A stretch of 64,000 nucleotides of DNA from Sutterella megalosphaeroides. GTDB taxonomy: Bacteria > Pseudomonadota > Gammaproteobacteria > Burkholderiales > Burkholderiaceae_F. The position numbers and the translations under genes are program-made. Below the pieces are notes generated by a model. That model saw nothing but the letters and a program-made list of their open reading frames with translations. It was not told the DNA's origin and did not search any database. Shown here in pieces: positions 1-64,000 of this stretch. Within the stretch, counting starts at the first letter, position 1. Each line of letters starts with the position of its first letter. The stretch is taken from positions 1,250,001-1,314,000 of the forward strand of contig NZ_AP018786.1 in NCBI RefSeq assembly GCF_003609995.1, written 5' to 3'.

Positions 1-296
1 GTGGCGCCGAAGGTGAAAACGACGAGCGCGAAAAGGACCGCGACGATGATTTCGGACGCGGGGTACCGCACGGACACTTTCATCCCGCAGTGCGCGCACC
101 GCCCGCGAAGGCAGAGCCACGAGAGGACGGGCTCGAGCTCCAGGGGGCCGAGGGTCGTCCCGCAGCCGTCGCACGCCGAGCGCGGACGCACGATCGAGCG
201 CCCTTCGGCGCCGCGATCGATGCACACGTTGAAAAAGCTCCCGAAGGCGAGTCCCAAGAGGGCAGCACAGAGCGTGAGAAAAAGATTCGGATCCAT
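1..296 (-). CDS. pilD: Prepilin leader peptidase / N-methyltransferase, C-terminus cut by window edge
   Basis: Only the first 98 codons are present; the frame stays open to base 1. The protein begins MDPNLFLTLC and has a first membrane segment (about residues 4-22). The family hallmark GSFFNVCIDR follows, then two CxxC pairs (CDGCG near residue 43 and CAHCG near residue 68) that form the zinc-binding cytoplasmic loop of PilD/GspO enzymes. A second membrane segment starts near residue 81. This aspartic protease cleaves the short leader of type IV prepilins at the inner membrane and methylates the new N-terminus. It lies 35 bases downstream of the pilT-like gene on the same strand, close to two pilin genes that are its expected substrates. 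The ATG at 296 is the natural start. Confidence 0.9.
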   Translation of the reverse strand, partial: MDPNLFLTLCAALLGLAFGSFFNVCIDRGAEGRSIVRPRSACDGCGTTLGPLELEPVLSWLCLRGRCAHCGMKVSVRYPASEIIVAVLFALVVFTFGA

Positions 297-331
297 GAAG
301 AAAACGGAAAATCAACTACTCGATCCCGGAC

Positions 332-1417
332 TCAAACCGGGAAGCCCGCGCGACGGAGTTCCCCCGCAAGGCTCAGTCGGTCGCGCGCCTGAAGGAGCGC
401 TTCCTCGGGGGCGACGATGCCCGCCGTCACGAGTTCGGCGAGGTGGTCGTCCATCGTGCGCATTCCGTGGGCGCGGTTCGTCTGCATGACGTTCGGAAGC
501 TGGAAGGTCTTCCCGTCGCGAATGAGATTGCGCACCGCGGGGTTCGCAACGAGCGTTTCCATCGCCAGAACGCGCCCTCGGACGTCCGAGCGCTTCACGA
601 GCTGAAGCGAAAGGACCGCTTCGAGGGACTGCGCGAGGCTCGCGCGGATCTGGGCCTGCTGCTCGGCGCGGAACGTATTGATGATGCGGTCGACCGTTTC
701 GGCGGCGGAGCGCGTGTGGAGCGTCGCGAAAACGAGGTGACCCGTTTCGGCCGCTTCAAGGGCCAGCGCCATCGTTTCGGCGTCGCGCATTTCGCCCACG
801 ACGATGATGTCCGGGTCTTCGCGAAGGGCCATGCGCAGGGCCGAAGCGAAGGTCGCGGTGTGCGAACCCACTTCGCGTTGGCTCACAAGGCACGCTTCCG
901 GGGCGTAGAGGAATTCGATCGGGTCTTCGATCGTGAGAATGTGGTCGCGTCGGACGCGGTTCGCGTGATTGACGATCGAGGCCATGGTGGTGGACTTCCC
1001 GCTTCCCGTCGCGCCTGTCACGAGCACAAGGCCGCTCGAAAGAAGCGCGAGGCGCGCGAGATGCTCAGGCAATCCGAGCTCCCGCATGTCGGGAATGCGT
1101 CGGGGAATCCAACGGAGTTCCGCAGAGGTGCCGCCGAGCGTCTTATAGAAGTTCGCGCGGTAAAGCGACGCCCCTAGGGGCTCCCAGCGAAAGTCGATTT
1201 CGCCCGCGGCGTCGAAACGCTTGAAGTCGTCGGGGGAAACCATGCCGGCGAGCGCTTGGCGGAGCTCCTCGTCGGTAAAGGGCGTGTCCGTCAGCGGGAC
1301 GAGTTCGCCCGCGGAGCGGGCGAGGGCGGGACGACCCGCCGCAAGATGAAGGTCCGAGCCGCGCATCGCCTCGAGTCGGGCGAGGAGCTCAAGAATGCGG
1401 GGAATGGGGGCGGACAT
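332..1417 (-). CDS. pilT: PilT-family type IV pilus ATPase
   Basis: A 361-residue hexameric secretion ATPase of the PilT/PilU retraction class, acting at the cytoplasmic base of the type IV pilus. The sequence shows a PilT N-terminal PAS-like domain, Walker A GATGSGKST at residues 135-143, an Asp box (LTIEDPIEF), Walker B (DPDIIVVGEMRD) and a His box (GHLVFATLHT). Length fits PilT (about 345) better than PilB (over 550). It is read with the pilD fragment and probably drives twitching or DNA uptake together with the pilins at 1668-2509. PilU cannot be excluded because only one such ATPase is in view. Confidence 0.9.
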   Translation of the reverse strand: MSAPIPRILELLARLEAMRGSDLHLAAGRPALARSAGELVPLTDTPFTDEELRQALAGMVSPDDFKRFDAAGEIDFRWEPLGASLYRANFYKTLGGTSAELRWIPRRIPDMRELGLPEHLARLALLSSGLVLVTGATGSGKSTTMASIVNHANRVRRDHILTIEDPIEFLYAPEACLVSQREVGSHTATFASALRMALREDPDIIVVGEMRDAETMALALEAAETGHLVFATLHTRSAAETVDRIINTFRAEQQAQIRASLAQSLEAVLSLQLVKRSDVRGRVLAMETLVANPAVRNLIRDGKTFQLPNVMQTNRAHGMRTMDDHLAELVTAGIVAPEEALLQARDRLSLAGELRRAGFPV

Positions 1418-1572
1418 GATTTGGCGGTTGAGGGGTTGAAAGCCCGAAGGCTTGAAGGTCTGGTCGAAGGAAATCGGAACGCGGCGGCTGTCTCAGTGTC
1501 TTGAGAGCCTCGGCGTTCCGTGAATCGGGCCGCGGTTTGCCGCCCGGTTGCCGAAGGGGTCATTTCGGCAAG

Positions 1573-1660
1573 GCGCCCCGCGCGGATCCGTGCTCGAAGA
1601 ATCGAGCGTTGATCCCCCGAGCGGGGCGCTGTAGTGCGTCCGAGGAAAACCTCGGACGTA
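1573..1660 (-). terminator. Hairpins downstream of first pilin gene
   Basis: A perfect 9-bp hairpin with an AAAA loop (1639-1660) lies just after the stop of the pilin gene. A longer stem follows, closed by GCGCCCC and GGGGCGC (about 1573-1630) with an inner GCTCGA/TCGAGC helix. There is no long U tract, so this may be a factor-dependent end or an mRNA-stabilising structure for a highly expressed pilin message. Confidence 0.5.
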
Positions 1661-1667
1661 CGACCGA

Positions 1668-2054
1668 TTAGTTGTTGGCGGAGGTGCTGCAGGACGGGAT
1701 TTGGATCGCGAACGACTGGTGATTGTTGGGGTCGTTCTTCAACGCAACGTCAAGGTTCGGGTTGTTGAATGTGATCGTGTAGTTCGTGCCGTAGGAGCCC
1801 TTCTGAGCTTCACCCGTGGCGGTGGTGATAGCGTTGGAACAGGTTTGGCCCTGGAGGAGCGCCTGCGCGAAGGAGGCGTTGAGGCGGGCCTGGAATTCGG
1901 CGGCGACGGAGGCCATGGCCTTCTTTTCGGCATCGGCCTGGAGGTCGAAGTATTTGGGCACGGCAACGGCGGCAAGGATGCCGATCAGCACGAGCACCAT
2001 GACGATTTCGATGAGGGTAAAGCCGGCTTCGCGGTTCTTGAGGATGGTCTTCAT
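1668..2054 (-). CDS. Type IV pilin / pseudopilin, copy 1
   Basis: A 128-residue prepilin. The leader MKTILKNREAG is followed by FTLIEIVMVLVLIGILAAVAVPKY. That gives the cleavage Gly, the N-methylated Phe, Glu at mature position 5 and the hydrophobic assembly helix. A C-terminal Cys pair (CSN near residue 73 and a Cys near residue 123) could form the usual pilin disulfide loop. The protein is only slightly different from the copy at 2132-2509: a T/K change in the TNYTITF region and a different C-terminal tail. It should be processed by the PilD fragment product and be a main or minor pilus subunit. Short size and the FDLQADAEKKA region resemble class II or GspG-like pilins. Confidence 0.9.
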   Translation of the reverse strand: MKTILKNREAGFTLIEIVMVLVLIGILAAVAVPKYFDLQADAEKKAMASVAAEFQARLNASFAQALLQGQTCSNAITTATGEAQKGSYGTNYTITFNNPNLDVALKNDPNNHQSFAIQIPSCSTSANN

Positions 2055-2131
2055 AGTAAGGCCTTGTTTCAGTATGTGTAGGAAGTGTTTTTTTGTGCGT
2101 CCGATCGCCGAAGCGTCGTGCGCTCATTCGA

Positions 2132-2509
2132 TTAGTTGGAGCTGCAGGACGGGATTTGGATCGCGAACGACTGGTGATTGTTGGGGTCGTTCTTCAACGC
2201 AACGTCAAGGTTCGGGTTGTTGAACGTGATCTTGTAGTTCGTGCCGTAGGAGCCCTTCTGAGCTTCACCCGTGGCGGTGGTGATAGCGTTGGAACAGGTT
2301 TGGCCCTGGAGGAGCGCCTGCGCGAAGGAGGCGTTGAGGCGGGCCTGGAATTCGGCGGCGACGGAGGCCATGGCCTTCTTTTCGGCGTCGGCCTGGAGGT
2401 CGAAGTACTTGGGCACGGCGACGGCAGCGAGGATGCCGATCAGCACGAGCACCATGACGATTTCGATGAGCGTAAAGCCGGCTTCGCGGTTCTTGAGAAT
2501 GGTCTTCAT
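2132..2509 (-). CDS. Type IV pilin / pseudopilin, copy 2 (tandem duplicate)
   Basis: A 125-residue prepilin, nearly identical to the downstream copy. The same leader, FTLIE methylation site and assembly helix are present. It differs by one internal residue (Lys for Thr in TNYKITF) and ends in PSCSSN instead of PSCSTSANN. The ATG at 2509 is chosen over an in-frame ATG nine bases upstream because it gives the same start as copy 1. The two genes are offset by exactly 455 bases, with similarity extending a little upstream of the starts (a GTGTAGGAAG motif precedes both). They are probably co-transcribed. Confidence 0.9.
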   Translation of the reverse strand: MKTILKNREAGFTLIEIVMVLVLIGILAAVAVPKYFDLQADAEKKAMASVAAEFQARLNASFAQALLQGQTCSNAITTATGEAQKGSYGTNYKITFNNPNLDVALKNDPNNHQSFAIQIPSCSSN

Positions 2510-2599
2510 AAGAGTCAAGTCGTGTAGGAAGAGGTTGTGGTTTTTTTACTTGGTGGAAAACGGGGAAGGCTCCCAAACGGGGCCCTGCCCGGGAAACGA

Positions 2600-2621
2600 C
2601 CCTCGGGGAAAACCCCGAGGG
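2600..2621. terminator. Perfect 9-bp hairpin upstream of pilin pair
   Basis: CCCTCGGGG and CCCCGAGGG flank an AAAA loop between the diguanylate cyclase gene and the pilins. It is placed to end minus-strand transcription from the sensor operon, although no U tract follows; it could also lie in the pilin 5' leader. The surrounding 2640-2740 is AT-rich. Confidence 0.4.
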
Positions 2622-2722
2622 ATCGAAAGGGAAGCAGATTCTACGTGAAATTACAAAGAAATTACAAACGGATTTCTTGTTTACATTTCCGTAGTTTTTG
2701 CTTGAAAATCAATCGTTTACTG

Positions 2723-4366
2723 TTAGGTAACAGGTTGGAAAACAGACCTGTCGCGACCGTTTTGCTTCGCCTCGTAGAGCCCTTCGTCGGCCACGGCCGT
2801 GAGCACGTGAAGGCTTTCGACAGGCGCAGTCGTTTCGTCGTAGAGCGAAACGCCGAGGCTTGCCGTGATGTTGAAGGGCTTGCCGTCTGGGGTCGTGAAG
2901 TCGAGTCGCTTGATCCCGGTGCGGATCCTTTCCGCCATGCGCTCAAGCGCTTCGCGGTTCGCGCCCTGCGTCACGACGCAGAATTCTTCCCCGCCGTAGC
3001 GGTAGACCCGGTCGCGCGACCGCGCGGCGCCTCGCAGGAACCCGCCCACCGTGCGGAGCACCTCGTCGCCGAAGGCGTGCCCGAAGGTGTCGTTGATGGG
3101 CTTGAACTTGTCGATGTCGAGAACGATCACGCCCGTACCGAGGGGCAGAGGCGACATCTCGTCGTTGTCGCGCTCGAAGGCCAAACGATTCGAGATGCTC
3201 GTCAGGCCGTCCGTGTAGGAAAGCCCCCGATAGACGTCGCGCTCGGAGCGCATGCGGTCCGCTTTCTCGCGCTCGGTGGCGATCGACGTGAGAAGGAGCG
3301 GCAGCTGGTTCAAAAGCGACTGCACTTCGGAAATGTTCGAGTGCGGAAGAGCGCTCGGCATTTCGTAGGTCTTTTGGAAGTCGTCGAGAATCCGGCTCGT
3401 GCGCTCGATCGGACGGGCCAAACGGGTGCTGAAGTAAAGGAACACGAAGAATTCCGTGACGTTCAGAACGAAGAGGAGCGCAAGCCCCGGCCGCATGTCG
3501 TGGACCTGCTTTCCGATCGCCTCGACGTGTGCGAGCACCTTCGTCGTGCGGTTCGCCGTATAGATGTGACGCACGGCGTCGAGCGCCCCGACGGCTTCGT
3601 TCCCTTTGCGAAGAATCATCGTGCGGAAGTTTTCGCGCTCTTTTCGCACCTTGAGGTAGGCCGATTCCAAGCGATGCAGGTCCGCGAGGAGCGAGGCTTC
3701 GGGCGAATCGGCCGGCACGGCGCGCTCGAACTGTTCGACGTAGGTGTCGAGCATCGCGTCTACCTGTTCGTCCGTGGGCGCAAGCGTCTGTTCGCTTCCG
3801 AAGAGGCGGTCGAGTTTCACTTCGGGAATGCGCGCGTCGATGGTCGTTCCCACCGTGCGCATCGACTGCCAGATGCGGTGCGCTTCTTCGGTGGCGGAAG
3901 AGAGCAGCTGCCGAAGCGCCCACATGTCGTCCACCGAACGGCGGAGCGCCACGAAATTCTCGCGGTCCGTTTCGGAGAGGTCGCCGGGCGTCATGAAGCT
4001 GCTCGCCGTCGCGTTGAGGTACGCGTTGCGAAGCTGCTTCGGGTCGTCCGAGCGAATGAGGGTCGCAAGCGACGTCTCGATCACGTAGAGCTGCGAGTAG
4101 CGCGTTTGCGACTCGGTGAGTACGTCCGTGAGACGCTCCTGAATCGCTGCGAGCTCGTCTTCCGTGGTCGAGAGGTACTTCGTCGTGAGGAAAAGGCAAA
4201 AGCAAAGCTGCACGATGAGGGAGCCCACGAGGAGCCCCATCACGCTTCGAATCGAAACCGAGTTTTTGTCTTCTTTCTTGGAGGCGCCGTCGGCCCCCTC
4301 GCGCACGGCGTCTTCGCCGTCGGGCGACTGCATGCAGGTCGCACTCGAGAAGGGATGAATGTTCAC
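2723..4366 (-). CDS. Membrane diguanylate cyclase (GGDEF domain)
   Basis: A 547-residue inner-membrane protein that should make cyclic di-GMP from two GTP. The N-terminus is cytoplasmic and charged. A membrane segment (about residues 40-62) leads into a periplasmic helical sensor region of some 230 residues. A second membrane segment (about 300-320) is followed by a linker and a C-terminal GGDEF domain with the active signature GGEEF at 458-462. The inhibitory I-site motif RSRD sits five residues before it, so product feedback is likely. The start is a GTG two bases after the stop of the upstream solute-binding-like gene, so the two are translationally coupled. The pair looks like a split periplasmic-sensor/cyclase system. 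Confidence 0.9.
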   Translation of the reverse strand: MNIHPFSSATCMQSPDGEDAVREGADGASKKEDKNSVSIRSVMGLLVGSLIVQLCFCLFLTTKYLSTTEDELAAIQERLTDVLTESQTRYSQLYVIETSLATLIRSDDPKQLRNAYLNATASSFMTPGDLSETDRENFVALRRSVDDMWALRQLLSSATEEAHRIWQSMRTVGTTIDARIPEVKLDRLFGSEQTLAPTDEQVDAMLDTYVEQFERAVPADSPEASLLADLHRLESAYLKVRKERENFRTMILRKGNEAVGALDAVRHIYTANRTTKVLAHVEAIGKQVHDMRPGLALLFVLNVTEFFVFLYFSTRLARPIERTSRILDDFQKTYEMPSALPHSNISEVQSLLNQLPLLLTSIATEREKADRMRSERDVYRGLSYTDGLTSISNRLAFERDNDEMSPLPLGTGVIVLDIDKFKPINDTFGHAFGDEVLRTVGGFLRGAARSRDRVYRYGGEEFCVVTQGANREALERMAERIRTGIKRLDFTTPDGKPFNITASLGVSLYDETTAPVESLHVLTAVADEGLYEAKQNGRDRSVFQPVT

Positions 4367-4368
4367 GG

Positions 4369-5073
4369 TCAGAGACTCACGAGTTTGAAGTGTTTGATGA
4401 AGATCGCCTGGAGCTTGCCGTTGAGCTTCAACTCCGTGAGCGCCCGGTCGAGCGCTTCAAGGCGCTTGTCGCCCGCACGCATCACCATGCGTTGAAGCTC
4501 ATAGGGGCGTTCCTTCTCGGGCGAATAGATCCCCGCCGGGAAAATCTCGGCGTTATCCGTATGCTTCAGGTGTTCGATCCCGTTCATCGCGTCGACGAGC
4601 GCCGCGTCGACGGTGCCGTCTTCAACCGCCGTGAAGAGTTCGTGCGCCGAATCGACGCGAATGAGCGTCGCACCCGCGGGGAGGTACGCGGTTTCGCCGA
4701 CCACTTCCTGGTGCGTCCCCTTCCCGACCGCGATCTTGCGGCCTTCGAAAAGTTCGGGGTCGGTGTCGTGAATCGAGCTGTCTCGCGTGAGGAGCATCGT
4801 TCCCGAACGGAGGTAGGGCTTCGAGTAGGCGACGCTCTTTTCGCTCGGGTCTTCGGAGAGGTGTGCGACTGCCACGTCGACGTTGAAGCCCGCGGGCCGC
4901 CCGTCGCGCGTCTCGTAGCCGTAGGGGTAGTTGTTGGCGCCCACGCCCACCGTGATTTCAACGGGGATGGGAGCGGCGGGCTCGACTTCGTAACCCGCCA
5001 TGTAGTAGATCGCGCCCCCGAGAAGGAGCAGCAGACTGCCGATCGGGCCCACTTTATGGATGAGCACGCTCAC
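4369..5073 (-). CDS. Solute-binding protein family 3-like sensor, internally shortened
   Basis: A 234-residue protein with an N-terminal membrane anchor or uncleaved signal (about residues 10-27). The rest resembles bacterial extracellular solute-binding protein family 3 (amino-acid type): ITVGVGANNYPYGY, then GFNVDVAVAHLSEDPSEKSVAYSKPY, then GRKIAVGKGT and a C-terminal lobe ending NGKLQAIFIKHF. In ordinary members about 33 residues separate the GFxVD motif from the DLAxAxLSxTPER motif; here they are directly joined, so a helix and strand of lobe 1 seem to be missing. The start is a GTG at 5073 with a strong GGAGGT site. It is coupled to the diguanylate cyclase, suggesting ligand-dependent control of c-di-GMP synthesis, unless the deletion has disabled it. 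Confidence 0.75.
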   Translation of the reverse strand: MSVLIHKVGPIGSLLLLLGGAIYYMAGYEVEPAAPIPVEITVGVGANNYPYGYETRDGRPAGFNVDVAVAHLSEDPSEKSVAYSKPYLRSGTMLLTRDSSIHDTDPELFEGRKIAVGKGTHQEVVGETAYLPAGATLIRVDSAHELFTAVEDGTVDAALVDAMNGIEHLKHTDNAEIFPAGIYSPEKERPYELQRMVMRAGDKRLEALDRALTELKLNGKLQAIFIKHFKLVSL

Positions 5074-5674
5074 CGCACACCTCCGAGTTTGGTCGAGGGG
5101 AGACGCGTGCGGTCGGAACGCGCGAATTCGAATCGAGAGAAAAGATTAAGACGATTCGCTTTCGTATGAAATGAGGTATTGGTGGTGATCAAAGAGTGCG
5201 GAATAAAGAGCATAACGACCTCGATTTGATCTGGATCAAGTCGGGGGGGGGGTATGCCTATTTCCCATGCCTCAAAAAGGAAAACTCAGCAAAACGGATC
5301 GGGATCTTATCACACGAAAATTCGCCCTGACAATTCAAAATAAAGAAGAAATTTTATTTTTTCCGACATTTGATAAAAAGGGCGGCAAACGTTTTTACGG
5401 AACTTTCTTGAATACCACGTTTACGATCCTTCTTTCTAGCGGCTACGGCATCTTTCGGGCTGTAAACAAATCCAAATAAAACCCTTGCATGAAACTCGGA
5501 ATTTGAAAACCAAATTTCGATTTTCTTGACTGAAAATGTAAACATAAAGATGCGACAATGAAAACCTAAGGCTGTAAAACCGAAAGTCGCACAAAATCGA
5601 CCGAGCCGAATTTCGGAAAAAAGACACTTCCTTCCACATGTATTCTTTTCTGTACACAAATTTGTAATTACAGG
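5074..5674. other. AT-rich intergenic region
   Basis: About 600 bases with much lower G+C than the flanks. It holds an FNR/ANR-like palindrome (5226-5239) and a run of ten G (5243-5252). A 70-codon open frame (5267-5479) has no convincing start signal or family and is not called. The AT-rich DNA runs straight into the decayed transposase and may be part of the same inserted segment. Confidence 0.5.
5226..5239. promoter_or_regulatory. Perfect FNR/ANR-type box
   Basis: TTGATCTGGATCAA matches the FNR/Anr consensus TTGAT-N4-ATCAA exactly. On the minus strand a TATGCT or TTTATT hexamer (about 5214-5202) could serve as the -10 of the sensor/cyclase operon, putting the box some 30-38 bases upstream of the start site. 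The spacing is not the ideal -41.5, so the target is uncertain. Confidence 0.5.
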
Positions 5675-7274
5675 ATGAAAATGACACAATCCTATCCGCA
5701 CAACGCCGTGAATTTTCCCGACGACAACCCTATGACCGAAATCTACCCTGCGGGCGGGCTTCGCACGAAGCGCGTCGGCCTGATGGCGGTGTTCAACGAA
5801 ATCTCGAAGCAAATCGGTCTTTGGGTGGACGCTGAAAGTGCGTTCGGGCCTTGCGCCGCCGGTTGGCGCACGCGCTCGCCTATCACCGGCTCATGACGGA
5901 AGCGAACTCCCTCTCGCTCTTTGCGCCCTGGCCCGAGGGCTACCTCCTTCCGAGTGACGAGCTCCTGTCGGGCGAGTCCATTGTGGCGTTCGAGACGGCG
6001 TTGGGCGAGGCGCAGGTTGCGACGTCGACCTTTTTCGCGGCCCGTGCGGCTCATGCGGCTCGTCTTGACGAGCCCCTTTGCGCCTACGACCTGAGCAGCA
6101 TCGCCGCGCAGGGGCTCAACCCATCGGTACGGCCTTCGGACTTTCGACGGGAGGCGCCGTCGGGGAAGAAGGGGGCCTCGGCGTCGCGCTCGGGCTTAAG
6201 AGCGGGTTGCCCGTGCGATTTGCGTTGTTGCCGGGCGGCCTCACCGACGCCGCGACCGCGGCGGATCTCCTTTGGGAAAAGATCGACGAGGTCGAGGCCC
6301 TTCGCGGGAAAGAACGCTTCGGCGCGGTGCTCGAAGCGAAGCACTTCGACATGTCGAACCTCGCGCGTGCCGTCGACGAAGGAAAGCACGTCCTCTTCAA
6401 CCGCCTCGGTTGCGCCGCGACGCCCTGGATTCGCGAAGCGGTGGAAGAAGCGGTCAAAGAAGGGTGAGAAGGGCGCGAGGGATCGGAGTCGACCGAGCAC
6501 CGACTGCCGGACGAAGACGGGTGGGGCATCACCATTAAGAGAGACGTGATGTTTGACGACGGTCGCGTGCGCCCCGTGTGGGGGCATGTCTTCCGGTTCG
6601 AGTCCGTCGCGAACGCCGAAAAGGTGCGGATGTTCATGCGCATCGGGAACTTCGTAAAAGAGTGGAGCGAAGCGGACAGTGCGTCCGAACTCCGGAAGCG
6701 CGCCTTGAAAAAGAACGCGATGCTTCGCTACTTCCTCACGCCCGAGGGCGAGCCCGACGAAACGATGCTCGAGCGCGACTTCGATGCGATCGACGCGGCG
6801 CTCAACGCGGCGGGGATCACGGTGAGCGTGAGAACGATGCCGTGTTCGGCCGAGGACGTGATCGAAACCTGCCGTCGGCCCGGAACGTTCGAGGCGTGTT
6901 TCCTCGGCGGACGGGCGGAGCCGGAGACGGCGCTCCTTTCCGGACACGGGACGAAGGCGCTTACGGGGCGCTTCCTCGTGGGGTTCCTCGCGCTTTCGAT
7001 TCGCAACGAACCCCTGCGTCGCGTGGAGAAGGCCTTTTCCGAGCCGCGTCGGTCGGCGTCCTCCGTCGGGAAATCCTCCGCCTCCGGGAAGCCCGAGAAG
7101 CCTCAGGCCGAGGAGGTGATTTTCGACGAACTCCGCAACGTGCTCGATACGGTCGAGGTCGTCTTCTCGGGTTCGGACGCGCGTTACATCCTTCTCACGG
7201 ACGCGCAGAAGGCGATCGCCGAGAAGCTCGGCTGCCCGGGTGTCTTCGATCGGGTGCCCGACTTCGGCGACTGA
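5675..7274 (+). pseudogene. Decayed IS1634/IS4-superfamily transposase
   Basis: Three reading frames must be joined to recover one protein. The first piece (ending near 5860) contains RTKRVGLMAVFNEISKQIGLW. The second (5851 to about 6108) contains ALAYHRLM and CAYDLSSIAAQG. The third (about 6105-7274) contains AQPIGTAFGLSTGGAVGEEG, ALGLKSGLPVRFALLPGG, HVLFNRLG and GRFLVGFLALSIRNEPLRR. The third frame also has an in-frame TGA at 6465-6467. The order YDLSS, GLPVRFALLPGG and a late GFLALSI motif matches IS1634-type DDE transposases. Terminal inverted repeats were not found. The element is inactive. Confidence 0.75.
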
Positions 7275-7358
7275 GCGCGTAACGGAAGTTTCGGGCCGGG
7301 AAGTCTCCGGCCGCTCCGGCCGCTTGGAGTGTTCCGAACGCTGCAGCCCGAACGCTTT

Positions 7359-7394
7359 CGCCCGAGCGCATTTATTCCTGCATGCGCTCGGGCG
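7359..7394. repeat. 13-bp perfect inverted repeat after transposase remnant
   Basis: CGCCCGAGCGCAT and ATGCGCTCGGGCG surround a 10-base loop, about 85 bases after the remnant's stop. It could be a terminator, or part of an IS end. No clear U tract follows. Confidence 0.4.
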
Positions 7395-7629
7395 GCCTCT
7401 CGACGGGATTCTTTCCGTTATTCGCGAATGACGATTCCTTTTGTCGATCGTTTTCCGTTTTGTCGGACGTCATTTACCGACCGTTATTCCATCTACGGGT
7501 TGCTTGAAAAGAGTCGTTTATTCCGTCGCATTGACGGGGATTGTGTCGTACTCCGAAGCGTATTCGGTCGTGTTTTCGATTATTCGTCGCTTTCCGAATC
7601 GATTCTTCCGATACAGTCCCGAATCGGGG

Positions 7630-7656
7630 TTGTCGGACACTCAAGTCGGGTATAAT
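7630..7656 (+). promoter_or_regulatory. Candidate sigma-70 promoter of HD-GYP/pseudopilin operon
   Basis: A perfect TATAAT at 7651-7656 is preceded by TTGTCG at 7630-7635 with a 15-base spacer, about 165 bases before the HD-GYP start. The -10 is consensus; the spacer is short. Confidence 0.5.
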
Positions 7657-7823
7657 GCGCCCGCATTCGTTTTCCGGGTCCGCGCCTTGCGACGAAGCTT
7701 TTTCCCGGTCTCAAGGCGACCCTGACGACTCGCGGCGCCTTTCCCCCGATGTGCGCCCTTCGCCCGTAGGTCGGTTTTTCCGACGACACGGTCCGGAACA
7801 CTTGGATTTGGTACGTTCATTTC

Positions 7824-8885
7824 ATGTTTGATACCGTTCTCGTCGTTGACGACGACGCCATCAATCGCGAAGTGCTCGAAGCGGTCTTCGAGTCGCGTTA
7901 TCCCGTGGTTTCCGTGGGTTCCTCCCCGGAAGCACTCGAACTCTTGCGCAAGGACCCCTCGCCCTATTGCGCGATCCCGCTTGACGTGGTCATGGAGGAT
8001 ATGAGCGGGCTGCAGTTCCTTGAAATCTTCAACGAGATGGGTTTCCGCGATCGGATCCCCGTCTTTCTCGTCACGTCCCAGGGCGACGTGCAGACGGCGC
8101 GCCACGCGTACGAGCTCGGCGTCATGGACGTCATCAAAAAGCCCGTGATCGGCTTCGTGGTCGAACGACGCGTTGCGAACGTGGTGGAGCTCTTCCAGCA
8201 GCGGCGCTTCCTCGACCAACGCGTTGCCGAGCAGACGAAGGAAATCATCGCTCAGGCGCTTCGCATCCGCGAACTCAACCGCGGCCTCATCGAAACCTTC
8301 TCCGCCGCGATCGAATTCCGCGACGGCGAATCGGGCGAGCACGTCCGCCGCATTTACGAACTCACGAAGTTCTTCCTCACGCGCACCGAGTTCGGTGCGG
8401 GGATGGACGAGGAGACGGTTGAACTCGTGGCGCTCGCGTCGATCATGCACGACGTGGGCAAGATCGGCATTCCCGACGCCATCCTCATGAAGCCCGGCCG
8501 CTACACGGCCGAGGAATTCGAAATCATGAAGCGCCACACGGTGATCGGCGCCGAGATGCTCGCCTCGATCGAGCAGATCCGCACGCTCCCCATCTTCGAG
8601 TACGCGCACGACATTGCTCTGCACCACCACGAACGCTGGGACGGTCGCGGCTACCCCGACGGCTTGACGGGGGACGAAATCTCCGTTCCCGCTCAGATCG
8701 TCGGTCTCGTCGACTGCTACGACGCGCTCGTCTCGAAGCGCCGCTACAAAGAGAAGCTCCCGCACCGCACGGCCCTTCAAATGATTCGCGACGGGAAGTG
8801 CGGCGTCTTCAACCCGAAGCTTCTCGAGTGTCTCGAACGTCATGCCGATGAAATTCACGCGAAACTCTATCCCGACGACCTCTGA
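7824..8885 (+). CDS. Response regulator with HD-GYP c-di-GMP phosphodiesterase domain
   Basis: A 353-residue RpfG-like cytoplasmic protein. The N-terminal receiver domain (1-120) has the acidic cluster VVDDD, phosphoacceptor Asp54 (LDVVMEDMSG) and Lys106 in KKP. A coiled-coil linker leads to an HD-GYP domain from about residue 160: HD at 209-210 in IMHDVGKIGIPD, and HHHERWDGRGYPDG with GYP at 276-278. All core metal and GYP residues are present, so it should hydrolyse cyclic di-GMP. No partner histidine kinase is adjacent. Its 3' end overlaps the next pilin-like gene by 44 bases, tying c-di-GMP turnover to pilus assembly in one transcript. Confidence 0.92.
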   Translation: MFDTVLVVDDDAINREVLEAVFESRYPVVSVGSSPEALELLRKDPSPYCAIPLDVVMEDMSGLQFLEIFNEMGFRDRIPVFLVTSQGDVQTARHAYELGVMDVIKKPVIGFVVERRVANVVELFQQRRFLDQRVAEQTKEIIAQALRIRELNRGLIETFSAAIEFRDGESGEHVRRIYELTKFFLTRTEFGAGMDEETVELVALASIMHDVGKIGIPDAILMKPGRYTAEEFEIMKRHTVIGAEMLASIEQIRTLPIFEYAHDIALHHHERWDGRGYPDGLTGDEISVPAQIVGLVDCYDALVSKRRYKEKLPHRTALQMIRDGKCGVFNPKLLECLERHADEIHAKLYPDDL

Positions 8886-9330
8886 GGCCCTGTCGAACGG
8901 AAGGGCCCGCTCCCAGGCGGGCTTCACGCTCTTTGAAATTCTGGCGGTGCTCGCTCTGGCGAGCATCGTTTTTCTTGTCGTCGCTTCCGGCAGCTACGAC
9001 TTCGGTGTGAACGCCAAGACCGAACTCGAAGCCGAGCGCGTTCGCATGATCGCCCGCATTGCTCACGCGCGCAACGAAGCGATCACGGCGGGCGAAGAAC
9101 GCACCATCACCCTCTCGGGCACGACCGTTACCTACGACGGCGACCTCGTTCCCATGACGGGCGAACCCAAAACCGTGCAGTTGAAAGGCGTGCGCGCCGA
9201 CTGGGCGCAGATCCGGTTCGACGCCTACGGTTGGCGCCCCGAATGGGGGCCCAACACCCTGAAACTCACCCACATCGCCACGAACCGCTCCGTGACGATC
9301 TCGCTCGGGGAGGGCGGCTATGCCGAATAA
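8842..9330 (+). CDS. Minor pilin / pseudopilin, GspH-FimT type
   Basis: A 162-residue (or 160 from the ATG at 8848) prepilin-like protein with a long 24-residue basic leader ending in QAG, then FTLFEILAVLALASIVFLVVASG: the methylated Phe, Glu5 and assembly helix. The soluble part is beta-rich and fits the GspH/FimT class, minor subunits that prime pilus assembly. The gene begins inside the HD-GYP coding end and overlaps the next gene, indicating tight translational coupling. No cysteines are seen. Confidence 0.8.
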   Translation: MPMKFTRNSIPTTSEALSNGRARSQAGFTLFEILAVLALASIVFLVVASGSYDFGVNAKTELEAERVRMIARIAHARNEAITAGEERTITLSGTTVTYDGDLVPMTGEPKTVQLKGVRADWAQIRFDAYGWRPEWGPNTLKLTHIATNRSVTISLGEGGYAE

Positions 9331-9967
9331 TTCCGCGGCGGGGTTCGCTCCCCGCAGTTTCCTTGCGTCTCTTTCGCCCCGCGCTGCAGGTGGCTTCACT
9401 CTCATCGAAGCCGTGGCGGCGCTCGTTTTCGTCGGGTTCGTCGCGGCCCTCATGGCTACGATCGTCTCGAAGAGCAAGGTGGAAGGCATTCAAATCGCCC
9501 GCGAAACGAAGGTGCTCCTTGCGAAAAAGAGTTGCGCCGAACGCCTGACGGCCGACCTCGTCGCGAACGTCGGGACCCTCGTTTCCCGCCGAGAACAGCT
9601 CCTGGCGCATCTGCGCGACCGCCCCGACATTTGCCCGGGCACGCCCTCGATCGTCGTCGAAGAAAACGGCTCGACCGCCGGGAAGTCCGTTTCCGGCCGC
9701 AGCGCTCCGGGCGGCACGACCGTCTCGGCCGCGGCTGGCGCCTCGGCCCGCTCCGGCAACGAAGAGTGGGTCGATAACCACGTCGGCGTGTGCGTCCCGA
9801 CGAGCCGCGACTGGCCGGACGGGCAGCTCGTCATCAAGTATTCGTGCTTCAGCTCCACGTACGACAAGCCGGGCATCCCGGAAAAACCGGGCTCGGGAAC
9901 GGGTTCGGGCGGCGGCTCCGCGATTCGCATCGAAATCGACGGGATTCAGATGGAGGTGATGCCGTGA
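9320..9967 (+). CDS. Minor pilin / pseudopilin with PilV/GspI-like N-terminus
   Basis: A 215-residue protein. After a 24-residue leader ending in AGG comes FTLIEAVAALVFVGFVAALMATIV, a class III prepilin assembly segment with Glu5. The mature domain contains four Cys and two low-complexity stretches rich in Ser, Gly, Ala and Pro (about residues 115-145 and 185-200). It overlaps the upstream gene by 11 bases and the downstream GTG by 4, so all four pilin-type genes are one operon. Exact minor-pilin identity cannot be told from sequence alone. Confidence 0.75.
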   Translation: MPNNSAAGFAPRSFLASLSPRAAGGFTLIEAVAALVFVGFVAALMATIVSKSKVEGIQIARETKVLLAKKSCAERLTADLVANVGTLVSRREQLLAHLRDRPDICPGTPSIVVEENGSTAGKSVSGRSAPGGTTVSAAAGASARSGNEEWVDNHVGVCVPTSRDWPDGQLVIKYSCFSSTYDKPGIPEKPGSGTGSGGGSAIRIEIDGIQMEVMP

Positions 9968-10416
9968 GTCCCTTGATTCGCACGATGCGTACGAAGCGTA
10001 TCGAACGTTGGGAGAGCGGCTTCACGCTCCTCGAAATGGTGCTGGCGCTCGTGCTCGCGGGGCTTCTCGCGGGTGCGATCTCCTCGGGCCTCGCCTTCAC
10101 GGCGAAAGCCTCCATGGACTCCGCGGAAGCCGCGCGCGAGGTGCCGCAGCAGACGACCGCCATTGCCGTTGTCTTCAAGCTTCTCAAAGAGGGGAAGCTC
10201 GACACGCTGCGCTTGGAGAACGGGGAGCTTTTGCAGCGTCGCGACAACCGCGAAGCCGTGATTCTGAAGCACGTTTCGGCCTTCCGCACGGACTGCTCCG
10301 TCCCCGCCACGGGGTTGCCCGGGACGGGCACCGTCTGCAAGGTCGAGCTCGTCACGAATTCGGCGGGCGGCGACACGTACGTCTTTTACGCCGCTCCGGG
10401 CACGCAAGGAGGTTAA
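9964..10416 (+). CDS. Minor pilin / pseudopilin, GspJ/PilW-like
   Basis: A 150-residue prepilin-like protein starting at a GTG that overlaps the previous TGA (GTGA), preceded by AGGTGATG. The leader ends in ESG and is followed by FTLLEMVLALVLAGLLAGAISSG with Glu5. The mature part is short, with two Cys flanking a Pro/Gly-rich loop (about residues 117-129), a layout typical of pilin disulfide loops. It is probably a minor subunit of the same pilus initiation complex. Confidence 0.75.
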   Translation: MSPLIRTMRTKRIERWESGFTLLEMVLALVLAGLLAGAISSGLAFTAKASMDSAEAAREVPQQTTAIAVVFKLLKEGKLDTLRLENGELLQRRDNREAVILKHVSAFRTDCSVPATGLPGTGTVCKVELVTNSAGGDTYVFYAAPGTQGG

Positions 10417-10419
10417 GCT

Positions 10420-10956
10420 GTGACTGCTACGACCGCCACACAACCGACCCGCCCGCAGGACGCCCGCGCGAACGCGCGCCGCGGCGAATCGGGCGGCATC
10501 CTGCTCTACGCCGCCTTTGCGGTGATTCTCCTCTCGTCGCTCGCCTTTTTGATGACGACCTTGACGCCCAACACGCTCTCGGGGGTGATGGACCTCAAAA
10601 AGTACATCGAGTCCCTCAACACCGAGGTGGGTGAAGTGCCCGAGGAGACGCCGCCTCCGCAGATCGTCGTCGACTACGGGTCCGTGATCGACGCGGGGTT
10701 TCAACAGGCTGCGGCAGCTGCGGGCATGGACCCCAAGGACTACATTCTCGCCTTCTGGCAGTGGAGCGACCCCTGGTACATCCTCGACTCGGACGGAAAG
10801 AAGCACTACTTCCTGATCGACAACCCGAAGGACGTTTCGGGCGGGGTGATCCACGATTGGCCCAACGAAAAGTTCATCGTGAACCTCACCGTGAAGCCCA
10901 TGGACGGCTTGAACCGGACGCTGAAGTTCACGCTGGTCTATCCCTGGCCGCACTGA
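10420..10956 (+). CDS. Pilus-operon membrane-anchored protein (PilX/GspK-like position)
   Basis: A 178-residue protein starting at GTG with a GGAGG site eight bases upstream. It begins with a basic segment ending RRGESGG, followed by ILLYAAFAVILLSSLAFLMTTL, so it resembles a prepilin leader but lacks the FTLIE motif. This is like PilX/GspK proteins that sit at the pilus tip. The mature part (from about 55) contains PETPPPQIVVDYG and a W-rich region (QWSDPWYILDSDG). It is the last gene of the operon, before a strong terminator. The family assignment rests on position and architecture only. Confidence 0.6.
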   Translation: MTATTATQPTRPQDARANARRGESGGILLYAAFAVILLSSLAFLMTTLTPNTLSGVMDLKKYIESLNTEVGEVPEETPPPQIVVDYGSVIDAGFQQAAAAAGMDPKDYILAFWQWSDPWYILDSDGKKHYFLIDNPKDVSGGVIHDWPNEKFIVNLTVKPMDGLNRTLKFTLVYPWPH

Positions 10957-11004
10957 CGGAAGGACACACCGGGCGCGGCGCGCCCGACGGACTCTCCCGA
11001 AACA

Positions 11005-11046
11005 AAACGACCGAAGCATTGCAGGACGCTTCGGTCGTTTGTTTTT
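11005..11046. terminator. Bidirectional intrinsic terminator
   Basis: A 13-bp perfect stem (11005-11017 with 11028-11040) is followed by GTTTTT on the plus strand and flanked by A-rich DNA on the other side. It serves the convergent pseudopilin operon and the Hpt gene. Confidence 0.9.
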
Positions 11047-11068
11047 GAGTAGGCCCTTTCGAGCTCGC

Positions 11069-11440
11069 TCAGACGTTTTCGGCCGCAAGGAGCGCCGTGA
11101 GGCCCGCTGTCAGGCGTTCGTGCGCTTCGGTAAGCGCCGGGAGGTGCTTTTCGGCTTCTTCCCAGTTTCCCGCGCGCAGGCACTCGGTCATGGCGGAGGC
11201 CGCTTCGTAGAGGGGCACGACGGAAAGGTTCCCCGCGACCCCTTTCAGGGTGTGGGCGGCGCGAAAGGCCGTTTCAAGGTTCTTCGTGCGGAACCCTTCG
11301 AGGCAGAGCGCGTAGTGGCCGTCGTCGAGATAGCGGCCGAGGATGCGCTTGAAGAGCTTTTCGCTTCCGTTCAGGCGAAGCATCGCGTCTTCCACGTCGA
11401 TGCCGAGCGGGGAGAGTTGAGAGAAGAAGCGGTCGGTCAT
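11069..11440 (-). CDS. Stand-alone histidine phosphotransfer (Hpt) protein
   Basis: A 123-residue all-helical protein with the Hpt signature AFRAAHTLKGVAGNL, the phosphorylatable His being the one in AAHTLKG (about residue 63). It would relay phosphate between a hybrid sensor kinase and a response regulator. No kinase is adjacent, but a receiver-HD-GYP protein is encoded 2 kb away and could be a partner (inference). Start ATG at 11440. Confidence 0.88.
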   Translation of the reverse strand: MTDRFFSQLSPLGIDVEDAMLRLNGSEKLFKRILGRYLDDGHYALCLEGFRTKNLETAFRAAHTLKGVAGNLSVVPLYEAASAMTECLRAGNWEEAEKHLPALTEAHERLTAGLTALLAAENV

Positions 11441-11509
11441 GGGGGTGATCGGGCGGTTGATCGGTAGATCGGTTGGAGGGGGAGACGGAAACGCTCCCCA
11501 ACAGAGAAA

Positions 11510-11541
11510 AAGCGCCGTTCGTCCGTGGGCGAGCGGCGCTT
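11510..11541 (-). terminator. Intrinsic terminator of the parvulin gene
   Basis: AAGCGCCG and CGGCGCTT form the stem; on the minus strand it is followed by TTTTTCT. It sits just after the parvulin stop. Confidence 0.85.
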
Positions 11542-11611
11542 CGGCTTTCGGCGAAGCCGGGGAACTCGGGAAGGGTGAGCGGGTCCCCGGGGGCTTCGCG
11601 CGGGAAGTCGG

Positions 11612-12394
11612 TTACTGGACCTTGGCGGCCTTCACGATTTCCTGGAAGTGAGCCTGAACCTTCTGGTTGGCGAGCGCGTTGCGAAGAACGGGCTTCTGGC
11701 TTTCAAAGGACGGGAAGAGCTCGGCCTTGCGCTTCGCTTCGAGCTTCACGACGTGGAAGCCGAACTGCGTGCGAACTGGGGTCTGAGCGACTTCACCGGG
11801 CTTGAGAGCCGAGAAAGCCGTCCCGAAGGCGGGAACGAAGGAGCGGGGAACGACCCAACCCAAGAGGCCGCCCTGAGCCTTGCTGCCGGTGTCTTCGGAG
11901 AATTCGGTGGCGAGCTTGCCGAAGTCCGAACCCTTGTTGATGCGGGAGATGAGGTTCTTCGCCTGGTCTTCCGTCTTCACGAGGATGTGGCGGACCTGGT
12001 ATTCGGTGTCGCCGTAAGCGGCCTTTTCACGGTCGTAGGCGGCCTTGAGGTCGGCTTCGGAGACGGGGTTCTTCTTGGCCCAGTCCTGGGCGAGGGCCGT
12101 GACGAGAATCTGCTGGCGGGCGTTTTCGATCGCCTGCTTGACGGCGTCCTGGTTTTCAACCTTGGCCTTCTTGGCTTCCTGGAGGAGAACCTTCTGCTGA
12201 ACGAGGATGTTCTTCACCTGGCGTTCGAGCTCGTCGCCCGCGGGCTGGCCCTGAGCGATCGCGCGATCGTAGAGCACCTTCTGTTCGGCAACGGTCACGG
12301 TTTCGCCGTTCACCTTGAAGGCCTTGAGTTCGGCGCTGGCCGTGCCGGCGGTGATGAGAGCCGCAAGACCGAGGGCGATGACTTTCTTGTCCAT
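11612..12394 (-). CDS. Periplasmic parvulin-type peptidyl-prolyl isomerase
   Basis: A 260-residue exported protein. The start at 12394 (MDKKVIALGLAALITAGTASA) gives a clean Sec signal cleaved after ASA and has a GGAAG site; an upstream in-frame ATG at 12466 lacks one. A SurA-like helical N-terminal region (about 25-120) is followed by a parvulin domain with YQVRHILVKTEDQAKNLI, FGKLATEFSEDTGSKAQGG and FGFHVVKLE motifs, and a Lys-rich helical C-terminus. It should catalyse cis-trans proline isomerisation and assist folding of envelope proteins. It lies upstream of yciB with its own promoter region. Confidence 0.9.
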   Translation of the reverse strand: MDKKVIALGLAALITAGTASAELKAFKVNGETVTVAEQKVLYDRAIAQGQPAGDELERQVKNILVQQKVLLQEAKKAKVENQDAVKQAIENARQQILVTALAQDWAKKNPVSEADLKAAYDREKAAYGDTEYQVRHILVKTEDQAKNLISRINKGSDFGKLATEFSEDTGSKAQGGLLGWVVPRSFVPAFGTAFSALKPGEVAQTPVRTQFGFHVVKLEAKRKAELFPSFESQKPVLRNALANQKVQAHFQEIVKAAKVQ

Positions 12395-12491
12395 TTTTTT
12401 AGCTTCCGAAAAAACGTTGGTATGGTTGACGGAATTCGCGGCCCTCAGTACGGCCGCGGGTCCCACCGAGAATTGGGCCGATAAAGATTTT

Positions 12492-13097
12492 TTAATTCTG
12501 CCGCTCGACCGCGTGCTTCGTCATATAGAAAGCAACGCCAATTGTAAAAATCATTGTCAAGGCGGTCAGGCCGAAAAGCTTGAAGTCGACCCAGACATCG
12601 GTCGAAAAGAGGTAGGCGACTGCAAGGTTGACGCAGCCGATGGCGGCGAAAAAGAGGATCCAGAGGTTCTGCACGGTGCGCCAGGCGGCGTCGGGCATGT
12701 CGATCTGACTCTTCATCAGAGCGCGCATGAAGTTCCTGCCCGCGAAGTTTCCGTAGACGAGGATCGAGCCGAAGACCCAGTAGAGGATCGTGGGCTTCCA
12801 CTTGATGAACATTTCGTTCTTGAGCCAGAGCGTCAAGCCCCCGAAGACGACGATCACCGCGAGGCTGATCCAGAGCATCGTTTCGACGCGCTGTCCTTTG
12901 ATCTTGAGCCAGCCGATCTGGCAGAAGGTGGCGACGATCGCCACGATGGTCGCAAGGAAAACGGGCGCGGTCATGGGCGTGACGCCTTCGCCCATGACGG
13001 ACTGCGCCAGGGAGAGCGCGTCCGCGGAGAAGTGTTCGGAGAGTTTGAAGGTCGCGAAAAAGAGAATGACGGGAAAGAGGTCGAAGAGTAGTTTCAT
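12492..13097 (-). CDS. yciB: Inner-membrane septation protein A family (YciB/IspZ)
   Basis: A 201-residue multi-pass membrane protein starting MKLLFDLFPVILFFATF, the usual YciB N-terminus (KLLFDxxPVxLFF). Five to six hydrophobic segments follow, with the conserved W-K-P-T-I-L-Y-W-x-F-G motif (residues about 88-98) and ending in a short basic tail. YciB acts at the inner membrane in cell-envelope maintenance and septation in enterobacteria. The start at 13097 is preferred to an upstream in-frame extension that is Arg/Pro-rich and not family-like. Confidence 0.9.
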   Translation of the reverse strand: MKLLFDLFPVILFFATFKLSEHFSADALSLAQSVMGEGVTPMTAPVFLATIVAIVATFCQIGWLKIKGQRVETMLWISLAVIVVFGGLTLWLKNEMFIKWKPTILYWVFGSILVYGNFAGRNFMRALMKSQIDMPDAAWRTVQNLWILFFAAIGCVNLAVAYLFSTDVWVDFKLFGLTALTMIFTIGVAFYMTKHAVERQN

Positions 13098-13525
13098 GGC
13101 GTTGCCGCCCTCCGACGGGCGGCCCGGTGCGTTTGGAACCGAAGAAGGATAGCAGAGCGCGGGCACACCTTTCGGAAGAAACGTTCGCCCGCTCGACGAT
13201 TCGTTCGGCGTTGCCGTTCGCGCCGTGCGGCGCCTCTCTCCCCCTTGCCGGGCTCTTCCGATGCCTCCATCGGACCTCGGACGGGAAAACCCCTTCGGAT
13301 GAAGCAGCGAGCCTTCGTAACAAAGCCTTCCGCACGGTAACATTACCGAACGTTTTCCCGCTTCCCGGTCACCCTTGCCCGGCCTTGGGAGCGTAGAGTT
13401 CGGGAAGACCGAATAACTTTCGACGGCCCGCGCGGCCGTCCGGCCCGCCCGCGGGGTTTTCCCGCGCCCGGACGGGCTCGGACAACACGCCGCCCGCAGA
13501 GCCGCCCACCCGAGAGTTTCTTGTT
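13098..13525. other. Divergent intergenic region yciB / M16 peptidase
   Basis: About 430 bases, very GC-rich. The half nearer the peptidase has two hairpins (GACGGCC/GGCCGTC at 13422-13440 and GCGGG/CCCGC near 13450) that would lie in its 5' leader. No gene is seen. Confidence 0.4.
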
Positions 13526-16273
13526 ATGAATAAAAAAGCGGCAATGATGATGACTGCGGCCGCCGTCGCGACGATCGGATGCGTCAACGCGGCCGAGGAG
13601 AAAAACATGAACGACATGACGCCCGTCCCGGTTGTCACGGTCGAAGGGATGACGGAATACCGCATGCCCAACGGCCTCAAGATCGTCCTCTACCCGGACG
13701 CCTCGAAGCCCACCGCCACGGTCAACATGACCTATCGCGTGGGCTCGCGCCACGAGAATTACGGCGAAACGGGGATGGCGCACCTGCTTGAGCACCTGAT
13801 GTTCAAAGGGTCGAAAAACTATCCCTCGCCCACGAGCGAATTCACGAAGCGGGGCTTCCGCATGAACGGCTCCACGTGGCTCGATCGCACGAACTACTTC
13901 GTCTCCTTCACGGCGTCGGACGACAACATGAAGTGGGCGCTCGGCTGGCAGGCCGACGCCATGGTGAATTCCTTCATCGCGCAAAAGGACCTCGACACCG
14001 AGATGACGGTTGTGCGCAACGAATACGAAATGGGTGAGAACAAGCCCGTTTCCGTCATGATGAAGCGCATGCAGAGCGTGCTCTTCGACTGGCACTCGTA
14101 CGGCCGCAGCACGATCGGTGCGAGGAGCGACATCGAAAACGTCGAAATCGAAAACCTTCAGGCCTTCTACCGCAAGTACTACCAGCCCGACAACGCGGTG
14201 CTGACGGTTTCGGGCAAATTCGACCCCGAAACGGTGCTCGGTTGGATCAAGGACGACTTCGGTGCGATTCCGAAACCCGAGCGCGTTCTCCCGAAGGAGT
14301 GGACGGTCGAGCCCGTCGCCGACGGCGAGCGCGAATTCACGATCCGTCGTCAGGGCGAAACGCAGCTCGTGGCCGTGGGCTACCGCATTCCGGCCGCACT
14401 TCACGACGACTACGAACCGACCGCGATGGCGGCGCAAATCCTCGCCGACGCGCCGACGGGACGCCTTTATAAGGAGCTCGTCGAAACGGGTCTCGCGACC
14501 CAGGTCTTCGGCTGGCCGATTGCGGCCGAAAAGCCCGGCTTCGTCATGTTCGGCGCGCTCGTCAAGAAGGGCGACGACATCAACATCGTGAAGACGAAGC
14601 TCGTCGACGCGATTGAAAACGCCTTTGCCCGTACGCCCGCCACCGCCGAAGAACTCGGTCGTCAGCAGGCCGACCAGGCGACGATGTTCGAGCGCACGCT
14701 CTCCGACCCCGAGCAGTTCGGGGTCGGGCTTTCGGAATACATCGCGCTCGGCGACTGGCGGCTCTTCTTCGCGGACCGCGAAATGGTGCGCGACGTGAAG
14801 CCCGAGGACGTCGATCGTGCGGCGAAGACCTACTTCGTGCGCGATAATCGCGTTGTGGGCCTATACATCCCGACCGACGAAACGAAGCGTGCCGAAATCA
14901 CGGCTGCTCCGGGCGTCGACGAGGTGCTCTCACGTTACACCTTCTCCGAAAAGGGTTCCGAAGCCGAAGCCTTCGACGTCTCGCAGGACAACATCGACAA
15001 GCGTACGACGCTCGTTGATATCGGCGACGTCAAGGTCGCGCTCCTTCCCAAGAAGACCCGCGGCGAAACGGTCGTCGTGCAGATGCAGTTCAACAACGGC
15101 AACAACGAAACCTCGGTGAACGCCGCGATTCCGATGCTCGCCGTTGCGATGCTCTCCCGCGGCACGGACACCCTGACGCGCGATCAGATCGACGACAAGT
15201 TCACGGCTCTCAAGATGGAAGGTTCTCCCTTCGGCTTCACGACGGACCGCGAACATCTCGTCGAAGCGCTTGCCTTCGTGGGCGATCTCTATTCGAAGTC
15301 GACCTTCCCCGAGAAGGAGTTCGAAACCCTGAAGCGCCAGACGCTCGTCGGCCTGCAGTCGCGCTCGGATGACCCGCGCGTCAAGGGGCGCGACGCGATG
15401 ACGCGTCACTTCAACACCTACCCGCAGGGGGACGCCCGCTATACGGAAACCTCCGAAGAGCTCGCAGCCGAAGTGGAAAAGGCGACGCTTGAGGACGTGC
15501 GAAACTATTGGCAGCGTGTTTTCGGCGTGACGAAGGGGACGCTTGCGGTCGTAGGCGACTTTGATCCGAAGGAGGTCGAAGAGGCTTTGAAGTCGAAAGT
15601 CATCGGGGTCAAGAAGGCCGAAGTGCCCTTCGAGCGCATTGTGAGCGAGTACCGTGAGGTGAAGCCCGCGCGCTTCGTCGTCGATACGCCCGAAAAGGAA
15701 AACGCGGTTCTCATGGCCCGCGTCGACTTTGCGGCGAACCTGGCGGATCGCGACATGCCCGCGCTTATCACGGCCGACTGGATCCTCGGCGGTTCGAGCG
15801 GTCTTTCGAATCGCATCGTGACGCGTCTGCGTCAGAAGGAAGGCCTCTCCTACGGCGCTTCCTCGAACGTGACGATCCCCGCCTTCGGCAACCGCGCCAA
15901 GTGGTCGATCGGTGCGATCGTGGCGCCGCAGAATCTCGCGCAGGCCGAAGCGAGCCTCAAGGACGAGCTTCGCAAAGCGTTGAAGGACGGCATCACCGAG
16001 CAGGAACTCGAAGAAGCCAAGCGCGGCATGATCGAAAACCGCGCGGTCAACCGCGCGCAGGACGGCATGCTGGCGGCGGGCTGGACGAGCAACCTCGAAA
16101 TGGGCCGCACCTGGAGCTTCTCGAAGGAAACCGAAGACGCCATCCGCGCCCTCACGGTGAAGGACGTCAATGCGGCGATTGCCCGCATCGCCGATCCCGA
16201 TCGCATGTCCTTCGTTCTCGCGGGCGACCGCGCCAAGGCAAAGGCTGCCGGGAAGGACTTCTTCGGCGAATAA
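13526..16273 (+). CDS. Secreted M16-family zinc metallopeptidase (pitrilysin type)
   Basis: A 915-residue periplasmic protease made of two M16 halves. The N-terminus MNKKAAMMMTAAAVATIGCVNAAEE is a Sec signal cleaved after VNA; the internal Cys is not a good lipobox. The inverted zinc motif HLLEH is at residues 86-90, with the downstream Glu in the NEYEMGEN region (NEYxxxxN) completing the site. The second half (from about 490) includes VVQMQFNNGN and GGSSGLSNRIVTRLRQKEGLSYG (the R/Y element). A single long chain rather than two subunits resembles insulinase-like proteins used to degrade peptides in the periplasm. It is monocistronic, followed by two strong hairpins. Confidence 0.92.
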   Translation: MNKKAAMMMTAAAVATIGCVNAAEEKNMNDMTPVPVVTVEGMTEYRMPNGLKIVLYPDASKPTATVNMTYRVGSRHENYGETGMAHLLEHLMFKGSKNYPSPTSEFTKRGFRMNGSTWLDRTNYFVSFTASDDNMKWALGWQADAMVNSFIAQKDLDTEMTVVRNEYEMGENKPVSVMMKRMQSVLFDWHSYGRSTIGARSDIENVEIENLQAFYRKYYQPDNAVLTVSGKFDPETVLGWIKDDFGAIPKPERVLPKEWTVEPVADGEREFTIRRQGETQLVAVGYRIPAALHDDYEPTAMAAQILADAPTGRLYKELVETGLATQVFGWPIAAEKPGFVMFGALVKKGDDINIVKTKLVDAIENAFARTPATAEELGRQQADQATMFERTLSDPEQFGVGLSEYIALGDWRLFFADREMVRDVKPEDVDRAAKTYFVRDNRVVGLYIPTDETKRAEITAAPGVDEVLSRYTFSEKGSEAEAFDVSQDNIDKRTTLVDIGDVKVALLPKKTRGETVVVQMQFNNGNNETSVNAAIPMLAVAMLSRGTDTLTRDQIDDKFTALKMEGSPFGFTTDREHLVEALAFVGDLYSKSTFPEKEFETLKRQTLVGLQSRSDDPRVKGRDAMTRHFNTYPQGDARYTETSEELAAEVEKATLEDVRNYWQRVFGVTKGTLAVVGDFDPKEVEEALKSKVIGVKKAEVPFERIVSEYREVKPARFVVDTPEKENAVLMARVDFAANLADRDMPALITADWILGGSSGLSNRIVTRLRQKEGLSYGASSNVTIPAFGNRAKWSIGAIVAPQNLAQAEASLKDELRKALKDGITEQELEEAKRGMIENRAVNRAQDGMLAAGWTSNLEMGRTWSFSKETEDAIRALTVKDVNAAIARIADPDRMSFVLAGDRAKAKAAGKDFFGE

Positions 16274-16298
16274 GCGGCGCTTCTCTTCGAAGCATCGC

Positions 16299-16362
16299 AG
16301 TCCGTGCGGGTCTCCCGCACGGACTTCCACAAAGAACCGCGCTCTTCCGGGCGCGGTTTTTT
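16299..16362 (+). terminator. Double hairpin terminator after M16 peptidase
   Basis: A 12-bp stem (16299-16310 with 16314-16325) is followed by AACCGCGC/GCGCGGTT (16335-16358) running into TTTTTT. The second is a classical intrinsic terminator. Confidence 0.88.
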
Positions 16363-16662
16363 CTCGACTGCTCTCGAAGCGGTCTATTCGTTTGACGCTC
16401 GGTTGCTTGGGTGTGTCCGACGAGTTTCTGAGTATACTGTGGAGTATCGATTTCGCCGGCAGTGGGACGACTTCCGTATGTCGGCTGGAAAATTAGAACT
16501 ATTGGGGTATTTCCTTAGAGAATGAAATTGGGGCGAGCATCCCGAAAAAAAACTGCTCATCGTTTTGGCCTGTGTTGCAGGACTTGAACTATGGATACAT
16601 TTCGGTGGTCGCACATCAAACGAAAGTGCACTGCTGAAAGCATGAGAAGGGCGAGGTGGAAA
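16363..16662. other. AT-richer leader of the SUFU gene
   Basis: G+C falls sharply from here. A TATACT hexamer at 16433-16438 is a plausible -10 but its -35 is weak. An in-frame ATG at 16591 could extend the next gene by 24 codons; it has no Shine-Dalgarno. Confidence 0.4.
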
Positions 16663-18555
16663 ATGACGAAACGCTATACTCCTGATGAAATGGCTTGCGT
16701 GATGAGCCATATCGAAAAGTGTTTCGGGTCGGTTGCAACTATCCTGCACGAAATCGTTTCGCCCGATATTCATGTCGACATTTGTGTGATACCTCCCCAC
16801 GACGACAGTGCCTACTACACGCTCGTCACGATGGGAATGGGGGCTCATCGCATGAATGTCCCGGATGAGCTCAAAGGAAGACTTTTCGACCGGGCTGAAT
16901 TGGTAATTGCCTTGCCTAAGGACTGGCAAATCCAATCCCAAGAAAAACAGTGGTATTGGCCAATTCGATTGCTAAAGGATCTGGCACGACTACCCGCTCA
17001 AATGGATACTTGGTTGGGTTGGGGGCATGCAGTTGACAATCCGGTACCCTATGCCGATAACGTCCCGTTCAGTTCGTCTATGTTGATTGGTGCGCAGGCA
17101 GGTAACGAAGGTGCCGCTTTCTGCAGACTACCCGATAGGGATGAGGTAAATTTCTACCAGGTCATTCCGCTCTATCCCGAGGAATCGGTATTTCACACTG
17201 AGAAAGGTGCAAATGCTCTTCTTGAGCGCTTACGGGCAGTCAGCTGGGTCGTGGATACGGAGCGTCCCAATGTCTTAGATGAAGAAGACGTTCCCAATGA
17301 GTTGCTCGACGATGCCGATTGGCATCTGGAGTCTATTGAAGAAAAGGGACTTGCGGTTGACGAAATCGTCGCATTCAATCATCTGGCCATCTTTTTGCGA
17401 TGGTGCATAGAACATCAACTCATGGGGGAGACCTTCTCGCAAGACTTTCCTGAAGTGCTCGAAAATCCAAAAGACTTGCGAAGCTTCATTCGCGACAAGC
17501 TTGACGGCAAACTTTTAAGATCCATGTTGAATGACAAGGGGTACGATTTTGCTCGTTACTATTACGGTGATAATCAGCAGCCGCCGTATTATCCTTGCGA
17601 TGTTGATGATCATGCGTTCCGGTTTTTTGGGGCAGAGCGTTATTTCAGTGCTGAATTTCAGGACGAAGCCTATCTCTTTGTCCCATTTGATGAGCGCTAC
17701 TATGAAGAAATAGCCGAGGTTATTCAAACTCGATGGGGCGCTTGGAAGAACTTACAGACAAATGCAGTTGACTGGGATGGGCCTACCTCTTTGAACGCGG
17801 CCTTTGAGAAGTATCTGGGATGTCCGACCGAATACTTTCCGCCTATGCCCGATGACGATCCTTTGCGCGCAGCGATCGCCTATGCAACTCGATACGGACT
17901 GCGAGACGGCTTTGTTCCCGTCCTGATTGTTGAAGACGAAACTTTGTGGGAAACACTTATTCTCAACTCTGATCCGGAAAACGACGGTGCGGGAGATTAC
18001 AAATTTGATCCGGACAGGGTTGCTGAATACCGCAAGAAATTGTTGGAAAATCCGATCAAAAATTCATCAGAAGTTCTGGATCGTTTGATCGGAGATAGGG
18101 GGTGCGAGGCCGAGAATGATGAAATGGACTGGGATGAAGAAATTCTTGGAAAAGTTGTTGGCGGCGAGTCAATCGATCACAATGTATGGTGGAATTCCGA
18201 GACGAAACTAACTCATCCCGTCATATTGGCCAAGATTCCTGTTAAGAAGCCCTGGGAAATCTTTGCCTGGTTGCCGTTTGGCGGGTGGAATGACTGTCCG
18301 TCCCCCGAAGATATGATGGCTATAACCAAACATTGGTATGAAAAGTACGGGGCCGTCCCTATCGTCTTGTCACACGATGAGCTTGAAATGTCCGTTCCTC
18401 AAGCGGTACCCATGAACGATGCCTTGGGGTTGGCACAAGAGCTTTATGGGGTTTGCCCCGATGTGATTGATCAGGGCTCTGAAGATGAAGCTACGGTCGG
18501 ACACCTTGCTGCCTCTTTGAGCCAGTCCAAACTTTGGTACTTCTGGTGGGATTGA
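16663..18555 (+). CDS. SUFU-domain / DUF4253 fusion protein, probable immunity-type protein
   Basis: A 630-residue soluble acidic protein (654 if the ATG at 16591 is used). The start at 16663 has GAGGTGG just upstream. The N-terminal 200 residues match the bacterial Suppressor-of-fused (SUFU) fold: VDICVIPPHDDSAYYTLVTMGMG, RAELVIALPKDW, WYWPIRLLKDLARLP, TWLGWGH and DEVNFYQVIPLY. The C-terminal 250 residues match DUF4253: FAWLPFGGWNDCPSPEDMMA, HWYEKYGAVPIVLSHDELE and the terminal WYFWWD. SUFU domains are known as immunity modules in polymorphic toxin systems, but no toxin is adjacent. Base composition is clearly AT-richer than the neighbours, suggesting recent transfer. The specific function is unknown. 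Confidence 0.75.
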   Translation: MTKRYTPDEMACVMSHIEKCFGSVATILHEIVSPDIHVDICVIPPHDDSAYYTLVTMGMGAHRMNVPDELKGRLFDRAELVIALPKDWQIQSQEKQWYWPIRLLKDLARLPAQMDTWLGWGHAVDNPVPYADNVPFSSSMLIGAQAGNEGAAFCRLPDRDEVNFYQVIPLYPEESVFHTEKGANALLERLRAVSWVVDTERPNVLDEEDVPNELLDDADWHLESIEEKGLAVDEIVAFNHLAIFLRWCIEHQLMGETFSQDFPEVLENPKDLRSFIRDKLDGKLLRSMLNDKGYDFARYYYGDNQQPPYYPCDVDDHAFRFFGAERYFSAEFQDEAYLFVPFDERYYEEIAEVIQTRWGAWKNLQTNAVDWDGPTSLNAAFEKYLGCPTEYFPPMPDDDPLRAAIAYATRYGLRDGFVPVLIVEDETLWETLILNSDPENDGAGDYKFDPDRVAEYRKKLLENPIKNSSEVLDRLIGDRGCEAENDEMDWDEEILGKVVGGESIDHNVWWNSETKLTHPVILAKIPVKKPWEIFAWLPFGGWNDCPSPEDMMAITKHWYEKYGAVPIVLSHDELEMSVPQAVPMNDALGLAQELYGVCPDVIDQGSEDEATVGHLAASLSQSKLWYFWWD

Positions 18556-18590
18556 GTATTCCCAAATAGGATTTTTTTCCCGTAACAGAT

Positions 18591-18626
18591 GAAAAACGCC
18601 CCGGCAGGCCAAAGCCTGCCAGGGCG
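18591..18626 (-). terminator. Intrinsic terminator of flavoprotein gene
   Basis: GCCCCGGCAGGC and GCCTGCCAGGGC (18598-18625) pair with one mismatch; on the minus strand the stem is followed by GTTTTTC. Confidence 0.85.
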
Positions 18627-18675
18627 GGGGTTTCTCCGCGCGTCTCATGGACGACGCGCATTGAGAGAGGAAGGA

Positions 18676-20094
18676 TTACTTCTTCGCGGCATCCTGCTGC
18701 TTGGCGAAGATGTAGGCCTGCTGGCCGGCGATGCGACCGAAGGTCACGATGTCGGCCTGGGCGTTGCCGCCGAGGCGGTTGCCGCCGTGCACGCCGCCCG
18801 TGATTTCACCCGCGGCGAAGAGGCCCGGGATGATCTGGCCCTTGGTGCTGTAGACCTGGGTCTTCGAGTCGATCTTGATACCGCCCATCGTGTGGTGGAC
18901 GGCCGGGGTCACGAGGATCGCGTAGAAGGGGCCCTTGTCGAGGTCGCGCGGCATGTCGGCGCGGCCGAAGGCATCCTTCGAAGCGGCCTTGCCCTTCTTC
19001 CAGTCTTCCATCGTGGCCTTGAGCGTGGCGGCGTCGACGCCCATCTTGCCGGCGACTTCGTCAAGCGTTTCGCCCGAGAGGCAGTACGACTGCTTGATGT
19101 AGCCGTTCGTCGCCTTGAGGGACTTCTGCATGTCGGAGTCGAAGAAGAGGTAGGCCACGCCGTCCTTCTGCTTGAGGATGGCGGCGGAGACCGCGTCGCG
19201 CGTGTCGAGTTCGTTGAAGAAGCGCTTGCCGTCCTTGTTGATGAGGACCGCACCGTTGCCGCGAACGGCTTCGGTGATCATTTCGCCGACCTTCGGCACG
19301 ACGGTCGGGTGGGTCTGGATTTCTTCCATCTGGATGAGGGCGGCACCGGCTTCCTTCGCCATCTTGATGCCGTCGCCCGTGGCGCCCGGATGGTTCGTCG
19401 TGGCAAAGCCCTTCAGACGGGGCACGTAGGAGGCAACGAGTTCGTTGTTCGCGCCGAAGCCGCCCGCGGCGTTCACAACGGCCTTCGACTTGACGGTGTA
19501 TTCGCCGTCCTTGCCCTTCACCTTGACGCCGATCACCTTGCCCGACTTGTCCTTCAGGATTTCGGTCGCCTGGGTGTTCGTGCGGATGTCGATGTTGCGG
19601 GCCTTGGCGGCCGTGTAGAGGGTGCGGATCACTTCGGGACCGACGAGAGCGCCGCCCGTGGGACGGTGCGTACGGGCCTGCGAAGCGCCGGCCATGAGGC
19701 CCACGTCGCGCAGGTCGCCGCCGAGGGCGAGGAGCCATTCAACGGACGAAGCGGACTTTTCGCAGAGCGTGCGGACGAGTTCGGGGTCGTTCTTCCAGTG
19801 GCCGCCCTTCATCGTGTCGAAGTACATGATTTCGACGGAGTCCTTCGTGCCCTTGGCGGCCTGAAGGGCCGTACCCGTGGCGTTGAGACCGCCGGCGGCG
19901 CGGATCGTGTTACCGCCCACCATGGCCATCTTTTCGAGCACGACGACCTTGGCGCCGAGGTCGTTGGCCTGGACGGCGGCGGAAAGGCCGGCACCGCCCG
20001 CACCGATAACGGCGACGTCAACCGTGATGTCTTCGGCGGCGTTGGCAAGGCCGAAGCAGGAGGCGACGGCGGCAGCAACAAGAATCTTCTTCAT
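18676..20094 (-). CDS. Periplasmic FAD fumarate-reductase-like flavoprotein (FAD domain only)
   Basis: A 472-residue exported flavoprotein with a Sec signal ending LANA. The FAD-binding motif is VAVIGAGGAGLSAA, followed by LEKMAMVGGNT. Catalytic positions of soluble fumarate reductases are all present: His in IQTHPTVV, Thr-Glu and Arg in TEAVRGNGA, Arg in TRDAVSAAI, His in HHTMGGI and Arg in GGNRLGGNA. This argues for fumarate or a closely related enoate as substrate. There is no FMN-binding domain and no CxxCH heme motif, so electrons must come from a separate cytochrome not in this window. It is monocistronic; a stem (20124-20154) and GAGG site lie in its leader. Confidence 0.88.
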   Translation of the reverse strand: MKKILVAAAVASCFGLANAAEDITVDVAVIGAGGAGLSAAVQANDLGAKVVVLEKMAMVGGNTIRAAGGLNATGTALQAAKGTKDSVEIMYFDTMKGGHWKNDPELVRTLCEKSASSVEWLLALGGDLRDVGLMAGASQARTHRPTGGALVGPEVIRTLYTAAKARNIDIRTNTQATEILKDKSGKVIGVKVKGKDGEYTVKSKAVVNAAGGFGANNELVASYVPRLKGFATTNHPGATGDGIKMAKEAGAALIQMEEIQTHPTVVPKVGEMITEAVRGNGAVLINKDGKRFFNELDTRDAVSAAILKQKDGVAYLFFDSDMQKSLKATNGYIKQSYCLSGETLDEVAGKMGVDAATLKATMEDWKKGKAASKDAFGRADMPRDLDKGPFYAILVTPAVHHTMGGIKIDSKTQVYSTKGQIIPGLFAAGEITGGVHGGNRLGGNAQADIVTFGRIAGQQAYIFAKQQDAAKK

Positions 20095-20488
20095 CTGAAT
20101 TTTCCTCGAAAGTTTTTTCTGAAGCGGTCCGCCCGTAAGGTGGTCCCGGACCGCAGAAGCGGTCTTGGCCGCTTCGTTAGGTAGGAATGCTACGGGAATC
20201 GAAATGTAAAGACGGCCGAATTTTTTTGAAGCAGCTCAAAAGTACGGGCGATAGCTCGTCGAAAGGAGGTAGATTTCACGGGCGGAAATCCTTCTGGTTC
20301 CGAAAACTACTCTCTAAAAGTTATAGTGAAAACCCTTATGTATAGTTTGGAGGCAGTCGCATCTCGTCCGATTTGCGGGCGGTTCGGACGGTAGAATTTC
20401 GGTTTCCGGCTTCTTTTCGTCGTTTCCTGCCGGTCGGTCTTTTTCCGATAGGTTTTGGGTACGGCTTCGATACGTTTTGCTTCGCCAC
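20095..20488. other. Divergent intergenic region, flavoprotein / dprA
   Basis: About 390 bases. Near the flavoprotein start it contains two hairpins, GCGGTCCG/CGGACCGC (20124-20154) and GAAGCGG/CCGCTTC (about 20156-20176). These lie in its 5' leader. AT-rich stretches around 20215-20345 are likely promoter DNA. No gene is seen. Confidence 0.45.
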
Positions 20489-21370
20489 ATGTCGCCCGCC
20501 GCTTTCGATCCTTCCGCCCCCGCTCCTTCGCTTCCCACAGACTCCGTCGACGCCGCATCTTTCCGTGCATCTCGTGCCTTTCGTCGTCTTTTCGAGCGCG
20601 AAGCCGCGCTCGTGCCCGGCCTCACGCCCGAAGCGCTCTTCAAGCTCCTTCCCGAGGACGTGCGGATTCTTGCGCGCGACGACGCGGACTACCCGAGCGC
20701 CTTCGCGCTTTTGAAGGACGCCCCCGAGGTGCTCGTTTGCGAAGGAGATCCGACGCTTCTCGAATGCGAAGCGACTGTGTCGATCGTGGGATCTCGGAAT
20801 GCCTCCGAAGCCCGCACCGCGAGCACGTTTGAGGCGGCCCAGGGCCTTGCGGAACGGGGCTTCACCGTCGTTTCGGGCTTGGCGGCAGGCATTGACCGTG
20901 CCGCGCACGAAGGGGCCCTGGCCGCTCGTCGTCCGTCGGGGGCCGTCGGGCGAACGGCGGCCGTTCTCGGCACGCCCCTGGCAGCGCCCTGGCCCGAAGA
21001 AAATGCGGAGCTCGCGCGTCGCATCGCTCGCGATGGCGTGCTTCTTTCGGAAGCGCCCCAGGCGGCGGGACTCTCGTTCACCCCCGAAGCGCGCACGGCG
21101 AGTCTTCACGCGCGAAACCGCCTTGTTGCGGCTCTCGGTCGGGGGACGCTCGTCATGGCGGCCGAAAGCGGCTCGAGTACGCTCATCGAAGCGCGTGCGG
21201 CACTTGCCCTCGGGAAGACCGTTCTCATCTGGCACGAAGCGGCCGGGGATTCGGGTGCCCGGGAGTTGCTCGACGAATACCGTGAGAGCCCCGAACGCGT
21301 GCGGGTGGTCGCATCTGCCGACGAGGTCGCCGAACTGCTTTCCCCCTGGCAGGAAGTGTGGTGGCTGTGA
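20489..21370 (+). CDS. dprA: DNA-processing protein DprA/Smf
   Basis: A 293-residue protein with a SAM-like N-terminal helical region and a Rossmann-type DprA core: VSIVGSRNASEAR, GLAERGFTVVSGLAAGIDRAAHEGAL, VLGTPLAAPWPEENAELARRIARDGVLLSE, ARNRLVAAL and GSSTLIEARAALALGKTVLIW. DprA binds incoming single-stranded DNA and loads RecA during transformation; with the type IV pilus genes here it supports natural competence (inference). The central nucleotide-loop motifs are somewhat divergent, and the DML1/winged-helix C-terminal domain of longer family members is absent. Confidence 0.85.
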   Translation: MSPAAFDPSAPAPSLPTDSVDAASFRASRAFRRLFEREAALVPGLTPEALFKLLPEDVRILARDDADYPSAFALLKDAPEVLVCEGDPTLLECEATVSIVGSRNASEARTASTFEAAQGLAERGFTVVSGLAAGIDRAAHEGALAARRPSGAVGRTAAVLGTPLAAPWPEENAELARRIARDGVLLSEAPQAAGLSFTPEARTASLHARNRLVAALGRGTLVMAAESGSSTLIEARAALALGKTVLIWHEAAGDSGARELLDEYRESPERVRVVASADEVAELLSPWQEVWWL

Positions 21371-21380
21371 GGCGCACCTC

Positions 21381-21500
21381 ATCCGAATCCATCCGAATCC
21401 ATTCGTACGGCAGCAAACTTCACTCGAATTCCGTATTTTCCGACGCCCGAAGATCTCGGAAGGCCTTCGAAGGCTTCCGAAGGCTCCCAAAGGCTTCCAA
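21381..21500 (+). repeat. Two short arrays of 10-bp tandem repeats
   Basis: ATCCGAATCC occurs twice in tandem (21381-21400) and starts a third time (ATTCG). Downstream, four 10-bp units of the form AGGCYTCCRA follow each other at 21461-21500. Both have helical-turn periodicity and lie between dprA and the HAD gene. Confidence 0.7.
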
Positions 21501-21549
21501 CACCGCGGGCGTCGGTCAATCTTTTCAACACTTGTTTCCAAGGACCCCC

Positions 21550-22308
21550 ATGTTTCTCGACCGCTCGCTCGTGATTTTCGACCTTGACGGCACCCTCATC
21601 GATTCGCTCGGCATTTGGAGTCTCGTCGACTCCGCACTCGTCGAAGAGCTTTCGCGCGATCACGTGCGCCTTACCGAAGAAGAGGCCTACGACCTGCGCG
21701 TCGTGTCGCTTTCGCGTTACGGCGAAGGGTCGGAGGCGTACGTGAAGTACTGCGCCGACCTCAAGGCGAAATTCGACATGCCCGGTACGCCCGAAGAGAT
21801 CCATACGCGCCGCTACCAAATCGCACAGGACTTCCTGCGCGAGAAGGTGGTCTGGCAGCCGGGCGCGGCCTCGTTCGTTCGGCGCCTCCACGATGCGGGC
21901 GTCAAGCTTGCGATTGCGACGACGACGCGCCGCCGCAACGTCGACGTCTATTCGAATGAGAACGAAGCGATGCGCAAGGAAGCCGTGATTTACGAGCTCT
22001 TTTCGGTCGTGAAGACGCGCGACGACGTGAGCGCGACGAAGCCCGATCCCGAGGTTCTCCAACGCATCCTCGAAGAAACCGGCACGACCCCGAAGGACGC
22101 TCTCATGATCGAAGATGCCACGGCGGGCCTTCGCGCGGCCGCTGCGGCCGGGGTCGACGCGATCGTGATTTCGGAACGTCACTCGGAAGGGGAACGCGCG
22201 ACGAACGACGCGCTTGCCCTGCGACGGTTCGAGTCCTACGAGGAACTCCACCGACTCCTCGACGAGGAAGAGCGCGCGGGCCTGCGCCCGGGCGCTTCCC
22301 GCGACTGA
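21550..22308 (+). CDS. HAD-superfamily phosphatase
   Basis: A 252-residue hydrolase of HAD subfamily IA. Motif I is FDLDGTLIDS (about residues 10-19), motif II is the Thr in IATTTRR, motif III Lys lies in SATKPDPEV and motif IV is MIEDATAGLRAAAAAGV. A helical cap separates motifs I and II. It resembles phosphoglycolate phosphatase and beta-phosphoglucomutase relatives, but the substrate cannot be predicted. The ATG at 21550 is chosen because the DLDGT motif then lies at the expected distance; the in-frame upstream stretch is repeat-like and not coding in character. Confidence 0.85.
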   Translation: MFLDRSLVIFDLDGTLIDSLGIWSLVDSALVEELSRDHVRLTEEEAYDLRVVSLSRYGEGSEAYVKYCADLKAKFDMPGTPEEIHTRRYQIAQDFLREKVVWQPGAASFVRRLHDAGVKLAIATTTRRRNVDVYSNENEAMRKEAVIYELFSVVKTRDDVSATKPDPEVLQRILEETGTTPKDALMIEDATAGLRAAAAAGVDAIVISERHSEGERATNDALALRRFESYEELHRLLDEEERAGLRPGASRD

Positions 22309-22444
22309 CGCGGCCGTCGCAACGGACACGACCAAAACGATCGAAACGAACGGGCGCCCGAGAGGGCGCCCCGAAAGAGCGCGGAGAGGAGCGAGGAGAC
22401 CCCGCGCGGCGCTCTGCGCGCCCGTACGTCCGATTCCGGAAACC

Positions 22445-22477
22445 TCGGTGAAAACAACTATTTTTTCACCGATTTTT
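22445..22477. terminator. Intrinsic terminator after HAD gene
   Basis: CGGTGAAAA and TTTTCACCG pair, followed by ATTTTT. The A-rich other side makes it bidirectional. Confidence 0.8.
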
Positions 22478-22577
22478 AGCTCGCACAAGAGGGATTACGC
22501 TCGATTGGCGCAAACCTTGTCCGACAACAAGGTCTCTCGGGAAAGCGGTATCCGAGCGGGGCGTAAACCGCTACTAT

Positions 22578-22736
22578 TCCCCTAGCGGGGCCGGTACGCT
22601 CCTCTCTCTGAGCGCCCGCTGTCAAACACCTCCTGGCGCAGCCGGGCAGCTCGCGTCATCGGCCTCGTCTCTTGTCCCGCAACGATCTACTCCCCGCCAC
22701 TTCCCGAATCGTAGATGTTGCGGGAGTTTTTTGTCC
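22578..22736 (+). ncRNA. Candidate small RNA or transcribed leader with intrinsic terminator
   Basis: The 5' part folds into two stacked helices (AGCGGG/CCCGCT around CGCTC/GAGCG, about 22583-22625). The 3' end is a strong terminator: CCCGCAAC-ATCTAC pairs with GTAGATGTTGCGGG (one bulged base) and runs into AGTTTTTT (about 22677-22732). A TACTAT at 22572-22577 is a possible -10. No protein gene upstream needs this terminator, because another lies at 22445. The family is not recognised. Confidence 0.5.
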
Positions 22737-22793
22737 GCGGTCCGTATAATTTTCGCTTCCGACATACTTCGCGCCTTACGGAGGCCATTTTTT

Positions 22794-23327
22794 ATGACGA
22801 CCGAATCCACGGCCCTTGCCGTTCCGCCCACGCTTGAGGATCCCGACACGCTCGCTGAGCTGCTCACCTACGCGGGCGGCGAATTTTTGCGCGCGCTTCG
22901 CATCGAAGACCCCGAAGAGGCCGCCCGCAAGGTCTCCGAAGTGCTCTTCGGTCTCGCCGGCGTCTTCTCCGAAGAAAGCGGCATCGTGCAGCTCCCGAAG
23001 GGCTGGACGCTCGCGGGTGCGGGCGCTCGCCTTCGCAACGATGAAATCGTCGTTGCGCGTCTGAAGGAACTCTCCGACGAAGATCGCGCCCTCTTTGACG
23101 AAGACGACCAGATCATCGTCCTTGCGATTCAGGTCTTCTTCGAAGAAATCGAAGAGCTCGCGCGCGATTGGTTCGAGCGCAACAACGCGGAAGCGTTCGA
23201 CGACGAAGCGATTCACCGGTTCCTCGCCGACCCCGTCGTGCACCTCATGGTGCTGGAATTCGGCTCCTGGCTTCTCGGCGAATCGACCGACGAGAAGACG
23301 GCGAAGGACGCGGAGGCGGCGGAATGA
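22794..23327 (+). CDS. Unknown acidic helical protein (small-protein cluster, gene 1)
   Basis: A 177-residue, very acidic, helix-rich cytoplasmic protein with GGAGG upstream of its ATG. No known family is recognised. It has no signal peptide or membrane segment. Its second half (DEDDQIIVLAIQVFFEEIEELARDWFERNNAEAFDDEAIHRFL, shown here by position only, about residues 103-145) aligns in pattern with the corresponding regions of the next two genes, which suggests one diverged paralogous family. It overlaps the next gene by ATGA. Confidence 0.7.
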   Translation: MTTESTALAVPPTLEDPDTLAELLTYAGGEFLRALRIEDPEEAARKVSEVLFGLAGVFSEESGIVQLPKGWTLAGAGARLRNDEIVVARLKELSDEDRALFDEDDQIIVLAIQVFFEEIEELARDWFERNNAEAFDDEAIHRFLADPVVHLMVLEFGSWLLGESTDEKTAKDAEAAE

Positions 23328-23791
23328 CCGAGGCTGCGACCGACGCGAAAAAGATCGAAGTGTTCGACCGCGCGACGCTTCTTTTGACGCTGCGCCTTAC
23401 CTTCGAAGCCGTTTTTCAACAGATTGCCGACGTCCGTCAGGGGAAGCTCACCCCGGATGAAGCCGCCGAGCGCGACGACGCGGCCGTTCGAGCGATGGCC
23501 CGCGTGCTGATGGGCGAAAACGACGCCGTGACGACGGAGCTTCCCTACGTCGGGGGCGCGCTCGTCGAGAAACTGCGCGCCGCGGAGCCGCAGCTTTTCG
23601 AAGGGGTCGAAAGCGACAACCCCCGTGCGCTCATGGTGGGCGCGTGCCGCATGTTCATGAAGGAAATTTACGGGACGATCCGCGAGCTCGTGCGCGCGAA
23701 TCCGCCTCTGAGCGACGACGAAAAGAAGGAACGGGTCCTGGGGCTCGTCGCCCTCTGGGAGCGTCGCTTCACGGGCTCGACCGACAACTGA
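23324..23791 (+). CDS. Unknown helical protein (small-protein cluster, gene 2)
   Basis: A 155-residue protein starting at the ATG that overlaps the previous stop by four bases. It is predicted all-helical, without Cys-rich or membrane elements. Residues about 65-155 (GENDAVTTELPYV through ALWERRFTGS) align in length and pattern with the C-terminal 95 residues of the next gene (GENPHFEDTGEWL through ARWARRLTGM). This points to tandem duplication. Function is unknown; co-translation suggests a complex. Confidence 0.7.
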   Translation: MTEAATDAKKIEVFDRATLLLTLRLTFEAVFQQIADVRQGKLTPDEAAERDDAAVRAMARVLMGENDAVTTELPYVGGALVEKLRAAEPQLFEGVESDNPRALMVGACRMFMKEIYGTIRELVRANPPLSDDEKKERVLGLVALWERRFTGSTDN

Positions 23792-23804
23792 GAGGAGAAG
23801 CGTC

Positions 23805-24308
23805 ATGGCTCGATGCGGATCCGGATGCGCCTCCGATTGCCGGCGCTCCTGCGGGCACGACCACGGCTCGAAGGCCGAACGGCGCCCCGATTTGCTCTCG
23901 ATCGAAGTGGTCGAGGGACTTCTCGGGCAGGCGTGCCGCAATATGAAAAAGCGCTTTGAAGCCGAACTCGCGGGCGAAATGAGCGCCGACGAACACGTCG
24001 AGCGCACCGAAGCGCTCGTCGATTGGCTGACGCTCACGTTCGCGGGCGAAAATCCCCATTTCGAAGACACGGGCGAGTGGCTGCCCTCGGGGCTCGCCGA
24101 GTACCTGCGCGAGACGGACGAAACGCTCCGTTCGGGGTTCGCGTCGGACCGCACCGTGATCGAGCGCGCTGCGCGGCAGTTCGTCACCGAAACGGCGGGC
24201 GCGCTCGCTTACTTCCACGAACACCCAGCGGAAGGCTCGGTCGACGACTTCCTCGGCTTTCACGGCGCGCGTTGGGCGCGTCGCCTGACGGGGATGTACG
24301 AGGGGTGA
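23805..24308 (+). CDS. Unknown helical protein with Cys/His-rich N-terminus (gene 3)
   Basis: A 167-residue protein. The first 21 residues contain four Cys and two His (MARCGSGCASDCRRSCGHDH), a plausible metal-binding or lipid/thiol-modification segment. The remainder is a helical domain paralogous to gene 2, sharing GEN near residue 85 and a terminal RWARRLTGM. The start has GAGGAG nearby. It ends the first transcription block, with a terminator 40 bases downstream. Function is unknown. Confidence 0.7.
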   Translation: MARCGSGCASDCRRSCGHDHGSKAERRPDLLSIEVVEGLLGQACRNMKKRFEAELAGEMSADEHVERTEALVDWLTLTFAGENPHFEDTGEWLPSGLAEYLRETDETLRSGFASDRTVIERAARQFVTETAGALAYFHEHPAEGSVDDFLGFHGARWARRLTGMYEG

Positions 24309-24703
24309 CGGCGGACGCTCCGCCAGAAAGCACGGAAACAGCACGGAAAAAGCGCTCGGACTTTTCGAAGCCGGGCGCTTTTCCTTTTTCCTCCTTATTT
24401 CCGGATGCCCGACTGGCCGATTGTCCGATTGGCTCTTCGCGTTTTCGCCCCGGAAACGGGTAAATCCTGTCGTCGGCTTGCGCTTTCTCAAGGAAGGAAG
24501 ACGCGCCCCGCGAAAGGCGCCCGCAGGCGCGTCGCGCCGCACGGAATTTGCTACGATGAAAGTTTCCCCGGCGTTTCGGGGACGGGTGAGGTGCGCGCTC
24601 GGGGCTTTGAACCCGGCGACCAAAACGACAACATGTCCGACAGGTTCAAGAGCCGTGTCGGATGCCGATCGCACCGCCCGCTTTCAAACTCAGGAGGCCC
24701 ACC
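24309..24703. other. Intergenic leader with hairpins
   Basis: After the terminator, a TACGAT hexamer (about 24551) may be a -10. The following leader holds TCCCCGGCG-type and TCCGACA/TGTCGGA (about 24637-24663) hairpins. No gene is seen. Confidence 0.4.
24348..24389 (+). terminator. Intrinsic terminator of small-protein operon
   Basis: AAAAGCGCTCGG (24348-24359) pairs with CCGGGCGCTTTT (24371-24382) and continues into CCTTTTT. Confidence 0.85.
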
Positions 24704-25144
24704 ATGCTTTTCGAAGACCTTCGTGATTTTCTTCAGGTTCGCCCCGGCAACGGCATTCTGGAAATGCGCGACGACCGTGTGACGACGCCCTTTGCGATTC
24801 CCGGCTCGACGGAACGCGTCGCCGTGTCGGTGCGTGCGATGGAAGGGGGCTTTTACTTCGTGCACGACGACGGCGCGATGAAGCGTCTCCTCCCCGAATT
24901 TGACGTCGTGACGAAGTCCCCCGTGTTCGCGGGCGTTCAGGACGAGTGGATCCGCTGCGGTCTGCAAGTCGACGAAGAAGGCCGCATTTTCACGACGACC
25001 GATGAAACGGGGATGCTCGAAGCCGTCGCGCGCGTGATCGAAGCGCAGATCGAGCTCGGGGCCCTGTGCCTCGCGTTCGTCGGCCACGCGAATGCCGGCA
25101 TGCCGAAGTGCGCTTCTTCTTCCTGCTCCGCGGCCCATGACTGA
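24704..25144 (+). CDS. DUF1828-like protein with Cys-rich tail
   Basis: A 146-residue protein preceded by AGGAGG. Residues 1-75 (MLFEDLRDFLQ, then TPFAIPGSTERVAVSVRAMEGGFYFVHDDG) resemble the DUF1828 fold found in small phage- and plasmid-linked proteins, though the match is by eye only. The C-terminus ends with Cys and Ser repeats (MPKCASSSCSAAHD). It overlaps the next gene by eight bases. Role unknown; the recurrence of a Cys-rich end next to the Cys-rich gene 3 product is notable. Confidence 0.55.
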   Translation: MLFEDLRDFLQVRPGNGILEMRDDRVTTPFAIPGSTERVAVSVRAMEGGFYFVHDDGAMKRLLPEFDVVTKSPVFAGVQDEWIRCGLQVDEEGRIFTTTDETGMLEAVARVIEAQIELGALCLAFVGHANAGMPKCASSSCSAAHD

Positions 25145-25430
25145 GTCCTTGGGATCGGGGCGACCGACCAACCGCGCGCTCGCCCAAGCCGACATGGCCG
25201 CCATCATGGGGCGGCTCTCGCCCGACGCGCTTCGCACGCTGCGGGCGGTCGCGGCCATGCGTCATCGACCGCCCGAAGAGGTTCTGAGGGAAGAGCTCGA
25301 AGGGTACGTCGCCGACCAGATTCCCGCCGTGGACGTCGAGGGAATCATTCGACTCATGGGGGCCCGACTCTACGAAATCGGCTACCTCGTGGGGTCGATG
25401 AAGCGCTTCATCCGAAAGCACCGCTCCTAA
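25137..25430 (+). CDS. Small helical protein of unknown function
   Basis: A 97-residue protein starting within the end of the DUF1828-like gene. It is helical, with a central hydrophobic stretch (VDVEGIIRLMGARLYEIGYLVGSMKRF) that is amphipathic rather than a clear membrane span. No family is recognised. Coupled translation indicates a joint function with its neighbour. Confidence 0.6.
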   Translation: MTESLGSGRPTNRALAQADMAAIMGRLSPDALRTLRAVAAMRHRPPEEVLREELEGYVADQIPAVDVEGIIRLMGARLYEIGYLVGSMKRFIRKHRS

Positions 25431-25755
25431 AGCCGCAAAAGAAGGCCTGCGAGATGAGTCCCGCGGGCTTTCGAACATGTGCGACCGGCTTCGGCCTCCC
25501 AATAGGCGGAAACGCCGCCGCCGTGGGTGATATCGGCAAAGCTCTGAAAGAGCTTGTCGACGAGCGGTGTTTTGATTGTTGCGGCGCACACGGCGTTGAC
25601 GCGGATGCCTTTCGGGCCGAGGTCGATCGCCATGCTGCGGGCGATCCGGCCGATGGCGCCTTTCGTGAGGCCGTAGCCGAAGCTGTTGGGCTTCCCGATG
25701 CAGCACCGGTCCGACGCATTGATGAGGACGGAGCTACCGCGCTTCTTCGCAAAAA
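25427..25755 (-). pseudogene. C-terminal fragment of a short-chain dehydrogenase/reductase
   Basis: The frame reads RGSSVLINASDR, then SFGYGLTKGAI with the catalytic YxxxK, then GRIARSMAIDLGPKGIRVNAVCAATIKTPLV, all standard SDR motifs. The N-terminal Rossmann half with TGxxxGxG is absent; upstream lies a terminator and another gene. No start or ribosome site supports expression. It looks like a truncated relic. Confidence 0.7.
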
Positions 25756-25758
25756 CGC

Positions 25759-25784
25759 GAAACCCCCGAAAAATCGGGGGTTTC
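25759..25784. terminator. Terminator of chalcone-isomerase-like gene
   Basis: GAAACCCCCGA and TCGGGGGTTTC form an 11-bp perfect stem with an AAAA loop. On the minus strand GCGTTTTTG follows. Confidence 0.8.
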
Positions 25785-25804
25785 GAGAGCGAGTAGGGCG
25801 GATC

Positions 25805-26434
25805 TCAACGCGTGCCCATCATCGCGTTCTTCAGGCGGTCGTCGATGGGACGGTCGCCAATCCAAATCGCGAGCACCGCATCGTAGAGGGCCTTGCCGGC
25901 GATGGAGGGACCCACGGGCTTGCCGTTCAAGCGCAGCGTCGTACCGGTTGCGGGCGCGTACTCGAAGTCGACCATGTCGCCTTCTTTCACGTCGCCGATC
26001 GCACGCATAAGGTCCTTCAACTGATTGAGTTCGTTCGTGATCGCCTTTTTGCCCTCGGGCGTCAGGTTGGCATCAAGCCCCGACTCGAGCGCTTCAATGA
26101 AGTCGGCGCCCTTCACGTGACGCAGCAGCCCGAGACGAACGGCGCGCGGCGCATCGGCGGCGAAAACATCCGCGGTCGAGGCGGCGTGCTTTTCAACGTA
26201 GAGCGCCGCACCATAGACCTTGAAGAAAACGATCTGGCGAAGCCCCGCACCCTGCAGAAGGAGCGTTTTGCCGGCCAGGGGGATGCTACCCGTGAACGTG
26301 ACGTCGCCCACCTTGATGTCAGCAGGAACGGCTGCGGCAGCGGGCGCCGCAGGAGAGTTCGGAGCGTCGGCCGCAAGAACCGTACCTGCGCCGAGGCCGA
26401 GAGCGAGAAGAAGGCCGGCAATGGTGTTGCGCAT
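25805..26434 (-). CDS. Secreted chalcone-isomerase-like protein
   Basis: A 209-residue exported protein. The signal MRNTIAGLLLALGLGAGTVLAADA is followed by an Ala/Pro linker. The domain shows LLLQGAGLRQIVFFKVYGAALYVE, VRLGLLRHVKGADF, KEGDMVDFEYAPATGTTLRLNGKPVG and IWIGDRPIDDRLKNAMMG, the pattern of the bacterial chalcone isomerase-like (Chalcone_3) family. These bacterial members usually lack flavonoid chemistry and bind fatty-acid-like ligands; the true function here is unknown. It is likely periplasmic. The adjacent DMT transporter gene is on the same strand, about 97 bases upstream. Confidence 0.85.
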   Translation of the reverse strand: MRNTIAGLLLALGLGAGTVLAADAPNSPAAPAAAAVPADIKVGDVTFTGSIPLAGKTLLLQGAGLRQIVFFKVYGAALYVEKHAASTADVFAADAPRAVRLGLLRHVKGADFIEALESGLDANLTPEGKKAITNELNQLKDLMRAIGDVKEGDMVDFEYAPATGTTLRLNGKPVGPSIAGKALYDAVLAIWIGDRPIDDRLKNAMMGTR

Positions 26435-26531
26435 GAAGGATTCTCCTATGTTTCAGCGTTGCTGTTTTGGTGCTTTCGGGGTGGATTTCAAGTGTTCGGG
26501 CGCAAAGATTATCACGCGAACCGACACGTCG

Positions 26532-27470
26532 TCATCGGTCGTTTGGGGGATCCGCCCGGTATTGCGCTTCGCGCGCTTTGCGCTCGGCGATGCGCTTCAA
26601 GCGCCGCTGCGTCGAGAGGACGCTCCCCGTTTGGAGCGCCACCGAGAGGCAGATAAGCGCAAGCCCCCCGTAGAACTCAAGTCCGAGTTCGTGCGCTTCC
26701 CCGAAGAGAATCATCGCGAGGATGATCGAATAGACGGGTTCGAGGTTGTAGGAGAGATTTACCGTGAAGGCCGAAATCTTTTCAAGCGACTGGATCTGCA
26801 GGATGTACATCCCGAGCGTGCAGAAGGTGGCGAAGATCACGAGCCAGAGCCAGTCGATCGGCTGCGGGAGCACATTTTGGGGCGGCATCAGGGTGAGGTA
26901 CGCGGGCAAAAGGGCGAGTGCCGACACGAAGCCCCCGGTGAGCTGCCAGCTCATCACCGTGACGGACGAATACTTCGCGCGGTACTTTCGGAAGTAGACG
27001 GCCAACGCCGCGGCCGCCGCCGCGCTCGCCAGCCCGAAGGCGATCCCGAGCCGGTAGCGGGTGTCGAAGTGGAAAATCAGGTAGATCCCGAGCACCGTGA
27101 GGCACGAGAAAAGGATTTCCTTCGGCTTCACGCGCGAGCCCGTCATGAGGGGCTCAAGGAGCGCCGTGAAAAAGCCGATCGACGAAAAGGCGACGACGCC
27201 GATCGAGACGCTCGAGGCTTTGATCGAGGCGTAGAAAAGCGTCCACTGCAGCATGAGGAGCGCCCCCACGAGCATGATCCCGATCCGATCGCGCGGCGTG
27301 ACGCGTTCGATGCGGCCCGTGAACCAGGCCCAGAGCCAGAGGAGGCCGCCTGCAATGACGATGCGCCAAAAAACGATAAGGCCGGGCGTGAGTTCGATGA
27401 GTTTTCCGAAGATGCCGGTCCAGCCGGCGAGCAGAATCGAGAGGTGAAGTTGCAGGAAAGCTTTTTTCAT
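26532..27470 (-). CDS. EamA/DMT-family metabolite exporter
   Basis: A 312-residue inner-membrane protein of the drug/metabolite transporter superfamily with about ten hydrophobic helices in two EamA repeats. Motifs include HLSILLAGWTGIFGKLI at the N-terminus, FWRIVIAGGLLW, and LEPVYSIILAMILFGE in the second repeat, typical of these permeases. The C-terminal tail is short and basic. Substrate cannot be assigned. The ATG at 27470 is chosen because the first helix then lies at the N-terminus; an upstream in-frame stretch is not family-like. Confidence 0.88.
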   Translation of the reverse strand: MKKAFLQLHLSILLAGWTGIFGKLIELTPGLIVFWRIVIAGGLLWLWAWFTGRIERVTPRDRIGIMLVGALLMLQWTLFYASIKASSVSIGVVAFSSIGFFTALLEPLMTGSRVKPKEILFSCLTVLGIYLIFHFDTRYRLGIAFGLASAAAAAALAVYFRKYRAKYSSVTVMSWQLTGGFVSALALLPAYLTLMPPQNVLPQPIDWLWLVIFATFCTLGMYILQIQSLEKISAFTVNLSYNLEPVYSIILAMILFGEAHELGLEFYGGLALICLSVALQTGSVLSTQRRLKRIAERKAREAQYRADPPNDR

Positions 27471-27835
27471 GGCGGCGAGGGCATCCGCAAAAAAAAATGT
27501 AAAGATTCGGCGGACGGGACGACGCGCGCCCCGTCGGGAATTCGTTCGGGCACGAGCATAGCAAAAAACCGACCGAGAGCCGCTCTGCGGGCTGTTTTTC
27601 AGGCGCTTCGGGCGTTTCGGGACGGTCGGGTGCCGCTTCAAGCTCGTCGAAAAAATCATCGACTGTAAAGTGGACCGCTCGGTAGTTGATACGAAGACAA
27701 GGACGGATACAAAAATTTGCGCGCGCTTTGCAAAACGGGGAGAATGAGGGTAAGGAAAAAGCCTTAGGAAGCCTTGGGAATCGGGATCTTCTTCCGTGAG
27801 GGAAGAAGCGGACGGTTCCAAGGAAGGGAGGTACT
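27471..27835. other. Divergent intergenic region
   Basis: About 365 bases between the transporter and the 49-codon gene. It holds A-rich and T-rich runs near 27490 and 27560, and a weak hairpin near 27580-27600. Promoters for both directions are likely here, but none is clear-cut. Confidence 0.35.
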
Positions 27836-27985
27836 ATGACAAGCCGCCATGAACATCAACCCGGTGAACGCGGACGTGCGCTTCTCTTCATCCTCTTCCT
27901 GGTCGTGCTTGCCATCGTGCTGAAGGGCATGGGCTGGTGCATCGGGGGCGTGTGCGAGGTCGGTACCGACATGCTGCTTCCGTGA
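27836..27985 (+). CDS. 49-residue single-pass membrane peptide
   Basis: A small gene with a strong AGGGAGG site five bases before its ATG. The peptide starts MTSRHEHQPGERGRA, crosses the membrane once (LLFILFLVVLAIVL, about residues 16-29) and ends with a short tail containing two Cys (WCIGGVCEVG). The basic N-terminus predicts a cytoplasmic N-end. No homologue is recognised. A structured RNA candidate lies 90 bases downstream. It could be a regulatory small membrane protein or a type I toxin-like peptide; neither is supported directly. Confidence 0.6.
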   Translation: MTSRHEHQPGERGRALLFILFLVVLAIVLKGMGWCIGGVCEVGTDMLLP

Positions 27986-28042
27986 CGACCGAGGAAGTGA
28001 CAGCCGCGCAGCGCAAAGTTCCGGAGATCGAAAAGAAGAAGC

Positions 28043-28071
28043 TGTACAAACAAAGAAAAACGAGCTACTAT
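28043..28071 (+). promoter_or_regulatory. Candidate promoter of small RNA
   Basis: TGTACA (28043-28048) and TACTAT (28066-28071) are separated by 17 bases. Each matches the sigma-70 consensus at four of six positions. Confidence 0.45.
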
Positions 28072-28077
28072 CGGAAC

Positions 28078-28229
28078 TAAGGAAAGTTTCCGCATGAAGC
28101 CTTCCGATAGGAGGTCCAAGCGAGGTACCTGAGGATACCTAAAGCCCGGTGAAAGCGGGTCGCCGCACAATGTGATCTCATCGCGCTTCGTGCACGAAAG
28201 GGCCGTGTCCCGTAAGACGCGGCCCTTTT
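28078..28229 (+). ncRNA. Probable small RNA with intrinsic terminator
   Basis: A region of about 150 bases with no reading frame but clear structure: GGAAA/TTTCC, AGGTA/TACCT (28118-28135 region), CCCG/CGGG, and a terminal stem AAAGGGCCG(T)GTC / GAC(G)CGGCCCTTT (28197-28228) ending in TTTT. An additional pair, CTATCGGAA/TTCCGATAG (about 28069-28114), would form if transcription starts slightly upstream. It lies between the 49-residue peptide and a convergent flavoprotein. No known RNA family is recognised. Confidence 0.6.
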
Positions 28230-28293
28230 GCTGTGCGCAGTTTTCGTTGCTTTCGGCGGCCGCGAACCCGGCTCCTTGCGGCGATGCAACAAA

Positions 28294-28324
28294 AAACGGG
28301 ATGCCCGACCGCGAGCATCCCGTT
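28294..28324 (-). terminator. Intrinsic terminator of second flavoprotein
   Basis: AAACGGGATGC and GCATCCCGTTT form a perfect 11-bp stem; on the minus strand it continues TTTGTTG. Confidence 0.88.
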
Positions 28325-28347
28325 TGCGTTTCAAAGGCCTCTCAAGC

Positions 28348-30153
28348 TCATTGCTCGCGCGCGGCGTTTTCGCCCGCGATGCGGCCCGACGTGTAGGCGA
28401 CGGCCAAGCCCGTTCCCGACGTATAGACGCGGTTGTAGAACGGACGGTTCGCCATTTCGCCGCCGGCGTAAAGACCCTTGATGACGGAGCCGTCGGGGCG
28501 TAGCACCTGGAAGCGCTCGTTCGTGACGACGCCCCCGATCGTGCCGCCCGTACCGGGAAGGACGCGCACCGCGAAGAAGGGACCGGTCGTGAAGGGCTTC
28601 ATGTAGGCAGGGTCCTTCCCGAAGACCGAGTCGCGTCCCTTTTCGCAATCGGCGTTGTAGGTGTCCATGGTCTTTTGAAGGGCGGACGGGTTGGTAAGCG
28701 CCATGCGACGACCGAGTTCGCTCCAGGTTTCCCCGTGCACGACCACGTCGTAGGTAAGGTAGCGCTTGAGAATTTCGGTCTTTTTCGGATCGCTCCCGTC
28801 GACGATCGCCCAGACCTGGCCCTGCATCGCGGCGGGATCCGTCACGTAGGGGCGGCTCTCGTCGACGAAGCGCTCGCCGCGCTCGTTCACGAAGACGCGG
28901 TCCTTGTATTTGTCCTTCGACGTGTAGGTGGAAGCAAGGATCGGGTACTTGGGAACAAGGTAAAGCCCGATCATCCAGCTGTCCTTGGCTTCCGCGGCGC
29001 CCGCATCGAGAGCCATCCGAAGGCCGTCCCCGGTCGAACCCTTGGCGCTTGCGGTCCAATCCGTGAAGGTCACCCACTGCGGCGCCCGTTCGACAAGCAT
29101 CTCGACATTGCGCGCAAAGCCCCCCGTCGCGAGAACAACGGCTTTCGCTTTGAATTCATAGCGGTTCTTCCCGTCGTGGGCGCGCACGCCCGTCACGTCG
29201 CCGGCCGCGTTCGTCACGAGCTCGTAGGCGGCGGTGTTGGTACGCACCGGAACACCTCGGGCGTCCGTGTACTTTTTGAGGGCGGAAATGACGTAGGCAC
29301 CCCCGCCCGCCGTCGATCCGCGACCGCTCGCGGGAACGGGCGAAGCCGCAGGCGCGTGAGCGCGCTCGGGGCCCCCGAACCCGAAGGGACGGGGCTTCGC
29401 GAATCGGAGACCCACCGTTTCTTCGAGCCAGTCGACGGTGGCGGCGGACTCGGCGGCGAGCGCCTTGACGCGCTCGACTTCGGGGTAGCCGTCTTCGCCC
29501 CCGGGGACGGACGACTTCTGGTCGTCAAGCCACAGTTGCGCAAAGGCTTCCGGACTGTCTTCGATGCCCGCACGGGCCTGAGCCTTTGAGCCGGCCGCCG
29601 CGATGGCGCCGCCCGAAAGCGCGGAGGAGCCGCCGATCAAGCCCATCTTTTCGAGTACCACCACCTTGGCGCCGAGCTCGGCCGCACGAGCGGCCGCGGC
29701 CATCCCGGTTCCGCCCGCGCCCACGACGACCACGTCCGTTTCAACGGTCGAAAGGGGGAGCGTGTTCGGGTCGATCGGGGTCGTATCCTTCGTGAAGTCG
29801 GCCGTATCGCCCCCGGCCTTCTCCACCGCCTCCCCGACCGCGCGCAAGAGGGCCGTGGTCGAGCGGGTGGCCCCTGAGACCGTGTCGACCGAGAGCGTCT
29901 GATCGGCGACGATCTTCGCCGCCACGTCCTTCATCGGCTGCAGCGCGATGTAGTCCGTTTCGTAGTTGTCGCCCACGACCACGTTCTCGATCGAATGCTT
30001 GCCGAGCGTGGTCGTGACGGTCAGAGGGCCGTTGTTGCCTCGGGTGACGATTTCGTAGGTGCCGGGCTTCATCTCGGCCGCAGAGGCCGGAAGAGCGAAG
30101 GACGCAACGGTCGCAACGGCCGCGAGGGCGGCCGCAAGGACGGTTTTTCGCAT
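28348..30153 (-). CDS. Periplasmic FMN/FAD flavoprotein reductase, divergent active site
   Basis: A 601-residue exported protein with Sec signal (cleaved after ASA, about residue 25). An FMN-binding domain follows with the covalent flavinylation motif SGAT (Thr96, the ApbE target), then an FAD domain beginning VVVVGAGGTGMAAA (about 141-154). It resembles UrdA/Fcc3-type reductases but differs in the active site. The HHTMGG histidine is replaced (GTGGTIGGV), the NRLGGNA arginine region reads YNRVYTSGTG, and the substrate loop reads LVPKYPIL. The substrate is therefore unlikely to be fumarate. No heme motif is present. The start at 30153 has AGGAG upstream. It is divergent from an M20 peptidase gene. 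Confidence 0.88.
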   Translation of the reverse strand: MRKTVLAAALAAVATVASFALPASAAEMKPGTYEIVTRGNNGPLTVTTTLGKHSIENVVVGDNYETDYIALQPMKDVAAKIVADQTLSVDTVSGATRSTTALLRAVGEAVEKAGGDTADFTKDTTPIDPNTLPLSTVETDVVVVGAGGTGMAAAARAAELGAKVVVLEKMGLIGGSSALSGGAIAAAGSKAQARAGIEDSPEAFAQLWLDDQKSSVPGGEDGYPEVERVKALAAESAATVDWLEETVGLRFAKPRPFGFGGPERAHAPAASPVPASGRGSTAGGGAYVISALKKYTDARGVPVRTNTAAYELVTNAAGDVTGVRAHDGKNRYEFKAKAVVLATGGFARNVEMLVERAPQWVTFTDWTASAKGSTGDGLRMALDAGAAEAKDSWMIGLYLVPKYPILASTYTSKDKYKDRVFVNERGERFVDESRPYVTDPAAMQGQVWAIVDGSDPKKTEILKRYLTYDVVVHGETWSELGRRMALTNPSALQKTMDTYNADCEKGRDSVFGKDPAYMKPFTTGPFFAVRVLPGTGGTIGGVVTNERFQVLRPDGSVIKGLYAGGEMANRPFYNRVYTSGTGLAVAYTSGRIAGENAAREQ

Positions 30154-30597
30154 GCGGTGGTTCTCCTTGGGTCGGCGCTCGCAAAAGAATCGACCTTCGG
30201 TCGGGGTGCTTCGAGGGGCTTCGGGAGGCCTCGGGTGCCGGAACAAGCACGACGAGGCCGAGGCGACTCGAAAGCACGCGGCGCCGTTTCGCGAGCGCGC
30301 TGTGGTTTCCCGCGGACTATGCCGAAGCCGCCTTAAAGCGCGCTGAAAAACGGGCCTCGAAACTCGACCGAAAACCCGTCCGAACGCTTGGAAATTCGGG
30401 CAAAGCGTCGCTTGGAAAGTGCCGCAGGCGACTCTCGTGGAAATTCCTTAGGACGATGGAACTAGGACAAGGTATGATCTTTTCACTTGCCGGCGGGCCT
30501 TGCGTACCGTCGGTCGTCTTTTTGGCGTCGAAGGGCTCGGTCGCGAGCAGCTACTCCCTTTGCCCTTCGCAAACTTACATTGAGGAGCAAATTGATC
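30154..30597. other. Divergent intergenic region, flavoprotein / M20 peptidase
   Basis: About 440 bases. A TATGAT at 30473-30478 may be the -10 for the peptidase gene, but its -35 is poor. The flavoprotein side is GC-rich without an obvious promoter. No gene is seen. Confidence 0.4.
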
Positions 30598-31854
30598 ATG
30601 ACGGATCGCGTCCCCGAGATTGAAGAAGCGATGCTTGAGCGCGTGCGCGGCCTTGCGGCCCGCGACGACGTTGCCCGTGCGATGACGATCTGCAAGGAGC
30701 AGGTCGCCGAAGCCATGGCCGAGCAGGTGAAGATTGCCGAAATCGAGTCGCCCACCTTTGCCGAAAAGGTGCGCGGCGAAGCGGTGATGGAACTCATGCG
30801 TTCTTACGGCCTCACGGACGTCGTGATGGATCCCTCGGGGAACGTCGTCGGTCGTCGTCCGGGGACGGGCTCGGGCCCGACGCTCGCGATCGCCGCTCAC
30901 CTCGACACGGTCTTCCCCGCGGGTACCGACCTCAAGGTCCGCCGCGAAGGGAACCTCTACTACGGCCCGGGGATCGGTGACAACGCCTCGGGCATCCGCT
31001 CGATGCTCCAGGTCCTGCGCGCCCTCGAAGGGGCGGGCATCCGCACCGAAGGCGACATCCTCTTCGTCGGCACGGTCGGCGAAGAAGGGAACGGCGACAT
31101 CCGCGGCGCGAAGGCTCTCTTCGACGGTTCGCGCAAGATCGACGGTTTTATGGCGCTCGACATGGCGGACGTCAATACGCTGCAGAACGGCGCGACGGGC
31201 GCACATCGCTGGCGTCTCTCGATCGAGGGCGAGGGCGGTCACTCCTACCTCGACTACGGTCACGTCCCGTCGGCCATTCACGCGATGTGCCGCGCCGGTG
31301 CGCTCATTGCGGACCTCGATCTTCCCGAAACCCCCAAGACCACGTACACGATCGGTACGATCAAGGGCGGCACCACGGTGAACACGATCGCCGCGAAGTG
31401 CTCGGTCGACGTCGACCTGCGTAGCGTTGACGTTCAGGAACTCGCGAAGCTGGAAGAAACGGTGCTCGCCGCCTTCGAAAAGGCGGTCGAACTCGAAAAC
31501 GCCCACTGGCCCAAGGCGGACGCCGCCCATCAGTTGAAGCTCGTGAAGACTCAGATCGGCAACCGCCCCGCGGGGCTTCGTCCCGACAACTGCCCGGCCG
31601 TCCAGGCGGCTCTTGCCGCCATGGCGACGATGGGTATCGAAGTCAAGCAGTGCCGTCCCTCCTCGACCGACGCCAACATGCCGATGTCGATCAACATCCC
31701 GGCCGTCTGCATCGGTACGGGCGGCGTCACGAATCTCGAACACAGCCTGAAGGAATTCTTCGACTCGACCGACATGGAAAAGGGTCCGCAGCTCGCCACC
31801 CTCATCGCGCTCGCCCTCGTGGGCATCCGCGACGAAGTGAAGGCCGCGCTCTGA
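30598..31854 (+). CDS. M20-family metallopeptidase / amidohydrolase
   Basis: A 418-residue cytoplasmic enzyme with TGAGGAG upstream of its ATG. Two-zinc M20 ligands are visible: His101 and Asp103 in AAHLDTVF, bridging Asp128 in GIGDNASG, catalytic Glu162-Glu163 in GTVGEEGNGD, Asp in MALDMAD and a late His in TNLEHSLKEFF. A dimerisation (lid) domain lies between about 200 and 315. Architecture resembles PepT-like and DapE/ArgE-like deacylases; the substrate could be a small peptide or an acylated amino acid. It is monocistronic with a strong terminator. Confidence 0.88.
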   Translation: MTDRVPEIEEAMLERVRGLAARDDVARAMTICKEQVAEAMAEQVKIAEIESPTFAEKVRGEAVMELMRSYGLTDVVMDPSGNVVGRRPGTGSGPTLAIAAHLDTVFPAGTDLKVRREGNLYYGPGIGDNASGIRSMLQVLRALEGAGIRTEGDILFVGTVGEEGNGDIRGAKALFDGSRKIDGFMALDMADVNTLQNGATGAHRWRLSIEGEGGHSYLDYGHVPSAIHAMCRAGALIADLDLPETPKTTYTIGTIKGGTTVNTIAAKCSVDVDLRSVDVQELAKLEETVLAAFEKAVELENAHWPKADAAHQLKLVKTQIGNRPAGLRPDNCPAVQAALAAMATMGIEVKQCRPSSTDANMPMSINIPAVCIGTGGVTNLEHSLKEFFDSTDMEKGPQLATLIALALVGIRDEVKAAL

Positions 31855-32174
31855 TTCTCCGTTGAGGTGCTTGAGGCGCCTCAGGCGCTTCGGGTGCCCT
31901 GAAGGCGCCCGAGCGACACGTCCCCGTCTTTTTCGGAAGGCGGGGACTTTTTTCGGTTCGAGCGAGGAGCGGAGGGCGCCGCGAAAGCGGGACGGCCGGC
32001 CACTCGCTTTGCCCGAGTGCCGCGTTCGATTTCGCCCGTATTTGCGCGCTCCGGCCCGGTCCTCTACAATTCGCGGCCGACGCGTGCGTTTTTCGCCGCA
32101 CCGCGCGCCCCTCGCCGAGACGGGCGTTGCGATCCCGAGACACCCGCGAAGCGGTCAATCCCATCTCACAGATC
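31855..32174. other. Intergenic region with terminator and promoter
   Basis: Besides the terminator at 31920-31953 and a palindrome TGAGGCGCCTCA near 31872, it holds a promoter candidate: TTGCGC (32042-32047), a 17-base spacer and TACAAT (32065-32070). The promoter would serve the next gene. Confidence 0.55.
31920..31953 (+). terminator. Intrinsic terminator of M20 gene
   Basis: GTCCCCG and CGGGGAC form the stem, followed by TTTTTT. Confidence 0.9.
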
Positions 32175-32756
32175 ATGTCCACTTACGCCAGCATCATTGC
32201 CAACGATTTCGAAGAACGCGTCGAGGATATTCGTCCGCTCGTCGAAGCCATTCTCCTCGACTCCTACGAAATGCGCGTGCCCGTCGACGAAACGGGTGCC
32301 GTGACGAGCGCGGCCTTCGACGACGTGGTCGACGCGATGAGCGCGGGCGCCGTCTGCGCGATGTACCTCGACTATCTGCTCGATCGGTACCAGAACGGCT
32401 GGCTCTCCCGGGACGAAGCGCAGTGCTTCCAGGAGGCACTCTCGGTTGTGCAGGAGGACTTCGCGCGCGAGAGCGAACTTGTGAACCTCTTCTGTGTGCC
32501 GCTCCTTTTGAAGATGATGTCGGGCATGGCCCGGATGCCCGTTGCGAACGAACGGGGCGGCCGCTACGCCTTCTATCACGTCTTCGGCGAACTCCGTCAA
32601 CTCGTGCGAACGATCGTTGAATCGCAGTCGCGCCTTCCGATCGGTCGCAAGCCGACCGAGCTCGAACTCGAGGTCGCCCTTTCGGCCGTGGGGCTTGCCT
32701 ACCGCTCGATCGCCCGCACGCTCGACACGAAGTTCGGCCTTTCGACGCACGATTGA
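32175..32756 (+). CDS. Unknown all-helical protein
   Basis: A 193-residue soluble protein starting MSTYASIIANDFEERVEDIRP. It is predicted fully helical and acidic, with no known motif, signal or membrane segment. Its C-terminal part (FYHVFGELRQLVRTIVESQSRLP, then ALSAVGLAYRSIARTL) has a spacing pattern like that of the small-protein cluster at 22794-24308, so a distant relationship is possible. It has its own promoter candidate and terminator. Confidence 0.6.
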   Translation: MSTYASIIANDFEERVEDIRPLVEAILLDSYEMRVPVDETGAVTSAAFDDVVDAMSAGAVCAMYLDYLLDRYQNGWLSRDEAQCFQEALSVVQEDFARESELVNLFCVPLLLKMMSGMARMPVANERGGRYAFYHVFGELRQLVRTIVESQSRLPIGRKPTELELEVALSAVGLAYRSIARTLDTKFGLSTHD

Positions 32757-32833
32757 GCGTAGGTCGCTCTCCGGTCGGTCGTCGGTCGATTTTCGATCGA
32801 AACGGACTCGACGGCTGCGTTGCCGCAATCCTC

Positions 32834-32865
32834 GCCCTCGACGCTCTCGGGGGCGTTCTTTTTTC
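32834..32865 (+). terminator. Probable intrinsic terminator
   Basis: CGCCC and GGGGCG surround a short partly paired loop and are followed by TTCTTTTTT. A wider CCGCAA/TTGCGG pairing encloses it. Confidence 0.6.
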
Positions 32866-33042
32866 TGTTGCGGCGACACCGGAGGTTTCGCCGGCTGCAT
32901 CTTGCTCCTAGGGTTTCTCCATGGGGTTTTCGTCTTAGGCTCGGCCTAGAATCGATAAATCGCGCGCTTCGTGATCGGGCTTCCGAGCCCGCGAACGTAT
33001 GCGTCGATGCTCCCCGCAAAACCCCCAATTCAGGAGAAACCC

Positions 33043-34323
33043 ATGACTTTCGCCATGTGGGGCGCACTCATCGTCGTGATCGGGACGGTGTGGGCGCTCA
33101 TCAAGCGTTACGAGACCCGGTTGGTGCTGCTCACCTCCGGCCTTTTGATGACGCTCCTTTCGCTCGATCCCTACGCCGCCTTCCAGCAGTTTGACAAGTC
33201 GATGACGAACGGCTCGCTCATCATCGTGATCTGCTCCTCGATGGGTTTTGCGGCGGTCATGACGCTGACGAAGTGCGACCTGCACCTCGTGAGCCTCCTG
33301 ACGAAGCCGCTCAACAAGTTGGGCATTCTGCTTCTTCCCTGCACCATGGTCGTGACGGGCGTTTGCTCGATTGCGATCAGCTCGCTCGCGGGTCTTTGTG
33401 CCGCGATCGGTCCCACCATGGTGGCTCTTATGATCCGCGCGGGCTTTCGTCCGGCCGTGGCGGCGGCAACCGTAGTGGCCTCGACCCTTCCGAGCTTCGT
33501 TTCGCCGGGGTCGTCCCACAACGGGTTCGTCGCGAAACTTGCGGATGTTCCCGTCATGGACTTCATCACGTACACGGCACCGCGCACCGCGATCATCTCG
33601 GTCGTATGCATCGCACTGATGGTGCTCGTGTGCTTTCTCTACGGCGACTTCAAGAAAGAGGGCTTTCACGAAAACAACGAAGGCGCACTCGTGAAGCAGG
33701 CGGAAGCCTCCGAACTTCCAGAAAATCCGAAGGTTCTCTGGGCGCTCGCTCCGCTCCTTCCGGTGGTGATCCTCTTCGTCGTGTCGCTCACCTGGCCCGA
33801 ACTCAAGATGAGCGTTGCGACCGCCATGCTGATCGGCATGCTCTACACGCTCGCCGTCACCCGTTCCGACCCCGCGGACGTCATGAAGAAGTTCTTCGAC
33901 GGCATGGGGCGCGGCTACGGCAACATTCTCGGTCTCATCATCGCGGCGGGCGTCTTCGCGGCGGGTCTTCGCACCTGCGGCGTGATCGACCTTTTCGTCG
34001 AATACCTCAAAGGCTCGTCCGAAATCGCCAAAATCGGCGCCGCCGTGGGCCCGCTCGTACTCGGGATCATGACGGGCTCGGGCGACGCGGCCGCGTTTGC
34101 CTTCAACGAAGCCGTGACGGTGCACGCGCCCGAATTCGGTCTCACCATTCCCGACCTCGGCTACCTCGCCATCGTCTCCGCCACCTTGGGTCGCGTCACC
34201 TCGCCGATCGCCGCGGGCATGATCGTGATCGCCGGCATCGCGAACGTGTCGCCCCTTGACGTCGTGAAGCGCACCGCGATCGCCAACATCGGTACGCTCA
34301 TCGTGCTCTACATGATCAGTTGA
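33043..34323 (+). CDS. C4-dicarboxylate carrier, DcuC family
   Basis: A 426-residue polytopic inner-membrane protein with about twelve hydrophobic helices, starting MTFAMWGALIVVIGTVWALIKRYETRLVLLTSGL as in DcuC proteins (given by position: residues 1-34). Family features include GFRPAVAAATVVASTLPSFVSPGSSHN in the middle and TGSGDAAAFAFNEAV near residue 345. DcuC carriers handle fumarate, succinate and related C4 acids in anaerobes, often succinate efflux; this fits the fumarate-reductase-like enzymes elsewhere in the window. It has CAGGAG upstream. A TAGAAT at 32947-32952 is a possible -10. Confidence 0.88.
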   Translation: MTFAMWGALIVVIGTVWALIKRYETRLVLLTSGLLMTLLSLDPYAAFQQFDKSMTNGSLIIVICSSMGFAAVMTLTKCDLHLVSLLTKPLNKLGILLLPCTMVVTGVCSIAISSLAGLCAAIGPTMVALMIRAGFRPAVAAATVVASTLPSFVSPGSSHNGFVAKLADVPVMDFITYTAPRTAIISVVCIALMVLVCFLYGDFKKEGFHENNEGALVKQAEASELPENPKVLWALAPLLPVVILFVVSLTWPELKMSVATAMLIGMLYTLAVTRSDPADVMKKFFDGMGRGYGNILGLIIAAGVFAAGLRTCGVIDLFVEYLKGSSEIAKIGAAVGPLVLGIMTGSGDAAAFAFNEAVTVHAPEFGLTIPDLGYLAIVSATLGRVTSPIAAGMIVIAGIANVSPLDVVKRTAIANIGTLIVLYMIS

Positions 34324-34348
34324 GCTGCGCTCAACGCGCTCGAGAGAA

Positions 34349-34422
34349 GCCCGGGCACGCTTCGGCGCTCGGGCTTTTCCAAAAGGAAAAGGGCCGCCCG
34401 ACGGTATGTCGGCGGCCCTCGG
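34349..34422. terminator. Pair of convergent terminators
   Basis: AAGCCCG/CGGGCTT followed by TTCC ends the carrier gene. A second stem, GGGCCGCC with GGCGGCCC, is preceded by AAAA and so ends the minus-strand dipeptidase. Confidence 0.75.
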
Positions 34423-34442
34423 CCTTTCAATGACGGACGTTC

Positions 34443-36194
34443 TTATGCAACAAACGTCACGGGAATCATCGCGACGAAGCGCTGATGGTCGATGACGCCG
34501 CGCAGGTACGTGTCGGCCGTGACGCCCGCAATGCCGAACTTCGCCGCGTCGTGCGCGCGGAAGGTGAAGACCCATTCCGCGCCCGAGGGCGTTTCAACGC
34601 GGTGCATCGCGAGGGGCGCAGCGGGATCGTTGACGCCCGGTTTCGAAGTGGAGAAGCCCACGCTCCAGAGGATCGACTTCGCGTCGGGAACGCGCATCGC
34701 CATGCCCGCGGGGACCTTCAGGGTGAGTTTCACCGTGGCTTCTTCGTCCGAGACGCTCAGTTCGCTTCGGCTCGCATGCGCCTCAAAGCGATTGATGTCG
34801 GCGAGGATCGTGCGGTAGCGGCGGTCCGCTTCGGCGCACATTTCGCACGTGAAGCGCCCGAGCGCGGCGCGCTTCGTTTCCGCATCCATCCCGGGGAGTT
34901 CGGCGCGCAACTTCCCGAGCTCTTCGCGGAAGTACGCTTCGAGCGCGTCGCGCTCGGCGTGCACGCCCGCAAAGAGCCCGCGGTTGAAGTTCACGAGTTC
35001 GCCCAGAACGGCGTAGGTCCAGTAGCTGCGCGAGAAGTCGAGCGAAATGCTTTCGGGGCGTACCGCGAAGTGTTCCTTGCGGGCGGTTTCGAGGTCCATC
35101 CACCGGTAGCCCTCGGGGATCGCGCCCGCCATGGGGAACCAAGGAACGTAGACGCCCGTGTCCTGATAGCTCGAGCATCGCCACATGACGGTTTCGAGCG
35201 GCTCTTCGGCGATGTTCGCGATCCAGCTCTCGCGGGTGTGCGAGCGGGAAATGTCAACGGCGCTTACGTGGAAGGCGTCCGCGCGCCCGTCGCCGCGCGT
35301 GGCGTAGGTTTCGGGATTCGTGATGCGAAGGACGCGCATGACGTCCTGCACGCCCATGGGCTCCTTGGGGGAGAGGAGTTCGGGGTAATGGAGTTCGTCC
35401 GCGCACCAGACCCCTGCAATGTCGAGCCAGCCGAGACGCATGCGGTGCGACTTCGTCGGCGCGTGACGGTTTTCGTCGCTCTGGTAGGCGGCCGCAAAGT
35501 CGAAGTCGCCGTAGTCGCCCGGGGTCTTCGGCGTGTAGCGCCCCATTTTGATGGCATACTCGATCAGATCGTCGCTTGCGATCACGTTTTCTTTGTCGTT
35601 CAGGTCGACGTGACGGATGGCGAGCATGTTCGAGATGAGCATCACCTTGTCGTCGGGGACGCGCTTCGCGACGAAGTGGTGACCCTTGACGATGTTGATG
35701 CACCAGGCCTCATCCTTGTTCGCGACCGTGTAGTTGCGCGCCGGGCTCCAGTAGCCGTATTCCTCGACGAGCGCCTTGCAGATCATGACGGCTTCGCGCG
35801 GAGTGCGGGCGCGCTCGGCCATGAGACGGCGAACGAGAAAGCCGACGCCTCCGTTCTTGAGAGCGAGGCTCGACTCGTCTTCGAGGTCGCCGTCAAAGCT
35901 CGTGCCGCCGCCGTTCGAGCAGATGACAAGGCCTGCTTCGTTGGCGAAGCCCTGGTCGAAAGACGAGCCCTTCCCCGGCTCGAGCATGTTCGACCAGTAG
36001 GTGGCGAGCGTTTCGCTTGCCTGCGGGACGGCGGCTCGACCGGGTTCGGCCGTCACCGTTTCGCCCGGAGCGTGGTGCCCGGCCGGGCAGTAGAACTGTT
36101 GGTGCAGCGTGCGGCCGCCCGCGTCTTCGTTGTGACCGACGATGACGCGGCCGGTCTTGGATACGTTCTTCCCGACAATGACGGTGGTGCACAT
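34443..36194 (-). CDS. C69-family dipeptidase (PepD type)
   Basis: A 583-residue N-terminal-nucleophile hydrolase. The second residue is the family Cys nucleophile (MCTTVIVGKNVS), exposed after Met removal, and is followed by the expected VIVGHNED motif. Further matches include ANEAGLVICSNGGG, NYTVANKDEAWCINIVKGHHFVAKRVPDD and SRSHTRESWI. C69 enzymes are broad-specificity dipeptidases. The absence of a signal peptide puts it in the cytoplasm, where it may release free amino acids for fermentation or export to the neighbouring exported lyase-like protein (inference). Confidence 0.9.
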   Translation of the reverse strand: MCTTVIVGKNVSKTGRVIVGHNEDAGGRTLHQQFYCPAGHHAPGETVTAEPGRAAVPQASETLATYWSNMLEPGKGSSFDQGFANEAGLVICSNGGGTSFDGDLEDESSLALKNGGVGFLVRRLMAERARTPREAVMICKALVEEYGYWSPARNYTVANKDEAWCINIVKGHHFVAKRVPDDKVMLISNMLAIRHVDLNDKENVIASDDLIEYAIKMGRYTPKTPGDYGDFDFAAAYQSDENRHAPTKSHRMRLGWLDIAGVWCADELHYPELLSPKEPMGVQDVMRVLRITNPETYATRGDGRADAFHVSAVDISRSHTRESWIANIAEEPLETVMWRCSSYQDTGVYVPWFPMAGAIPEGYRWMDLETARKEHFAVRPESISLDFSRSYWTYAVLGELVNFNRGLFAGVHAERDALEAYFREELGKLRAELPGMDAETKRAALGRFTCEMCAEADRRYRTILADINRFEAHASRSELSVSDEEATVKLTLKVPAGMAMRVPDAKSILWSVGFSTSKPGVNDPAAPLAMHRVETPSGAEWVFTFRAHDAAKFGIAGVTADTYLRGVIDHQRFVAMIPVTFVA

Positions 36195-36368
36195 GGGTCT
36201 GATGGCTCCTTTGCATGGTGGATGTTGGCCGAAGGGATCCGGCGCTCCTCAATCGTTCCATGCTATCGGGAATTCGGCGAAACGGCTTGAGAGGAAACCC
36301 GTTCAGACCGTTCAATCCGCTCGTTTCGTCCTGTGTTTTGTTCTCGGGGCGCCCGACCGTAAAACCCA

Positions 36369-36405
36369 AAAAACCCCGTCAGCGACGAACGCGACCGGGG
36401 TTTTT
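36369..36405. terminator. Bidirectional intrinsic terminator
   Basis: AAAAACCCCG and CGGGGTTTTT form a 10-bp stem with A and T runs on both sides. It ends the minus-strand lyase-like gene. Confidence 0.88.
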
Positions 36406-36436
36406 CGGTTAGGAGAGATTTGTGTCGAGCGACTTA

Positions 36437-38107
36437 TTATTTTTGATCGAGGACCCATTCGAGCGAACGCTGAAGATCCGTCGTGAAGATGCGGTCATGA
36501 TCGACGTACGGTACTACCGTGCGGTAGGAGGCGAGGAGCTTCGACGTGCCTTCGCCCAGAGTGCGCTTTTCCGTACGGGTGCGGATGTCCATGGCCTGGG
36601 TCGTGTGGAGAATTTCGTAGGCGAAGACACCGGCCGTGCATTCGGAGAGGCGATCGAGGCGGTCTGCGACGACGTTCACGTTGGAGAAGGTTTCTTCGAT
36701 CCCGATCGAGGTCGGCACGCCGTAACCCATGACGCTGTTCGTGAGTGCCATGCCTTCCGCATAGATACCCGACATCGACTGCGCGATGTTCGCAAACCCG
36801 TCGCCGCCCTTGTTTTCAGGAGCAACGAGGTAGGTCGGGAGCTGCGTGCGGTGGCTGTCAACCAACTGGGTCGTACGCCAGGCGGAAGCGTGCATCACCT
36901 GGGCGAGCGCGCGACCGACGCTTTCCAACTGAAGCGCAAGCTGCGTGTTGTCGAAGTTGGCGCAGGAGTTGACGTGCGCGGTGGGCGAACCGGCTTCGTT
37001 CATTACGACGGCGGGAAGCTTCGAATACCAGCGGTCGGCCTTGACTTCCGTATTGACGATCGGATTGTCGGTCGTATGGTTGATCGCGGTCGTGAGCAAC
37101 GCCTTCGCCTGATCGACTTCTTCCATGGCGGCGGCAAGGATGTAGCCCGCGCTTCGGAAGGAGAGCGGGTCTTGAAGGTAGCGCTTTTCGTCCTTTTCCC
37201 AGAGGTACGACCCCTTGAGGTTCCCGAGAATGGCTTCGGACGCTTCGTGCTGCATCGGCCAGCCTTTCGTTTCGACCGTATGCCAGAGGAAGGGGGTGAC
37301 GTTGCCGTTCAGGGCTTCAAGGCTTGTCGCGACGAGTTTCGCATTGAAATTGAGCAGTTGCTCGACCTTCTTCACGGCCGTGACGGCCTGCGCTTCGCTG
37401 ACGTTCGAATTTGAGAGGATCGAAATGCCGTCAAGCCCGAACGGATGGAAGGGCTTCAGGCCGAGCTCTTTGCGGACGTCCGAAGCCTTGCGGCGTTCGC
37501 CCTTCCACATGACGTCCCATTCGCCCATGAGCGCAAGTCCGATATGGGTGGCAAAGCTCAGGTCGTTCGCGCCTTCGGAACCCTTCGAGGGAATGAGAGG
37601 CGTCACATCGTTGTTGACGTACTCGGCATAGGCGCGCGCGGCATCTTCGCTCATCGCGGTGTAGCCCGCCGCCATCTGGTTGAGGCGGATCACCATGGCC
37701 ATCTTGGCGGTGCGCTTGGGAAGGAAAGGTTCAAAGCCCGCCGCCTGAATGCGCATTTGCCGTTCGTTGAAGGCGATCGAAGCGCTACGGTTGGGTTCGT
37801 CCTCAACGCCCGCTTTTCCCTTTTCGCCGTCCGTGACGCGCTTTTCCTTGAGAGCGCCGTAATTGACGGTCAGACCGTAAATGTCGCGCCCGTCTTCGGC
37901 CGCGATGATCGGCGCCTTGTAGCCCGCACGCAGGCGCTTCGTGCCTTCGTCGGAAATTTTGACGGTTTCGCCCGGAGCGGAAATTGCCCAGAGCTCGTCA
38001 ACCGTGAGCGTGCGCCCGTCGAGCACGTGCTCGGCGGCATTGGTCGCTGCGGCACTGATCGCCAGGACGGCAACAAGAGTGAGCGGGAAGAAATGGCGGC
38101 GGTTCAT
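36437..38107 (-). CDS. Exported ammonia-lyase-fold protein A (HAL/PAL family, MIO triad missing)
   Basis: A 556-residue protein of the histidine/phenylalanine ammonia-lyase superfamily with a Sec signal (MNRRHFFPLTLVAVLAISAAATNA, cut after residue 24), which is unusual for the family. Recognisable elements are the catalytic-Tyr loop YGLTVNYG (77-84), IPSKGSEGANDLSFATH (172-188), QDPLSFR, DNPIV, and the C-terminal MDIRTR. In canonical enzymes the third element reads GSVGASGDLAPLAH and its Ala-Ser-Gly forms the MIO electrophile. Here the triad is lost and the loop is one residue shorter. The selectivity pair SH of HutH reads IQ here. Activity is thus uncertain. The start at 38107 is supported by the signal peptide. 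Confidence 0.82.
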   Translation of the reverse strand: MNRRHFFPLTLVAVLAISAAATNAAEHVLDGRTLTVDELWAISAPGETVKISDEGTKRLRAGYKAPIIAAEDGRDIYGLTVNYGALKEKRVTDGEKGKAGVEDEPNRSASIAFNERQMRIQAAGFEPFLPKRTAKMAMVIRLNQMAAGYTAMSEDAARAYAEYVNNDVTPLIPSKGSEGANDLSFATHIGLALMGEWDVMWKGERRKASDVRKELGLKPFHPFGLDGISILSNSNVSEAQAVTAVKKVEQLLNFNAKLVATSLEALNGNVTPFLWHTVETKGWPMQHEASEAILGNLKGSYLWEKDEKRYLQDPLSFRSAGYILAAAMEEVDQAKALLTTAINHTTDNPIVNTEVKADRWYSKLPAVVMNEAGSPTAHVNSCANFDNTQLALQLESVGRALAQVMHASAWRTTQLVDSHRTQLPTYLVAPENKGGDGFANIAQSMSGIYAEGMALTNSVMGYGVPTSIGIEETFSNVNVVADRLDRLSECTAGVFAYEILHTTQAMDIRTRTEKRTLGEGTSKLLASYRTVVPYVDHDRIFTTDLQRSLEWVLDQK

Positions 38108-38507
38108 CGGGTTCTCCAAATTGGTCACAAGAGAAAGAGCTGCAAAGGTGGTGTGGTCACGGCGGGTGCGATGTTTCGCGGTGTGATCGCTCCTTACAAG
38201 CGTCACTCTTTACCCCAACCGTATAAATTCATGCTACCTGTGGAACAGTCTTTGAGCTATTGGGTTAAATACGGTTGAGATTGTTACGATTTCCGATAGC
38301 GATTCGGCATACGCATCCGTCACCGGCCTCTGAGGATCGATGCGGAGGAATCCCGACGACGCTGTCGGGCGTCTTTCCCGTTCGGCTTCCCGTTCCGAGC
38401 CGCGCCCGCCGCTCCGCCGTGAAAATGCGATAATTCGTCATTCCCGTCGGGTGCCCGAACGACGGACGTACGTTGAACCCATTCTTATTGCGCGAAGGAT
38501 TTCGAGC
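38108..38507. other. AT-richer divergent region, lyase A / tilS
   Basis: About 400 bases with a low-GC core (38190-38285) that carries an inverted pair CAACCGTAT / ATACGGTTG (38216-38277). Toward tilS, an extended -10 TGCGATAAT lies at about 38426-38434. Confidence 0.55.
38216..38277. promoter_or_regulatory. Spaced inverted repeat, possible operator of lyase A
   Basis: CAACCGTAT (38216-38224) and ATACGGTTG (38269-38277) are exact inverted copies, 44 bases apart, in an AT-rich promoter-like segment about 110 bases upstream of the lyase A start. The spacing is about five helical turns centre to centre, as for cooperatively bound dimers. Confidence 0.5.
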
Positions 38508-41060
38508 GTGACCACGAAGAAACCCCTCTGGAAGCCCGACGTCGACAAGACGTCCGAACCCGCCCGAAAGACTCCCCGGCGAATCCGCAGCACGGAGAAG
38601 TCGACCGGGACGCCTTCGTCGCCCGAAAAGAAGTCGAAGAAAGCGGTGGCGACGAAAAAAGCCGACGCTGCTCGTATGCCCGCTGCGCCCACTACGCCCG
38701 TTGAGTCCGTGACCGAAAAGCCGACGACGGCCGAAGCGACGGCTGAAGCAACCGCGCCCCTCACCGAAGAAGAACGTCGCGCGGCGGAACTTGCCGCGCA
38801 ACTTGCCGAGATGGAGCGCATCACGGCCGAGTGGCAGGCGCTCGAAGCGCGCGGCGAAATCCCGACCGATCCCGACGTCCCGTTCGTGCCGCCTTTCGTT
38901 CCGGCCTTTGCCGAGCAGAAGACCGCTGAAGCGACCGAACCGGCCGCGTCCGTCGAACCCGTTGAGCCCGTTGAGGAAACCGCTCCGGGAACCGACACCG
39001 CCGAACTCTCCGCGGCTCCCGAAGCCGCCGAAGCGAGCAAAGTTTTGAAGACCGATGCGACCGACACCTCCCGCGAAGTCGAGGTGCCCGGGCTCGTGCC
39101 TTCGCCCGACGCGGTGGCTGCTGCCGCCGACGAGGAGGCGCCCGTCCATCGGCCGTCCCCCTTCGGCATGCAGCGCTCCCCGGTTGCCGACGACCTGCGC
39201 GCTCTCATTGCCGAAGCCGCCAAGGCGCCCGATTCGACGATCGGCAACATCGACGACATCGATTTCGAGCATATTCCGCCCTTCGGTTTTTCTCTGCAAA
39301 AGCCCGATCCCACGTTGCCCGTGACGGAGCCCGCAAAACTTCCCGACATCGAACTCGTCGACAAGGCCATTCGACTCGCGCAGGAAGAAAAGGAATTCAA
39401 GCGCCGCGTGCGCGAATTCGAAGCGCGTCGCAACCCGAAGGCAAAGCAAACGCCTCTCGCCGCACGCCTTCTCGGACTCGTGCGCGGTGCGCTCGAGGAA
39501 GCCGCCGACGAACTCGTCGGGCGCAACACGGAAGAGTTCGTGTTGGTACCGCTCAATCCCGTGCGCGTCATCGTGGCGCTCTCGGGCGGGCGCGACTCGA
39601 TGGCGCTTCTCGACATCGTCGCGCGCCTGTACAGGCAGCGCGATCAGGCGCTCGTTTCCATGGTGACGGGGGTCTACGTCAATCACGGCCTATCGCCCAA
39701 TGCGGACGCCTGGGAGGCGCACTGCCGCGCCGAATGCGAAAAGCGGGGCCTTCGCTTCGAAGCGCTTCGCGTGCGCGTGAATGCCAAAGGGGACGGCCTC
39801 GAATCCGCCGCCCGCGACGCGCGCTATCGTGCGCTTGTGCGCTTTGCGCGCTCTTCGGGGCACGACATCATTCTCACGGCACACCACGAAGACGACCGTA
39901 TCGAAACGTTCCTTTTGCAGTGGATGCGCGGTGCGGGTCCCGAGGGGCTCGCCGCCTTCCCGAAGACGCGCGACCTGGGGCGGCCGGGCTCTTTCCCGCT
40001 GCAACCTGGCGAGAACGGCAACGCGAACGTTCCCGTGACTCTCCTTCGTCCCTGGAGCTCGGTGCTTCGCGCCGACATCGAACGCTACGCGCGTTCGCAG
40101 CGCCTCAAGTGGGTCGAAGACGAGTCGAACGACGATTTGCGCTTCTCGCGCAATCGCGTCCGCCACGAAGTGATTCCGATGCTCGAATCGCTCCGCCCGG
40201 GCTTTCGCCATGCGGCGGCGCGCAGCGTCGAACTCATCGCGGAAACGGTCGACGTGCTCCGAAGCGTTGCCGAAACCGACCTCGAACGGTGCCGCTCGGA
40301 AAAAGACCCCCGTGCGCTCAACATCTTCCGCCTGCTTGAGCTCATTCCCGCCCGACAGGCCTGGTGCCTTCGTGCGTGGTTCGCACAGTGGGGGTTGAAG
40401 GCTCCCTCGAAGGCGCGCTTGACGGAAGCGCTTCGTCAGATTCGCGAAACGCACAGCGACGACGCATTTGCGTTGCGACTCGGTCGCAAGGAAGTGCGCC
40501 GTTGGGGGAGCGACCTCGTCGTGCGCGACGCCGTGAACGAAAGCCGGAGCGACCCCGACCGCGACGCGATGCTCGTGTGGACGGGCGACGACATCAACCT
40601 CGGCATCTGGGGCGGCACCCTCAAGGTGATCAAATGCAAGGGGACGGAGCCGGGGGTCTCGCGCCTGCGTCTCGAAGAGGGGCTCCTCGAAGTGCGTTCC
40701 CGTCGCGGCGGCGAAAAGCTCAAACTCTGGGTCAATCGTCCGACGAAGACCTTGAAGGCTCTTTACGCCGAAGCGGACATTCCCGCGTTCGACCGCGCGG
40801 ACCTGCCGCTCATCCGTTTGGACGGCGACGTGATCTTCGCGGCGGGGCTCGGGATGAACCTCAATGCGACGGACGACCCCGCGACGAATCCTCAGCGCTA
40901 CCGCTTCGTCTTCGAGCGCGAATCGATGGTGCTCGGCAAAAACGCCGTCGGCAATTTCGCCGACCTCTCCGACGAAGAACGCACGCGCCTCGTTCAGGAA
41001 CTGAAGTCGGAAGCGACGGAACGCCGCAAGAAGACCGCGGCCCTCCGCCGTCAGGGCTGA
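38508..41060 (+). CDS. tilS: tRNA(Ile)-lysidine synthase with long N-terminal extension
   Basis: An 850-residue protein whose C-terminal 490 residues are TilS. The PP-loop SGGRDSMALLD lies near residue 360, followed by VYVNHGLSPNADAWEAHC, ESAARDARYRAL, TAHHEDDRIETFLLQWMRGAG and RNRVRHEVIP, with a TilS C-terminal domain after about residue 680. The enzyme converts the wobble C of tRNA-Ile(CAU) to lysidine and is normally essential. The first 355 residues are low-complexity, rich in Ala, Glu, Pro, Thr and Lys, and are absent from ordinary TilS (about 430 residues). The GTG at 38508 is chosen for its GAAGGA site; an upstream in-frame ATG at 38340 is less likely. Confidence 0.9.
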   Translation: MTTKKPLWKPDVDKTSEPARKTPRRIRSTEKSTGTPSSPEKKSKKAVATKKADAARMPAAPTTPVESVTEKPTTAEATAEATAPLTEEERRAAELAAQLAEMERITAEWQALEARGEIPTDPDVPFVPPFVPAFAEQKTAEATEPAASVEPVEPVEETAPGTDTAELSAAPEAAEASKVLKTDATDTSREVEVPGLVPSPDAVAAAADEEAPVHRPSPFGMQRSPVADDLRALIAEAAKAPDSTIGNIDDIDFEHIPPFGFSLQKPDPTLPVTEPAKLPDIELVDKAIRLAQEEKEFKRRVREFEARRNPKAKQTPLAARLLGLVRGALEEAADELVGRNTEEFVLVPLNPVRVIVALSGGRDSMALLDIVARLYRQRDQALVSMVTGVYVNHGLSPNADAWEAHCRAECEKRGLRFEALRVRVNAKGDGLESAARDARYRALVRFARSSGHDIILTAHHEDDRIETFLLQWMRGAGPEGLAAFPKTRDLGRPGSFPLQPGENGNANVPVTLLRPWSSVLRADIERYARSQRLKWVEDESNDDLRFSRNRVRHEVIPMLESLRPGFRHAAARSVELIAETVDVLRSVAETDLERCRSEKDPRALNIFRLLELIPARQAWCLRAWFAQWGLKAPSKARLTEALRQIRETHSDDAFALRLGRKEVRRWGSDLVVRDAVNESRSDPDRDAMLVWTGDDINLGIWGGTLKVIKCKGTEPGVSRLRLEEGLLEVRSRRGGEKLKLWVNRPTKTLKALYAEADIPAFDRADLPLIRLDGDVIFAAGLGMNLNATDDPATNPQRYRFVFERESMVLGKNAVGNFADLSDEERTRLVQELKSEATERRKKTAALRRQG

Positions 41061-41473
41061 TACGCCGACGCGCTGCCACCCGCCTATCTCCGTCGCCCGC
41101 CCGATACTCCCGGCGGGCGACGTCGTTTCCGGGCTTGGGTGTCGGTTTTGAGGCTCTGTTTCTGTATTTTGCTCTCCCGATCCGCCGCAAAATTTCATCC
41201 GTTCCCGAGACGGGGAACGCTTTCTTTCCTCAGAAGCCCGCCGCGTCCCGAGAACGGGCGGCAGGTGAGCTTTTCACTGTATTTTGCTCCCGTCGCTTTC
41301 TCGTGATGCTTTTGAGGGGATTTTGAAGGGGCGATGCGCCTCAAACCCCGGCGGGCCGGGGATCCGGCGCGAAATCGTTGCCCTTCGAAAACCTTCAAAA
41401 CCGGTCGGATCGTTCCCGTATCTCGCAGCGAGGTGCGCCCGGGAGTTCCGGGAACACTCCCTCCGGAGAGGCC
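41061..41473. other. Convergent intergenic region, tilS / LysR
   Basis: About 410 bases. Beyond the hairpin at 41091-41122 it holds a 13-bp direct repeat, CTGTATTTTGCTC, at 41162-41174 and 41277-41289. No gene is seen. Confidence 0.5.
41091..41122. terminator. Perfect 11-bp hairpin after tilS
   Basis: CGTCGCCCGCC (41091-41101) and GGCGGGCGACG (41112-41122) surround a 10-base loop; only a weak T-rich tail (TCGTTTCC) follows. Confidence 0.65.
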
Positions 41474-42448
41474 TTACGACTGCGGCCCGATTCGTCCCGT
41501 GCGGATCTCGTCGAGTCTCAACTCCTTCTCGCCCTTTCGTACATGGGTCCAAAAGAGGCTCCTCAGCCAGACGAAGGCGGGATCCGCACTGCTTCGGCGG
41601 TGCCAGATGAGGGAAGGTTCAAGGGACGGAACGCTCGACGCGCGCCCGAGCACCACGACGGGAAGGAGCGTTGCCAGGTTTTGCGCGGTCCGCCACGGGA
41701 AGGTGAGTACCGCATCCGTTTTGAGCATCAGGAAGTAGGCCGAAATCCAGGATTCCGTCCAGAGGGTCGTGCCCGAGGTCGATGCGGGAATGACGGCGGG
41801 GCCGGGCGTCCCTTCCGCCGTCGAATCCGTGTCGGGATGAACGACGATCTGAATCCGTCGGTAGCGGGCTGCTTCCGCACGCCAGTCGTCGGTGCCGCTT
41901 TCAAGAAGCGTTTCGAGCGGGTGACCCGGGCGCACGAGGTGCACGTAGGGGGTTTTGACGAGCGGCATGTGTTCGAACTCGTCGGGAAGGTTCGCGGCGG
42001 GAAAAAGCGCAAAATCGAGGTCCCCGGCTCTCAGATGCGCGAGCGTCGTTTCGCAGTGCGTGCGAAAAGCGAGCCCCGCCTTCGGGGCCGCTTCATGGAA
42101 GGTCGAAAGCATCGGTTCGACGAGCATCGGGAAGGCGTTGTCGAGGCACGCTCCGCGAAAGACCCGATCGAGCCGTGCGGGCGCAAAGACCGCGTCGACC
42201 GTCAGGGCGCGCATGTCTTCGAGCACGTGCTCGGCGCGTTCGGCCAAAAGGAGCGCGCGATGCGTGGGCGTGAGACCGTGCCCGTGCTGCACGAAGAGGT
42301 CGTCGCGAAAGACCGTGCGTGCTTCGGCAAGAAGGCGGCTCGCGCTCGGGCCGCTGATCCCGAGCCGCTGCGCGGTTTGGCCGAGGTGACGCAGTTCGGC
42401 CAAGGTCGTGAGAAAAACGAGGAGCTCTTCGGTGATGCCGTTTTTCAT
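41474..42448 (-). CDS. LysR-family transcriptional regulator
   Basis: A 324-residue protein with an N-terminal winged helix (LVFLTTLAELRHLGQTAQRLGISGPSASRLLAEAR, residues about 9-44) and a LysR substrate-binding domain containing LRAGDLDFALFPAANLPDEFEHMPLVKTPYVHLVRPGHPL. It is transcribed away from the arylsulfate sulfotransferase gene, the classic layout for a LysR protein that controls its divergent neighbour. Its own leader carries a hairpin (42470-42499). The inducer is unknown. Confidence 0.85.
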   Translation of the reverse strand: MKNGITEELLVFLTTLAELRHLGQTAQRLGISGPSASRLLAEARTVFRDDLFVQHGHGLTPTHRALLLAERAEHVLEDMRALTVDAVFAPARLDRVFRGACLDNAFPMLVEPMLSTFHEAAPKAGLAFRTHCETTLAHLRAGDLDFALFPAANLPDEFEHMPLVKTPYVHLVRPGHPLETLLESGTDDWRAEAARYRRIQIVVHPDTDSTAEGTPGPAVIPASTSGTTLWTESWISAYFLMLKTDAVLTFPWRTAQNLATLLPVVVLGRASSVPSLEPSLIWHRRSSADPAFVWLRSLFWTHVRKGEKELRLDEIRTGRIGPQS

Positions 42449-42469
42449 TTCGTGAAGAAAATTCTTTCT

Positions 42470-42499
42470 CCGACCGTTCCCGAAAGGCGGGAAGGTCGG
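42470..42499. promoter_or_regulatory. Inverted repeat between LysR gene and assT
   Basis: CCGACC-G-TTCCCG (42470-42482) is an inverted copy of CGGGAA-GGTCGG (42488-42499) with a single unpaired base. It lies 22 bases before the LysR start and may be an operator or a leader hairpin. Confidence 0.5.
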
Positions 42500-42701
42500 A
42501 ATGGTTCATTGTCGTACGAAAGTCTAGCATTGAGGTCGTTGAGAAAACGAGGCGACGCCTTCGGGGCGTCCGAGCGCCTGCGGATTCTTTCGCGGGTTTC
42601 GCGCTCCGCCCCGCGCGTCGACCGTTTCTCAAAATACGCATTCATCGTCTTCGAGGAGCCGCATTGAGGCGGCTCCCGGGCATTCGAAAAGGAGAATCTC
42701 G

Positions 42702-44519
42702 ATGCCTCTCATGCACCGTACCGCACTGGCCGTCGCAACGGCCTGCGCCGCTTTGCCTCTCGCCGCTTTCGCCATGGGCGGCGCGTCCGGTCCGAAAACG
42801 ACCTACGAAACGCAGGGGCACTTGGGCGAAATCATCGTGAATCCCTACAAGGTGGCGCCCCTGACGGCCGTCATCCGCAACGGCGGCTACGTGATCGAAA
42901 AGGCCAAGGTGACGGTGCTTCCGAAGGCGGGCGGCGTCCCGATTTCCTACAACGTGAGCCGCCGCATGCTGCTTACGCACGGGGGCGTTCCCGTTTTCGG
43001 GCTCTATCCCGACTACGTCAATAAGGTTCGCGTCGAATACACGCGTCTTTTCAACGGCAAGTCCGAAACCTTCGACGACACGTACGACATCTACGCGTCC
43101 CCGATGTACGGCGAAGCGCAGGGGCTGCGCTTCCAGAAGTCCGCTTTCCCGCGCGTCAAGCCCGTGAAGGTCGATCCGAAGTTCAAGGACCGCCTCTACC
43201 TCCTCAACAACGCCGCGGACCTCGCGGGCAAGGCCGCGCACATGGTCTGGAACAACCCCATGGGCGGCGCTCTCGAGTGGAGCTTCTATCCGCAAAACGG
43301 CATCGTCGACACGACGGGCGAATACCGCTGGTATCTCTTTGCCGAACCGATCTACGACGTGGGCAATCCCTTCTGGGGCGGCGACATGATGGGCTTTCGT
43401 CAAACGGCCGACGGCGCCTTCACCTGGGGCTACGGTCAGCGCTACGTGAAGTACGACCTCATGGGGCGTGAAATCTGGAATCGTCCGCTTCCGATGAACT
43501 ACAACGACTTCTCGCACGCGCTCGATCCCGCTCAGAACGGGCACTTCTTCCTGCGTGTGGGGAGTTCCAACCTGAAGCTGCCCAACGGGAAGAACGTGCG
43601 CACGGTGCGCGACGTGATCGCCGAAGTGGATGCGGACGGCTACGTCGTGGACGAATTCCGTCTCTTCGACATTCTCGACCCGTATCGCTCCGACGTCATC
43701 AAGGCGCTCGATCAGGGGGCGGTGTGCCTCAACATCGACGCTTCGAAGGCCGGGAAGACCCTCTCCGAAGAAGACATCAAGGCGCTCAACGAGTCGGATC
43801 AGTTCGGCGACATCGCCGGCACGGGTGCGGGTCGCAACTGGGCCCACGTCAACTCCGTCGACTACGACCCGACCGACGACTCGATCATCATCTCCTCGCG
43901 CCACCAGTCGGCCGCGATCAAGATCGGTCGCGACAAGAAGGTGAAGTGGATCATGGGGGCGCCCCGCGGCTGGAAGGGCGAATTCGCCGACAAGGTTCTG
44001 AAGCCCGTCGACAAGAACGGCAAGCCCATCGCCTGCACGGACGCCACGTGCGAGGGCGGGTTCGATTGGACGTGGACCCAGCACACGGCCTGGCGCATCG
44101 ACGCGAAGAGCAAGCCCGGCATCGTCTACCTCTCGGTCTTCGACAACGGCGACGCTCGCGGCATGGAACAGCCCGCGCTTCCCGAAATGAAGTACAGCCG
44201 TGCGGTGGTCTACAAGATCGACGAAAAGGCGATGACGGTCGAGCAGATTTGGAGCTACGGCGAAGAGGCGGGCCACGACTGGTTCAGCCCGGTGACGTCT
44301 CTCACCGAATACCACGCCGACAAGGACTCGATCTTCGTCTATTCGGCGACGGCCGGCGCTTCGTTCGACCTCGCGACGGGGGCCTTCACCTCGGCGCCGA
44401 ACCCCTACGTGATGGAATTCAACTGGGGCGAAACGGAACCCGCGGTCGAAATGCGCGTCGAATCGACGACGGGATACCAGGCGATGCCGGTCGACATCTC
44501 GATTGCGTTCGAGAAGTAA
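42702..44519 (+). CDS. assT: Periplasmic arylsulfate sulfotransferase (AssT)
   Basis: A 605-residue exported enzyme with AAGGAG upstream. The signal MPLMHRTALAVATACAALPLAAFA is cleaved near residue 24. It is a PAPS-independent sulfotransferase that moves sulfate from one phenolic ester to another phenol through a sulfohistidine intermediate. The beta-propeller signatures of the family are visible: NWAHVNSVDYDPTDDSIIISSRHQSA, KWIMGAP, and WTQHTAW, which carry the conserved His residues of the AssT active site. Two Cys (IACTDATCEGG) match the structural disulfide, which usually needs a DsbA/DsbL partner; none is adjacent. Control by the divergent LysR is likely. Confidence 0.92.
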   Translation: MPLMHRTALAVATACAALPLAAFAMGGASGPKTTYETQGHLGEIIVNPYKVAPLTAVIRNGGYVIEKAKVTVLPKAGGVPISYNVSRRMLLTHGGVPVFGLYPDYVNKVRVEYTRLFNGKSETFDDTYDIYASPMYGEAQGLRFQKSAFPRVKPVKVDPKFKDRLYLLNNAADLAGKAAHMVWNNPMGGALEWSFYPQNGIVDTTGEYRWYLFAEPIYDVGNPFWGGDMMGFRQTADGAFTWGYGQRYVKYDLMGREIWNRPLPMNYNDFSHALDPAQNGHFFLRVGSSNLKLPNGKNVRTVRDVIAEVDADGYVVDEFRLFDILDPYRSDVIKALDQGAVCLNIDASKAGKTLSEEDIKALNESDQFGDIAGTGAGRNWAHVNSVDYDPTDDSIIISSRHQSAAIKIGRDKKVKWIMGAPRGWKGEFADKVLKPVDKNGKPIACTDATCEGGFDWTWTQHTAWRIDAKSKPGIVYLSVFDNGDARGMEQPALPEMKYSRAVVYKIDEKAMTVEQIWSYGEEAGHDWFSPVTSLTEYHADKDSIFVYSATAGASFDLATGAFTSAPNPYVMEFNWGETEPAVEMRVESTTGYQAMPVDISIAFEK

Positions 44520-44530
44520 TCGACCGCACT

Positions 44531-44625
44531 CCGAGCCGTCGAGCGACTTGAACGGCTCGGCCGGCTCGATCGTAGGCGCACGCAACCGCGCTCCGATCCG
44601 TACGAGGTCGGGGCGCGGTTGGTGT
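44531..44625 (+). terminator. Two hairpins after assT
   Basis: CCGAGCCGT/ACGGCTCGG (44531-44560) is followed by CAACCGCG/CGCGGTTG (44583-44621) and GTGTTT. Either could end the assT message. Confidence 0.65.
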
Positions 44626-44737
44626 TTCCGATGCGCGCTATGCTTGAGGGCGGCGGATCTTCCCGTGTCCGGGAACGCTTCCCGCGCCGGAGATCCTAGC
44701 TGCCGCCTTCATACAACTCACGCTTTTTCAAACGATC

Positions 44738-45262
44738 ATGCCGAACCTGCACCTCATTGTTGCCGATATCACGACGCTTCACGTCGACGCCGTGGTGAGC
44801 GCCGCCAACCGTACGCTCCTTTCCGCCGGGGGCGTGGGCGGCGCCATCCATCGTGCGGCGGGGCCGAAACTGCGCGCACTCTGCGAGACGCTTGGGCCCA
44901 TCGAGTACGGCGAGTGCGTGATGACGCCGGGGTTCGAGCTTCCCGCGCGCTTCGTGATCCACGCGGCGGGACCCGTATGGCGCGGGGGCGACTGGGAAGA
45001 AGAGGCGCGTTTGGCCTCGTGCTACCGCCGTGCGCTCGATCTTGCGACGGAAGCGAATCTCGCGAGCGTTGCGTTTCCCTGCATCAGTACGGGCGCCTAT
45101 GCGTTTCCGAACGAGCTTGCGGCATGCATCGCGGTCGAGACCGTGCGCGCCCATCCGTTTGCGGGCGACGTCAAGTTCGTCATCGCGCGCGAGATCGACC
45201 TGAAGGCCTACGAGGCCGCATGGCCGACGGAGCTCCCGTTTTCCGTCGAAGGGCTCGACTGA
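44738..45262 (+). CDS. Macrodomain protein (O-acetyl-ADP-ribose deacetylase type)
   Basis: A 174-residue single macrodomain. It reads [27 protein letters not shown] with the conserved ADIT and SAAN motifs, then [12 protein letters not shown] (the substrate-gripping glycine loop), HAAGPVW, and [11 protein letters not shown] for the phosphate loop. This matches YmdB/MacroD-type hydrolases that remove ADP-ribose or deacetylate O-acetyl-ADP-ribose. It is followed after 135 bases by a very large helicase gene on the same strand; joint function is possible but not shown. Confidence 0.9.
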
Positions 45263-45397
45263 GGACGCATGCGGCTAACCGACCTTTTCCCGAAAGTCGC
45301 AGGGCTCTCTATCCGATAAAATTTGTCCGTTGGGGTCGAATGCCGGAAGGCGTTCGACCGATCGCATCGAACAAGATTTTGAGTGCAGAGCGGATTC

Positions 45398-48300
45398 ATG
45401 GCGGGTGGAAAGAAGTACGGATCGGCGGGAATTCCCCCGTGGCTTGACGACGAGAACGCGGCTCCGCAGGCGCCGGCCGCCTCGACGCCTTCGAATCCTT
45501 CGAATCCTTCGAATCCTTCGCAGGCTCCGACGGCTTCTGCGACGACCGCGAAGTCTTCCGCTTCCTCTTTGTCCGCTGCAAAACACGCTGCAAAGCCCGC
45601 CGCGCCGCAGTCCGAATCGCCCCGATGCGCTTCGGTGACGCCCGACAAGCCTGCTTCCGGGAACGCCTCGGACGTTCCTCCTTGGGTTGCCGTTGAAGGG
45701 GAGGAGGGGTTCGGTCCCTTGGAAATCCCGCCGAGCACGCCGCAGACGGGCGGGCTCTTTTCGGCGGCGGACCTCGACGGCCCGAAGACCACCAAGCCCA
45801 ACAAGCTCTCCAAGCCCTCCGCATCCCGCCCGTCGCCCGACCCGCTCGTCGCGTCCCTTGACGTTCACGACATCGACGATCCGCTCGAAGACGCGGTCTG
45901 GGCTGTGTACGCGCCGCTCGTCGCTTCGAGGCCCTCCGCGTTGCGTCCTCATGCCTCGTCCGATACGTCGAGCCGAACTTCAGCCCATACGTCGTCTCAT
46001 ACGTCGACCCGCACGTCGAAGCGCCCTGCCTCGGGCGTGCGGTACGACCCGGCCGAACATGCCGCCGTTGACGAGCACGCCCCCTGGATGGAGAGCCCGC
46101 CCCAAGCGGGTGCCGCAGCCGAGGCCGCTGTCGCCGCAGTCCCTGCGTCCGCTGCGCGTGCCCCGTCGGCAACCGAGGCGAAAGCTCCGGCAGCGAAACA
46201 TACCCAACATACGGAAGTCCCCGTCAAGACCCACGTCCGATCGCCCGCTCCGACGCACGAGAAGACGCACGAGAATGCTCCCGAGAAGGTGCACGCACAC
46301 GCTCGTGCGGCAGTCCCAGGAACGGATCCGAAAGCGAAGCCTCAAGCGCAGCCCCCGCAGCCCACGCAGTCCCAAACGGTCCCCTATGAGGACCCCACGG
46401 AGGCTCCCTCCAAGGTCTTCGCGAAAAAGCCCGACTCCGATCCCGCGCACGCGTCGTCTGCGAACCCCATGCCTTCGAGCCCCCGGCTTGGGGGAGGCGT
46501 ACCTCCCGCGGACCCGACCGAAGCCGCGCCGCGGCCGCTTACGAAGGAAGAAGAGCACCGCGCCGAGGTCCTGCGCTTTTGGTCCGCCCTCGAACTCTTT
46601 TCGCCGCCGGGATTTTCGGAAATCTCGACGGAGCGCTCCGCCCTTTGTCGGTGGCGGCCCGGCGCGAGCGACGTTCGGAGTCTTGAAGCGCGCGCCTTCT
46701 GGGAGAGCGAACTCTGGCCCGAGGGCGCCGTTCAGATCGACACGAAAGCCTTGCCGCGTGAAGAAGTGCGCGCAGCGGTGCCGTACTTCCGGGTGTATCT
46801 GGGGATCGTGCCTTTGCGCACGCTCTTTTCACACGTGTTGCGCGTTCTCGAAGTGCCGCTCGGCTCAAGCCGACCTGCGGAGGACGCCCTCTATCAGCCG
46901 GGTGCGGCGCGCCGCGGGGTCCTCGCGGAGAATCCGGGGCTGGAGCCCGTCCTTGCCGAGGCGTCGAACATTCGGGGAACGGCCTTTCTCGCGTGCTTTG
47001 AACTCAACCCCTGGGGAAAACTCGTTCCGGGAAGCTTCCGACTCTCGGACATCGTGTCGGCTCTGAGCCTCGCGGTTCGGAAAAAGCGCGGGGCGGCGGA
47101 ACTCCGTCGTCGGGGCGAACGCATCCCGAAGGACTTCTTCGCCGTTCCCTTCACGATCGAAGACGCCGCCCTGCGAAACGGGTTCTACACGGAGCACTTC
47201 TCGGAATACGCCCGAAAGACGCTCGGGACGGACGCGTCGCATCCGGGCTACAAGCGTACGCTCGATCGCGACGGGGTCGTGACGATCGAGGACCCGCAGG
47301 GTGACGCGAAGCGTGCGAGCGCCGACTTCGTCGAATACGTCTCGACCCGAATCGCGTCCTGGATCGGGTGGGGCGAAGTCTTCGACTGCGCCGTGCGCGT
47401 TTCGAAACACGACGCCCGCTGGGAGCCCTCGTCCGAAGACGGCGAATGCCTCGGGAGCTTCTACCTCGGGGACTTGCGTCGCCTTTTGCGCCTCGCGGAA
47501 GCGGGCGAGTCGCTCGGGAAACCCCTGGAAACGCTCCTCGGTCGGGCGAGCCGTCCCGAAGAGCGCCACGATATCCTGCGCGAACCCGCCGCCGTGAAGG
47601 CGGCCCTCAACCCCGAGCGCTTCCCTCTCGGGCGGTGGCCGAGCGACGCGTCGCACCACCTCTACGCCGCGCAGCAGGCGGCCGTCAACATCGTCTGCGC
47701 GCCGCTCGGTCGCGGGACCGAATTCGGAAAGAAGGTCAACGGGGAGGGGGATGCCGCTACGTTGTCGGCGTCCGCCGCCGCCCCCCTTTCAACGTCCTCT
47801 TCGACGCCCTCGACGTCTTCGATGCCCGTTTCGGACAAAGCCTGTCCGCCGATTCTGTCCCTCAACGGCCCTCCGGGCACGGGGAAGAGCTGGCTCTTGC
47901 GCGACGTCGTCGCCGACATCGTCGTGGCGCGCGCCGAGACGCTCTCCGGGCTCGAACATTCGAGCGACGTTTTCGATTCCACCCGATCCGTCACGATCGA
48001 AACGAACGGCGAAACGCTCGACATTCGTCCCGTGCGCTCGGATCTGACCGCCCCCTTTACGATCGTCGTCGCCTCGAACAACAACGCGGCCATTCGCAAC
48101 ATCACCGACACGCTCCCGCGAAGCTTTTCGCTCTCGCGCCGCAAGGTCGACCCGCGCACGGGGCGTGAAACGAAGAGCGCCCCCTTCGGCTACTGGCGCG
48201 ATACGGCCTTGAAGATGCTGCGGGGTCTCGAATTCCTGACGGGCGGCAACGCTCCGAGCGGCAGTCGCACCGCCCGAGCCGGGGTCGATCCGACGTCGGC

Positions 48301-50161
48301 CGCGGCGGGCGCTCTGGAAAAGAGCGTCTGGGGGCTCGTTTCCGCCACGCTCGGTCGGCGGGCGAACTGCCGGCGCTTTGCCTTCGACGTCCTTACGACG
48401 GCAAAGCCCGCGCCGGAAGCGGCGGCCTCGGAGGGTCGCGACCCGATGCGTCCGAGCAACCCGAGCGCTGCGAACGGCACTGACGCCGCCCCTTCGTCCG
48501 CCGAACACGATGCGTCGCTTCCCGCGCAGCTTCGCGAAGAAGCGCGCTATCTGAATTTCACCGACACCTCTCCGGAAGAAAACTGGATTCGCGCGCGCGA
48601 TCAGTTCCTCGCGATTCGCGAGCGGGTCGTGAAACGGATCGAGCGCTATGCGGGCTCGTCCATGAAGCCCTCGCTTTTTACGCGCTCCTTCGAAGAAGAC
48701 CCCTCGCAGCACAAAACGAGCCTCTGGGTGGACGAAGCGTTCGAGCGGGACCGCTCGGAACTTTTCCTCGCGGCGCTCTCGCTCCATGCGGCGCTGCTCG
48801 TCGCGCAGGCGGAAGCTTTTGCGAACAACTTCGAGATGGCGGGGCGTTGGTTGAAGAGCGGGCAGACGCAATTCCGATCGGGAAGCGCGATCGACCTCTT
48901 TCGGCTGCTTTCGCTTGCCGTTCCCGTCGTTTCGACGACGCTTGCGAGTGCCGAGCGTCTTTTCAGCGGCGTGCGACGCGAAGAAATCGGCTGGCTCTTC
49001 GTCGACGAAGCGAGTCAGGCCACCGCCGGCGCGGCGGCGGGACTGCTTGCGCGCTCCAAGCGCGCGGTCGTGCTCGGCGACCCCCGTCAGCTGATGCCGG
49101 TCGTGACGATGCCGGAGCCCTTGGTCGAGTACCTGCGCGAGCGGCTTGCGCGTTCTCGGGCGGTGGAACCTTTCTGGGGGCCCCTGCGTTCGTCCCTTCA
49201 GTCCCTCGTCGACCGCACGATGACCGTGGGGGCCGCCATTCGCGACGCCGAAACGCAGGACGAAGTCTGGACGGGCTTGCCCCTTCGAACGCACCGCCGT
49301 TGCGGCTCGCCCATGTTCGAAATCTCGAACGCCGTCTCGTACGCCAACCAGATGGTGCAGATGACGCCGCGAACGGACGACGGTCGTCCGCAGCTCTCGC
49401 GCTGGATCGACGTCGTGCCGCGGACGGTGCCGGGTGCTAAGCACGCGCAGGCCTCGGCGGCTGGCGCTCGGGCAAGCGGCTCGGATGCGGGGGATGCCTC
49501 CGCTACGCACGAAACGGGGTTCGTCGCGAAGCGCGACCCGAAGATCGTCGGGGAAGAGCTCGAATGGATGAGTCGCGAGTTGCGGGCGTTGGAGAGCGAC
49601 CGTCGGTTCCGTCATGCGTCGGTCTTCGTCCTTTCGCCCTTCCGAAGCGTGGCGGATGCGGCCGCATCGATCGTCAGGAGCCTCCGACTTCGTTCGATTG
49701 TCGTTCGTGCCGACACCGTGCACGCCTTCCAGGGGCAGGAAGCCGACATCGTCGTTCTCGTTCTCGGGAGCGCCCCGGGCGAAGCGGGGAAGCGCCAGCG
49801 CCGCTGGGCGGCCTCGCCCGTCAATCTCATCAACGTGGCGGTGACGCGCGCGCGGCGCGACCTCGTCGTGATCGGGAACTACGAGGAGTGGACGGCAGAA
49901 CCCGTCTTCCGACTCGTGAGCGAACACCTGGAGCGCGAAACGACCGAACCCGTCGAGGTGACGGTCTTCGACAAATCCTCCCGCAAGGCGCAGGAAGAGG
50001 TGCGCGAAGCGGATTTGTTCGACGCGTACGCGGACATGAACGCGCCGCTTCCCGAACCGGATCTGCCGCCCGCGCCGCCGATCGAGTTTGAGAGCGATCC
50101 CGAAAGTGCTCCCGATTTCGGTCCCGACGACGTGCCGCCCGAGCATTCGGAGTCCGGTTGA
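45398..50161 (+). CDS. Very large SF1 (UPF1/Dna2-like) helicase with disordered N-terminus
   Basis: A 1587-residue protein. Residues 1 to about 385 are low-complexity (Ala, Pro, Ser, Thr, His, Lys), including three 9-bp repeats coding SNP units. A middle region (about 385-800) is of unknown fold. The helicase core follows: Walker A LNGPPGTGKSWLLRD near 823, EIGWLFVDEASQATAGAAAG (motif II, DEAS) near 1200, LGDPRQLMPV (motif III), LRTHRRC (motif IV), and DTVHAFQGQEADIVVLV with AVTRARRDLVVIGN (motifs V and VI) near 1445. An Ala/Ser insert precedes Walker A. The order fits SF1B UPF1-like enzymes. The ATG at 45398 is used; a GTG at 45383 is an alternative. Confidence 0.85.
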   Translation: MAGGKKYGSAGIPPWLDDENAAPQAPAASTPSNPSNPSNPSQAPTASATTAKSSASSLSAAKHAAKPAAPQSESPRCASVTPDKPASGNASDVPPWVAVEGEEGFGPLEIPPSTPQTGGLFSAADLDGPKTTKPNKLSKPSASRPSPDPLVASLDVHDIDDPLEDAVWAVYAPLVASRPSALRPHASSDTSSRTSAHTSSHTSTRTSKRPASGVRYDPAEHAAVDEHAPWMESPPQAGAAAEAAVAAVPASAARAPSATEAKAPAAKHTQHTEVPVKTHVRSPAPTHEKTHENAPEKVHAHARAAVPGTDPKAKPQAQPPQPTQSQTVPYEDPTEAPSKVFAKKPDSDPAHASSANPMPSSPRLGGGVPPADPTEAAPRPLTKEEEHRAEVLRFWSALELFSPPGFSEISTERSALCRWRPGASDVRSLEARAFWESELWPEGAVQIDTKALPREEVRAAVPYFRVYLGIVPLRTLFSHVLRVLEVPLGSSRPAEDALYQPGAARRGVLAENPGLEPVLAEASNIRGTAFLACFELNPWGKLVPGSFRLSDIVSALSLAVRKKRGAAELRRRGERIPKDFFAVPFTIEDAALRNGFYTEHFSEYARKTLGTDASHPGYKRTLDRDGVVTIEDPQGDAKRASADFVEYVSTRIASWIGWGEVFDCAVRVSKHDARWEPSSEDGECLGSFYLGDLRRLLRLAEAGESLGKPLETLLGRASRPEERHDILREPAAVKAALNPERFPLGRWPSDASHHLYAAQQAAVNIVCAPLGRGTEFGKKVNGEGDAATLSASAAAPLSTSSSTPSTSSMPVSDKACPPILSLNGPPGTGKSWLLRDVVADIVVARAETLSGLEHSSDVFDSTRSVTIETNGETLDIRPVRSDLTAPFTIVVASNNNAAIRNITDTLPRSFSLSRRKVDPRTGRETKSAPFGYWRDTALKMLRGLEFLTGGNAPSGSRTARAGVDPTSAAAGALEKSVWGLVSATLGRRANCRRFAFDVLTTAKPAPEAAASEGRDPMRPSNPSAANGTDAAPSSAEHDASLPAQLREEARYLNFTDTSPEENWIRARDQFLAIRERVVKRIERYAGSSMKPSLFTRSFEEDPSQHKTSLWVDEAFERDRSELFLAALSLHAALLVAQAEAFANNFEMAGRWLKSGQTQFRSGSAIDLFRLLSLAVPVVSTTLASAERLFSGVRREEIGWLFVDEASQATAGAAAGLLARSKRAVVLGDPRQLMPVVTMPEPLVEYLRERLARSRAVEPFWGPLRSSLQSLVDRTMTVGAAIRDAETQDEVWTGLPLRTHRRCGSPMFEISNAVSYANQMVQMTPRTDDGRPQLSRWIDVVPRTVPGAKHAQASAAGARASGSDAGDASATHETGFVAKRDPKIVGEELEWMSRELRALESDRRFRHASVFVLSPFRSVADAAASIVRSLRLRSIVVRADTVHAFQGQEADIVVLVLGSAPGEAGKRQRRWAASPVNLINVAVTRARRDLVVIGNYEEWTAEPVFRLVSEHLERETTEPVEVTVFDKSSRKAQEEVREADLFDAYADMNAPLPEPDLPPAPPIEFESDPESAPDFGPDDVPPEHSESG
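45492..45520 (+). repeat. 9-bp tandem repeat within helicase gene
   Basis: CGAATCCTT repeats three times in frame, coding Ser-Asn-Pro units. It lies in the low-complexity N-terminal region and could vary in number without breaking the frame. Confidence 0.85.
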
Positions 50162-50503
50162 TGAATCCCGAAAACATCGAAATCGTCCCGATCGTATACA
50201 TTCGCACACATTTTGCGGTGCGGCGAAACAATATGGTTTACCTAGGGATCTTCACGCAGTCGGGAGCGTTTGCTACCATGAACCCGGCGATCCGGTTCTG
50301 CGGGGGCGACGCTCCGGACATCTCGGGAAAGAGGGCGTTGCGACGGGAAGAAGAGACGGATCGCCGCTCTCTATGATGTTGTCTCCGATCTTGAAGGAAA
50401 GCCCGCACGGCACGGACCGCGCGGGCTCTTTTTTCGTCGGGCTTCGGACCGGGCGTCGGGATCGGAACGAACTTCACCGTCGGTTCGACCGACTCACGCC
50501 CTA
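50162..50503. other. Convergent intergenic region, helicase / TetR
   Basis: About 340 bases. An ATG overlaps the helicase stop but opens only a 72-codon frame with no recognisable content. The region ends with the terminator at 50400-50434. Confidence 0.4.
50400..50434 (+). terminator. Intrinsic terminator after helicase gene
   Basis: AGCCCGC and GCGGGCT (50421-50427) form the stem, followed by CTTTTTT. Confidence 0.85.
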
Positions 50504-51121
50504 TCAGCTCGCCGCGCTTTCGGAGGCGGCTTTCTCGGTGTCGTCGCTTTTGCGCTCGACATCGCTCGTCCCCGTCAAATCCGTCATCAGTGCGTAAATC
50601 TCTTCCTTCGTCTCGGCGGGAATCGTGTCGACGCCGAACTTGTGCGCGTAGAAGCACCCTTCGAGCGCCATGATCACAAGCAGCATACGGCTGCGACGGC
50701 GCTTCGGAAGGCGCAGGATGCGCGCGAAAAGCCGCGCGTACCAGGCGCGCACGGGTTCGAGCAACTCCGGATCGTGCGCCTGTTGCGAGAGAAGCTGCAC
50801 GCCCACCGAGGCCCAGCCGCGGTTGTCGCTGCTGAACTGCCGAAACCAGGAGACGAACCCAGGAACGAGCGTTTCTTCGGGGAGCCCCTCGAACTTCGCC
50901 TCGTGGCGCCGAAGTTCCCGATCGAGGTGTTCGGCGTAATCTTCGATCAAAGCGGCCTGAAGGGCGCGCTTCGTGGGAAAGTGGTACATGATGGCGCCCT
51001 TGCTTACGCCCGCCTGCTCGGCCACGCGGTCCATGCTGAGGCGCGCGATCCCGCCCGAAAGGAGCACCGCACGGGCGGCTTTGAGAAGGTCAGCTTTGGT
51101 TTTCTGAGCTTTGAGCGACAT
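50504..51121 (-). CDS. TetR-family repressor
   Basis: A 205-residue regulator. The N-terminal helix-turn-helix is classical: TKADLLKAARAVLLSGGIARLSMDRVAEQAGVSKGAIMYHFPTKRALQAALIEDY (residues about 8-62). The rest is a helical ligand-binding domain. It lies 212 bases from the flavoprotein at 51333-53090 on the same strand. Two near-identical palindromes in the divergent promoter region of that flavoprotein and lyase B are its most likely operators (inference). The ligand might be the amino acid or unsaturated acid handled by those proteins. Confidence 0.88.
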   Translation of the reverse strand: MSLKAQKTKADLLKAARAVLLSGGIARLSMDRVAEQAGVSKGAIMYHFPTKRALQAALIEDYAEHLDRELRRHEAKFEGLPEETLVPGFVSWFRQFSSDNRGWASVGVQLLSQQAHDPELLEPVRAWYARLFARILRLPKRRRSRMLLVIMALEGCFYAHKFGVDTIPAETKEEIYALMTDLTGTSDVERKSDDTEKAASESAAS

Positions 51122-51208
51122 GGCGGGTTCTTCGGATGGGGCGTTCGGGGGCTTGTCGGACGTGCGGCTGCAGGTCGGCGAAACGCCTCGGGCGCGGAAA
51201 TGAAAAAA

Positions 51209-51231
51209 GGGGCGGCCGATTCGGCCGCCCC
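51209..51231 (-). terminator. Intrinsic terminator of third flavoprotein
   Basis: GGGGCGGCC and GGCCGCCCC pair tightly; on the minus strand CTTTTTTC follows. It separates the flavoprotein from the TetR gene. Confidence 0.85.
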
Positions 51232-51332
51232 CCGAATATTAACCGAGAGGGGAGACGTGGGGGAAACCGAACGTTCTTCCTCCCGGTTCTCTTTCGAGGT
51301 CGTGCGTTTGCGGTGATGCAAACGGTCGGACT

Positions 51333-53090
51333 TTACTTCGCGGCTTCGGCGGCGGCCTTGCCGGCGATGCGACCGAAGACGATGATGTCCGTGTAGGCGT
51401 TGCCGCCGAGGCGGTTCGTGCCGTGCGTGACACCCGTCACTTCACCCGCGGCCCAGAGGCCCGGAATGACCTGACCGTCCTTCGTCAGAGCCTGCGCCTT
51501 TTCGTTGATGCGAACGCCGCCCATCGTGTGGTGGGTGGAGGGCACCGCCTTGATGACGTAGTACTTGCCCTGGCTCATGTCGACGAGGCCGCTGCGGTGG
51601 TTGAAGTCCTTGTCGTTGCCCTTGCCGGCCATCGAGGTGACGCGATCCGTCGTGGCCTTAAGCTGATCGAACGGGATCTTCGTGAAGTCGGCGATGCACT
51701 TCAGGTCGTCGCAGGTCTTCATGATGCCCTGCTTCGTGAAGGCTTCGTATTCGGTCGGGTGAGCCTTGACGGTGTTGGAGATCGCACCGATCTTGTCGTT
51801 CCAGAGAACCCAGCAATAAGCGCCCGTCTGCTTGAGGATGGCTTCGGAGAGCACGTCGCGACGTTCGAGTTCTTCGACGAAGCGCTTGCCTTCCTGGTTG
51901 AGCATGATGGCGCCGTCAAAGCGCGCGTCGGCGATGAGTTCGATCACGCCCGAGATCGGGTCGCAGATCGGGTACGTCTGGATGTAGCTCATGTTGACGA
52001 GCTCGGCACCCGCACGTTCCGCCATGTAGAGAGCTTCGCCCGTGGCGCCCGGAGCGTCGGTCGTCTTGAAGCGTTCGTCGATCTTCGGGTTGTACTTCTT
52101 CACCATTTCGGGGTTGGCACCGAAGCCGCCCGTAGCGAGCACGACGCCGCCCTTGGCATTGAAGGTGTAAGTGTTGCCGTCCATCGTGGCCTTGACGCCG
52201 ACGACGCGACCGTCCTTGTCCTTAACAAGCTCTTCGGCCTTCATGTTGGTGATGACCGGAATGCCGAGTTCGTCGGCCTTGGCCTGGAACTTCGCGATGA
52301 ATTCCGTGCCGGTGTGGCCGACCGGAATCAGAGCGCGCTTGCGGCTGTGGCCGCCGAAGAAGAAGAGGTTGTCGTCTTCGAACTTGACGCCGAGGTAGTC
52401 GCGGCACCAGAGCGCGGCGTCGAGCGCCTGATGGGTCATGACGTTGATGACCTTCATGTCGCCCTTCTTGTCGCCGCCCTTGTAGGTGTCTTCGGCGTGG
52501 AGTTCGGGCGAGTCGTCGGTGATGCCGAGCTTGGGCTGGACCCAGTTGCGGGCCACGTTCATTTCGGCGCCCGAAATGAGGGAGTTGCCGCCGACGGCGG
52601 GCATCTTTTCAAGGAGGACGACGTTCGCACCGGCGTTCTTCGCTTCGATCGCGGCCGAGAAGCCCGCGCCGCCCGCACCGATCACGACCACGTCATAGGA
52701 GGATTCCTTCGGGAGGTTGACGACGGCCTTCTTGAGGGCCTTCTTGTCGGCCTTCGAGAGCGTCACGCCCGCCTTCTTGGCGGCGTCCTTAACGGCGTCG
52801 AGGAAACCCTTCGAGGAGAAGGTGGCGCCCGAGATGACGTCGAGGTCGGCGGAGTTCGACTGAACGACGTGATCCTTCAGGTCCGTGAAGACTTTCTTCG
52901 CGAGAACGGGGTTTTCCTGGTTCTTCACGACTTTGATGTCGGTGATGCGGCCTTCGTCGAACGTGACGGCAACCGTGATATCGCCGTGCTTGCCGACGCC
53001 CGTGCCTTCCTGGGTAACGGGGGCGGCAAAAGCCGTGACGGCGAAAAGACCGCCGATCGCGGCGGTAAGAAGCGTGGTACGCAACTTCAT
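51333..53090 (-). CDS. Periplasmic FMN/FAD reductase, urocanate-reductase-like
   Basis: A 585-residue exported flavoprotein with a Sec signal cleaved near residue 22 (AFA). The FMN domain carries SGAT with flavinylation Thr90; the FAD domain starts VVVIGAGGAGFSAA (135-148). Catalytic Arg (RRDVLSEAIL), His (HHTMGGV) and Arg (GTNRLGGNA) of the fumarate reductase family are kept. The substrate-site His of fumarate reductases (QTHP) is Tyr here (IQTYPICDP). Tyr or Met at this position is the published signature that separates urocanate reductases (UrdA) from fumarate reductases; the alignment here is by eye. No heme motif is present. It is divergent from lyase B and has a TAGAAT -10 candidate at 53157-53152. 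Confidence 0.85.
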   Translation of the reverse strand: MKLRTTLLTAAIGGLFAVTAFAAPVTQEGTGVGKHGDITVAVTFDEGRITDIKVVKNQENPVLAKKVFTDLKDHVVQSNSADLDVISGATFSSKGFLDAVKDAAKKAGVTLSKADKKALKKAVVNLPKESSYDVVVIGAGGAGFSAAIEAKNAGANVVLLEKMPAVGGNSLISGAEMNVARNWVQPKLGITDDSPELHAEDTYKGGDKKGDMKVINVMTHQALDAALWCRDYLGVKFEDDNLFFFGGHSRKRALIPVGHTGTEFIAKFQAKADELGIPVITNMKAEELVKDKDGRVVGVKATMDGNTYTFNAKGGVVLATGGFGANPEMVKKYNPKIDERFKTTDAPGATGEALYMAERAGAELVNMSYIQTYPICDPISGVIELIADARFDGAIMLNQEGKRFVEELERRDVLSEAILKQTGAYCWVLWNDKIGAISNTVKAHPTEYEAFTKQGIMKTCDDLKCIADFTKIPFDQLKATTDRVTSMAGKGNDKDFNHRSGLVDMSQGKYYVIKAVPSTHHTMGGVRINEKAQALTKDGQVIPGLWAAGEVTGVTHGTNRLGGNAYTDIIVFGRIAGKAAAEAAK

Positions 53091-53163
53091 GATGGTTTCT
53101 CTCCAACGTGGGGTCCGAGCAGCACTCGGGTCCGTTCTTAATTCGGAAGTGATTCTAGACGAA

Positions 53164-53177
53164 ACCGACTGGTCGGT
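53164..53177. promoter_or_regulatory. Palindromic operator 1, probable TetR site
   Basis: ACCGACTGGTCGGT is a 14-bp palindrome except for the central TG. It lies directly upstream of the flavoprotein -10 (TAGAAT at 53157-53152), so bound repressor would block RNA polymerase. Confidence 0.65.
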
Positions 53178-53280
53178 ATGGTGGTACTTTCACCTACTCG
53201 AGTGGGAGATGCAAAGAAGAAAATCATAAAAAACAAGTGCAAGCCGATTTTCAGCTGAGCTCCCTAGGGGAAAACATCAG

Positions 53281-53294
53281 ACCGACCGGTCGGA
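53281..53294. promoter_or_regulatory. Palindromic operator 2, probable TetR site
   Basis: ACCGACCGGTCGGA is a second copy of the same motif with the perfect core CCGACCGGTCGG. It ends nine bases before the TATGAT of the lyase B promoter and covers its -35 position. Confidence 0.65.
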
Positions 53295-53483
53295 CTTTTG
53301 GGTATGATTCGGTTCGCGCGCCGGGTTGACTCCCGACCGACGAGCCTCGGCCGATAGCTCCCGAGCGGTCGACCGACCTCGGCGCGTTCATTTTTATTCG
53401 GAGGCTTCGCTCGCGGACCGTTTTCGGGCGGAGCTCCTCCGGAAGAGCTTTCGAACTTTCGACCGTACAAAGGACACCGTACA

Positions 53484-55136
53484 ATGCAGCTCAAACCCAT
53501 CGTTATCGGACTTGCCATGTCGCTTGCCGCCCTTTCCGCCAACGCCACCGTGACCCTCACCGGGAAGACGCTCACCCAGGACGAAGCCTGGCGCGTTGCC
53601 GAAGGCGAAGAAGTCGCTATCGCTCCCGAAGCCATGAAGCAGGTAACGGATTCGAACCGCCTCGTCATGACCGCCGCCCGCCAGGGCGTTGAAATCTACG
53701 GTCTCACGGTGGGCGTCGGTCTCAACAAGGATCACAAGCTCTTCGAAGCCTCGGGCGAAATGACCGAAACCGCCCGCCGGGCGAGCATCGACTTCAACCG
53801 CAACATCCTGCGCTCGCACTCCGTCGGGTACGGCGCTCACCTCCCGAAGGAAACCGCGCGTCTCGCGATGGTCGTGCGTCTCAACACGCTCCTGACGGGC
53901 CGCTCGGGCGCTCAGCCCTACGTGGCGGAGCTCTACCGCGACTTCTTGAATAAAGGCATCACGCCCGTGATCCCGACCCGCGGCTCGATCGGCGACGCGG
54001 ACATCACGCTCGCTTCGCACGTGGGCTCCGTCATGATGGGCGAATGGCGCGCCGAAGTGGACGGCAAGGTCGTCTCGGGCGCCGAAGCGCTCCGCATGAA
54101 GGGCATTCGCCCGCTCGTTCCGGAAGGCAAGGACGGTCTTGCGATTCTTTCCACCAACTCCGTCGGCATCGCGATGACGATGAGCGCCATGCGCGAAATG
54201 CGCCGCGTGCTTCAGCTCTCGCCCGTTGTCTACGGCCTTACGCTCGAAGGCATGAACGGGAACGTCGCCCCCTTCCTCGCTCAGACCGTGAAGAGCCATC
54301 CTCTCGCGGGGCTCTCCGAAGCCGCGACCGAAATGCGCGCCACTCTGAAGGGCTCCTACCTCTGGGAAAAGGATCCGACCCGTGCGCTCCAGGATCCCCT
54401 TTCCTTCCGCACGACGGTCTACACGATCTCCGAAGCCAAGCGCGCTTTGAACGATCTTGACGAACTCGTCAACGTTCAGATCAACAGCTCCGACGACAAT
54501 CCGGGCGTCATTCTCAACGCCTCGAAGGAGGACCTCGAATCGAGCCAGGTCGCGCAGTACTTCGTGAAGGGCGAAGGCCTCGAAGGCGCCATCATTCCGA
54601 GCGCGAACTTCGAACCGCTCCCGATCGCGATTGCCGCCGAACGCGCCGCGATCGCCCTCGGTCACGTCGCTCACAATTCGCTCCACCGCACGCTACGTCT
54701 CGACGAAGACCGCTTCTCGGGCCTCTCGCGCTACCTCGCCGGCCCCAACAACACGGCCGGTCACTCGTTCGGCGCGACCGAAGACTCGATGGTCTCGATC
54801 TACGCGGAAAACGTCGATCTCGCGAACCCCGTGTCGCTCGCGAGCACGCCGGTTGAAGGCAACATCGAAGACTCCGCTTCGAACCTTCCGCGCGTGGCGA
54901 ACCGTCTCGAGCGCAGCGCCTCGAACCTGATCGACCTCTACGCGATGGAAATGCTCCACAACACCCAGGCGATCGACCTCCGGAAGATGAAGCGCTCCGA
55001 CGTGAAGCTCTCCGAAAAGACGCAGGCCCTCTACGACGCCTACCGCAAGGTGGTACCCTTTGTTGAAAAGGACCGTATCTTCTCCGAAGACCTCGAAGCG
55101 GGCGTGAAGCTCTTGAAGAGCTACGAAGTGAAATAA
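53484..55136 (+). CDS. Exported ammonia-lyase-fold protein B (HAL/PAL family, MIO triad missing)
   Basis: A 550-residue member of the aromatic amino acid lyase superfamily with a Sec signal (MQLKPIVIGLAMSLAALSANA, cut after residue 21). Visible elements are YGLTVGVG (72-79), ILRSHSVGYGAHL with Ser111-His112 matching the HutH selectivity pair SH, IPTRGSIGDADITLASH (163-179), QDPLSFR, DDNPGV, and a C-terminal AIDLRKMKR. The MIO triad Ala-Ser-Gly is replaced by Asp-Ala-Asp with a one-residue shorter loop. The HutH Asn195 and Tyr280 positions also differ. The retained SH pair hints at histidine as ligand. It is divergent from a urocanate-reductase-like gene and probably under TetR control. Enzymatic activity must be tested. 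Confidence 0.82.
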   Translation: MQLKPIVIGLAMSLAALSANATVTLTGKTLTQDEAWRVAEGEEVAIAPEAMKQVTDSNRLVMTAARQGVEIYGLTVGVGLNKDHKLFEASGEMTETARRASIDFNRNILRSHSVGYGAHLPKETARLAMVVRLNTLLTGRSGAQPYVAELYRDFLNKGITPVIPTRGSIGDADITLASHVGSVMMGEWRAEVDGKVVSGAEALRMKGIRPLVPEGKDGLAILSTNSVGIAMTMSAMREMRRVLQLSPVVYGLTLEGMNGNVAPFLAQTVKSHPLAGLSEAATEMRATLKGSYLWEKDPTRALQDPLSFRTTVYTISEAKRALNDLDELVNVQINSSDDNPGVILNASKEDLESSQVAQYFVKGEGLEGAIIPSANFEPLPIAIAAERAAIALGHVAHNSLHRTLRLDEDRFSGLSRYLAGPNNTAGHSFGATEDSMVSIYAENVDLANPVSLASTPVEGNIEDSASNLPRVANRLERSASNLIDLYAMEMLHNTQAIDLRKMKRSDVKLSEKTQALYDAYRKVVPFVEKDRIFSEDLEAGVKLLKSYEVK

Positions 55137-55177
55137 GTCGTTTGCCCCCGCGTCGACGACTCCGGGGGGAAACGTCC

Positions 55178-55213
55178 GCGGGGAGCCGCTCTTGCGGTTC
55201 CCCGCATTTTTTT
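55178..55213 (+). terminator. Intrinsic terminator of lyase B
   Basis: GCGGGGA-CCGC and GCGG-TCCCCGC form the stem (55178-55205), followed by ATTTTTTT. Confidence 0.9.
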
Positions 55214-55256
55214 GTAGTCTTTGCCCGCTCGACCGCACCACCACCCTCGTTTTCTC

Positions 55257-56507
55257 ATGACCGCATTGCGTTTGCGCTCCGACGTCTTCGTGACGATCTC
55301 GGGCGCCGGCACGCCGTTTCTCGACGGCTTTTCGACTGCATCCGCCGCTTTTTTGATTCTGCTGGTTCCCGGGCTCACGTCGCTTGAAACCGCGCTCATG
55401 ACGAGTCTCTTTCTCGCGGGATCGTTCGCGGGCTCGCTCGTGGCGGGACCGATTGCGGACCGCTTCGGTCGGCGCGGGCTCTTTGCGGGGGCGGCGGCCG
55501 GGATCCTCGCGCTCACGCTTCTCGCCCGCGCGCTTCCCGAGGTGAGCGTCATTCTCGCGATGCGCTTTTTGACGGGGTTTTTGGTCGGGGGCGACTACCC
55601 CGTCTCGCAGGCGATCGTCACGGAATCCGTCTCGCCCGAACGGCGCACGCGGGCTCTGGCCGTCATGATGCTCGCGTGGAATGTCGGCGCTCTCTCGGCC
55701 GTCGTTACGGCGCTCCCCGTACTGCTTGCCGACCGCTCGTGGCTCTTTTTCTGGACCGTGCAGGCCGCGGTGGCGGGGATCCTCTTTTTGATGCGCCTGC
55801 GCGTTGCGGAGTCCTCCGAGTGGCTGCGCGAGCGCGACAAGGGGGAGAAAAAGGTTGAGGACCGTGAAACGTCGTCCGAAAGGGAGGCGCTTACGGCCGA
55901 ACCTTCCGAAAGCCGTTCCGGCAAGCGCGCCTACCGCCGCAATCTTGTCTTTTGTGCGGGCTTCTGGCTCTGCCAGACCGTGCCCGTCACGGTGATGATG
56001 TTCTATGCGGGCCGCATCATCGAAATCCTCACGGGAACGAACGGTCCCGTGACGCACATGCTGCTTCTTTACGGGTTCTTCCTCGTCGGGGCGATCCCGA
56101 CGCTCTTTCCCGTCGTCGCCTCTCGCCCGAGGACCGTTCTCCTCACGACCTACGTCGCGATGTTTATGGGCCTGGCGCTCGTTGCTTTCGGCGGGAGCGA
56201 CACGGCGGCCTCGGCGGGGTTCGTGCTTTTCGCCTTTGCCTACGGGCTGCAGGCGCCGCTTGACTTCGTGTACCCGAATCTCCTTTTCCCCACGGCGATC
56301 CGCGCTCGGGCCGTGGGGCTCGTGACCGCGCTCGCGCGCGTCGGGGCGACGGCATCCGCTTTTGCGTTCCCGCTTCTCCTGGAAGATTTCGGCGCGCCGG
56401 CGCTCTTCGCTGGCGGTCTCGGGCTGCTCGCCTCGGGGTTTTTACTCGGACTGCTCCTTGCGCCCCGCGATCGGGCCCTCGGTGCGTCTGTGAATCTGAA
56501 AGAATAA
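55257..56507 (+). CDS. Major facilitator superfamily transporter
   Basis: A 416-residue inner-membrane carrier with about twelve hydrophobic helices. The MFS signature between helices 2 and 3 is GPIADRFGRRGLF, and helix 4 contains RFLTGFLVGGDYPVSQAIVTE, resembling the sugar/metabolite:H+ symporter and aromatic-acid transporter families. A charged loop (about residues 185-220) separates the halves. A substrate for the neighbouring lyase/reductase system is an attractive guess but is not shown by sequence. The ATG at 55257 is preferred to an in-frame upstream start. Confidence 0.85.
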   Translation: MTALRLRSDVFVTISGAGTPFLDGFSTASAAFLILLVPGLTSLETALMTSLFLAGSFAGSLVAGPIADRFGRRGLFAGAAAGILALTLLARALPEVSVILAMRFLTGFLVGGDYPVSQAIVTESVSPERRTRALAVMMLAWNVGALSAVVTALPVLLADRSWLFFWTVQAAVAGILFLMRLRVAESSEWLRERDKGEKKVEDRETSSEREALTAEPSESRSGKRAYRRNLVFCAGFWLCQTVPVTVMMFYAGRIIEILTGTNGPVTHMLLLYGFFLVGAIPTLFPVVASRPRTVLLTTYVAMFMGLALVAFGGSDTAASAGFVLFAFAYGLQAPLDFVYPNLLFPTAIRARAVGLVTALARVGATASAFAFPLLLEDFGAPALFAGGLGLLASGFLLGLLLAPRDRALGASVNLKE

Positions 56508-56543
56508 CGAATACGAAGTCTCGTTTTTTCTCACGGAGGTCCC

Positions 56544-56780
56544 ATGCTCGAAGCTCTCTTCGCCTTCTTGGCGTTTCTCGTTTTCGGCGCGCTTTTCTTT
56601 TGGATTCTTCCGTTCCTGCTCGGTCTCTTGTCGATGTTCTGGACCGTGTGCGTCGGGCTCGTGATCTTCGGCGCGGTGTGCTTCCTTTTCCCCGCCGCAT
56701 TCGCCGTGCCGTTCGGGTTGATCGGGATCGCGCTCGTGCTTTTCCCGATTCTCTTCCTCGTCGCGGTGTTCCGCGATTGA
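56544..56780 (+). CDS. Small hydrophobic membrane protein
   Basis: A 78-residue protein that is almost entirely hydrophobic, with two to three membrane segments, preceded by ACGGAGG. It starts MLEALFAFLAFLVFGALFF and ends VAVFRD. It lies 37 bases after the MFS gene, so it may be co-transcribed. No family is recognised. Confidence 0.7.
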   Translation: MLEALFAFLAFLVFGALFFWILPFLLGLLSMFWTVCVGLVIFGAVCFLFPAAFAVPFGLIGIALVLFPILFLVAVFRD

Positions 56781-56815
56781 GGCAACCGAGAGAACCCGGA
56801 ACAACCGAGAAGGGC

Positions 56816-56843
56816 GAAAAAAAGCGGGCACCGAAGTGCCCGC
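56816..56843 (-). terminator. Intrinsic terminator of creA-like gene
   Basis: GCGGGCAC and GTGCCCGC surround a CGAA tetraloop (56824-56843). On the minus strand TTTTTTT follows. Confidence 0.88.
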
Positions 56844-56871
56844 ATCCTCTCGGTCTCGGACGGACGGGCCG

Positions 56872-57423
56872 TCAGAGCGCCGTGTCGCGCCCGTCGAGAG
56901 CGTTCTCGGCGCTTTCCGAAGCGACGCCGCCCGTTCCGTTCATTCCGCCCGGGGCGGGCTTGCGGTAGGCGGCCGTCCCCCAGAGCGGCACAGTCGACAA
57001 GGAATGCTTGAAGCTTCCCGACGTTTCCTTCGTCGAGTAGCTGACATAAAGGAGCGTCTGGTTCGCTTCGTCGTAGATGCGACGGATCTTCATCGTTTTG
57101 AAGAAGACGCTCTTCGACTTGCGGAAGACCACGTCGCCGTCCTTCCCCTTCGGAATGGCGACAATCATCTCGGGCGTGATTTCGCCCGTCTGGCGGCAGG
57201 AGACGGAGCTCTCCGACGGGTCCGAGAACTGAAGCGGCGACTCGATGCTCGTGACGTGACACGTGACGCCCGTGACCACGGGGTCGACGAAGGCGTTCGT
57301 GGTGATGTTCTTGAAGGTGAAGACGCCGAGCGAGACTTCGGCGACTTCGTCGTTCGAGCAGCCCGCAAGTGCGATGACCGCGGCGCCGAGCGCGCCGCAA
57401 AGGCGAAGAGTGCGAGAGGTCAT
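56872..57423 (-). CDS. creA: CreA-family lipoprotein
   Basis: A 183-residue lipoprotein. The signal MTSRTLRLCGALGAAVIALAGC has a good lipobox (LAGC, Cys22). The CreA pattern follows: VDPVVTGVTCHVTSIESPLQFSDPSESSVSCRQTGEI, then VFFKTMKIRRIYDEANQTLLYVSYSTKETSGSFKHSLSTVPL. The C-terminal extension is Gly/Asn-rich. CreA is a conserved periplasmic protein of unknown function; most members have a plain signal peptide, so lipid anchoring is a variant. It is monocistronic. Confidence 0.87.
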   Translation of the reverse strand: MTSRTLRLCGALGAAVIALAGCSNDEVAEVSLGVFTFKNITTNAFVDPVVTGVTCHVTSIESPLQFSDPSESSVSCRQTGEITPEMIVAIPKGKDGDVVFRKSKSVFFKTMKIRRIYDEANQTLLYVSYSTKETSGSFKHSLSTVPLWGTAAYRKPAPGGMNGTGGVASESAENALDGRDTAL

Positions 57424-57588
57424 GGGTTTTTTCCGGTGAGTTCGGTTTTCGAAGCCTCATCATACCCAAGGCCGGGTCCGAGCGTGTCGGACCCGTTGCA
57501 ACCGTCTTTTTCAGGCCGAGTCCGAGTCGGGACTTCGGCTTTATCGGAGAAGGCCGAAAGCGGCCGGAAAGCGAAACACACGAAAACA

Positions 57589-57626
57589 TGCAGGCCGACG
57601 GCCCGAAGTCGGGCGCCGGCCTGAGG
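57589..57626. terminator. Imperfect hairpin upstream of creA-like gene
   Basis: CAGGCCG and CGGCCTG enclose a GCCCGA/TCGGGC helix. It lies between two minus-strand lipoprotein genes and may end the upstream one, but no U tract follows. Confidence 0.45.
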
Positions 57627-57687
57627 TGTCGTTTCGTTTTGTACGGTGCCGGGCCGCCATGCCGTCACGCGGGCGGTTGCGACTCGA

Positions 57688-58176
57688 TCATTTGGTCGGG
57701 GTCTTGGCGGGCTCTTGGGACCGAGCGGGAGCCGTGGTTCCCGTCCGAGGCTGCAAAACGAGGAAGCGGCGGATGTCCTTGTCGAGGTTGATCATCCAGT
57801 TGTTGACGTTCCTGTGCGCGCAGACGACGTCCTTATCCTGGGTGCAACCGTGTCCTTCGTTGAGGCCGCGGCTCGAGACATATTCGACGCGGAAGTTGCG
57901 CGCGTCGTAGTTGACGCGCACGATCGCTTCGAAGTGCTGCGCCTTGGGGCCGGAGGGGTAGGCGAGCGTCACGACGCCCGGGTCGTCCGAGATGACGCGC
58001 CAGTAGCGAAGTTCCGCCGCGCGAAGAACGGCTTCGTGCACGGTCGCAATGGGCGTTCCTTCCGTCACGTAGCCTTGCGACATCGTGCGAACGGGAACGG
58101 TTGCACCGCAGCCGGCGAGGATGAGGGCGCTCGCAAGAGCGAGGCCGAGTAGAGTAGAGCGAATCGGGCGTTTCAT
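57688..58176 (-). CDS. Unknown lipoprotein
   Basis: A 162-residue lipoprotein with signal MKRPIRSTLLGLALASALILAGC (lipobox LAGC, Cys23). The mature part looks like a small alpha/beta domain with RYWRVISDDPGVVTLAY and HFEAIVRVNYDARNFRVEYVSSRGLN, followed by two Cys, and a Thr/Pro/Lys-rich tail. The fold recalls small periplasmic proteins that start with a helix ATVHEAVLRAA, but no family is recognised. It lies upstream of the creA-like gene. Confidence 0.7.
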   Translation of the reverse strand: MKRPIRSTLLGLALASALILAGCGATVPVRTMSQGYVTEGTPIATVHEAVLRAAELRYWRVISDDPGVVTLAYPSGPKAQHFEAIVRVNYDARNFRVEYVSSRGLNEGHGCTQDKDVVCAHRNVNNWMINLDKDIRRFLVLQPRTGTTAPARSQEPAKTPTK

Positions 58177-58488
58177 TTGTCGTCTCCGTGAAGCGGTTGA
58201 CTTATTCCCATTTTACGGAGTTCCTTCGGGCTTTTTCTGCGGGTTTCATCGGAGGAGTTCGCGAACCTCAAGGCTTGAAAGGCATTCGGTTTCAAGGAGT
58301 TCGGCCGCTCGTTCGGGCGTGATGCGCTTCAGGACCGAAATGCCGATCGTCACGTCGGTACCGTGAGGGGGTTTTGCCCGTCCCGATTTCGCGTGAAGCG
58401 CGAGGCTACAATCGTTGAAGTCGCATCACACCGACCCGGGCTCAAAGCCTTCACGGCACAGAACCCGCCGAAATGTAAAAGGAATTTC
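58177..58488. other. Divergent region, lipoprotein / PPK2
   Basis: About 310 bases. A TACAAT near 58409-58414 may be a -10 for PPK2. A 35-codon minus-strand frame with a GTG start (VTIGISVLKRITPERAAELL and on) is too short to support. Confidence 0.4.
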
Positions 58489-59697
58489 ATGATGGCCGAC
58501 AAATCCCTCACCCCGACCGATCCCGCACTTGAGCGCGACCGCAAGGTCGCGGAGCAGCTCACCGAAAAACTAAAACTCGACGATGCCTTCCCCGTCTTCG
58601 ACTCCTCCGCCGATGCGGTCGACTACGTGCGCGGGGCGCTCGCGACGATGCCTGCCGACAGCCGCGCCGAAGCGGTCCGGGCGTTTCTCGCGCAGCTCCA
58701 GCCCGAAGAGCGCGACCGACTCTTCACGGCTCTTCTCACGAACGCCGCGCGCAAATTCAAGAAATTGAAGAACGAGGTCTCGAACCTCTATGAACTCTCC
58801 GAAGGCTACGGTCGAGGCGAATACCCCTACAAGAACCGTTACCCCGCGAGCCTCTACGAGAAGGAACTCTACAATCTTCAGGTCGAACTCTTGAAGCTTC
58901 AGGAATGGGTCAAAAAGACCGGGAGCCGCATCGTTGTCGTCTTCGAAGGGCGCGATACGGCGGGGAAAGGCGGTACGATCCGGCGCTTCACCGAAAATCT
59001 CAATCCACGCGGCGCGCGCATCGTGGCGCTCTCAAAGCCCACCGAAGCGGAAGCCCGTCAGTGGTACTTCCAGCGCTACGCGGCGCAGCTCCCGAACCCC
59101 GGGGAAATCTGCTTTTTCGACCGTTCCTGGTACAACCGCGGCGTCGTGGAACCCGTGATGGGCTTTTGCACGCCCGAGCAGACGAAACTCTTTCTCTCCG
59201 AAGTGGCGGGCTTTGAACGAAGCCTCGTCAATTCCGGGATCATCCTCGTCAAATTCTGGCTTTCCATCAGCCGCGAAGAGCAGCTGCGCCGCTTCCGCGA
59301 CCGCCAGACGAACCCCCTGAAGCGCTGGAAGTTGTCGCCCGTCGACATCGCCTCGATCGACAAGTGGGACGACTACTCGAAGGCGATGCAGGCGATGTTC
59401 CTTGCGTCCGACACGCCCTTTGCGCCTTGGACCGTCATTCGCAACGAAGACAAGCGCCGCGGGCGCCTGAACGCCATTCGCATGCTCTTGCGCCTCGTCG
59501 ACTACGAGGGCCGCAACCTCGAGCACGTGGGGTCGGTCGATCCCTTGATCGTCGGGCGCTCCGAAATGCTCGTCTCCCAAACCGCCGACATGCGCCTGGA
59601 GAGCGCCTCGGGCGGTCACGCGGAAGACGCCGCAAAGGCGCGCCGCATTCGCGAGCTTGAGGCTCAGGTGAAGGAACATTATCGGAGGCTCGACTGA
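58489..59697 (+). CDS. ppk2: Polyphosphate kinase 2 family protein
   Basis: A 402-residue protein. The catalytic domain (about residues 110-350) reads GRGEYPYKNRYPASLYEKELYNLQVELLKLQEWV, Walker A VVVFEGRDTAGKGGTI, LNPRGARIVALSKPT, WYFQRYAAQLPNPGEICFFDRSWYNRGVVEPVMGF with Walker B, and FWLSISREEQLRRF, all standard for PPK2. It should transfer phosphate between polyphosphate and nucleoside di- or monophosphates. The N-terminal helical 100 residues and the C-terminal tail extend the usual single domain. AAAGG precedes two adjacent ATG codons at 58489 and 58492. Confidence 0.92.
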   Translation: MMADKSLTPTDPALERDRKVAEQLTEKLKLDDAFPVFDSSADAVDYVRGALATMPADSRAEAVRAFLAQLQPEERDRLFTALLTNAARKFKKLKNEVSNLYELSEGYGRGEYPYKNRYPASLYEKELYNLQVELLKLQEWVKKTGSRIVVVFEGRDTAGKGGTIRRFTENLNPRGARIVALSKPTEAEARQWYFQRYAAQLPNPGEICFFDRSWYNRGVVEPVMGFCTPEQTKLFLSEVAGFERSLVNSGIILVKFWLSISREEQLRRFRDRQTNPLKRWKLSPVDIASIDKWDDYSKAMQAMFLASDTPFAPWTVIRNEDKRRGRLNAIRMLLRLVDYEGRNLEHVGSVDPLIVGRSEMLVSQTADMRLESASGGHAEDAAKARRIRELEAQVKEHYRRLD

Positions 59698-59723
59698 TCG
59701 CGAAAACGCAACGGCAGGAACGC

Positions 59724-59758
59724 AAAGGCCGCCCGGGGAAACCCGTCGGGCGGCCTTT
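59724..59758. terminator. Bidirectional terminator, ppk2 / larE
   Basis: AAAGGCCGCCC (59724-59734) and GGGCGGCCTTT (59748-59758) form an 11-bp stem. Confidence 0.8.
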
Positions 59759-59794
59759 GTGATTTTGGGTTGTGCTTCGCGGGGAAAAACGCCG

Positions 59795-60727
59795 TCAGCT
59801 GTCGCGCTTCCGGTCGAACCACCCCGACACCTTACCCGTCACCTCGCCCGTGAGACCGGGGAGCCGCGCCCCGAACGTCTCGGCAAGCGCCGCGAGGAGC
59901 ACTTCGAGTGCCGCGCGCGCTTCCTCGGCGTTCCCGCCCGAATCGAGCTGCAAAAGCGTACGCGTCGCTTCGGGGCGGCGCAGCCGAAAGCCTCGTCCTT
60001 CGCGCGCGGGATGCGCTTCGAGGAAGGCCTCGGCGTCGGCCAGGAGCGCGAGCTCGTCGTGCGTCGGACGGACGCCGTAGGGGTAGCGCGTCAGCAGGCA
60101 GGGACGGGCGGCCTGTTCGGGATCCGCAAGGCCCAACGCCCGACCGAGCGCGCGGATTTCGTCCTTCGCGACGTCCGCGTCCGCCAGGGGCGAGCGGATG
60201 CCGAGTTCGCGCAGAGCCCGAAGGCCCGGGCGGTAGACCCCGAGGTCCGACGCGTTCGTGCCGTCCGCGAGCGGCAAAGGCGCCGCGCGGTCCTTGAGTA
60301 GCCGAAAGAGGGTTGACTTGCAGACGTAGCAGCGGTCGGTACCCGACGTGAAAATCGCGTCGTTCGTAAGGGGATCGAGCGCGAGGAGTTCGATCGTACG
60401 ATCGAGCCGCCCCCGGGCCTCGTCGAAATTTTCAATACGCTCAAACCCCATCGCGCGTGCCGATTCCAGTGCCGCACGCGATTCTATTTCGGGTACGTGC
60501 GGGCCCGTCACGTGAAGAAGCCGCACGGGAATCTGCAGGCTCGACGCGAAAAAGGCGAGAAAGCGGCTGTCGAGCCCGCCCGAGTAGGCCAGCGCCAAGC
60601 CGCAGGCGGCGTCGGCGAGCTCGGTCAACACCTCACGCAGGGCGCGAGCCTTGAGGGCGAGCGGTTCGGGGAGCATCTCAAGACGCTCGGAGAACTCCCG
60701 GACTTCAGGGCGTTCCGCGGCGTCCAT
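59795..60727 (-). CDS. larE: LarE-type sulfur transferase (nickel-pincer cofactor synthesis)
   Basis: A 310-residue PP-loop enzyme. It shows ALAYSGGLDSRFLAFF (ATP pyrophosphatase loop), VTGPHVPEIE, TDRCYVCKSTLFRLL and ARPCLLTRYPYG. LarE adenylates the pincer precursor and inserts sulfur, in lactobacilli by sacrificing its own cysteine in the PCLxTR motif; that Cys is present here. The ATG at 60727 overlaps the larC stop as TGATG. It is the last gene of larA-B-C-E. Confidence 0.9.
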   Translation of the reverse strand: MDAAERPEVREFSERLEMLPEPLALKARALREVLTELADAACGLALAYSGGLDSRFLAFFASSLQIPVRLLHVTGPHVPEIESRAALESARAMGFERIENFDEARGRLDRTIELLALDPLTNDAIFTSGTDRCYVCKSTLFRLLKDRAAPLPLADGTNASDLGVYRPGLRALRELGIRSPLADADVAKDEIRALGRALGLADPEQAARPCLLTRYPYGVRPTHDELALLADAEAFLEAHPAREGRGFRLRRPEATRTLLQLDSGGNAEEARAALEVLLAALAETFGARLPGLTGEVTGKVSGWFDRKRDS

Positions 60728-61473
60728 CAGGCGAATTCCTTCGGCAATTCCGTTCCCCACGCCCAGAGGGAGCCGTTCGGGACGTCGTCGAATTCGCGCA
60801 GCGTAAAGACCGTGGCGCGCGTTTCGATTCGCATGGCGGGCCAGGGACCGAATTCGGCGCCGAACCCCAAGAGGACCGCGAGGCCCGTGGGCGTGACGGG
60901 TTCGCCTTCGCCCCCGTAGGGTCGGACGGGAACGCCGTCAAGCATCGCAAAAAGCGCCGGAGCGGGGTAGGGGATCGCGCCGTGGGCGCACTGAATGGTG
61001 CCGTCTCCCAAGGGAATCGGGCTTGCAACGAGACGAGGCGAGCCGAGATTCACCCAGCATTCGGCCGCAAGACCCACGGCGAGAATGTTCGCCATGCGGC
61101 CCACTTCGTGAAAGTGGACGTCGTCGAGCGTCGTTCCGTGCACGCGCGCTTCGGCTTTCCCGAGCGTTTCCCAGACGCGGTTGCAGATCGCACGGGCTTC
61201 GGACGACAAGCGGCTTGCATCGAGAATACGGGCGATGTCCGAGAGATGGCGGTGGACGTGCCCTTCGGGTGCGACCGTGCGCGCGGTGTAACCCGCAATC
61301 GACCGAACGCTGCGCGGGCCGAAAGCGATTTCCGCATCAACCTCGGGGAAGAGCTTCGCGAGAAAGGCGCTCGCCGTACCCGACGTCTGCCCGGTGAGCG
61401 CGAGAAGGCCCGCAAGGAACGCGTCGGCGTTGAAGCCCGCATGGATGCGGACGGTGATGATCGAATTTGGCAT
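60727..61473 (-). CDS. larC: LarC-type nickel insertase, short form
   Basis: A 248-residue protein matching the N-terminal (LarC1) part of LarC: RSIAGYTARTVAPEGHVHRHLSDIARILDASRLS, TLGKAEARVHGTTLDDVHFHEVG, CAHGAIPYPAPALFAMLDGVPV and GEPVTPTGLAVLLG. LarC inserts nickel into the pincer cofactor using CTP. Full proteins are about 400 residues, or are made as two parts by frameshifting. Here the frame stops directly at larE and no LarC2 domain is visible in any frame at the junction. The usual EVGAVDSIVD metal-region acidic residues read EVGRMANILA, another deviation. Confidence 0.85.
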   Translation of the reverse strand: MPNSIITVRIHAGFNADAFLAGLLALTGQTSGTASAFLAKLFPEVDAEIAFGPRSVRSIAGYTARTVAPEGHVHRHLSDIARILDASRLSSEARAICNRVWETLGKAEARVHGTTLDDVHFHEVGRMANILAVGLAAECWVNLGSPRLVASPIPLGDGTIQCAHGAIPYPAPALFAMLDGVPVRPYGGEGEPVTPTGLAVLLGFGAEFGPWPAMRIETRATVFTLREFDDVPNGSLWAWGTELPKEFA

Positions 61474-61519
61474 GGGGTACCTCAGGAAAAATCGTTCTCG
61501 TTCTTCTCGTTCTTCTCGT

Positions 61520-62200
61520 TTAGGACGCGTTCAGCAGGCGCAGAACCCGCGCCGCCGCGCACGCCGCGCCGTAGCCGTTGTCGATATTCATGACGGCGAC
61601 TCCGGGCGCACACGAGGCAAGCATCGAGGAAAGGGCCGTGCGGCCCCCTTCCGCGATCCCGTACCCGACCGACGTGGGAACGGCAAAGAGAGGGCGGTCG
61701 GTGAGGCCGCCGAGCACCGACGCAAGCGCCGCATCGAGCCCTGCGGCCACGATCACGACGTCGCAGGCGTTGATTTCCGCAATCGCCGCCTGGATGCGCC
61801 AGAGACCTGCAACCCCGCAGTCTTCGAAAAGCCGCACCTCGTACCCGAGGTATTCGAGCGTGCGGGCGGCTTCACGCGTCACGAACGCGTCCGCCGTCCC
61901 GGCCGACACCACCGCCGCGCACCCCGTAGCGTGCTTGGGGCACGTCTTCGCCCACGCCGTGCGCGACAAGGGGTCGTAGTCGTAGGCCGCCCGAAGGTCT
62001 TCCGGGAGCGCCGCAAACCGCTCGAGCGCCACGCGCGTAAAGAGGATCGGCTTTTCGTCGGGATTCGCAAAACGCGTGAAAAGCGCGAGGAGGGCCTCTT
62101 CGGACTTTCCTTCCGAGAAGACCGCTTCGGGCAGTCCGATGCGGCGGTCGCGCTCGATGTCGAAACGAATGCCCGGGGCGGCGTGCGGGGTTCGGGTCAC
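61520..62200 (-). CDS. larB: LarB-type carboxylase (nickel-pincer cofactor synthesis)
   Basis: A 226-residue protein of the PurE-like LarB family. Motifs are LPEAVFSEGKSEEALLAL, TRVALERFAALPE, VVSAGTADAFVTREAARTLEYLGYEVRLFEDCGVAGLWRI and AVPTSVGYG, NIDNGYGAACAAARVLR. LarB carboxylates and hydrolyses nicotinic acid adenine dinucleotide, the first step toward the pincer cofactor. Spacing in the operon is 46 bases to larC. Confidence 0.92.
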   Translation of the reverse strand: MTRTPHAAPGIRFDIERDRRIGLPEAVFSEGKSEEALLALFTRFANPDEKPILFTRVALERFAALPEDLRAAYDYDPLSRTAWAKTCPKHATGCAAVVSAGTADAFVTREAARTLEYLGYEVRLFEDCGVAGLWRIQAAIAEINACDVVIVAAGLDAALASVLGGLTDRPLFAVPTSVGYGIAEGGRTALSSMLASCAPGVAVMNIDNGYGAACAAARVLRLLNAS

Positions 62201-62285
62201 GTGGGATTCCTCCTTGAAGCGGTGTTGGGTGTGTGAGCGTAGGCTGCGGGTTGACGGGTTTTGCGGGAACGGTTCCTTCGGTTTC

Positions 62286-63566
62286 TCAATGCTCGATGCG
62301 CGGCACCGTGAGGCTGCCTTCGGGCATGAGAATCACGGAAGGATGGTCGCCCGTATAGGTCTTGGCGATTTCGAGGGCTTCGGGAACCGTGTCGACCGCA
62401 GCCGTAAAGAGCATGTCGTGCGCGAGCGTTTTATCAAGGCCCGTGACGAGGATGTAGTGCGCCTTTTCGATGGGACGCGTGATGGCGTAAGCCTTGTTCG
62501 CTCCGATGCGGAAATTCTTTTCGAGTTCCGCCTTGATGGCTTCGGGGGTCTTCAGGCGGCGGAAGGTTTCTTCGAGGACCGCCGAGCCCGACCCTTCGAC
62601 GCATTCCGCGAGGAGAATCACCACGCCCCCGTCGCGCACGGCGCACGAGGCGTTTTCCATCGTCTTTTGCATCTGATAGACGTTGATGTCCTTGGGGTAG
62701 CCGCCGCAGGAGGCGATCACGAGGTCGGCCGCCTTCGGAATCACGGCGCCGTAGACGCGGTCGACGAATTTGCACGCTTCGCGGTGCGCGGCGCGGTAGT
62801 CGCCCGCAAACATCCCGACGAAGCGGTGACGGGCGTTCAAAACGGCGTTGAAGAGAAAGAGCGAGCGCCCCTTTGCAAAGAGCGCCACCCCTTCCATCTG
62901 GTCTTCGTAGCAGGGGTTGCCGTCCGTGACGCCGAGCTTCGCGTGTTCGTCGAGCATGAAGCTGTGGTTGACGCGCACGGTTTCCATTGCGGCGCACCCG
63001 GGGAGAATCGCCTTTCGGCCGCCGCCGTAGCCCGAGAAGTAGTGGTGCACGATCGTGCCCGTCAGAATGACGTGGTCGACGTTGCAGAGCTCTTTGTTGA
63101 TCCAAACGGGCGTGCCGCGGGAGGTGGTGCCGAAGTAGTCGAAGTCTTCCGAGCGGGTCGAGACCGAGTTGTAGGTCTTCAAGCGCCCCGCAACGTCCGC
63201 ACCCACCTGCGCGACGATTTCGTCGTCGGTCATTTCGCGGTGCGTGCCGAGGGCGAAGACGATCTTCATGTTCGCGTCGGGTACGCCGAGGCGGTTGAGT
63301 TCGTTCACAAGCACGGGCATGAAGTCGAAGCTGTTCGCCACGCGCGTCGGGTCGTTGCAGATGAAGGCCACGGTGTCGCCCAGTTTCACGATCTCTTCGA
63401 GCGCGGGCGATCCGATCGGGTGACGCACGGCTTCGAGCACCGCTTCGGGAATGTTCTCGATCACGGGAAAGTCGGCCGTGCGCACTTCGGCAAGCACGTC
63501 TTCGTCGGGAACGGCAAAGGTCTTGGTGCCTCGTCCGTAAGCAAATTCGCAGATTCGATCGGTCAT
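62286..63566 (-). CDS. larA: LarA-type nickel-pincer racemase/epimerase
   Basis: A 426-residue enzyme, first gene of the lar operon, with AAGGAG upstream. Residues aligned with the Lactobacillus plantarum lactate racemase are all present one position later: His109 (GTHR), His175 and Lys185 (HHYFSGYGGGRKAILPG) and His201. Lys185 would hold the pincer covalently and His201 bind nickel. LarA homologues act on lactate, malate or other 2-hydroxy acids, so the substrate is not fixed. The 78-codon upstream in-frame extension is Arg/Pro/Gly-rich and not coding-like. Confidence 0.92.
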   Translation of the reverse strand: MTDRICEFAYGRGTKTFAVPDEDVLAEVRTADFPVIENIPEAVLEAVRHPIGSPALEEIVKLGDTVAFICNDPTRVANSFDFMPVLVNELNRLGVPDANMKIVFALGTHREMTDDEIVAQVGADVAGRLKTYNSVSTRSEDFDYFGTTSRGTPVWINKELCNVDHVILTGTIVHHYFSGYGGGRKAILPGCAAMETVRVNHSFMLDEHAKLGVTDGNPCYEDQMEGVALFAKGRSLFLFNAVLNARHRFVGMFAGDYRAAHREACKFVDRVYGAVIPKAADLVIASCGGYPKDINVYQMQKTMENASCAVRDGGVVILLAECVEGSGSAVLEETFRRLKTPEAIKAELEKNFRIGANKAYAITRPIEKAHYILVTGLDKTLAHDMLFTAAVDTVPEALEIAKTYTGDHPSVILMPEGSLTVPRIEH

Positions 63567-64000
63567 GGGTTTCTCCTTGTGGTCGGTCCGATGCCCGGAG
63601 TGGCGAATGCAGGTCGGCGGATTCGCTTCACCGGGCGCGCCCCTTTGCCCTTCGGGTGGTTGGTCTCGGTCATCGGAGCGTGCCGCAAATATTAAAACGG
63701 CCGTCCGACTCCTCCGAGGAACGCCGCCCGCGCTCGGCGGCCCTTTCGGCTCGCCTTTGGCGCGGATCAAAGCGGCTTGAGCGCTTTGCAGTCGTTCCAC
63801 GTCGTTTACAGTCGTCTCTTTGTGCTCGCGCGTGTTCGTTTTCCTGAGGGTAGCGCGCCCGGGCCGGGATGGATGTTCCGTCTCCGTCCTCTTCTTGCCT
63901 CATCGTGTCGGTTCGGGGAAGGGTCCCGACTTCGCTGCGGGGCCGCTTTTTCTTCTCCGCCTCACGAAGAGCGAAGGCAGAATTATTTTTTCGGCCGCTC
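63567..64000. other. Upstream region of lar operon
   Basis: About 430 bases to the window end. On the minus strand TAATAT at 63694-63689 is a possible -10. No gene or structured RNA was recognised. Confidence 0.4.

What the first reader, a model, noticed from the sequence alone, without database searches (positions are those of the whole stretch)
22794..25430. Cluster of small unknown proteins, two or three of them diverged tandem paralogues with Cys-rich ends
Genes 2 (23324) and 3 (23805) align over about 95 residues, sharing GEN and a terminal W-R-R-x-TG pattern; gene 1 fits the same pattern more weakly. Gene 3 starts with a Cys/His-rich segment and the DUF1828-like protein at 24704 ends with one. 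All are overlapping or closely spaced, and the set is preceded by a structured transcript. Nothing here matches a known pathway.
Basis: partly seen in the sequence, partly recalled or inferred. Interest (0 to 1): 0.6.

Follow-up and report, generated by a model that had tools for sequence, protein, structure and literature searches.

The report
Ancient paralogue array with phage relatives
Three neighbouring unknown genes in a gut Sutterella are ancient duplicates of one undescribed helical protein family, kept in every sampled genome of eight related gut genera, usually beside a membrane-scaffold operon, and the same family occurs in phages next to an enzyme predicted to be delivered into the host cell.

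Summary
Genes 1-3 (22794-24308) are three members of one protein family with no Pfam, NCBIfam, PHROG, PADLOC or PDB match. The family forms a tandem array of 1-4 copies in all 43 genomes of eight gut genera (Sutterella, Duodenibacillus, Parasutterella, Turicimonas and others) and in none of the other 24 genomes searched in the same family. The copies are ancient: the tree groups them largely by position in the array. A Cys-rich N-terminus marks the last copy only (37 of 42, against 0 of 76 other copies). In 31 of 42 loci the array directly follows stomatin (of an nfeD-stomatin pair) or an nfeD; the window has lost this link. Gene 5 is next to the array only in Sutterella, gene 4 in three genomes, and gene 4's Cys tail is not conserved. 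Unexpectedly, the same family occurs in phages, always between an ADP-ribosyltransferase and a NUDIX gene, once annotated as particle-associated. The family, array, context and phage homology are shown. The mechanism (a heteromeric helical adaptor complex working with the NfeD/stomatin membrane platform) is inferred, at about 30%.

The parts
22794..23327 (+). gene 1: first paralogue of the array (177 aa)
   Evidence: profile score 51 bits vs shuffle maximum 8.8; groups with first copies of other Sutterella
23324..23791 (+). gene 2: middle paralogue (155 aa), overlaps gene 1 by 4 bases
   Evidence: groups with middle copies of Sutterella and Duodenibacillus
23805..24308 (+). gene 3: last paralogue (167 aa); five-helix model, pLDDT 90
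23805..23870 (+). Cys/His-rich N-terminus of gene 3 (MARCGSGCASDCRRSCGHDHGS), possible metal site
   Evidence: 3 or more Cys in the first 22 residues in 37 of 42 last copies, 0 of 76 other copies
24704..25144 (+). gene 4: 146-aa protein, a rare insertion between gene 3 and gene 5
   Evidence: found in 3 of 67 genomes; no Pfam match
25137..25430 (+). gene 5: 97-aa helical protein, Sutterella-specific neighbour of the array
   Evidence: adjacent in 12 of 12 Sutterella genomes; relatives in other genera lie elsewhere; model pLDDT 77, pTM 0.46
22676..22732 (+). terminator-like hairpin with U run upstream of gene 1
   Evidence: read from sequence and fold; similar hairpin at the same place in L053 and L034

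Best explanation
Genes 1-3 are three specialised subunits of one undescribed all-helical protein family, made together from a tandem array that arose before eight gut genera of the Sutterellaceae split. SHOWN: family membership, ancient duplication with copy positions kept, close or overlapping gene spacing, a Cys-rich N-terminus on the last copy only, the ancestral nfeD(-stomatin)-array gene order, and homology to a phage protein placed between an ADP-ribosyltransferase and a NUDIX hydrolase gene. INFERRED: the copies form a heteromeric soluble complex; the last copy binds a metal (zinc or an Fe-S cluster) through its Cys/His/Asp N-terminus; the complex acts as an adaptor or holding factor for client proteins at the membrane platform built by NfeD and the stomatin-type SPFH protein. 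In the phage, the single-copy relative would do a similar adaptor or chaperone job for the neighbouring ADP-ribosyltransferase and NUDIX proteins. The confidence given is for the whole statement; the family and context part alone is above 0.9, the adaptor mechanism about 0.3.
For: Present in 43 of 43 genomes of eight genera, 0 of 24 in the other ten genera of the family. Tree: 'last' copies need 2 changes against 27.8 in shuffles, all position groups together 12 against 51.5. Median spacing between copies is under 10 nt, many overlapping. NfeD or SPFH is the next gene upstream on the same strand in 31 of 42 loci, gaps -40 to 202 nt; in L032, L035, L039, L040, L050, L052 and L057 the partner is NfeD, and the genomes of genera g16 and g17 also hold a separate NfeD-SPFH pair elsewhere. 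Phage members score 74-95 bits with the Sutterellaceae profile, shuffles at most 8.5; cassette order conserved in four phages and four viral contigs. Family model is five helices, pLDDT 90, pTM 0.81; the best Foldseek matches among viral models are uncharacterised phage proteins.
Against: No interaction or expression data. In 9 of 12 Sutterella genomes, the window included, the array is not beside nfeD-stomatin, so close linkage is not essential. SPFH and NfeD genes also occur in genomes without the array. The Cys-rich end is lost in three genomes of g15. No known fold suggests a function.
Confidence: 0.4

Rival explanations
1. The array is an independent housekeeping operon that merely happened to lie downstream of nfeD-stomatin in the ancestor; the neighbourhood says nothing about function.
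For: Most Sutterella genomes have separated the two and keep the array intact; further family members lie elsewhere, e.g. between a DUF1178-type gene and a CstA-like gene.
Against: In L032, L035, L039, L040, L050, L052 and L057 a diverged NfeD stays coupled to the array, with gaps of 7 nt or less in six of the seven, and the g16 and g17 genomes keep a separate NfeD-SPFH pair elsewhere, which is hard to explain by chance.
Confidence: 0.3
2. The family is of phage origin or exchange, and the bacterial array protects against injected phage effectors: the paralogues bind and block a phage ADP-ribosyltransferase, or act as decoys of its phage partner.
For: The phage homologue always sits between an ADP-ribosyltransferase and a NUDIX gene and is annotated as particle associated in Yersinia phage fHe-Yen8-01; the paralogues evolve fast; PMC9503650 argues that phage ARTs and NUDIX proteins are often packaged and injected.
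Against: A universal, positionally stable array in eight genera is unlike the patchy spread of defence genes; no PADLOC match; no ADP-ribosyltransferase or other defence gene noticed beside the array; the known phages infect Pseudomonas and Yersinia.
Confidence: 0.12
3. Genes 1-5 form a toxin-antitoxin or regulatory cassette, with gene 5 a ribbon-helix-helix type regulator.
For: Weak FitA-like RHH score for gene 5 (E 0.058, below cut-off).
Against: Universal core genes, no toxin-family match; gene 5 relatives lie apart from the array in other genera; the gene 5 model is all-helical and low in confidence.
Confidence: 0.05

Closest known systems
Phage protein between virion ADP-ribosyltransferase and NUDIX (Yersinia phage fHe-Yen8-01 gp130 WOL24340.1; Pseudomonas phages Jeremy, Dolphis, Touem01)
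   Same: same protein family by profile (74-95 bits), same length, shared central motif (F.G....W...GLA.Y.R)
   Different: single copy, N-terminus LNHHND instead of Cys-rich, next to ADP-ribosyltransferase and NUDIX genes
NfeD-SPFH1 (YbbJ-YbbK/QmcA, stomatin) operons (PMC2636767)
   Same: the array is the downstream extension of this operon in most of the eight genera
   Different: the array family is an additional module; the paper's passages read here do not mention it
TetR-type ligand-binding domains (e.g. EthR 5f27)
   Same: weak helical-bundle resemblance, Z up to 8.4, rmsd 3.3 over 103 residues
   Different: no DNA-binding domain, 10% identity; Z in the range expected for unrelated helical bundles

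Membership tests
The array/phage helical family (defined here) | profile match to A1/A3 well above shuffles, 155-190 aa | tested here: met
   genes 1-3 and phage proteins
DUF1828 (gene 4) | Pfam match above or near cut-off | tested here: not met
   no match at E 10 for gene 4 or its two relatives
Ribbon-helix-helix antitoxin (gene 5) | Pfam RHH score above cut-off | tested here: not met
   13.8 bits against cut-off 27
Ribbon-helix-helix antitoxin (gene 5) | N-terminal strand then two helices | tested here: inconclusive
SPFH/NfeD accessory protein | conserved same-strand linkage to nfeD or SPFH genes | tested here: met
   31 of 42 loci; not in the window itself
SPFH/NfeD accessory protein | physical or functional interaction | not testable with these tools
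   needs bench work
Known anti-phage defence protein | PADLOC profile match | tested here: not met
   no match
TetR ligand-binding fold | clear structural match | tested here: inconclusive
   Foldseek E 0.7 or more for all PDB chains; VIA-align Z at most 8.4

The most novel reading that the evidence does not exclude
A protein family shared between phage virions and a bacterial chromosome: the phage copy accompanies an injected ADP-ribosyltransferase and NUDIX enzyme, while Sutterellaceae expanded it into a three-subunit, metal-binding complex that controls ADP-ribosylation or protects membrane-associated targets of such phage effectors.
Probability: 0.1. Interest if true: 0.8.

Novelty: new variant of a known kind. 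Interest (0 to 1): 0.5.

Why it matters
It defines an uncharacterised protein family that is universal in the sampled genomes of eight common gut genera, gives it an operon partner (NfeD/stomatin), and links it by clear homology to a phage gene beside predicted virion-delivered ADP-ribosylation enzymes. Both links make its function testable, and the phage genes, which have no assigned function, gain a cellular counterpart.

Tried and rejected
Plasmids: no match. Samples of the order (399 genomes), phylum (398) and class (369): nothing convincing outside the eight genera. Delftia phage PhiW-14 and Aeromonas phage hits were not supported: the PhiW-14 match lies on the strand opposite its annotated gene, and neither record recurred with the consensus query. 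TorD-type chaperone and SEC-C-type zinc motif were considered from memory only; no search result pointed to them. Upstream RNA: no Rfam family. No paper holds the name fHe-Yen8-01.

Full report
The window lies in a single-contig genome of 2.73 Mb. Contig names and lengths of fetched relatives place the same-genus group as Sutterella: the G061 contig of 61,159 bases is S. wadsworthensis DSM 14016. Others are Duodenibacillus (g4), Parasutterella (g16) and Turicimonas (g17); this naming is inferred from matching contig lengths.

Observation. The five ORFs are as described. Gene 2 and gene 3 align at 30% over 113 residues; gene 1 needs a profile. An HMM made only from non-Sutterella first and middle copies scores gene 2 at 75 bits, gene 3 at 55 and gene 1 at 51, against 8.8 for the best shuffled sequence; one made only from last copies scores gene 3 at 135 and gene 2 at 43, but does not see gene 1. 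All three are therefore one family, gene 1 the most diverged.

Distribution. With gene 3 alone or with the family profile, 43 of 67 genomes of the taxonomic family match. In the profile search these are all 43 genomes of eight genera, and none of the 24 genomes of the other ten genera. (With gene 3 alone one of those 24, G025, matched at E 0.004 and is not counted, and one array genome, G014, was missed.) Samples of the order, phylum and class gave nothing convincing elsewhere. Each array holds one to four copies, head to tail, with a median gap under 10 nt and many overlaps. The window genome also has two dispersed members, at 2421937-2422440 and near 904035.

History. A tree of 99 sequences groups copies largely by array position rather than by genome (12 label changes against 51.5 in shuffles; 'last' 2 against 27.8). 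The duplications therefore predate the genera. The tree is a quick one with some long branches, so fine branching is not relied on. The last copy alone carries a Cys-rich N-terminus: 37 of 42 have three or more Cys in the first 22 residues, against 0 of 76 other copies. The usual pattern is C..C..C then [DH]-[FH]-S-S. The start codons of non-window copies were chosen by a simple rule, so a few N-termini may be wrong; one last copy (L041) is probably cut short this way.

Context. Clustering of neighbouring ORFs shows an ancestral order: a PEP-synthase-like gene (or a cation/proton antiporter-like gene), NfeD-like, stomatin-type SPFH, array, then an iron-type alcohol dehydrogenase-like gene in several genera (names of these neighbours from sequence recognition, SPFH supported by Pfam). 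NfeD or SPFH is the nearest upstream gene on the same strand in 31 of 42 loci, 24 of them SPFH and 7 a diverged NfeD. The exceptions are nine Sutterella loci, the window included, and two at contig ends. The genomes of g16 and g17 carry a separate NfeD-SPFH pair elsewhere. In the window genome NfeD and SPFH are at 1106229-1107296, away from the array. The literature describes NfeD-SPFH1 operons as a common unit (PMC2636767).

Phage relatives. tblastn of gene 3 gave weak hits to the same gene in several phages: annotation showed it directly after an ADP-ribosyltransferase gene in Yersinia phage fHe-Yen8-01 and Pseudomonas phage Jeremy. The family profile then scored these proteins and that of phage Touem01 at 74-95 bits, shuffles at most 8.5. 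Pfam finds an ADP-ribosyltransferase exoenzyme domain in the gene before the Jeremy copy, and a NUDIX domain in the gene after the Jeremy and the fHe-Yen8-01 copy. Four IMG/VR contigs keep the same order. fHe-Yen8-01 annotates the protein as 'particle associated', and its ADP-ribosyltransferase as a phage particle associated toxin; the method behind that label was not seen. PMC9503650 argues that phage ARTs and NUDIX proteins are often packaged and injected. Foldseek, from the gene 3 model, independently ranks five uncharacterised phage proteins first among viral models (TM 0.56-0.78 on the query); the first is 167 residues long, like the Pseudomonas phage homologues, but its identity was not verified.

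Structure. The gene 3 model has five helices, pLDDT 90, pTM 0.81, with a low-confidence N-terminus. No PDB chain reaches Foldseek E 0.1; VIA-align Z values up to 8.4 to TetR-type domains are in the range expected for unrelated helical bundles.

Genes 4 and 5. Gene 4 is in three Sutterella genomes only, has no Pfam match, and its Cys tail is not in its relatives. Gene 5 adjoins the array, or gene 4, in all 12 Sutterella genomes; its relatives in other genera lie elsewhere.

Mechanism. Conserved copy order, tight spacing and ancient specialisation suggest subunits of one complex. The Cys-rich end suggests a metal site. The nfeD(-stomatin) linkage suggests work at the SPFH/NfeD membrane platform. 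The phage context suggests that a single copy can serve as partner of a virion-delivered ADP-ribosyltransferase. An adaptor or holding role fits all four, but is inferred; I give it about 30%. A neutral neighbourhood is about as likely; a defence role is possible but less so.

Limits. No expression, interaction or metal data.

Noticed in passing
window 22310-22793: Intergenic region before gene 1 has a strong terminator-like hairpin (22676-22724 plus U run); the string ACCTCCTGGCRC at 22628 recurs at the same place in L053, and a similar hairpin in L034. No Rfam match; possible unidentified small RNA or leader.
   Followed up: partly
L085 5908-6441 (genome 2421937-2422440): A dispersed family member lies between a DUF1178-type gene and a CstA-like transporter gene, and the same arrangement recurs in several other Sutterella genomes.
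   Followed up: partly
L086 5859-6968: A 369-aa Sutterella protein contains a weak copy of the family domain in its first half; no Pfam match.
   Followed up: no
L055 7413-8456: In G057 array copies 1 and 2 lie in one open frame of 348 aa: a possible fusion, or an assembly error.
   Followed up: no
L090 282-5267, L166 25890-26276: The phage NUDIX protein and a small upstream protein share an N-terminal motif (VKGHVKGYTKRDGTYVKPH / VKAHVAGYTRSDGTFVAEH), with a looser similar stretch in the ADP-ribosyltransferase; possible virion-packaging signal. The family protein lacks it.
   Followed up: no
L032, L035, L039, L040, L050, L052, L057: A diverged NfeD gene is coupled to the array in these genomes; those of g16 and g17 also keep an NfeD-SPFH pair elsewhere.
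   Followed up: partly
L147 and L148 (g15): A gene 5 relative lies next to, and convergent with, a 208-aa protein with a weak match to the array family.
   Followed up: no

Follow-up and report, generated by a model that had tools for sequence, protein, structure and literature searches.

What does an exported lyase of the HAL/PAL fold release when it is encoded beside a urocanate-reductase-type flavoprotein, and from which substrate? The question is raised by three genes in the window, that is the whole stretch of 64,000 nucleotides of Sutterella megalosphaeroides DNA that was analysed. A TetR-family regulator (50504-51121, minus strand; open frame, Pfam TetR_N) and a UrdA-type periplasmic flavoprotein of 585 residues (51333-53090, minus strand; Pfam FMN_bind at residues 33-104 and FAD_binding_2 at 133-564) adjoin the gene of LyA, an exported MIO-less lyase of 550 residues in the ergothionase branch of the fold (53484-55136, plus strand; Lyase_aromatic, PF00221). 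The urdA and LyA genes diverge across a 393-bp gap. The N-terminus of the reductase reads directly as a plain Sec-type signal peptide (MKLRTTLLTAAIGGLFAVTAFA followed by APV; residues 1-22, 53025..53090, minus strand). That of LyA (MQLKPIVIGLAMSLAALSANA followed by TVT; residues 1-21 with cleavage after ANA, 53484..53546, plus strand) reads likewise by eye and passes a simple script, which is a home-made hydrophobicity rule and not SignalP. The three open frames with their matching Pfam domains, the divergent arrangement with a TetR gene alongside and the predicted export of both proteins all agree with an earlier note made on this DNA. An MFS transporter gene (55221..56507, plus strand; a weak profile match to the family of aromatic acid/H+ symporters) follows. 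Such a gene is found near LyA in five of nine LyA loci, with a fragment in a sixth, and in none of 12 urdA loci without LyA.

The assignment of the reductase as a urocanate reductase is well supported at the sequence level, because it shares 59% identity with Shewanella UrdA and matches it at all ten positions compared (177, 243, 245, 373, 388, 390, 391, 411, 520, and 560). All of these except 520 are discussed in PMC7921117. In particular, Y373 (51972..51974, minus strand) aligns with Y373 of UrdA in the column where Fcc3 has His, which is the signature column of urocanate reductases described in PMC7921117. The Tyr thus stands where the earlier note had placed it, and the exported urocanate-reductase-type enzyme that it proposed is upheld. 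D388 (51927..51929, minus strand) is the counterpart of the UrdA residue touching the urocanate imidazole, and D388, R411 and R560, each required for UrdA activity (PMC7921117), are all present in the alignment with UrdA. The combination of FMN-binding domain, signal peptide and a flavinylation enzyme in the genome, which marks UrdA, is complete here; ApbE was found, as was a single NapC-type gene. The motif DVISGATFSS, read directly in the reductase, is by its consensus the likely FMN site.

LyA is best explained by its sequence as a MIO-less lyase of the ergothionase family and not as an ammonia-lyase. In the alignment its residues 167-173 (53982..54002, plus strand) read GSIGDAD where ammonia-lyases have GSVGASGD, and the MIO tripeptide is missing. 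A-S-G occurs at the MIO place in none of 97 lyase ORFs above the cut-off of 100 bits (several of them the same gene found along two routes) and in 14 of 14 HAL controls. One of these ORFs, L130, does contain the letters ASG, placed before its GTVG motif and off the MIO place; it was counted as lacking the tripeptide. Against the hutH model TIGR01225 LyA scores 254.8 bits, below the cut-off of 539. Its best solved relative in the sequence search is ergothionase (E 3.1e-83), followed by tyrosine aminomutase (3.4e-45) and HAL (3.1e-43), and ergothionase is also the best fold match (Z 44.6, the next entry 41.4). LyA thus has a HAL/PAL fold without MIO, as ergothionase does. The Ser-His pair that the earlier note took to select histidine is indeed kept (S111-H112), but MIO-less ergothionase 6s7j has the same pair and so it is no marker of histidine ammonia-lyase. 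Without the Ala-Ser-Gly needed for MIO, ammonia release from histidine is not expected. Since LyA is MIO-less, below the hutH cut-off and ergothionase-like, it should act on a betaine and expel a tertiary amine, for example trimethylamine.

The search of the window genome with PF00221 gave three matches, all without A-S-G. No MIO-type lyase and no urocanase were found in this genome, which is rated 96% complete. LyC, another exported MIO-less lyase recognised by alignment, lies apart from the LyA pair (36437..38206, likely start 38107, minus strand). Among 72,556 plasmid records, 32 carry LyA-like proteins at an E limit of 1e-60, all below 60% identity; 26 of the 32 are from Sinorhizobium, and some are annotated hutH.

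The second exported lyase of the genome, LyB, is a paralogue of LyA. LyA has E433-D434 (54780..54785, plus strand) where LyB and Treponema denticola ergothionase have Gln-Lys, D434 falling in the column of HAL V386. E458 (54855..54857, plus strand; HAL S410 column) is Ala in both, while E462 (54867..54869, plus strand; HAL E414 column) is conserved. These pocket assignments follow the alignment and general HAL/PAL enzymology. The pair Gln382-Lys383 (6s7j chain numbering) that marks ergothionase is therefore absent from LyA, and this Lys383 presumably matters for catalysis. As it is not kept, the chemistry of LyA could differ. Glu433-Asp434 occurs in seven of seven full-length LyA proteins, and Gln-Lys in all eight Sutterellaceae and all 19 other LyB rows used. 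Only 9 of 527 positions examined separate LyA from LyB cleanly, among them K434D, Q433E, A458E, and E171D. Four of the nine map to the expected active site or next to it, and three (K434D, Q433E, and A458E) would raise its acidity. In a tree built without the pocket columns, LyA and Sutterellaceae LyB are sister groups (15-row clade, 96/90). LyB keeps the ergothionase Lys and adjoins a different reductase, only 34% identical to the partner of LyA, as it does in Shewanella, Ferrimonas and enteric bacteria. A megablast search for close homologues of one LyB pair, with the query taken from Escherichia sp. MOD1-EC7003, gave no match among 5,426 complete genomes of E. coli.

The window genome holds about 56 long PF00890 matches, and given this number adjacency within it was dropped as proof of a functional link; conserved adjacency elsewhere was used. 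A urdA-type gene adjoins LyA in all nine LyA loci examined (seven with open full-length LyA, two frame-broken), so the adjacency is conserved and exceeds what chance would give. Within the genus, urdA-type genes are present in 12 of 12 genomes, with LyA open in two and broken in two. Sutterella thus also has urdA without LyA, and there the same ten site residues are found where readable. LyA therefore seems to supply a urocanate reductase that was already present, and its product should be the ordinary substrate of UrdA.

We propose, with about even confidence, that in the periplasm LyA would split hercynine into urocanate and trimethylamine, and that UrdA would then reduce the urocanate to imidazole propionate, a step that would serve respiration. 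The proposal builds on features read in the sequences: the export signals, the missing MIO tripeptide, the complete urocanate site, the conserved pairing, the LyA/LyB paralogy, and the change of reductase partner. The substrate of LyA would be the betaine of an imidazole amino acid, with hercynine (N-alpha-trimethylhistidine) the most likely candidate, and trimethylamine would be eliminated from it. The UrdA-type flavoprotein would reduce the resulting urocanate with electrons of the quinone pool, probably via the genome's single NapC/CymA-type cytochrome, and the anaerobic respiratory step would be closed wholly outside the cytoplasm. Of the periplasmic route from amino acid through enoate to saturated acid in the earlier note, reduction of an amino-acid-derived enoate would be retained, while the ammonia-lyase step is not. 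To be noted, basal hercynine in mouse tissue is reported about 100 times below ergothioneine (PMC5785509), which counts against the hercynine reading.

Several other explanations have to be weighed. LyA may take a tertiary amine or other good leaving group off another imidazole or aromatic amino-acid derivative, with the adjacent reductase using the product. The column of the ergothionase Lys is varied over the 97 lyase ORFs (K 72, D 13, Q 6, A 4, V 1, and Y 1), and the family plausibly covers several substrates for that reason. However, the partner retains every compared urocanate-site residue, a constraint that leaves urocanate-like enoates as the product, and we regard this explanation as unlikely. 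We are similarly doubtful that LyA is a second ergothionase, forming thiourocanate and trimethylamine from ergothioneine, with thiourocanate reduced by the UrdA-type enzyme. Ergothionase is its nearest solved relative, and ergothioneine-derived thiourocanic acid reportedly sustains both growth and ATP synthesis in Bacteroides xylanisolvens, as stated in PMC13405746. But LyB of the same genome keeps the Gln-Lys pair, exchanged for Glu-Asp in LyA, and has its own, different reductase, and the partner of LyA has the full urocanate site and occurs without LyA too. S. seckii carries both the LyA pair and the LyB pair, about 3 kb from each other on a single contig, an arrangement that favours two substrates. 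It is improbable that LyA is no longer an enzyme, whether a binding protein or a decaying gene. The LyA frame is broken in S. massiliensis and genome G010, with urdA and tetR next to it still open, and the gene is dispensable, since it is broken in two of the four genus members carrying it; an assembly error is possible in G010, a fragmented, 79%-complete assembly. Against this, seven genomes from five genera have an open LyA frame, and its active-site columns are strongly conserved. The periplasmic histidine (or aromatic) ammonia-lyase of the earlier note, suggested by the PF00221 fold and the Ser-His pair, is dismissed as very improbable, given the absent A-S-G and hence MIO, a hutH score less than half of the cut-off, and a Ser-His pair that ergothionase has too.

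The proposed hercynine pathway may be controlled locally. A TetR gene is near urdA in eight of nine loci with LyA and in six of 12 without it, one of the latter being cut by a contig end. Two candidate operators were noticed in the sequence, CCGACTGGTCGG (53165..53176, upstream of urdA and 75 bp from its start) and CCGACCGGTCGG, a perfect palindrome on the LyA side (53282..53293). The TetR protein, perhaps in response to a ligand, could repress the divergent promoters via these two CCGACYGGTCGG sites. A third match in the genome adjoins unrelated genes, and the candidate operator is absent from 10 of 21 urdA loci.

A wider reading, which we hold with somewhat less than even confidence, is that this would be the first respiratory pathway for hercynine and part of a broader, unrecognised class of exported betaine-lyases with enoate reductases. 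As one joint proposal, three or more types of lyase (LyA, LyB, and LyC) would make up the class, every one of them paired with a reductase type of its own, and the class would extend over gut Sutterellaceae, Shewanella, Ferrimonas and enteric bacteria. LyA would have arisen from LyB through a small number of acidic changes in the pocket, combined with a switch of reductase partner. Titles and abstract openings among the literature matches listed, with subscription papers mostly outside, named no hercynine trimethylamine-lyase and no periplasmic lyase-UrdA pair. Trimethylamine is the precursor of TMAO, and imidazole propionate would be formed along with it from one dietary compound, requiring no histidine, cytoplasmic HutH or uptake. 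If true, a new microbial respiration on a mushroom-type dietary compound would make two disease-linked metabolites at once, and the urocanate supply to UrdA in a bacterium without HutH would be explained. Imidazole propionate is raised in type 2 diabetes (PMC7921117).

Among known systems, ergothionase, the ergothioneine trimethylamine-lyase of T. denticola (6s7j/6s7q), is closest to LyA in sequence and structure. The two MIO-less proteins are 37% identical and share the Tyr72, His112 and Glu462 columns (LyA numbering), but Gln-Lys is replaced by Glu-Asp and Ala by Glu458 in LyA. LyA has a signal peptide while the crystallised ergothionase chain, the form compared here, has none, and unlike ergothionase it is partnered with a urocanate reductase. 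HutH has the same fold and the Tyr, His and Glu active-site columns; LyA differs by the missing tripeptide, the predicted export and the score under the hutH cut-off. The window reductase resembles UrdA of Shewanella oneidensis (6t85) in its FMN_bind and FAD domains, signal peptide and ten site residues, with 59% identity overall. In the window its neighbours are the genes of a MIO-less lyase and of a TetR regulator. The LyB system of Sutterellaceae, Shewanella, Ferrimonas and Enterobacterales likewise pairs a flavin reductase with an exported lyase that lacks MIO, but it keeps Gln-Lys, and its reductase has QLGPW in place of QTYP and lacks D388.

The genome of Sutterella megalosphaeroides is a single contig of 2.73 Mb, within which the window lies. 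Positions 50504-55136 of the window hold a TetR gene (50504-51121, minus strand), a UrdA-type flavoprotein gene (urdA; 51333-53090, minus strand) and, divergent to the latter, the gene of LyA (53484-55136, plus strand), a 550-residue exported protein with the fold of aromatic amino-acid lyases. The top match of the window reductase is the urocanate reductase UrdA of Shewanella oneidensis (6t85, E 7.4e-175), with 59% identity over the aligned FAD domain. The two proteins are identical at positions 177, 243, 245, 373, 388, 390, 391, 411, 520 and 560. In UrdA, Glu177 and Asp388 are described as lying within hydrogen-bonding distance of the urocanate imidazole, and the variants D388A, R411A and R560A as having no activity (PMC7921117). 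The same account gives Tyr373 as a mark of UrdA, where fumarate reductases have His, and describes it as making no substrate contact; Glu177 is stated there not to be conserved in gut UrdA (PMC7921117). The earlier note had placed a Tyr of the window reductase in this signature column, and the alignment agrees. Judged by its sequence, the reductase is UrdA-like throughout. All ten site residues are kept in 24 of 25 aligned related reductases; the 25th is truncated at a contig end, and its eight readable residues are all conserved. Five of the 25 represent a second UrdA-type paralogue, with 56-62% identity to the window reductase. The second UrdA-type reductase of this genome (locus L175; 1565877-1567592 of the contig, plus strand) is about 60% identical to the first and has all ten residues, and similar genes occur in genomes G001, G004, G005 and G009. 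The genome has a very large set of flavin reductases, with 64 PF00890 matches of which about 56 are long. It also encodes one ApbE protein and a single NapC-type cytochrome. Elsewhere in the window, translations judged by eye gave an arylsulfate sulfotransferase-like exported protein (42702-44519, plus strand) and, near it, a LysR-type gene (41474-42448, minus strand).

LyA had been proposed to be an exported ammonia-lyase homologue. Its export is supported by a hydrophobic N-terminal signal, which a simple script finds in LyA and in LyB and LyC, two further lyases of the genome, and in 0/14 ammonia-lyase-type controls. An ammonia-lyase function is rejected. The A-S-G tripeptide, which cyclises to MIO, is present in all 14 controls, taken from the same order and aligned with LyA, while LyA reads GSIGDAD at this place, is one residue shorter and has no Ser there. 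The alignment places A-S-G at the MIO site in none of 97 lyase ORFs above 100 bits, some of which are one gene reached by two routes; one of them (L131:16608-18203) clusters with the ammonia-lyase controls in a wider quick tree. The closest solved relative of LyA is the Treponema denticola ergothionase (E 3.1e-83), followed by tyrosine aminomutase (3.4e-45) and histidine ammonia-lyase (HAL; 3.1e-43). The fold agrees: an AlphaFold2 model (mean pLDDT 89.4; alignment of 29 window and locus proteins) has ergothionase as its top Foldseek match (E 5.5e-35), and VIA-align gives Z 44.6 and rmsd 1.9 over 489 aligned residues, with the next entry at Z 41.4. Ammonia leaves poorly in the absence of MIO, and a quaternary-amine substrate is therefore expected for LyA. 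Ergothionase, itself without MIO, is reported to release trimethylamine (PMC13405746).

A search of genome contigs by means of the lyase alignment yielded 78 loci, from the best 80 of 105 matches, and 56 of these carry a flavin reductase above 100 bits within 1.5 kb of the lyase. They are concentrated in few groups (28 Shewanella, 7 Ferrimonas, 12 Sutterellaceae, 7 enteric, 1 Marinobacter, 1 Paraferrimonas), so 56 is not a count of independent events. The 22 unpaired loci belong to Achromobacter, Bordetella, Polaromonas, rhizobia and relatives, actinobacteria, Enterococcus malodoratus, one Ferrimonas copy and various MAGs and others. The 1.5-kb flanks of the ammonia-lyase controls hold a flavin reductase in 0/14 cases. 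The LyA-type loci found in the analysis all belong to Sutterellaceae: the window, S. seckii, a Duodenibacillus MAG, Mesosutterella porci, Turicimonas muris, Parasutterella excrementihominis and P. muris, plus frame-broken copies in S. massiliensis (L183/L084) and G010 (L187), with urdA and tetR open alongside. The conserved adjacency anticipated earlier holds, a UrdA-type neighbour being present at 9/9 LyA loci, divergent in seven and co-oriented in the two Parasutterella. An MFS transporter gene, which adjoins LyA in the window (55221-56507, plus strand), is close to LyA in five of the nine loci, and a sixth holds a fragment of it; of the remaining three, two have contig ends close by. It is found at 0/12 urdA loci without LyA. 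At the G010 locus, where LyA is broken, the MFS gene beside it is likewise a fragment.

Candidate operators lie in the gap between LyA and urdA. Allowing up to one mismatch, the whole 64-kb window has the palindrome CCGACYGGTCGG at two places, and this gap holds both. With four matches when both strands are counted and a mean of 2.6 in shuffled sequence, the count is unremarkable; it is the placing that matters. ACCGACYGGTCGG has three copies genome-wide, two of them in the gap and the third by Crp/Fnr-like and asparaginase-like genes (judged by eye), and the reversed control pattern has none. Of 21 urdA loci, 11 have a candidate site (at most one mismatch) ahead of the urdA start, at a distance of 60-489 bp. 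A TetR gene is nearby in 10/11 loci with the site and in 4/10 without it. The same scan of four paralogue loci gave no such site.

LyA, LyB and LyC are the only three PF00221 matches in the genome. LyB (locus L034:9476-11140, at 845475 of the contig) lies downstream of its own flavin reductase on the same strand, the pair spanning L034:7320-11140 (843319-847139 of the contig), and the reductase has the signature QLGPW. Such pairs also occur in Shewanella (e.g. L114, ANA-3), Ferrimonas, Citrobacter, Hafnia, Leminorella and one Escherichia sp., and LyB with its reductase is a candidate respiratory pair from ergothioneine to thiourocanate. LyC (window 36437-38206, minus strand), also exported and MIO-less, has Ala-Gln at the Gln-Lys columns, lacks the Ser-His pair and has no reductase within 1.5 kb in the window. 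A C69-type dipeptidase gene (judged by eye) adjoins it. LyC orthologues are found downstream of a reductase of a third type in Parasutterella, one Shewanella and Turicimonas, the last with two in tandem. Another MIO-less group with N-terminal signals (L131:8869-10584, L132, L133 and L135) has Glu-Ala at the Gln-Lys columns. Its relatives on S. meliloti plasmids are 44% identical and annotated hutH in some records; as a guess, the group could possibly be ergothioneine sulfonate lyases.

The distribution of urdA bears on the substrate of LyA. Genes of this type (E 1e-120 or better) occur in 18 of 61 genomes (this one and 60 relatives), including 12/12 of the genus, in which LyA is open in two and broken in two. 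All ten residues are kept at 11 of the 12 urdA loci without adjacent LyA, the other being cut; one of the 12 (L192) is from S. seckii, which carries LyA elsewhere. UrdA thus has a job independent of LyA, and LyA most simply feeds it the same substrate, urocanate. This leads to hercynine (trimethyl histidine), the betaine that yields urocanate on loss of trimethylamine, and LyA would convert hercynine to urocanate and trimethylamine. Hercynine is described as the biosynthetic precursor of ergothioneine and as a metabolite after ergothioneine intake (PMC5785509, PMC7653990). One S. seckii contig carries both the LyA pair and the LyB pair, separated by about 3 kb, an arrangement to be expected if the pairs act on two substrates that occur together.

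In a careful tree built from 36 lyases without the four pocket columns, the seven LyA group as a clade (100/100), as do the eight Sutterellaceae LyB (90/85). These two join in one clade (96/90) that excludes the 21 remaining proteins, LyB of Shewanella, Ferrimonas and enteric bacteria among them. LyA and Sutterellaceae LyB also share a clade in the wider quick tree (67 rows), which carries a long-branch warning; six HAL controls stand separately there, accompanied by one Agrobacterium protein. Two LyB partners from outside Sutterellaceae were compared, those of Shewanella ANA-3 and Escherichia sp.; they share 55% and 57% identity with the LyB partner of this genome but 30% and 31% with the LyA partner, and the two partners within this genome share 34% identity. 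This is most simply explained by duplication within Sutterellaceae and a later change of partner. Comparing seven LyA with eight Sutterellaceae and 19 other LyB, nine of 527 positions separate LyA cleanly (71, 120, 171, 407, 417, 433, 434, 458 and 466). LyA has Asp for Glu at 171, the site of the old MIO loop, Glu for Gln at 433, Asp for Lys at 434 and Glu for Ala at 458; positions 433 and 434 are adjacent and hence not independent. By alignment with the P. putida HAL, LyA 434, 458 and 462 correspond to V386, S410 and E414, columns expected from work on HAL and PAL enzymes to line the substrate pocket. At 171, 433, 434 and 458, the T. denticola ergothionase agrees with LyB, and the loss of the Lys with the gain of acidic residues in LyA would fit an unsubstituted imidazole better than a thione.
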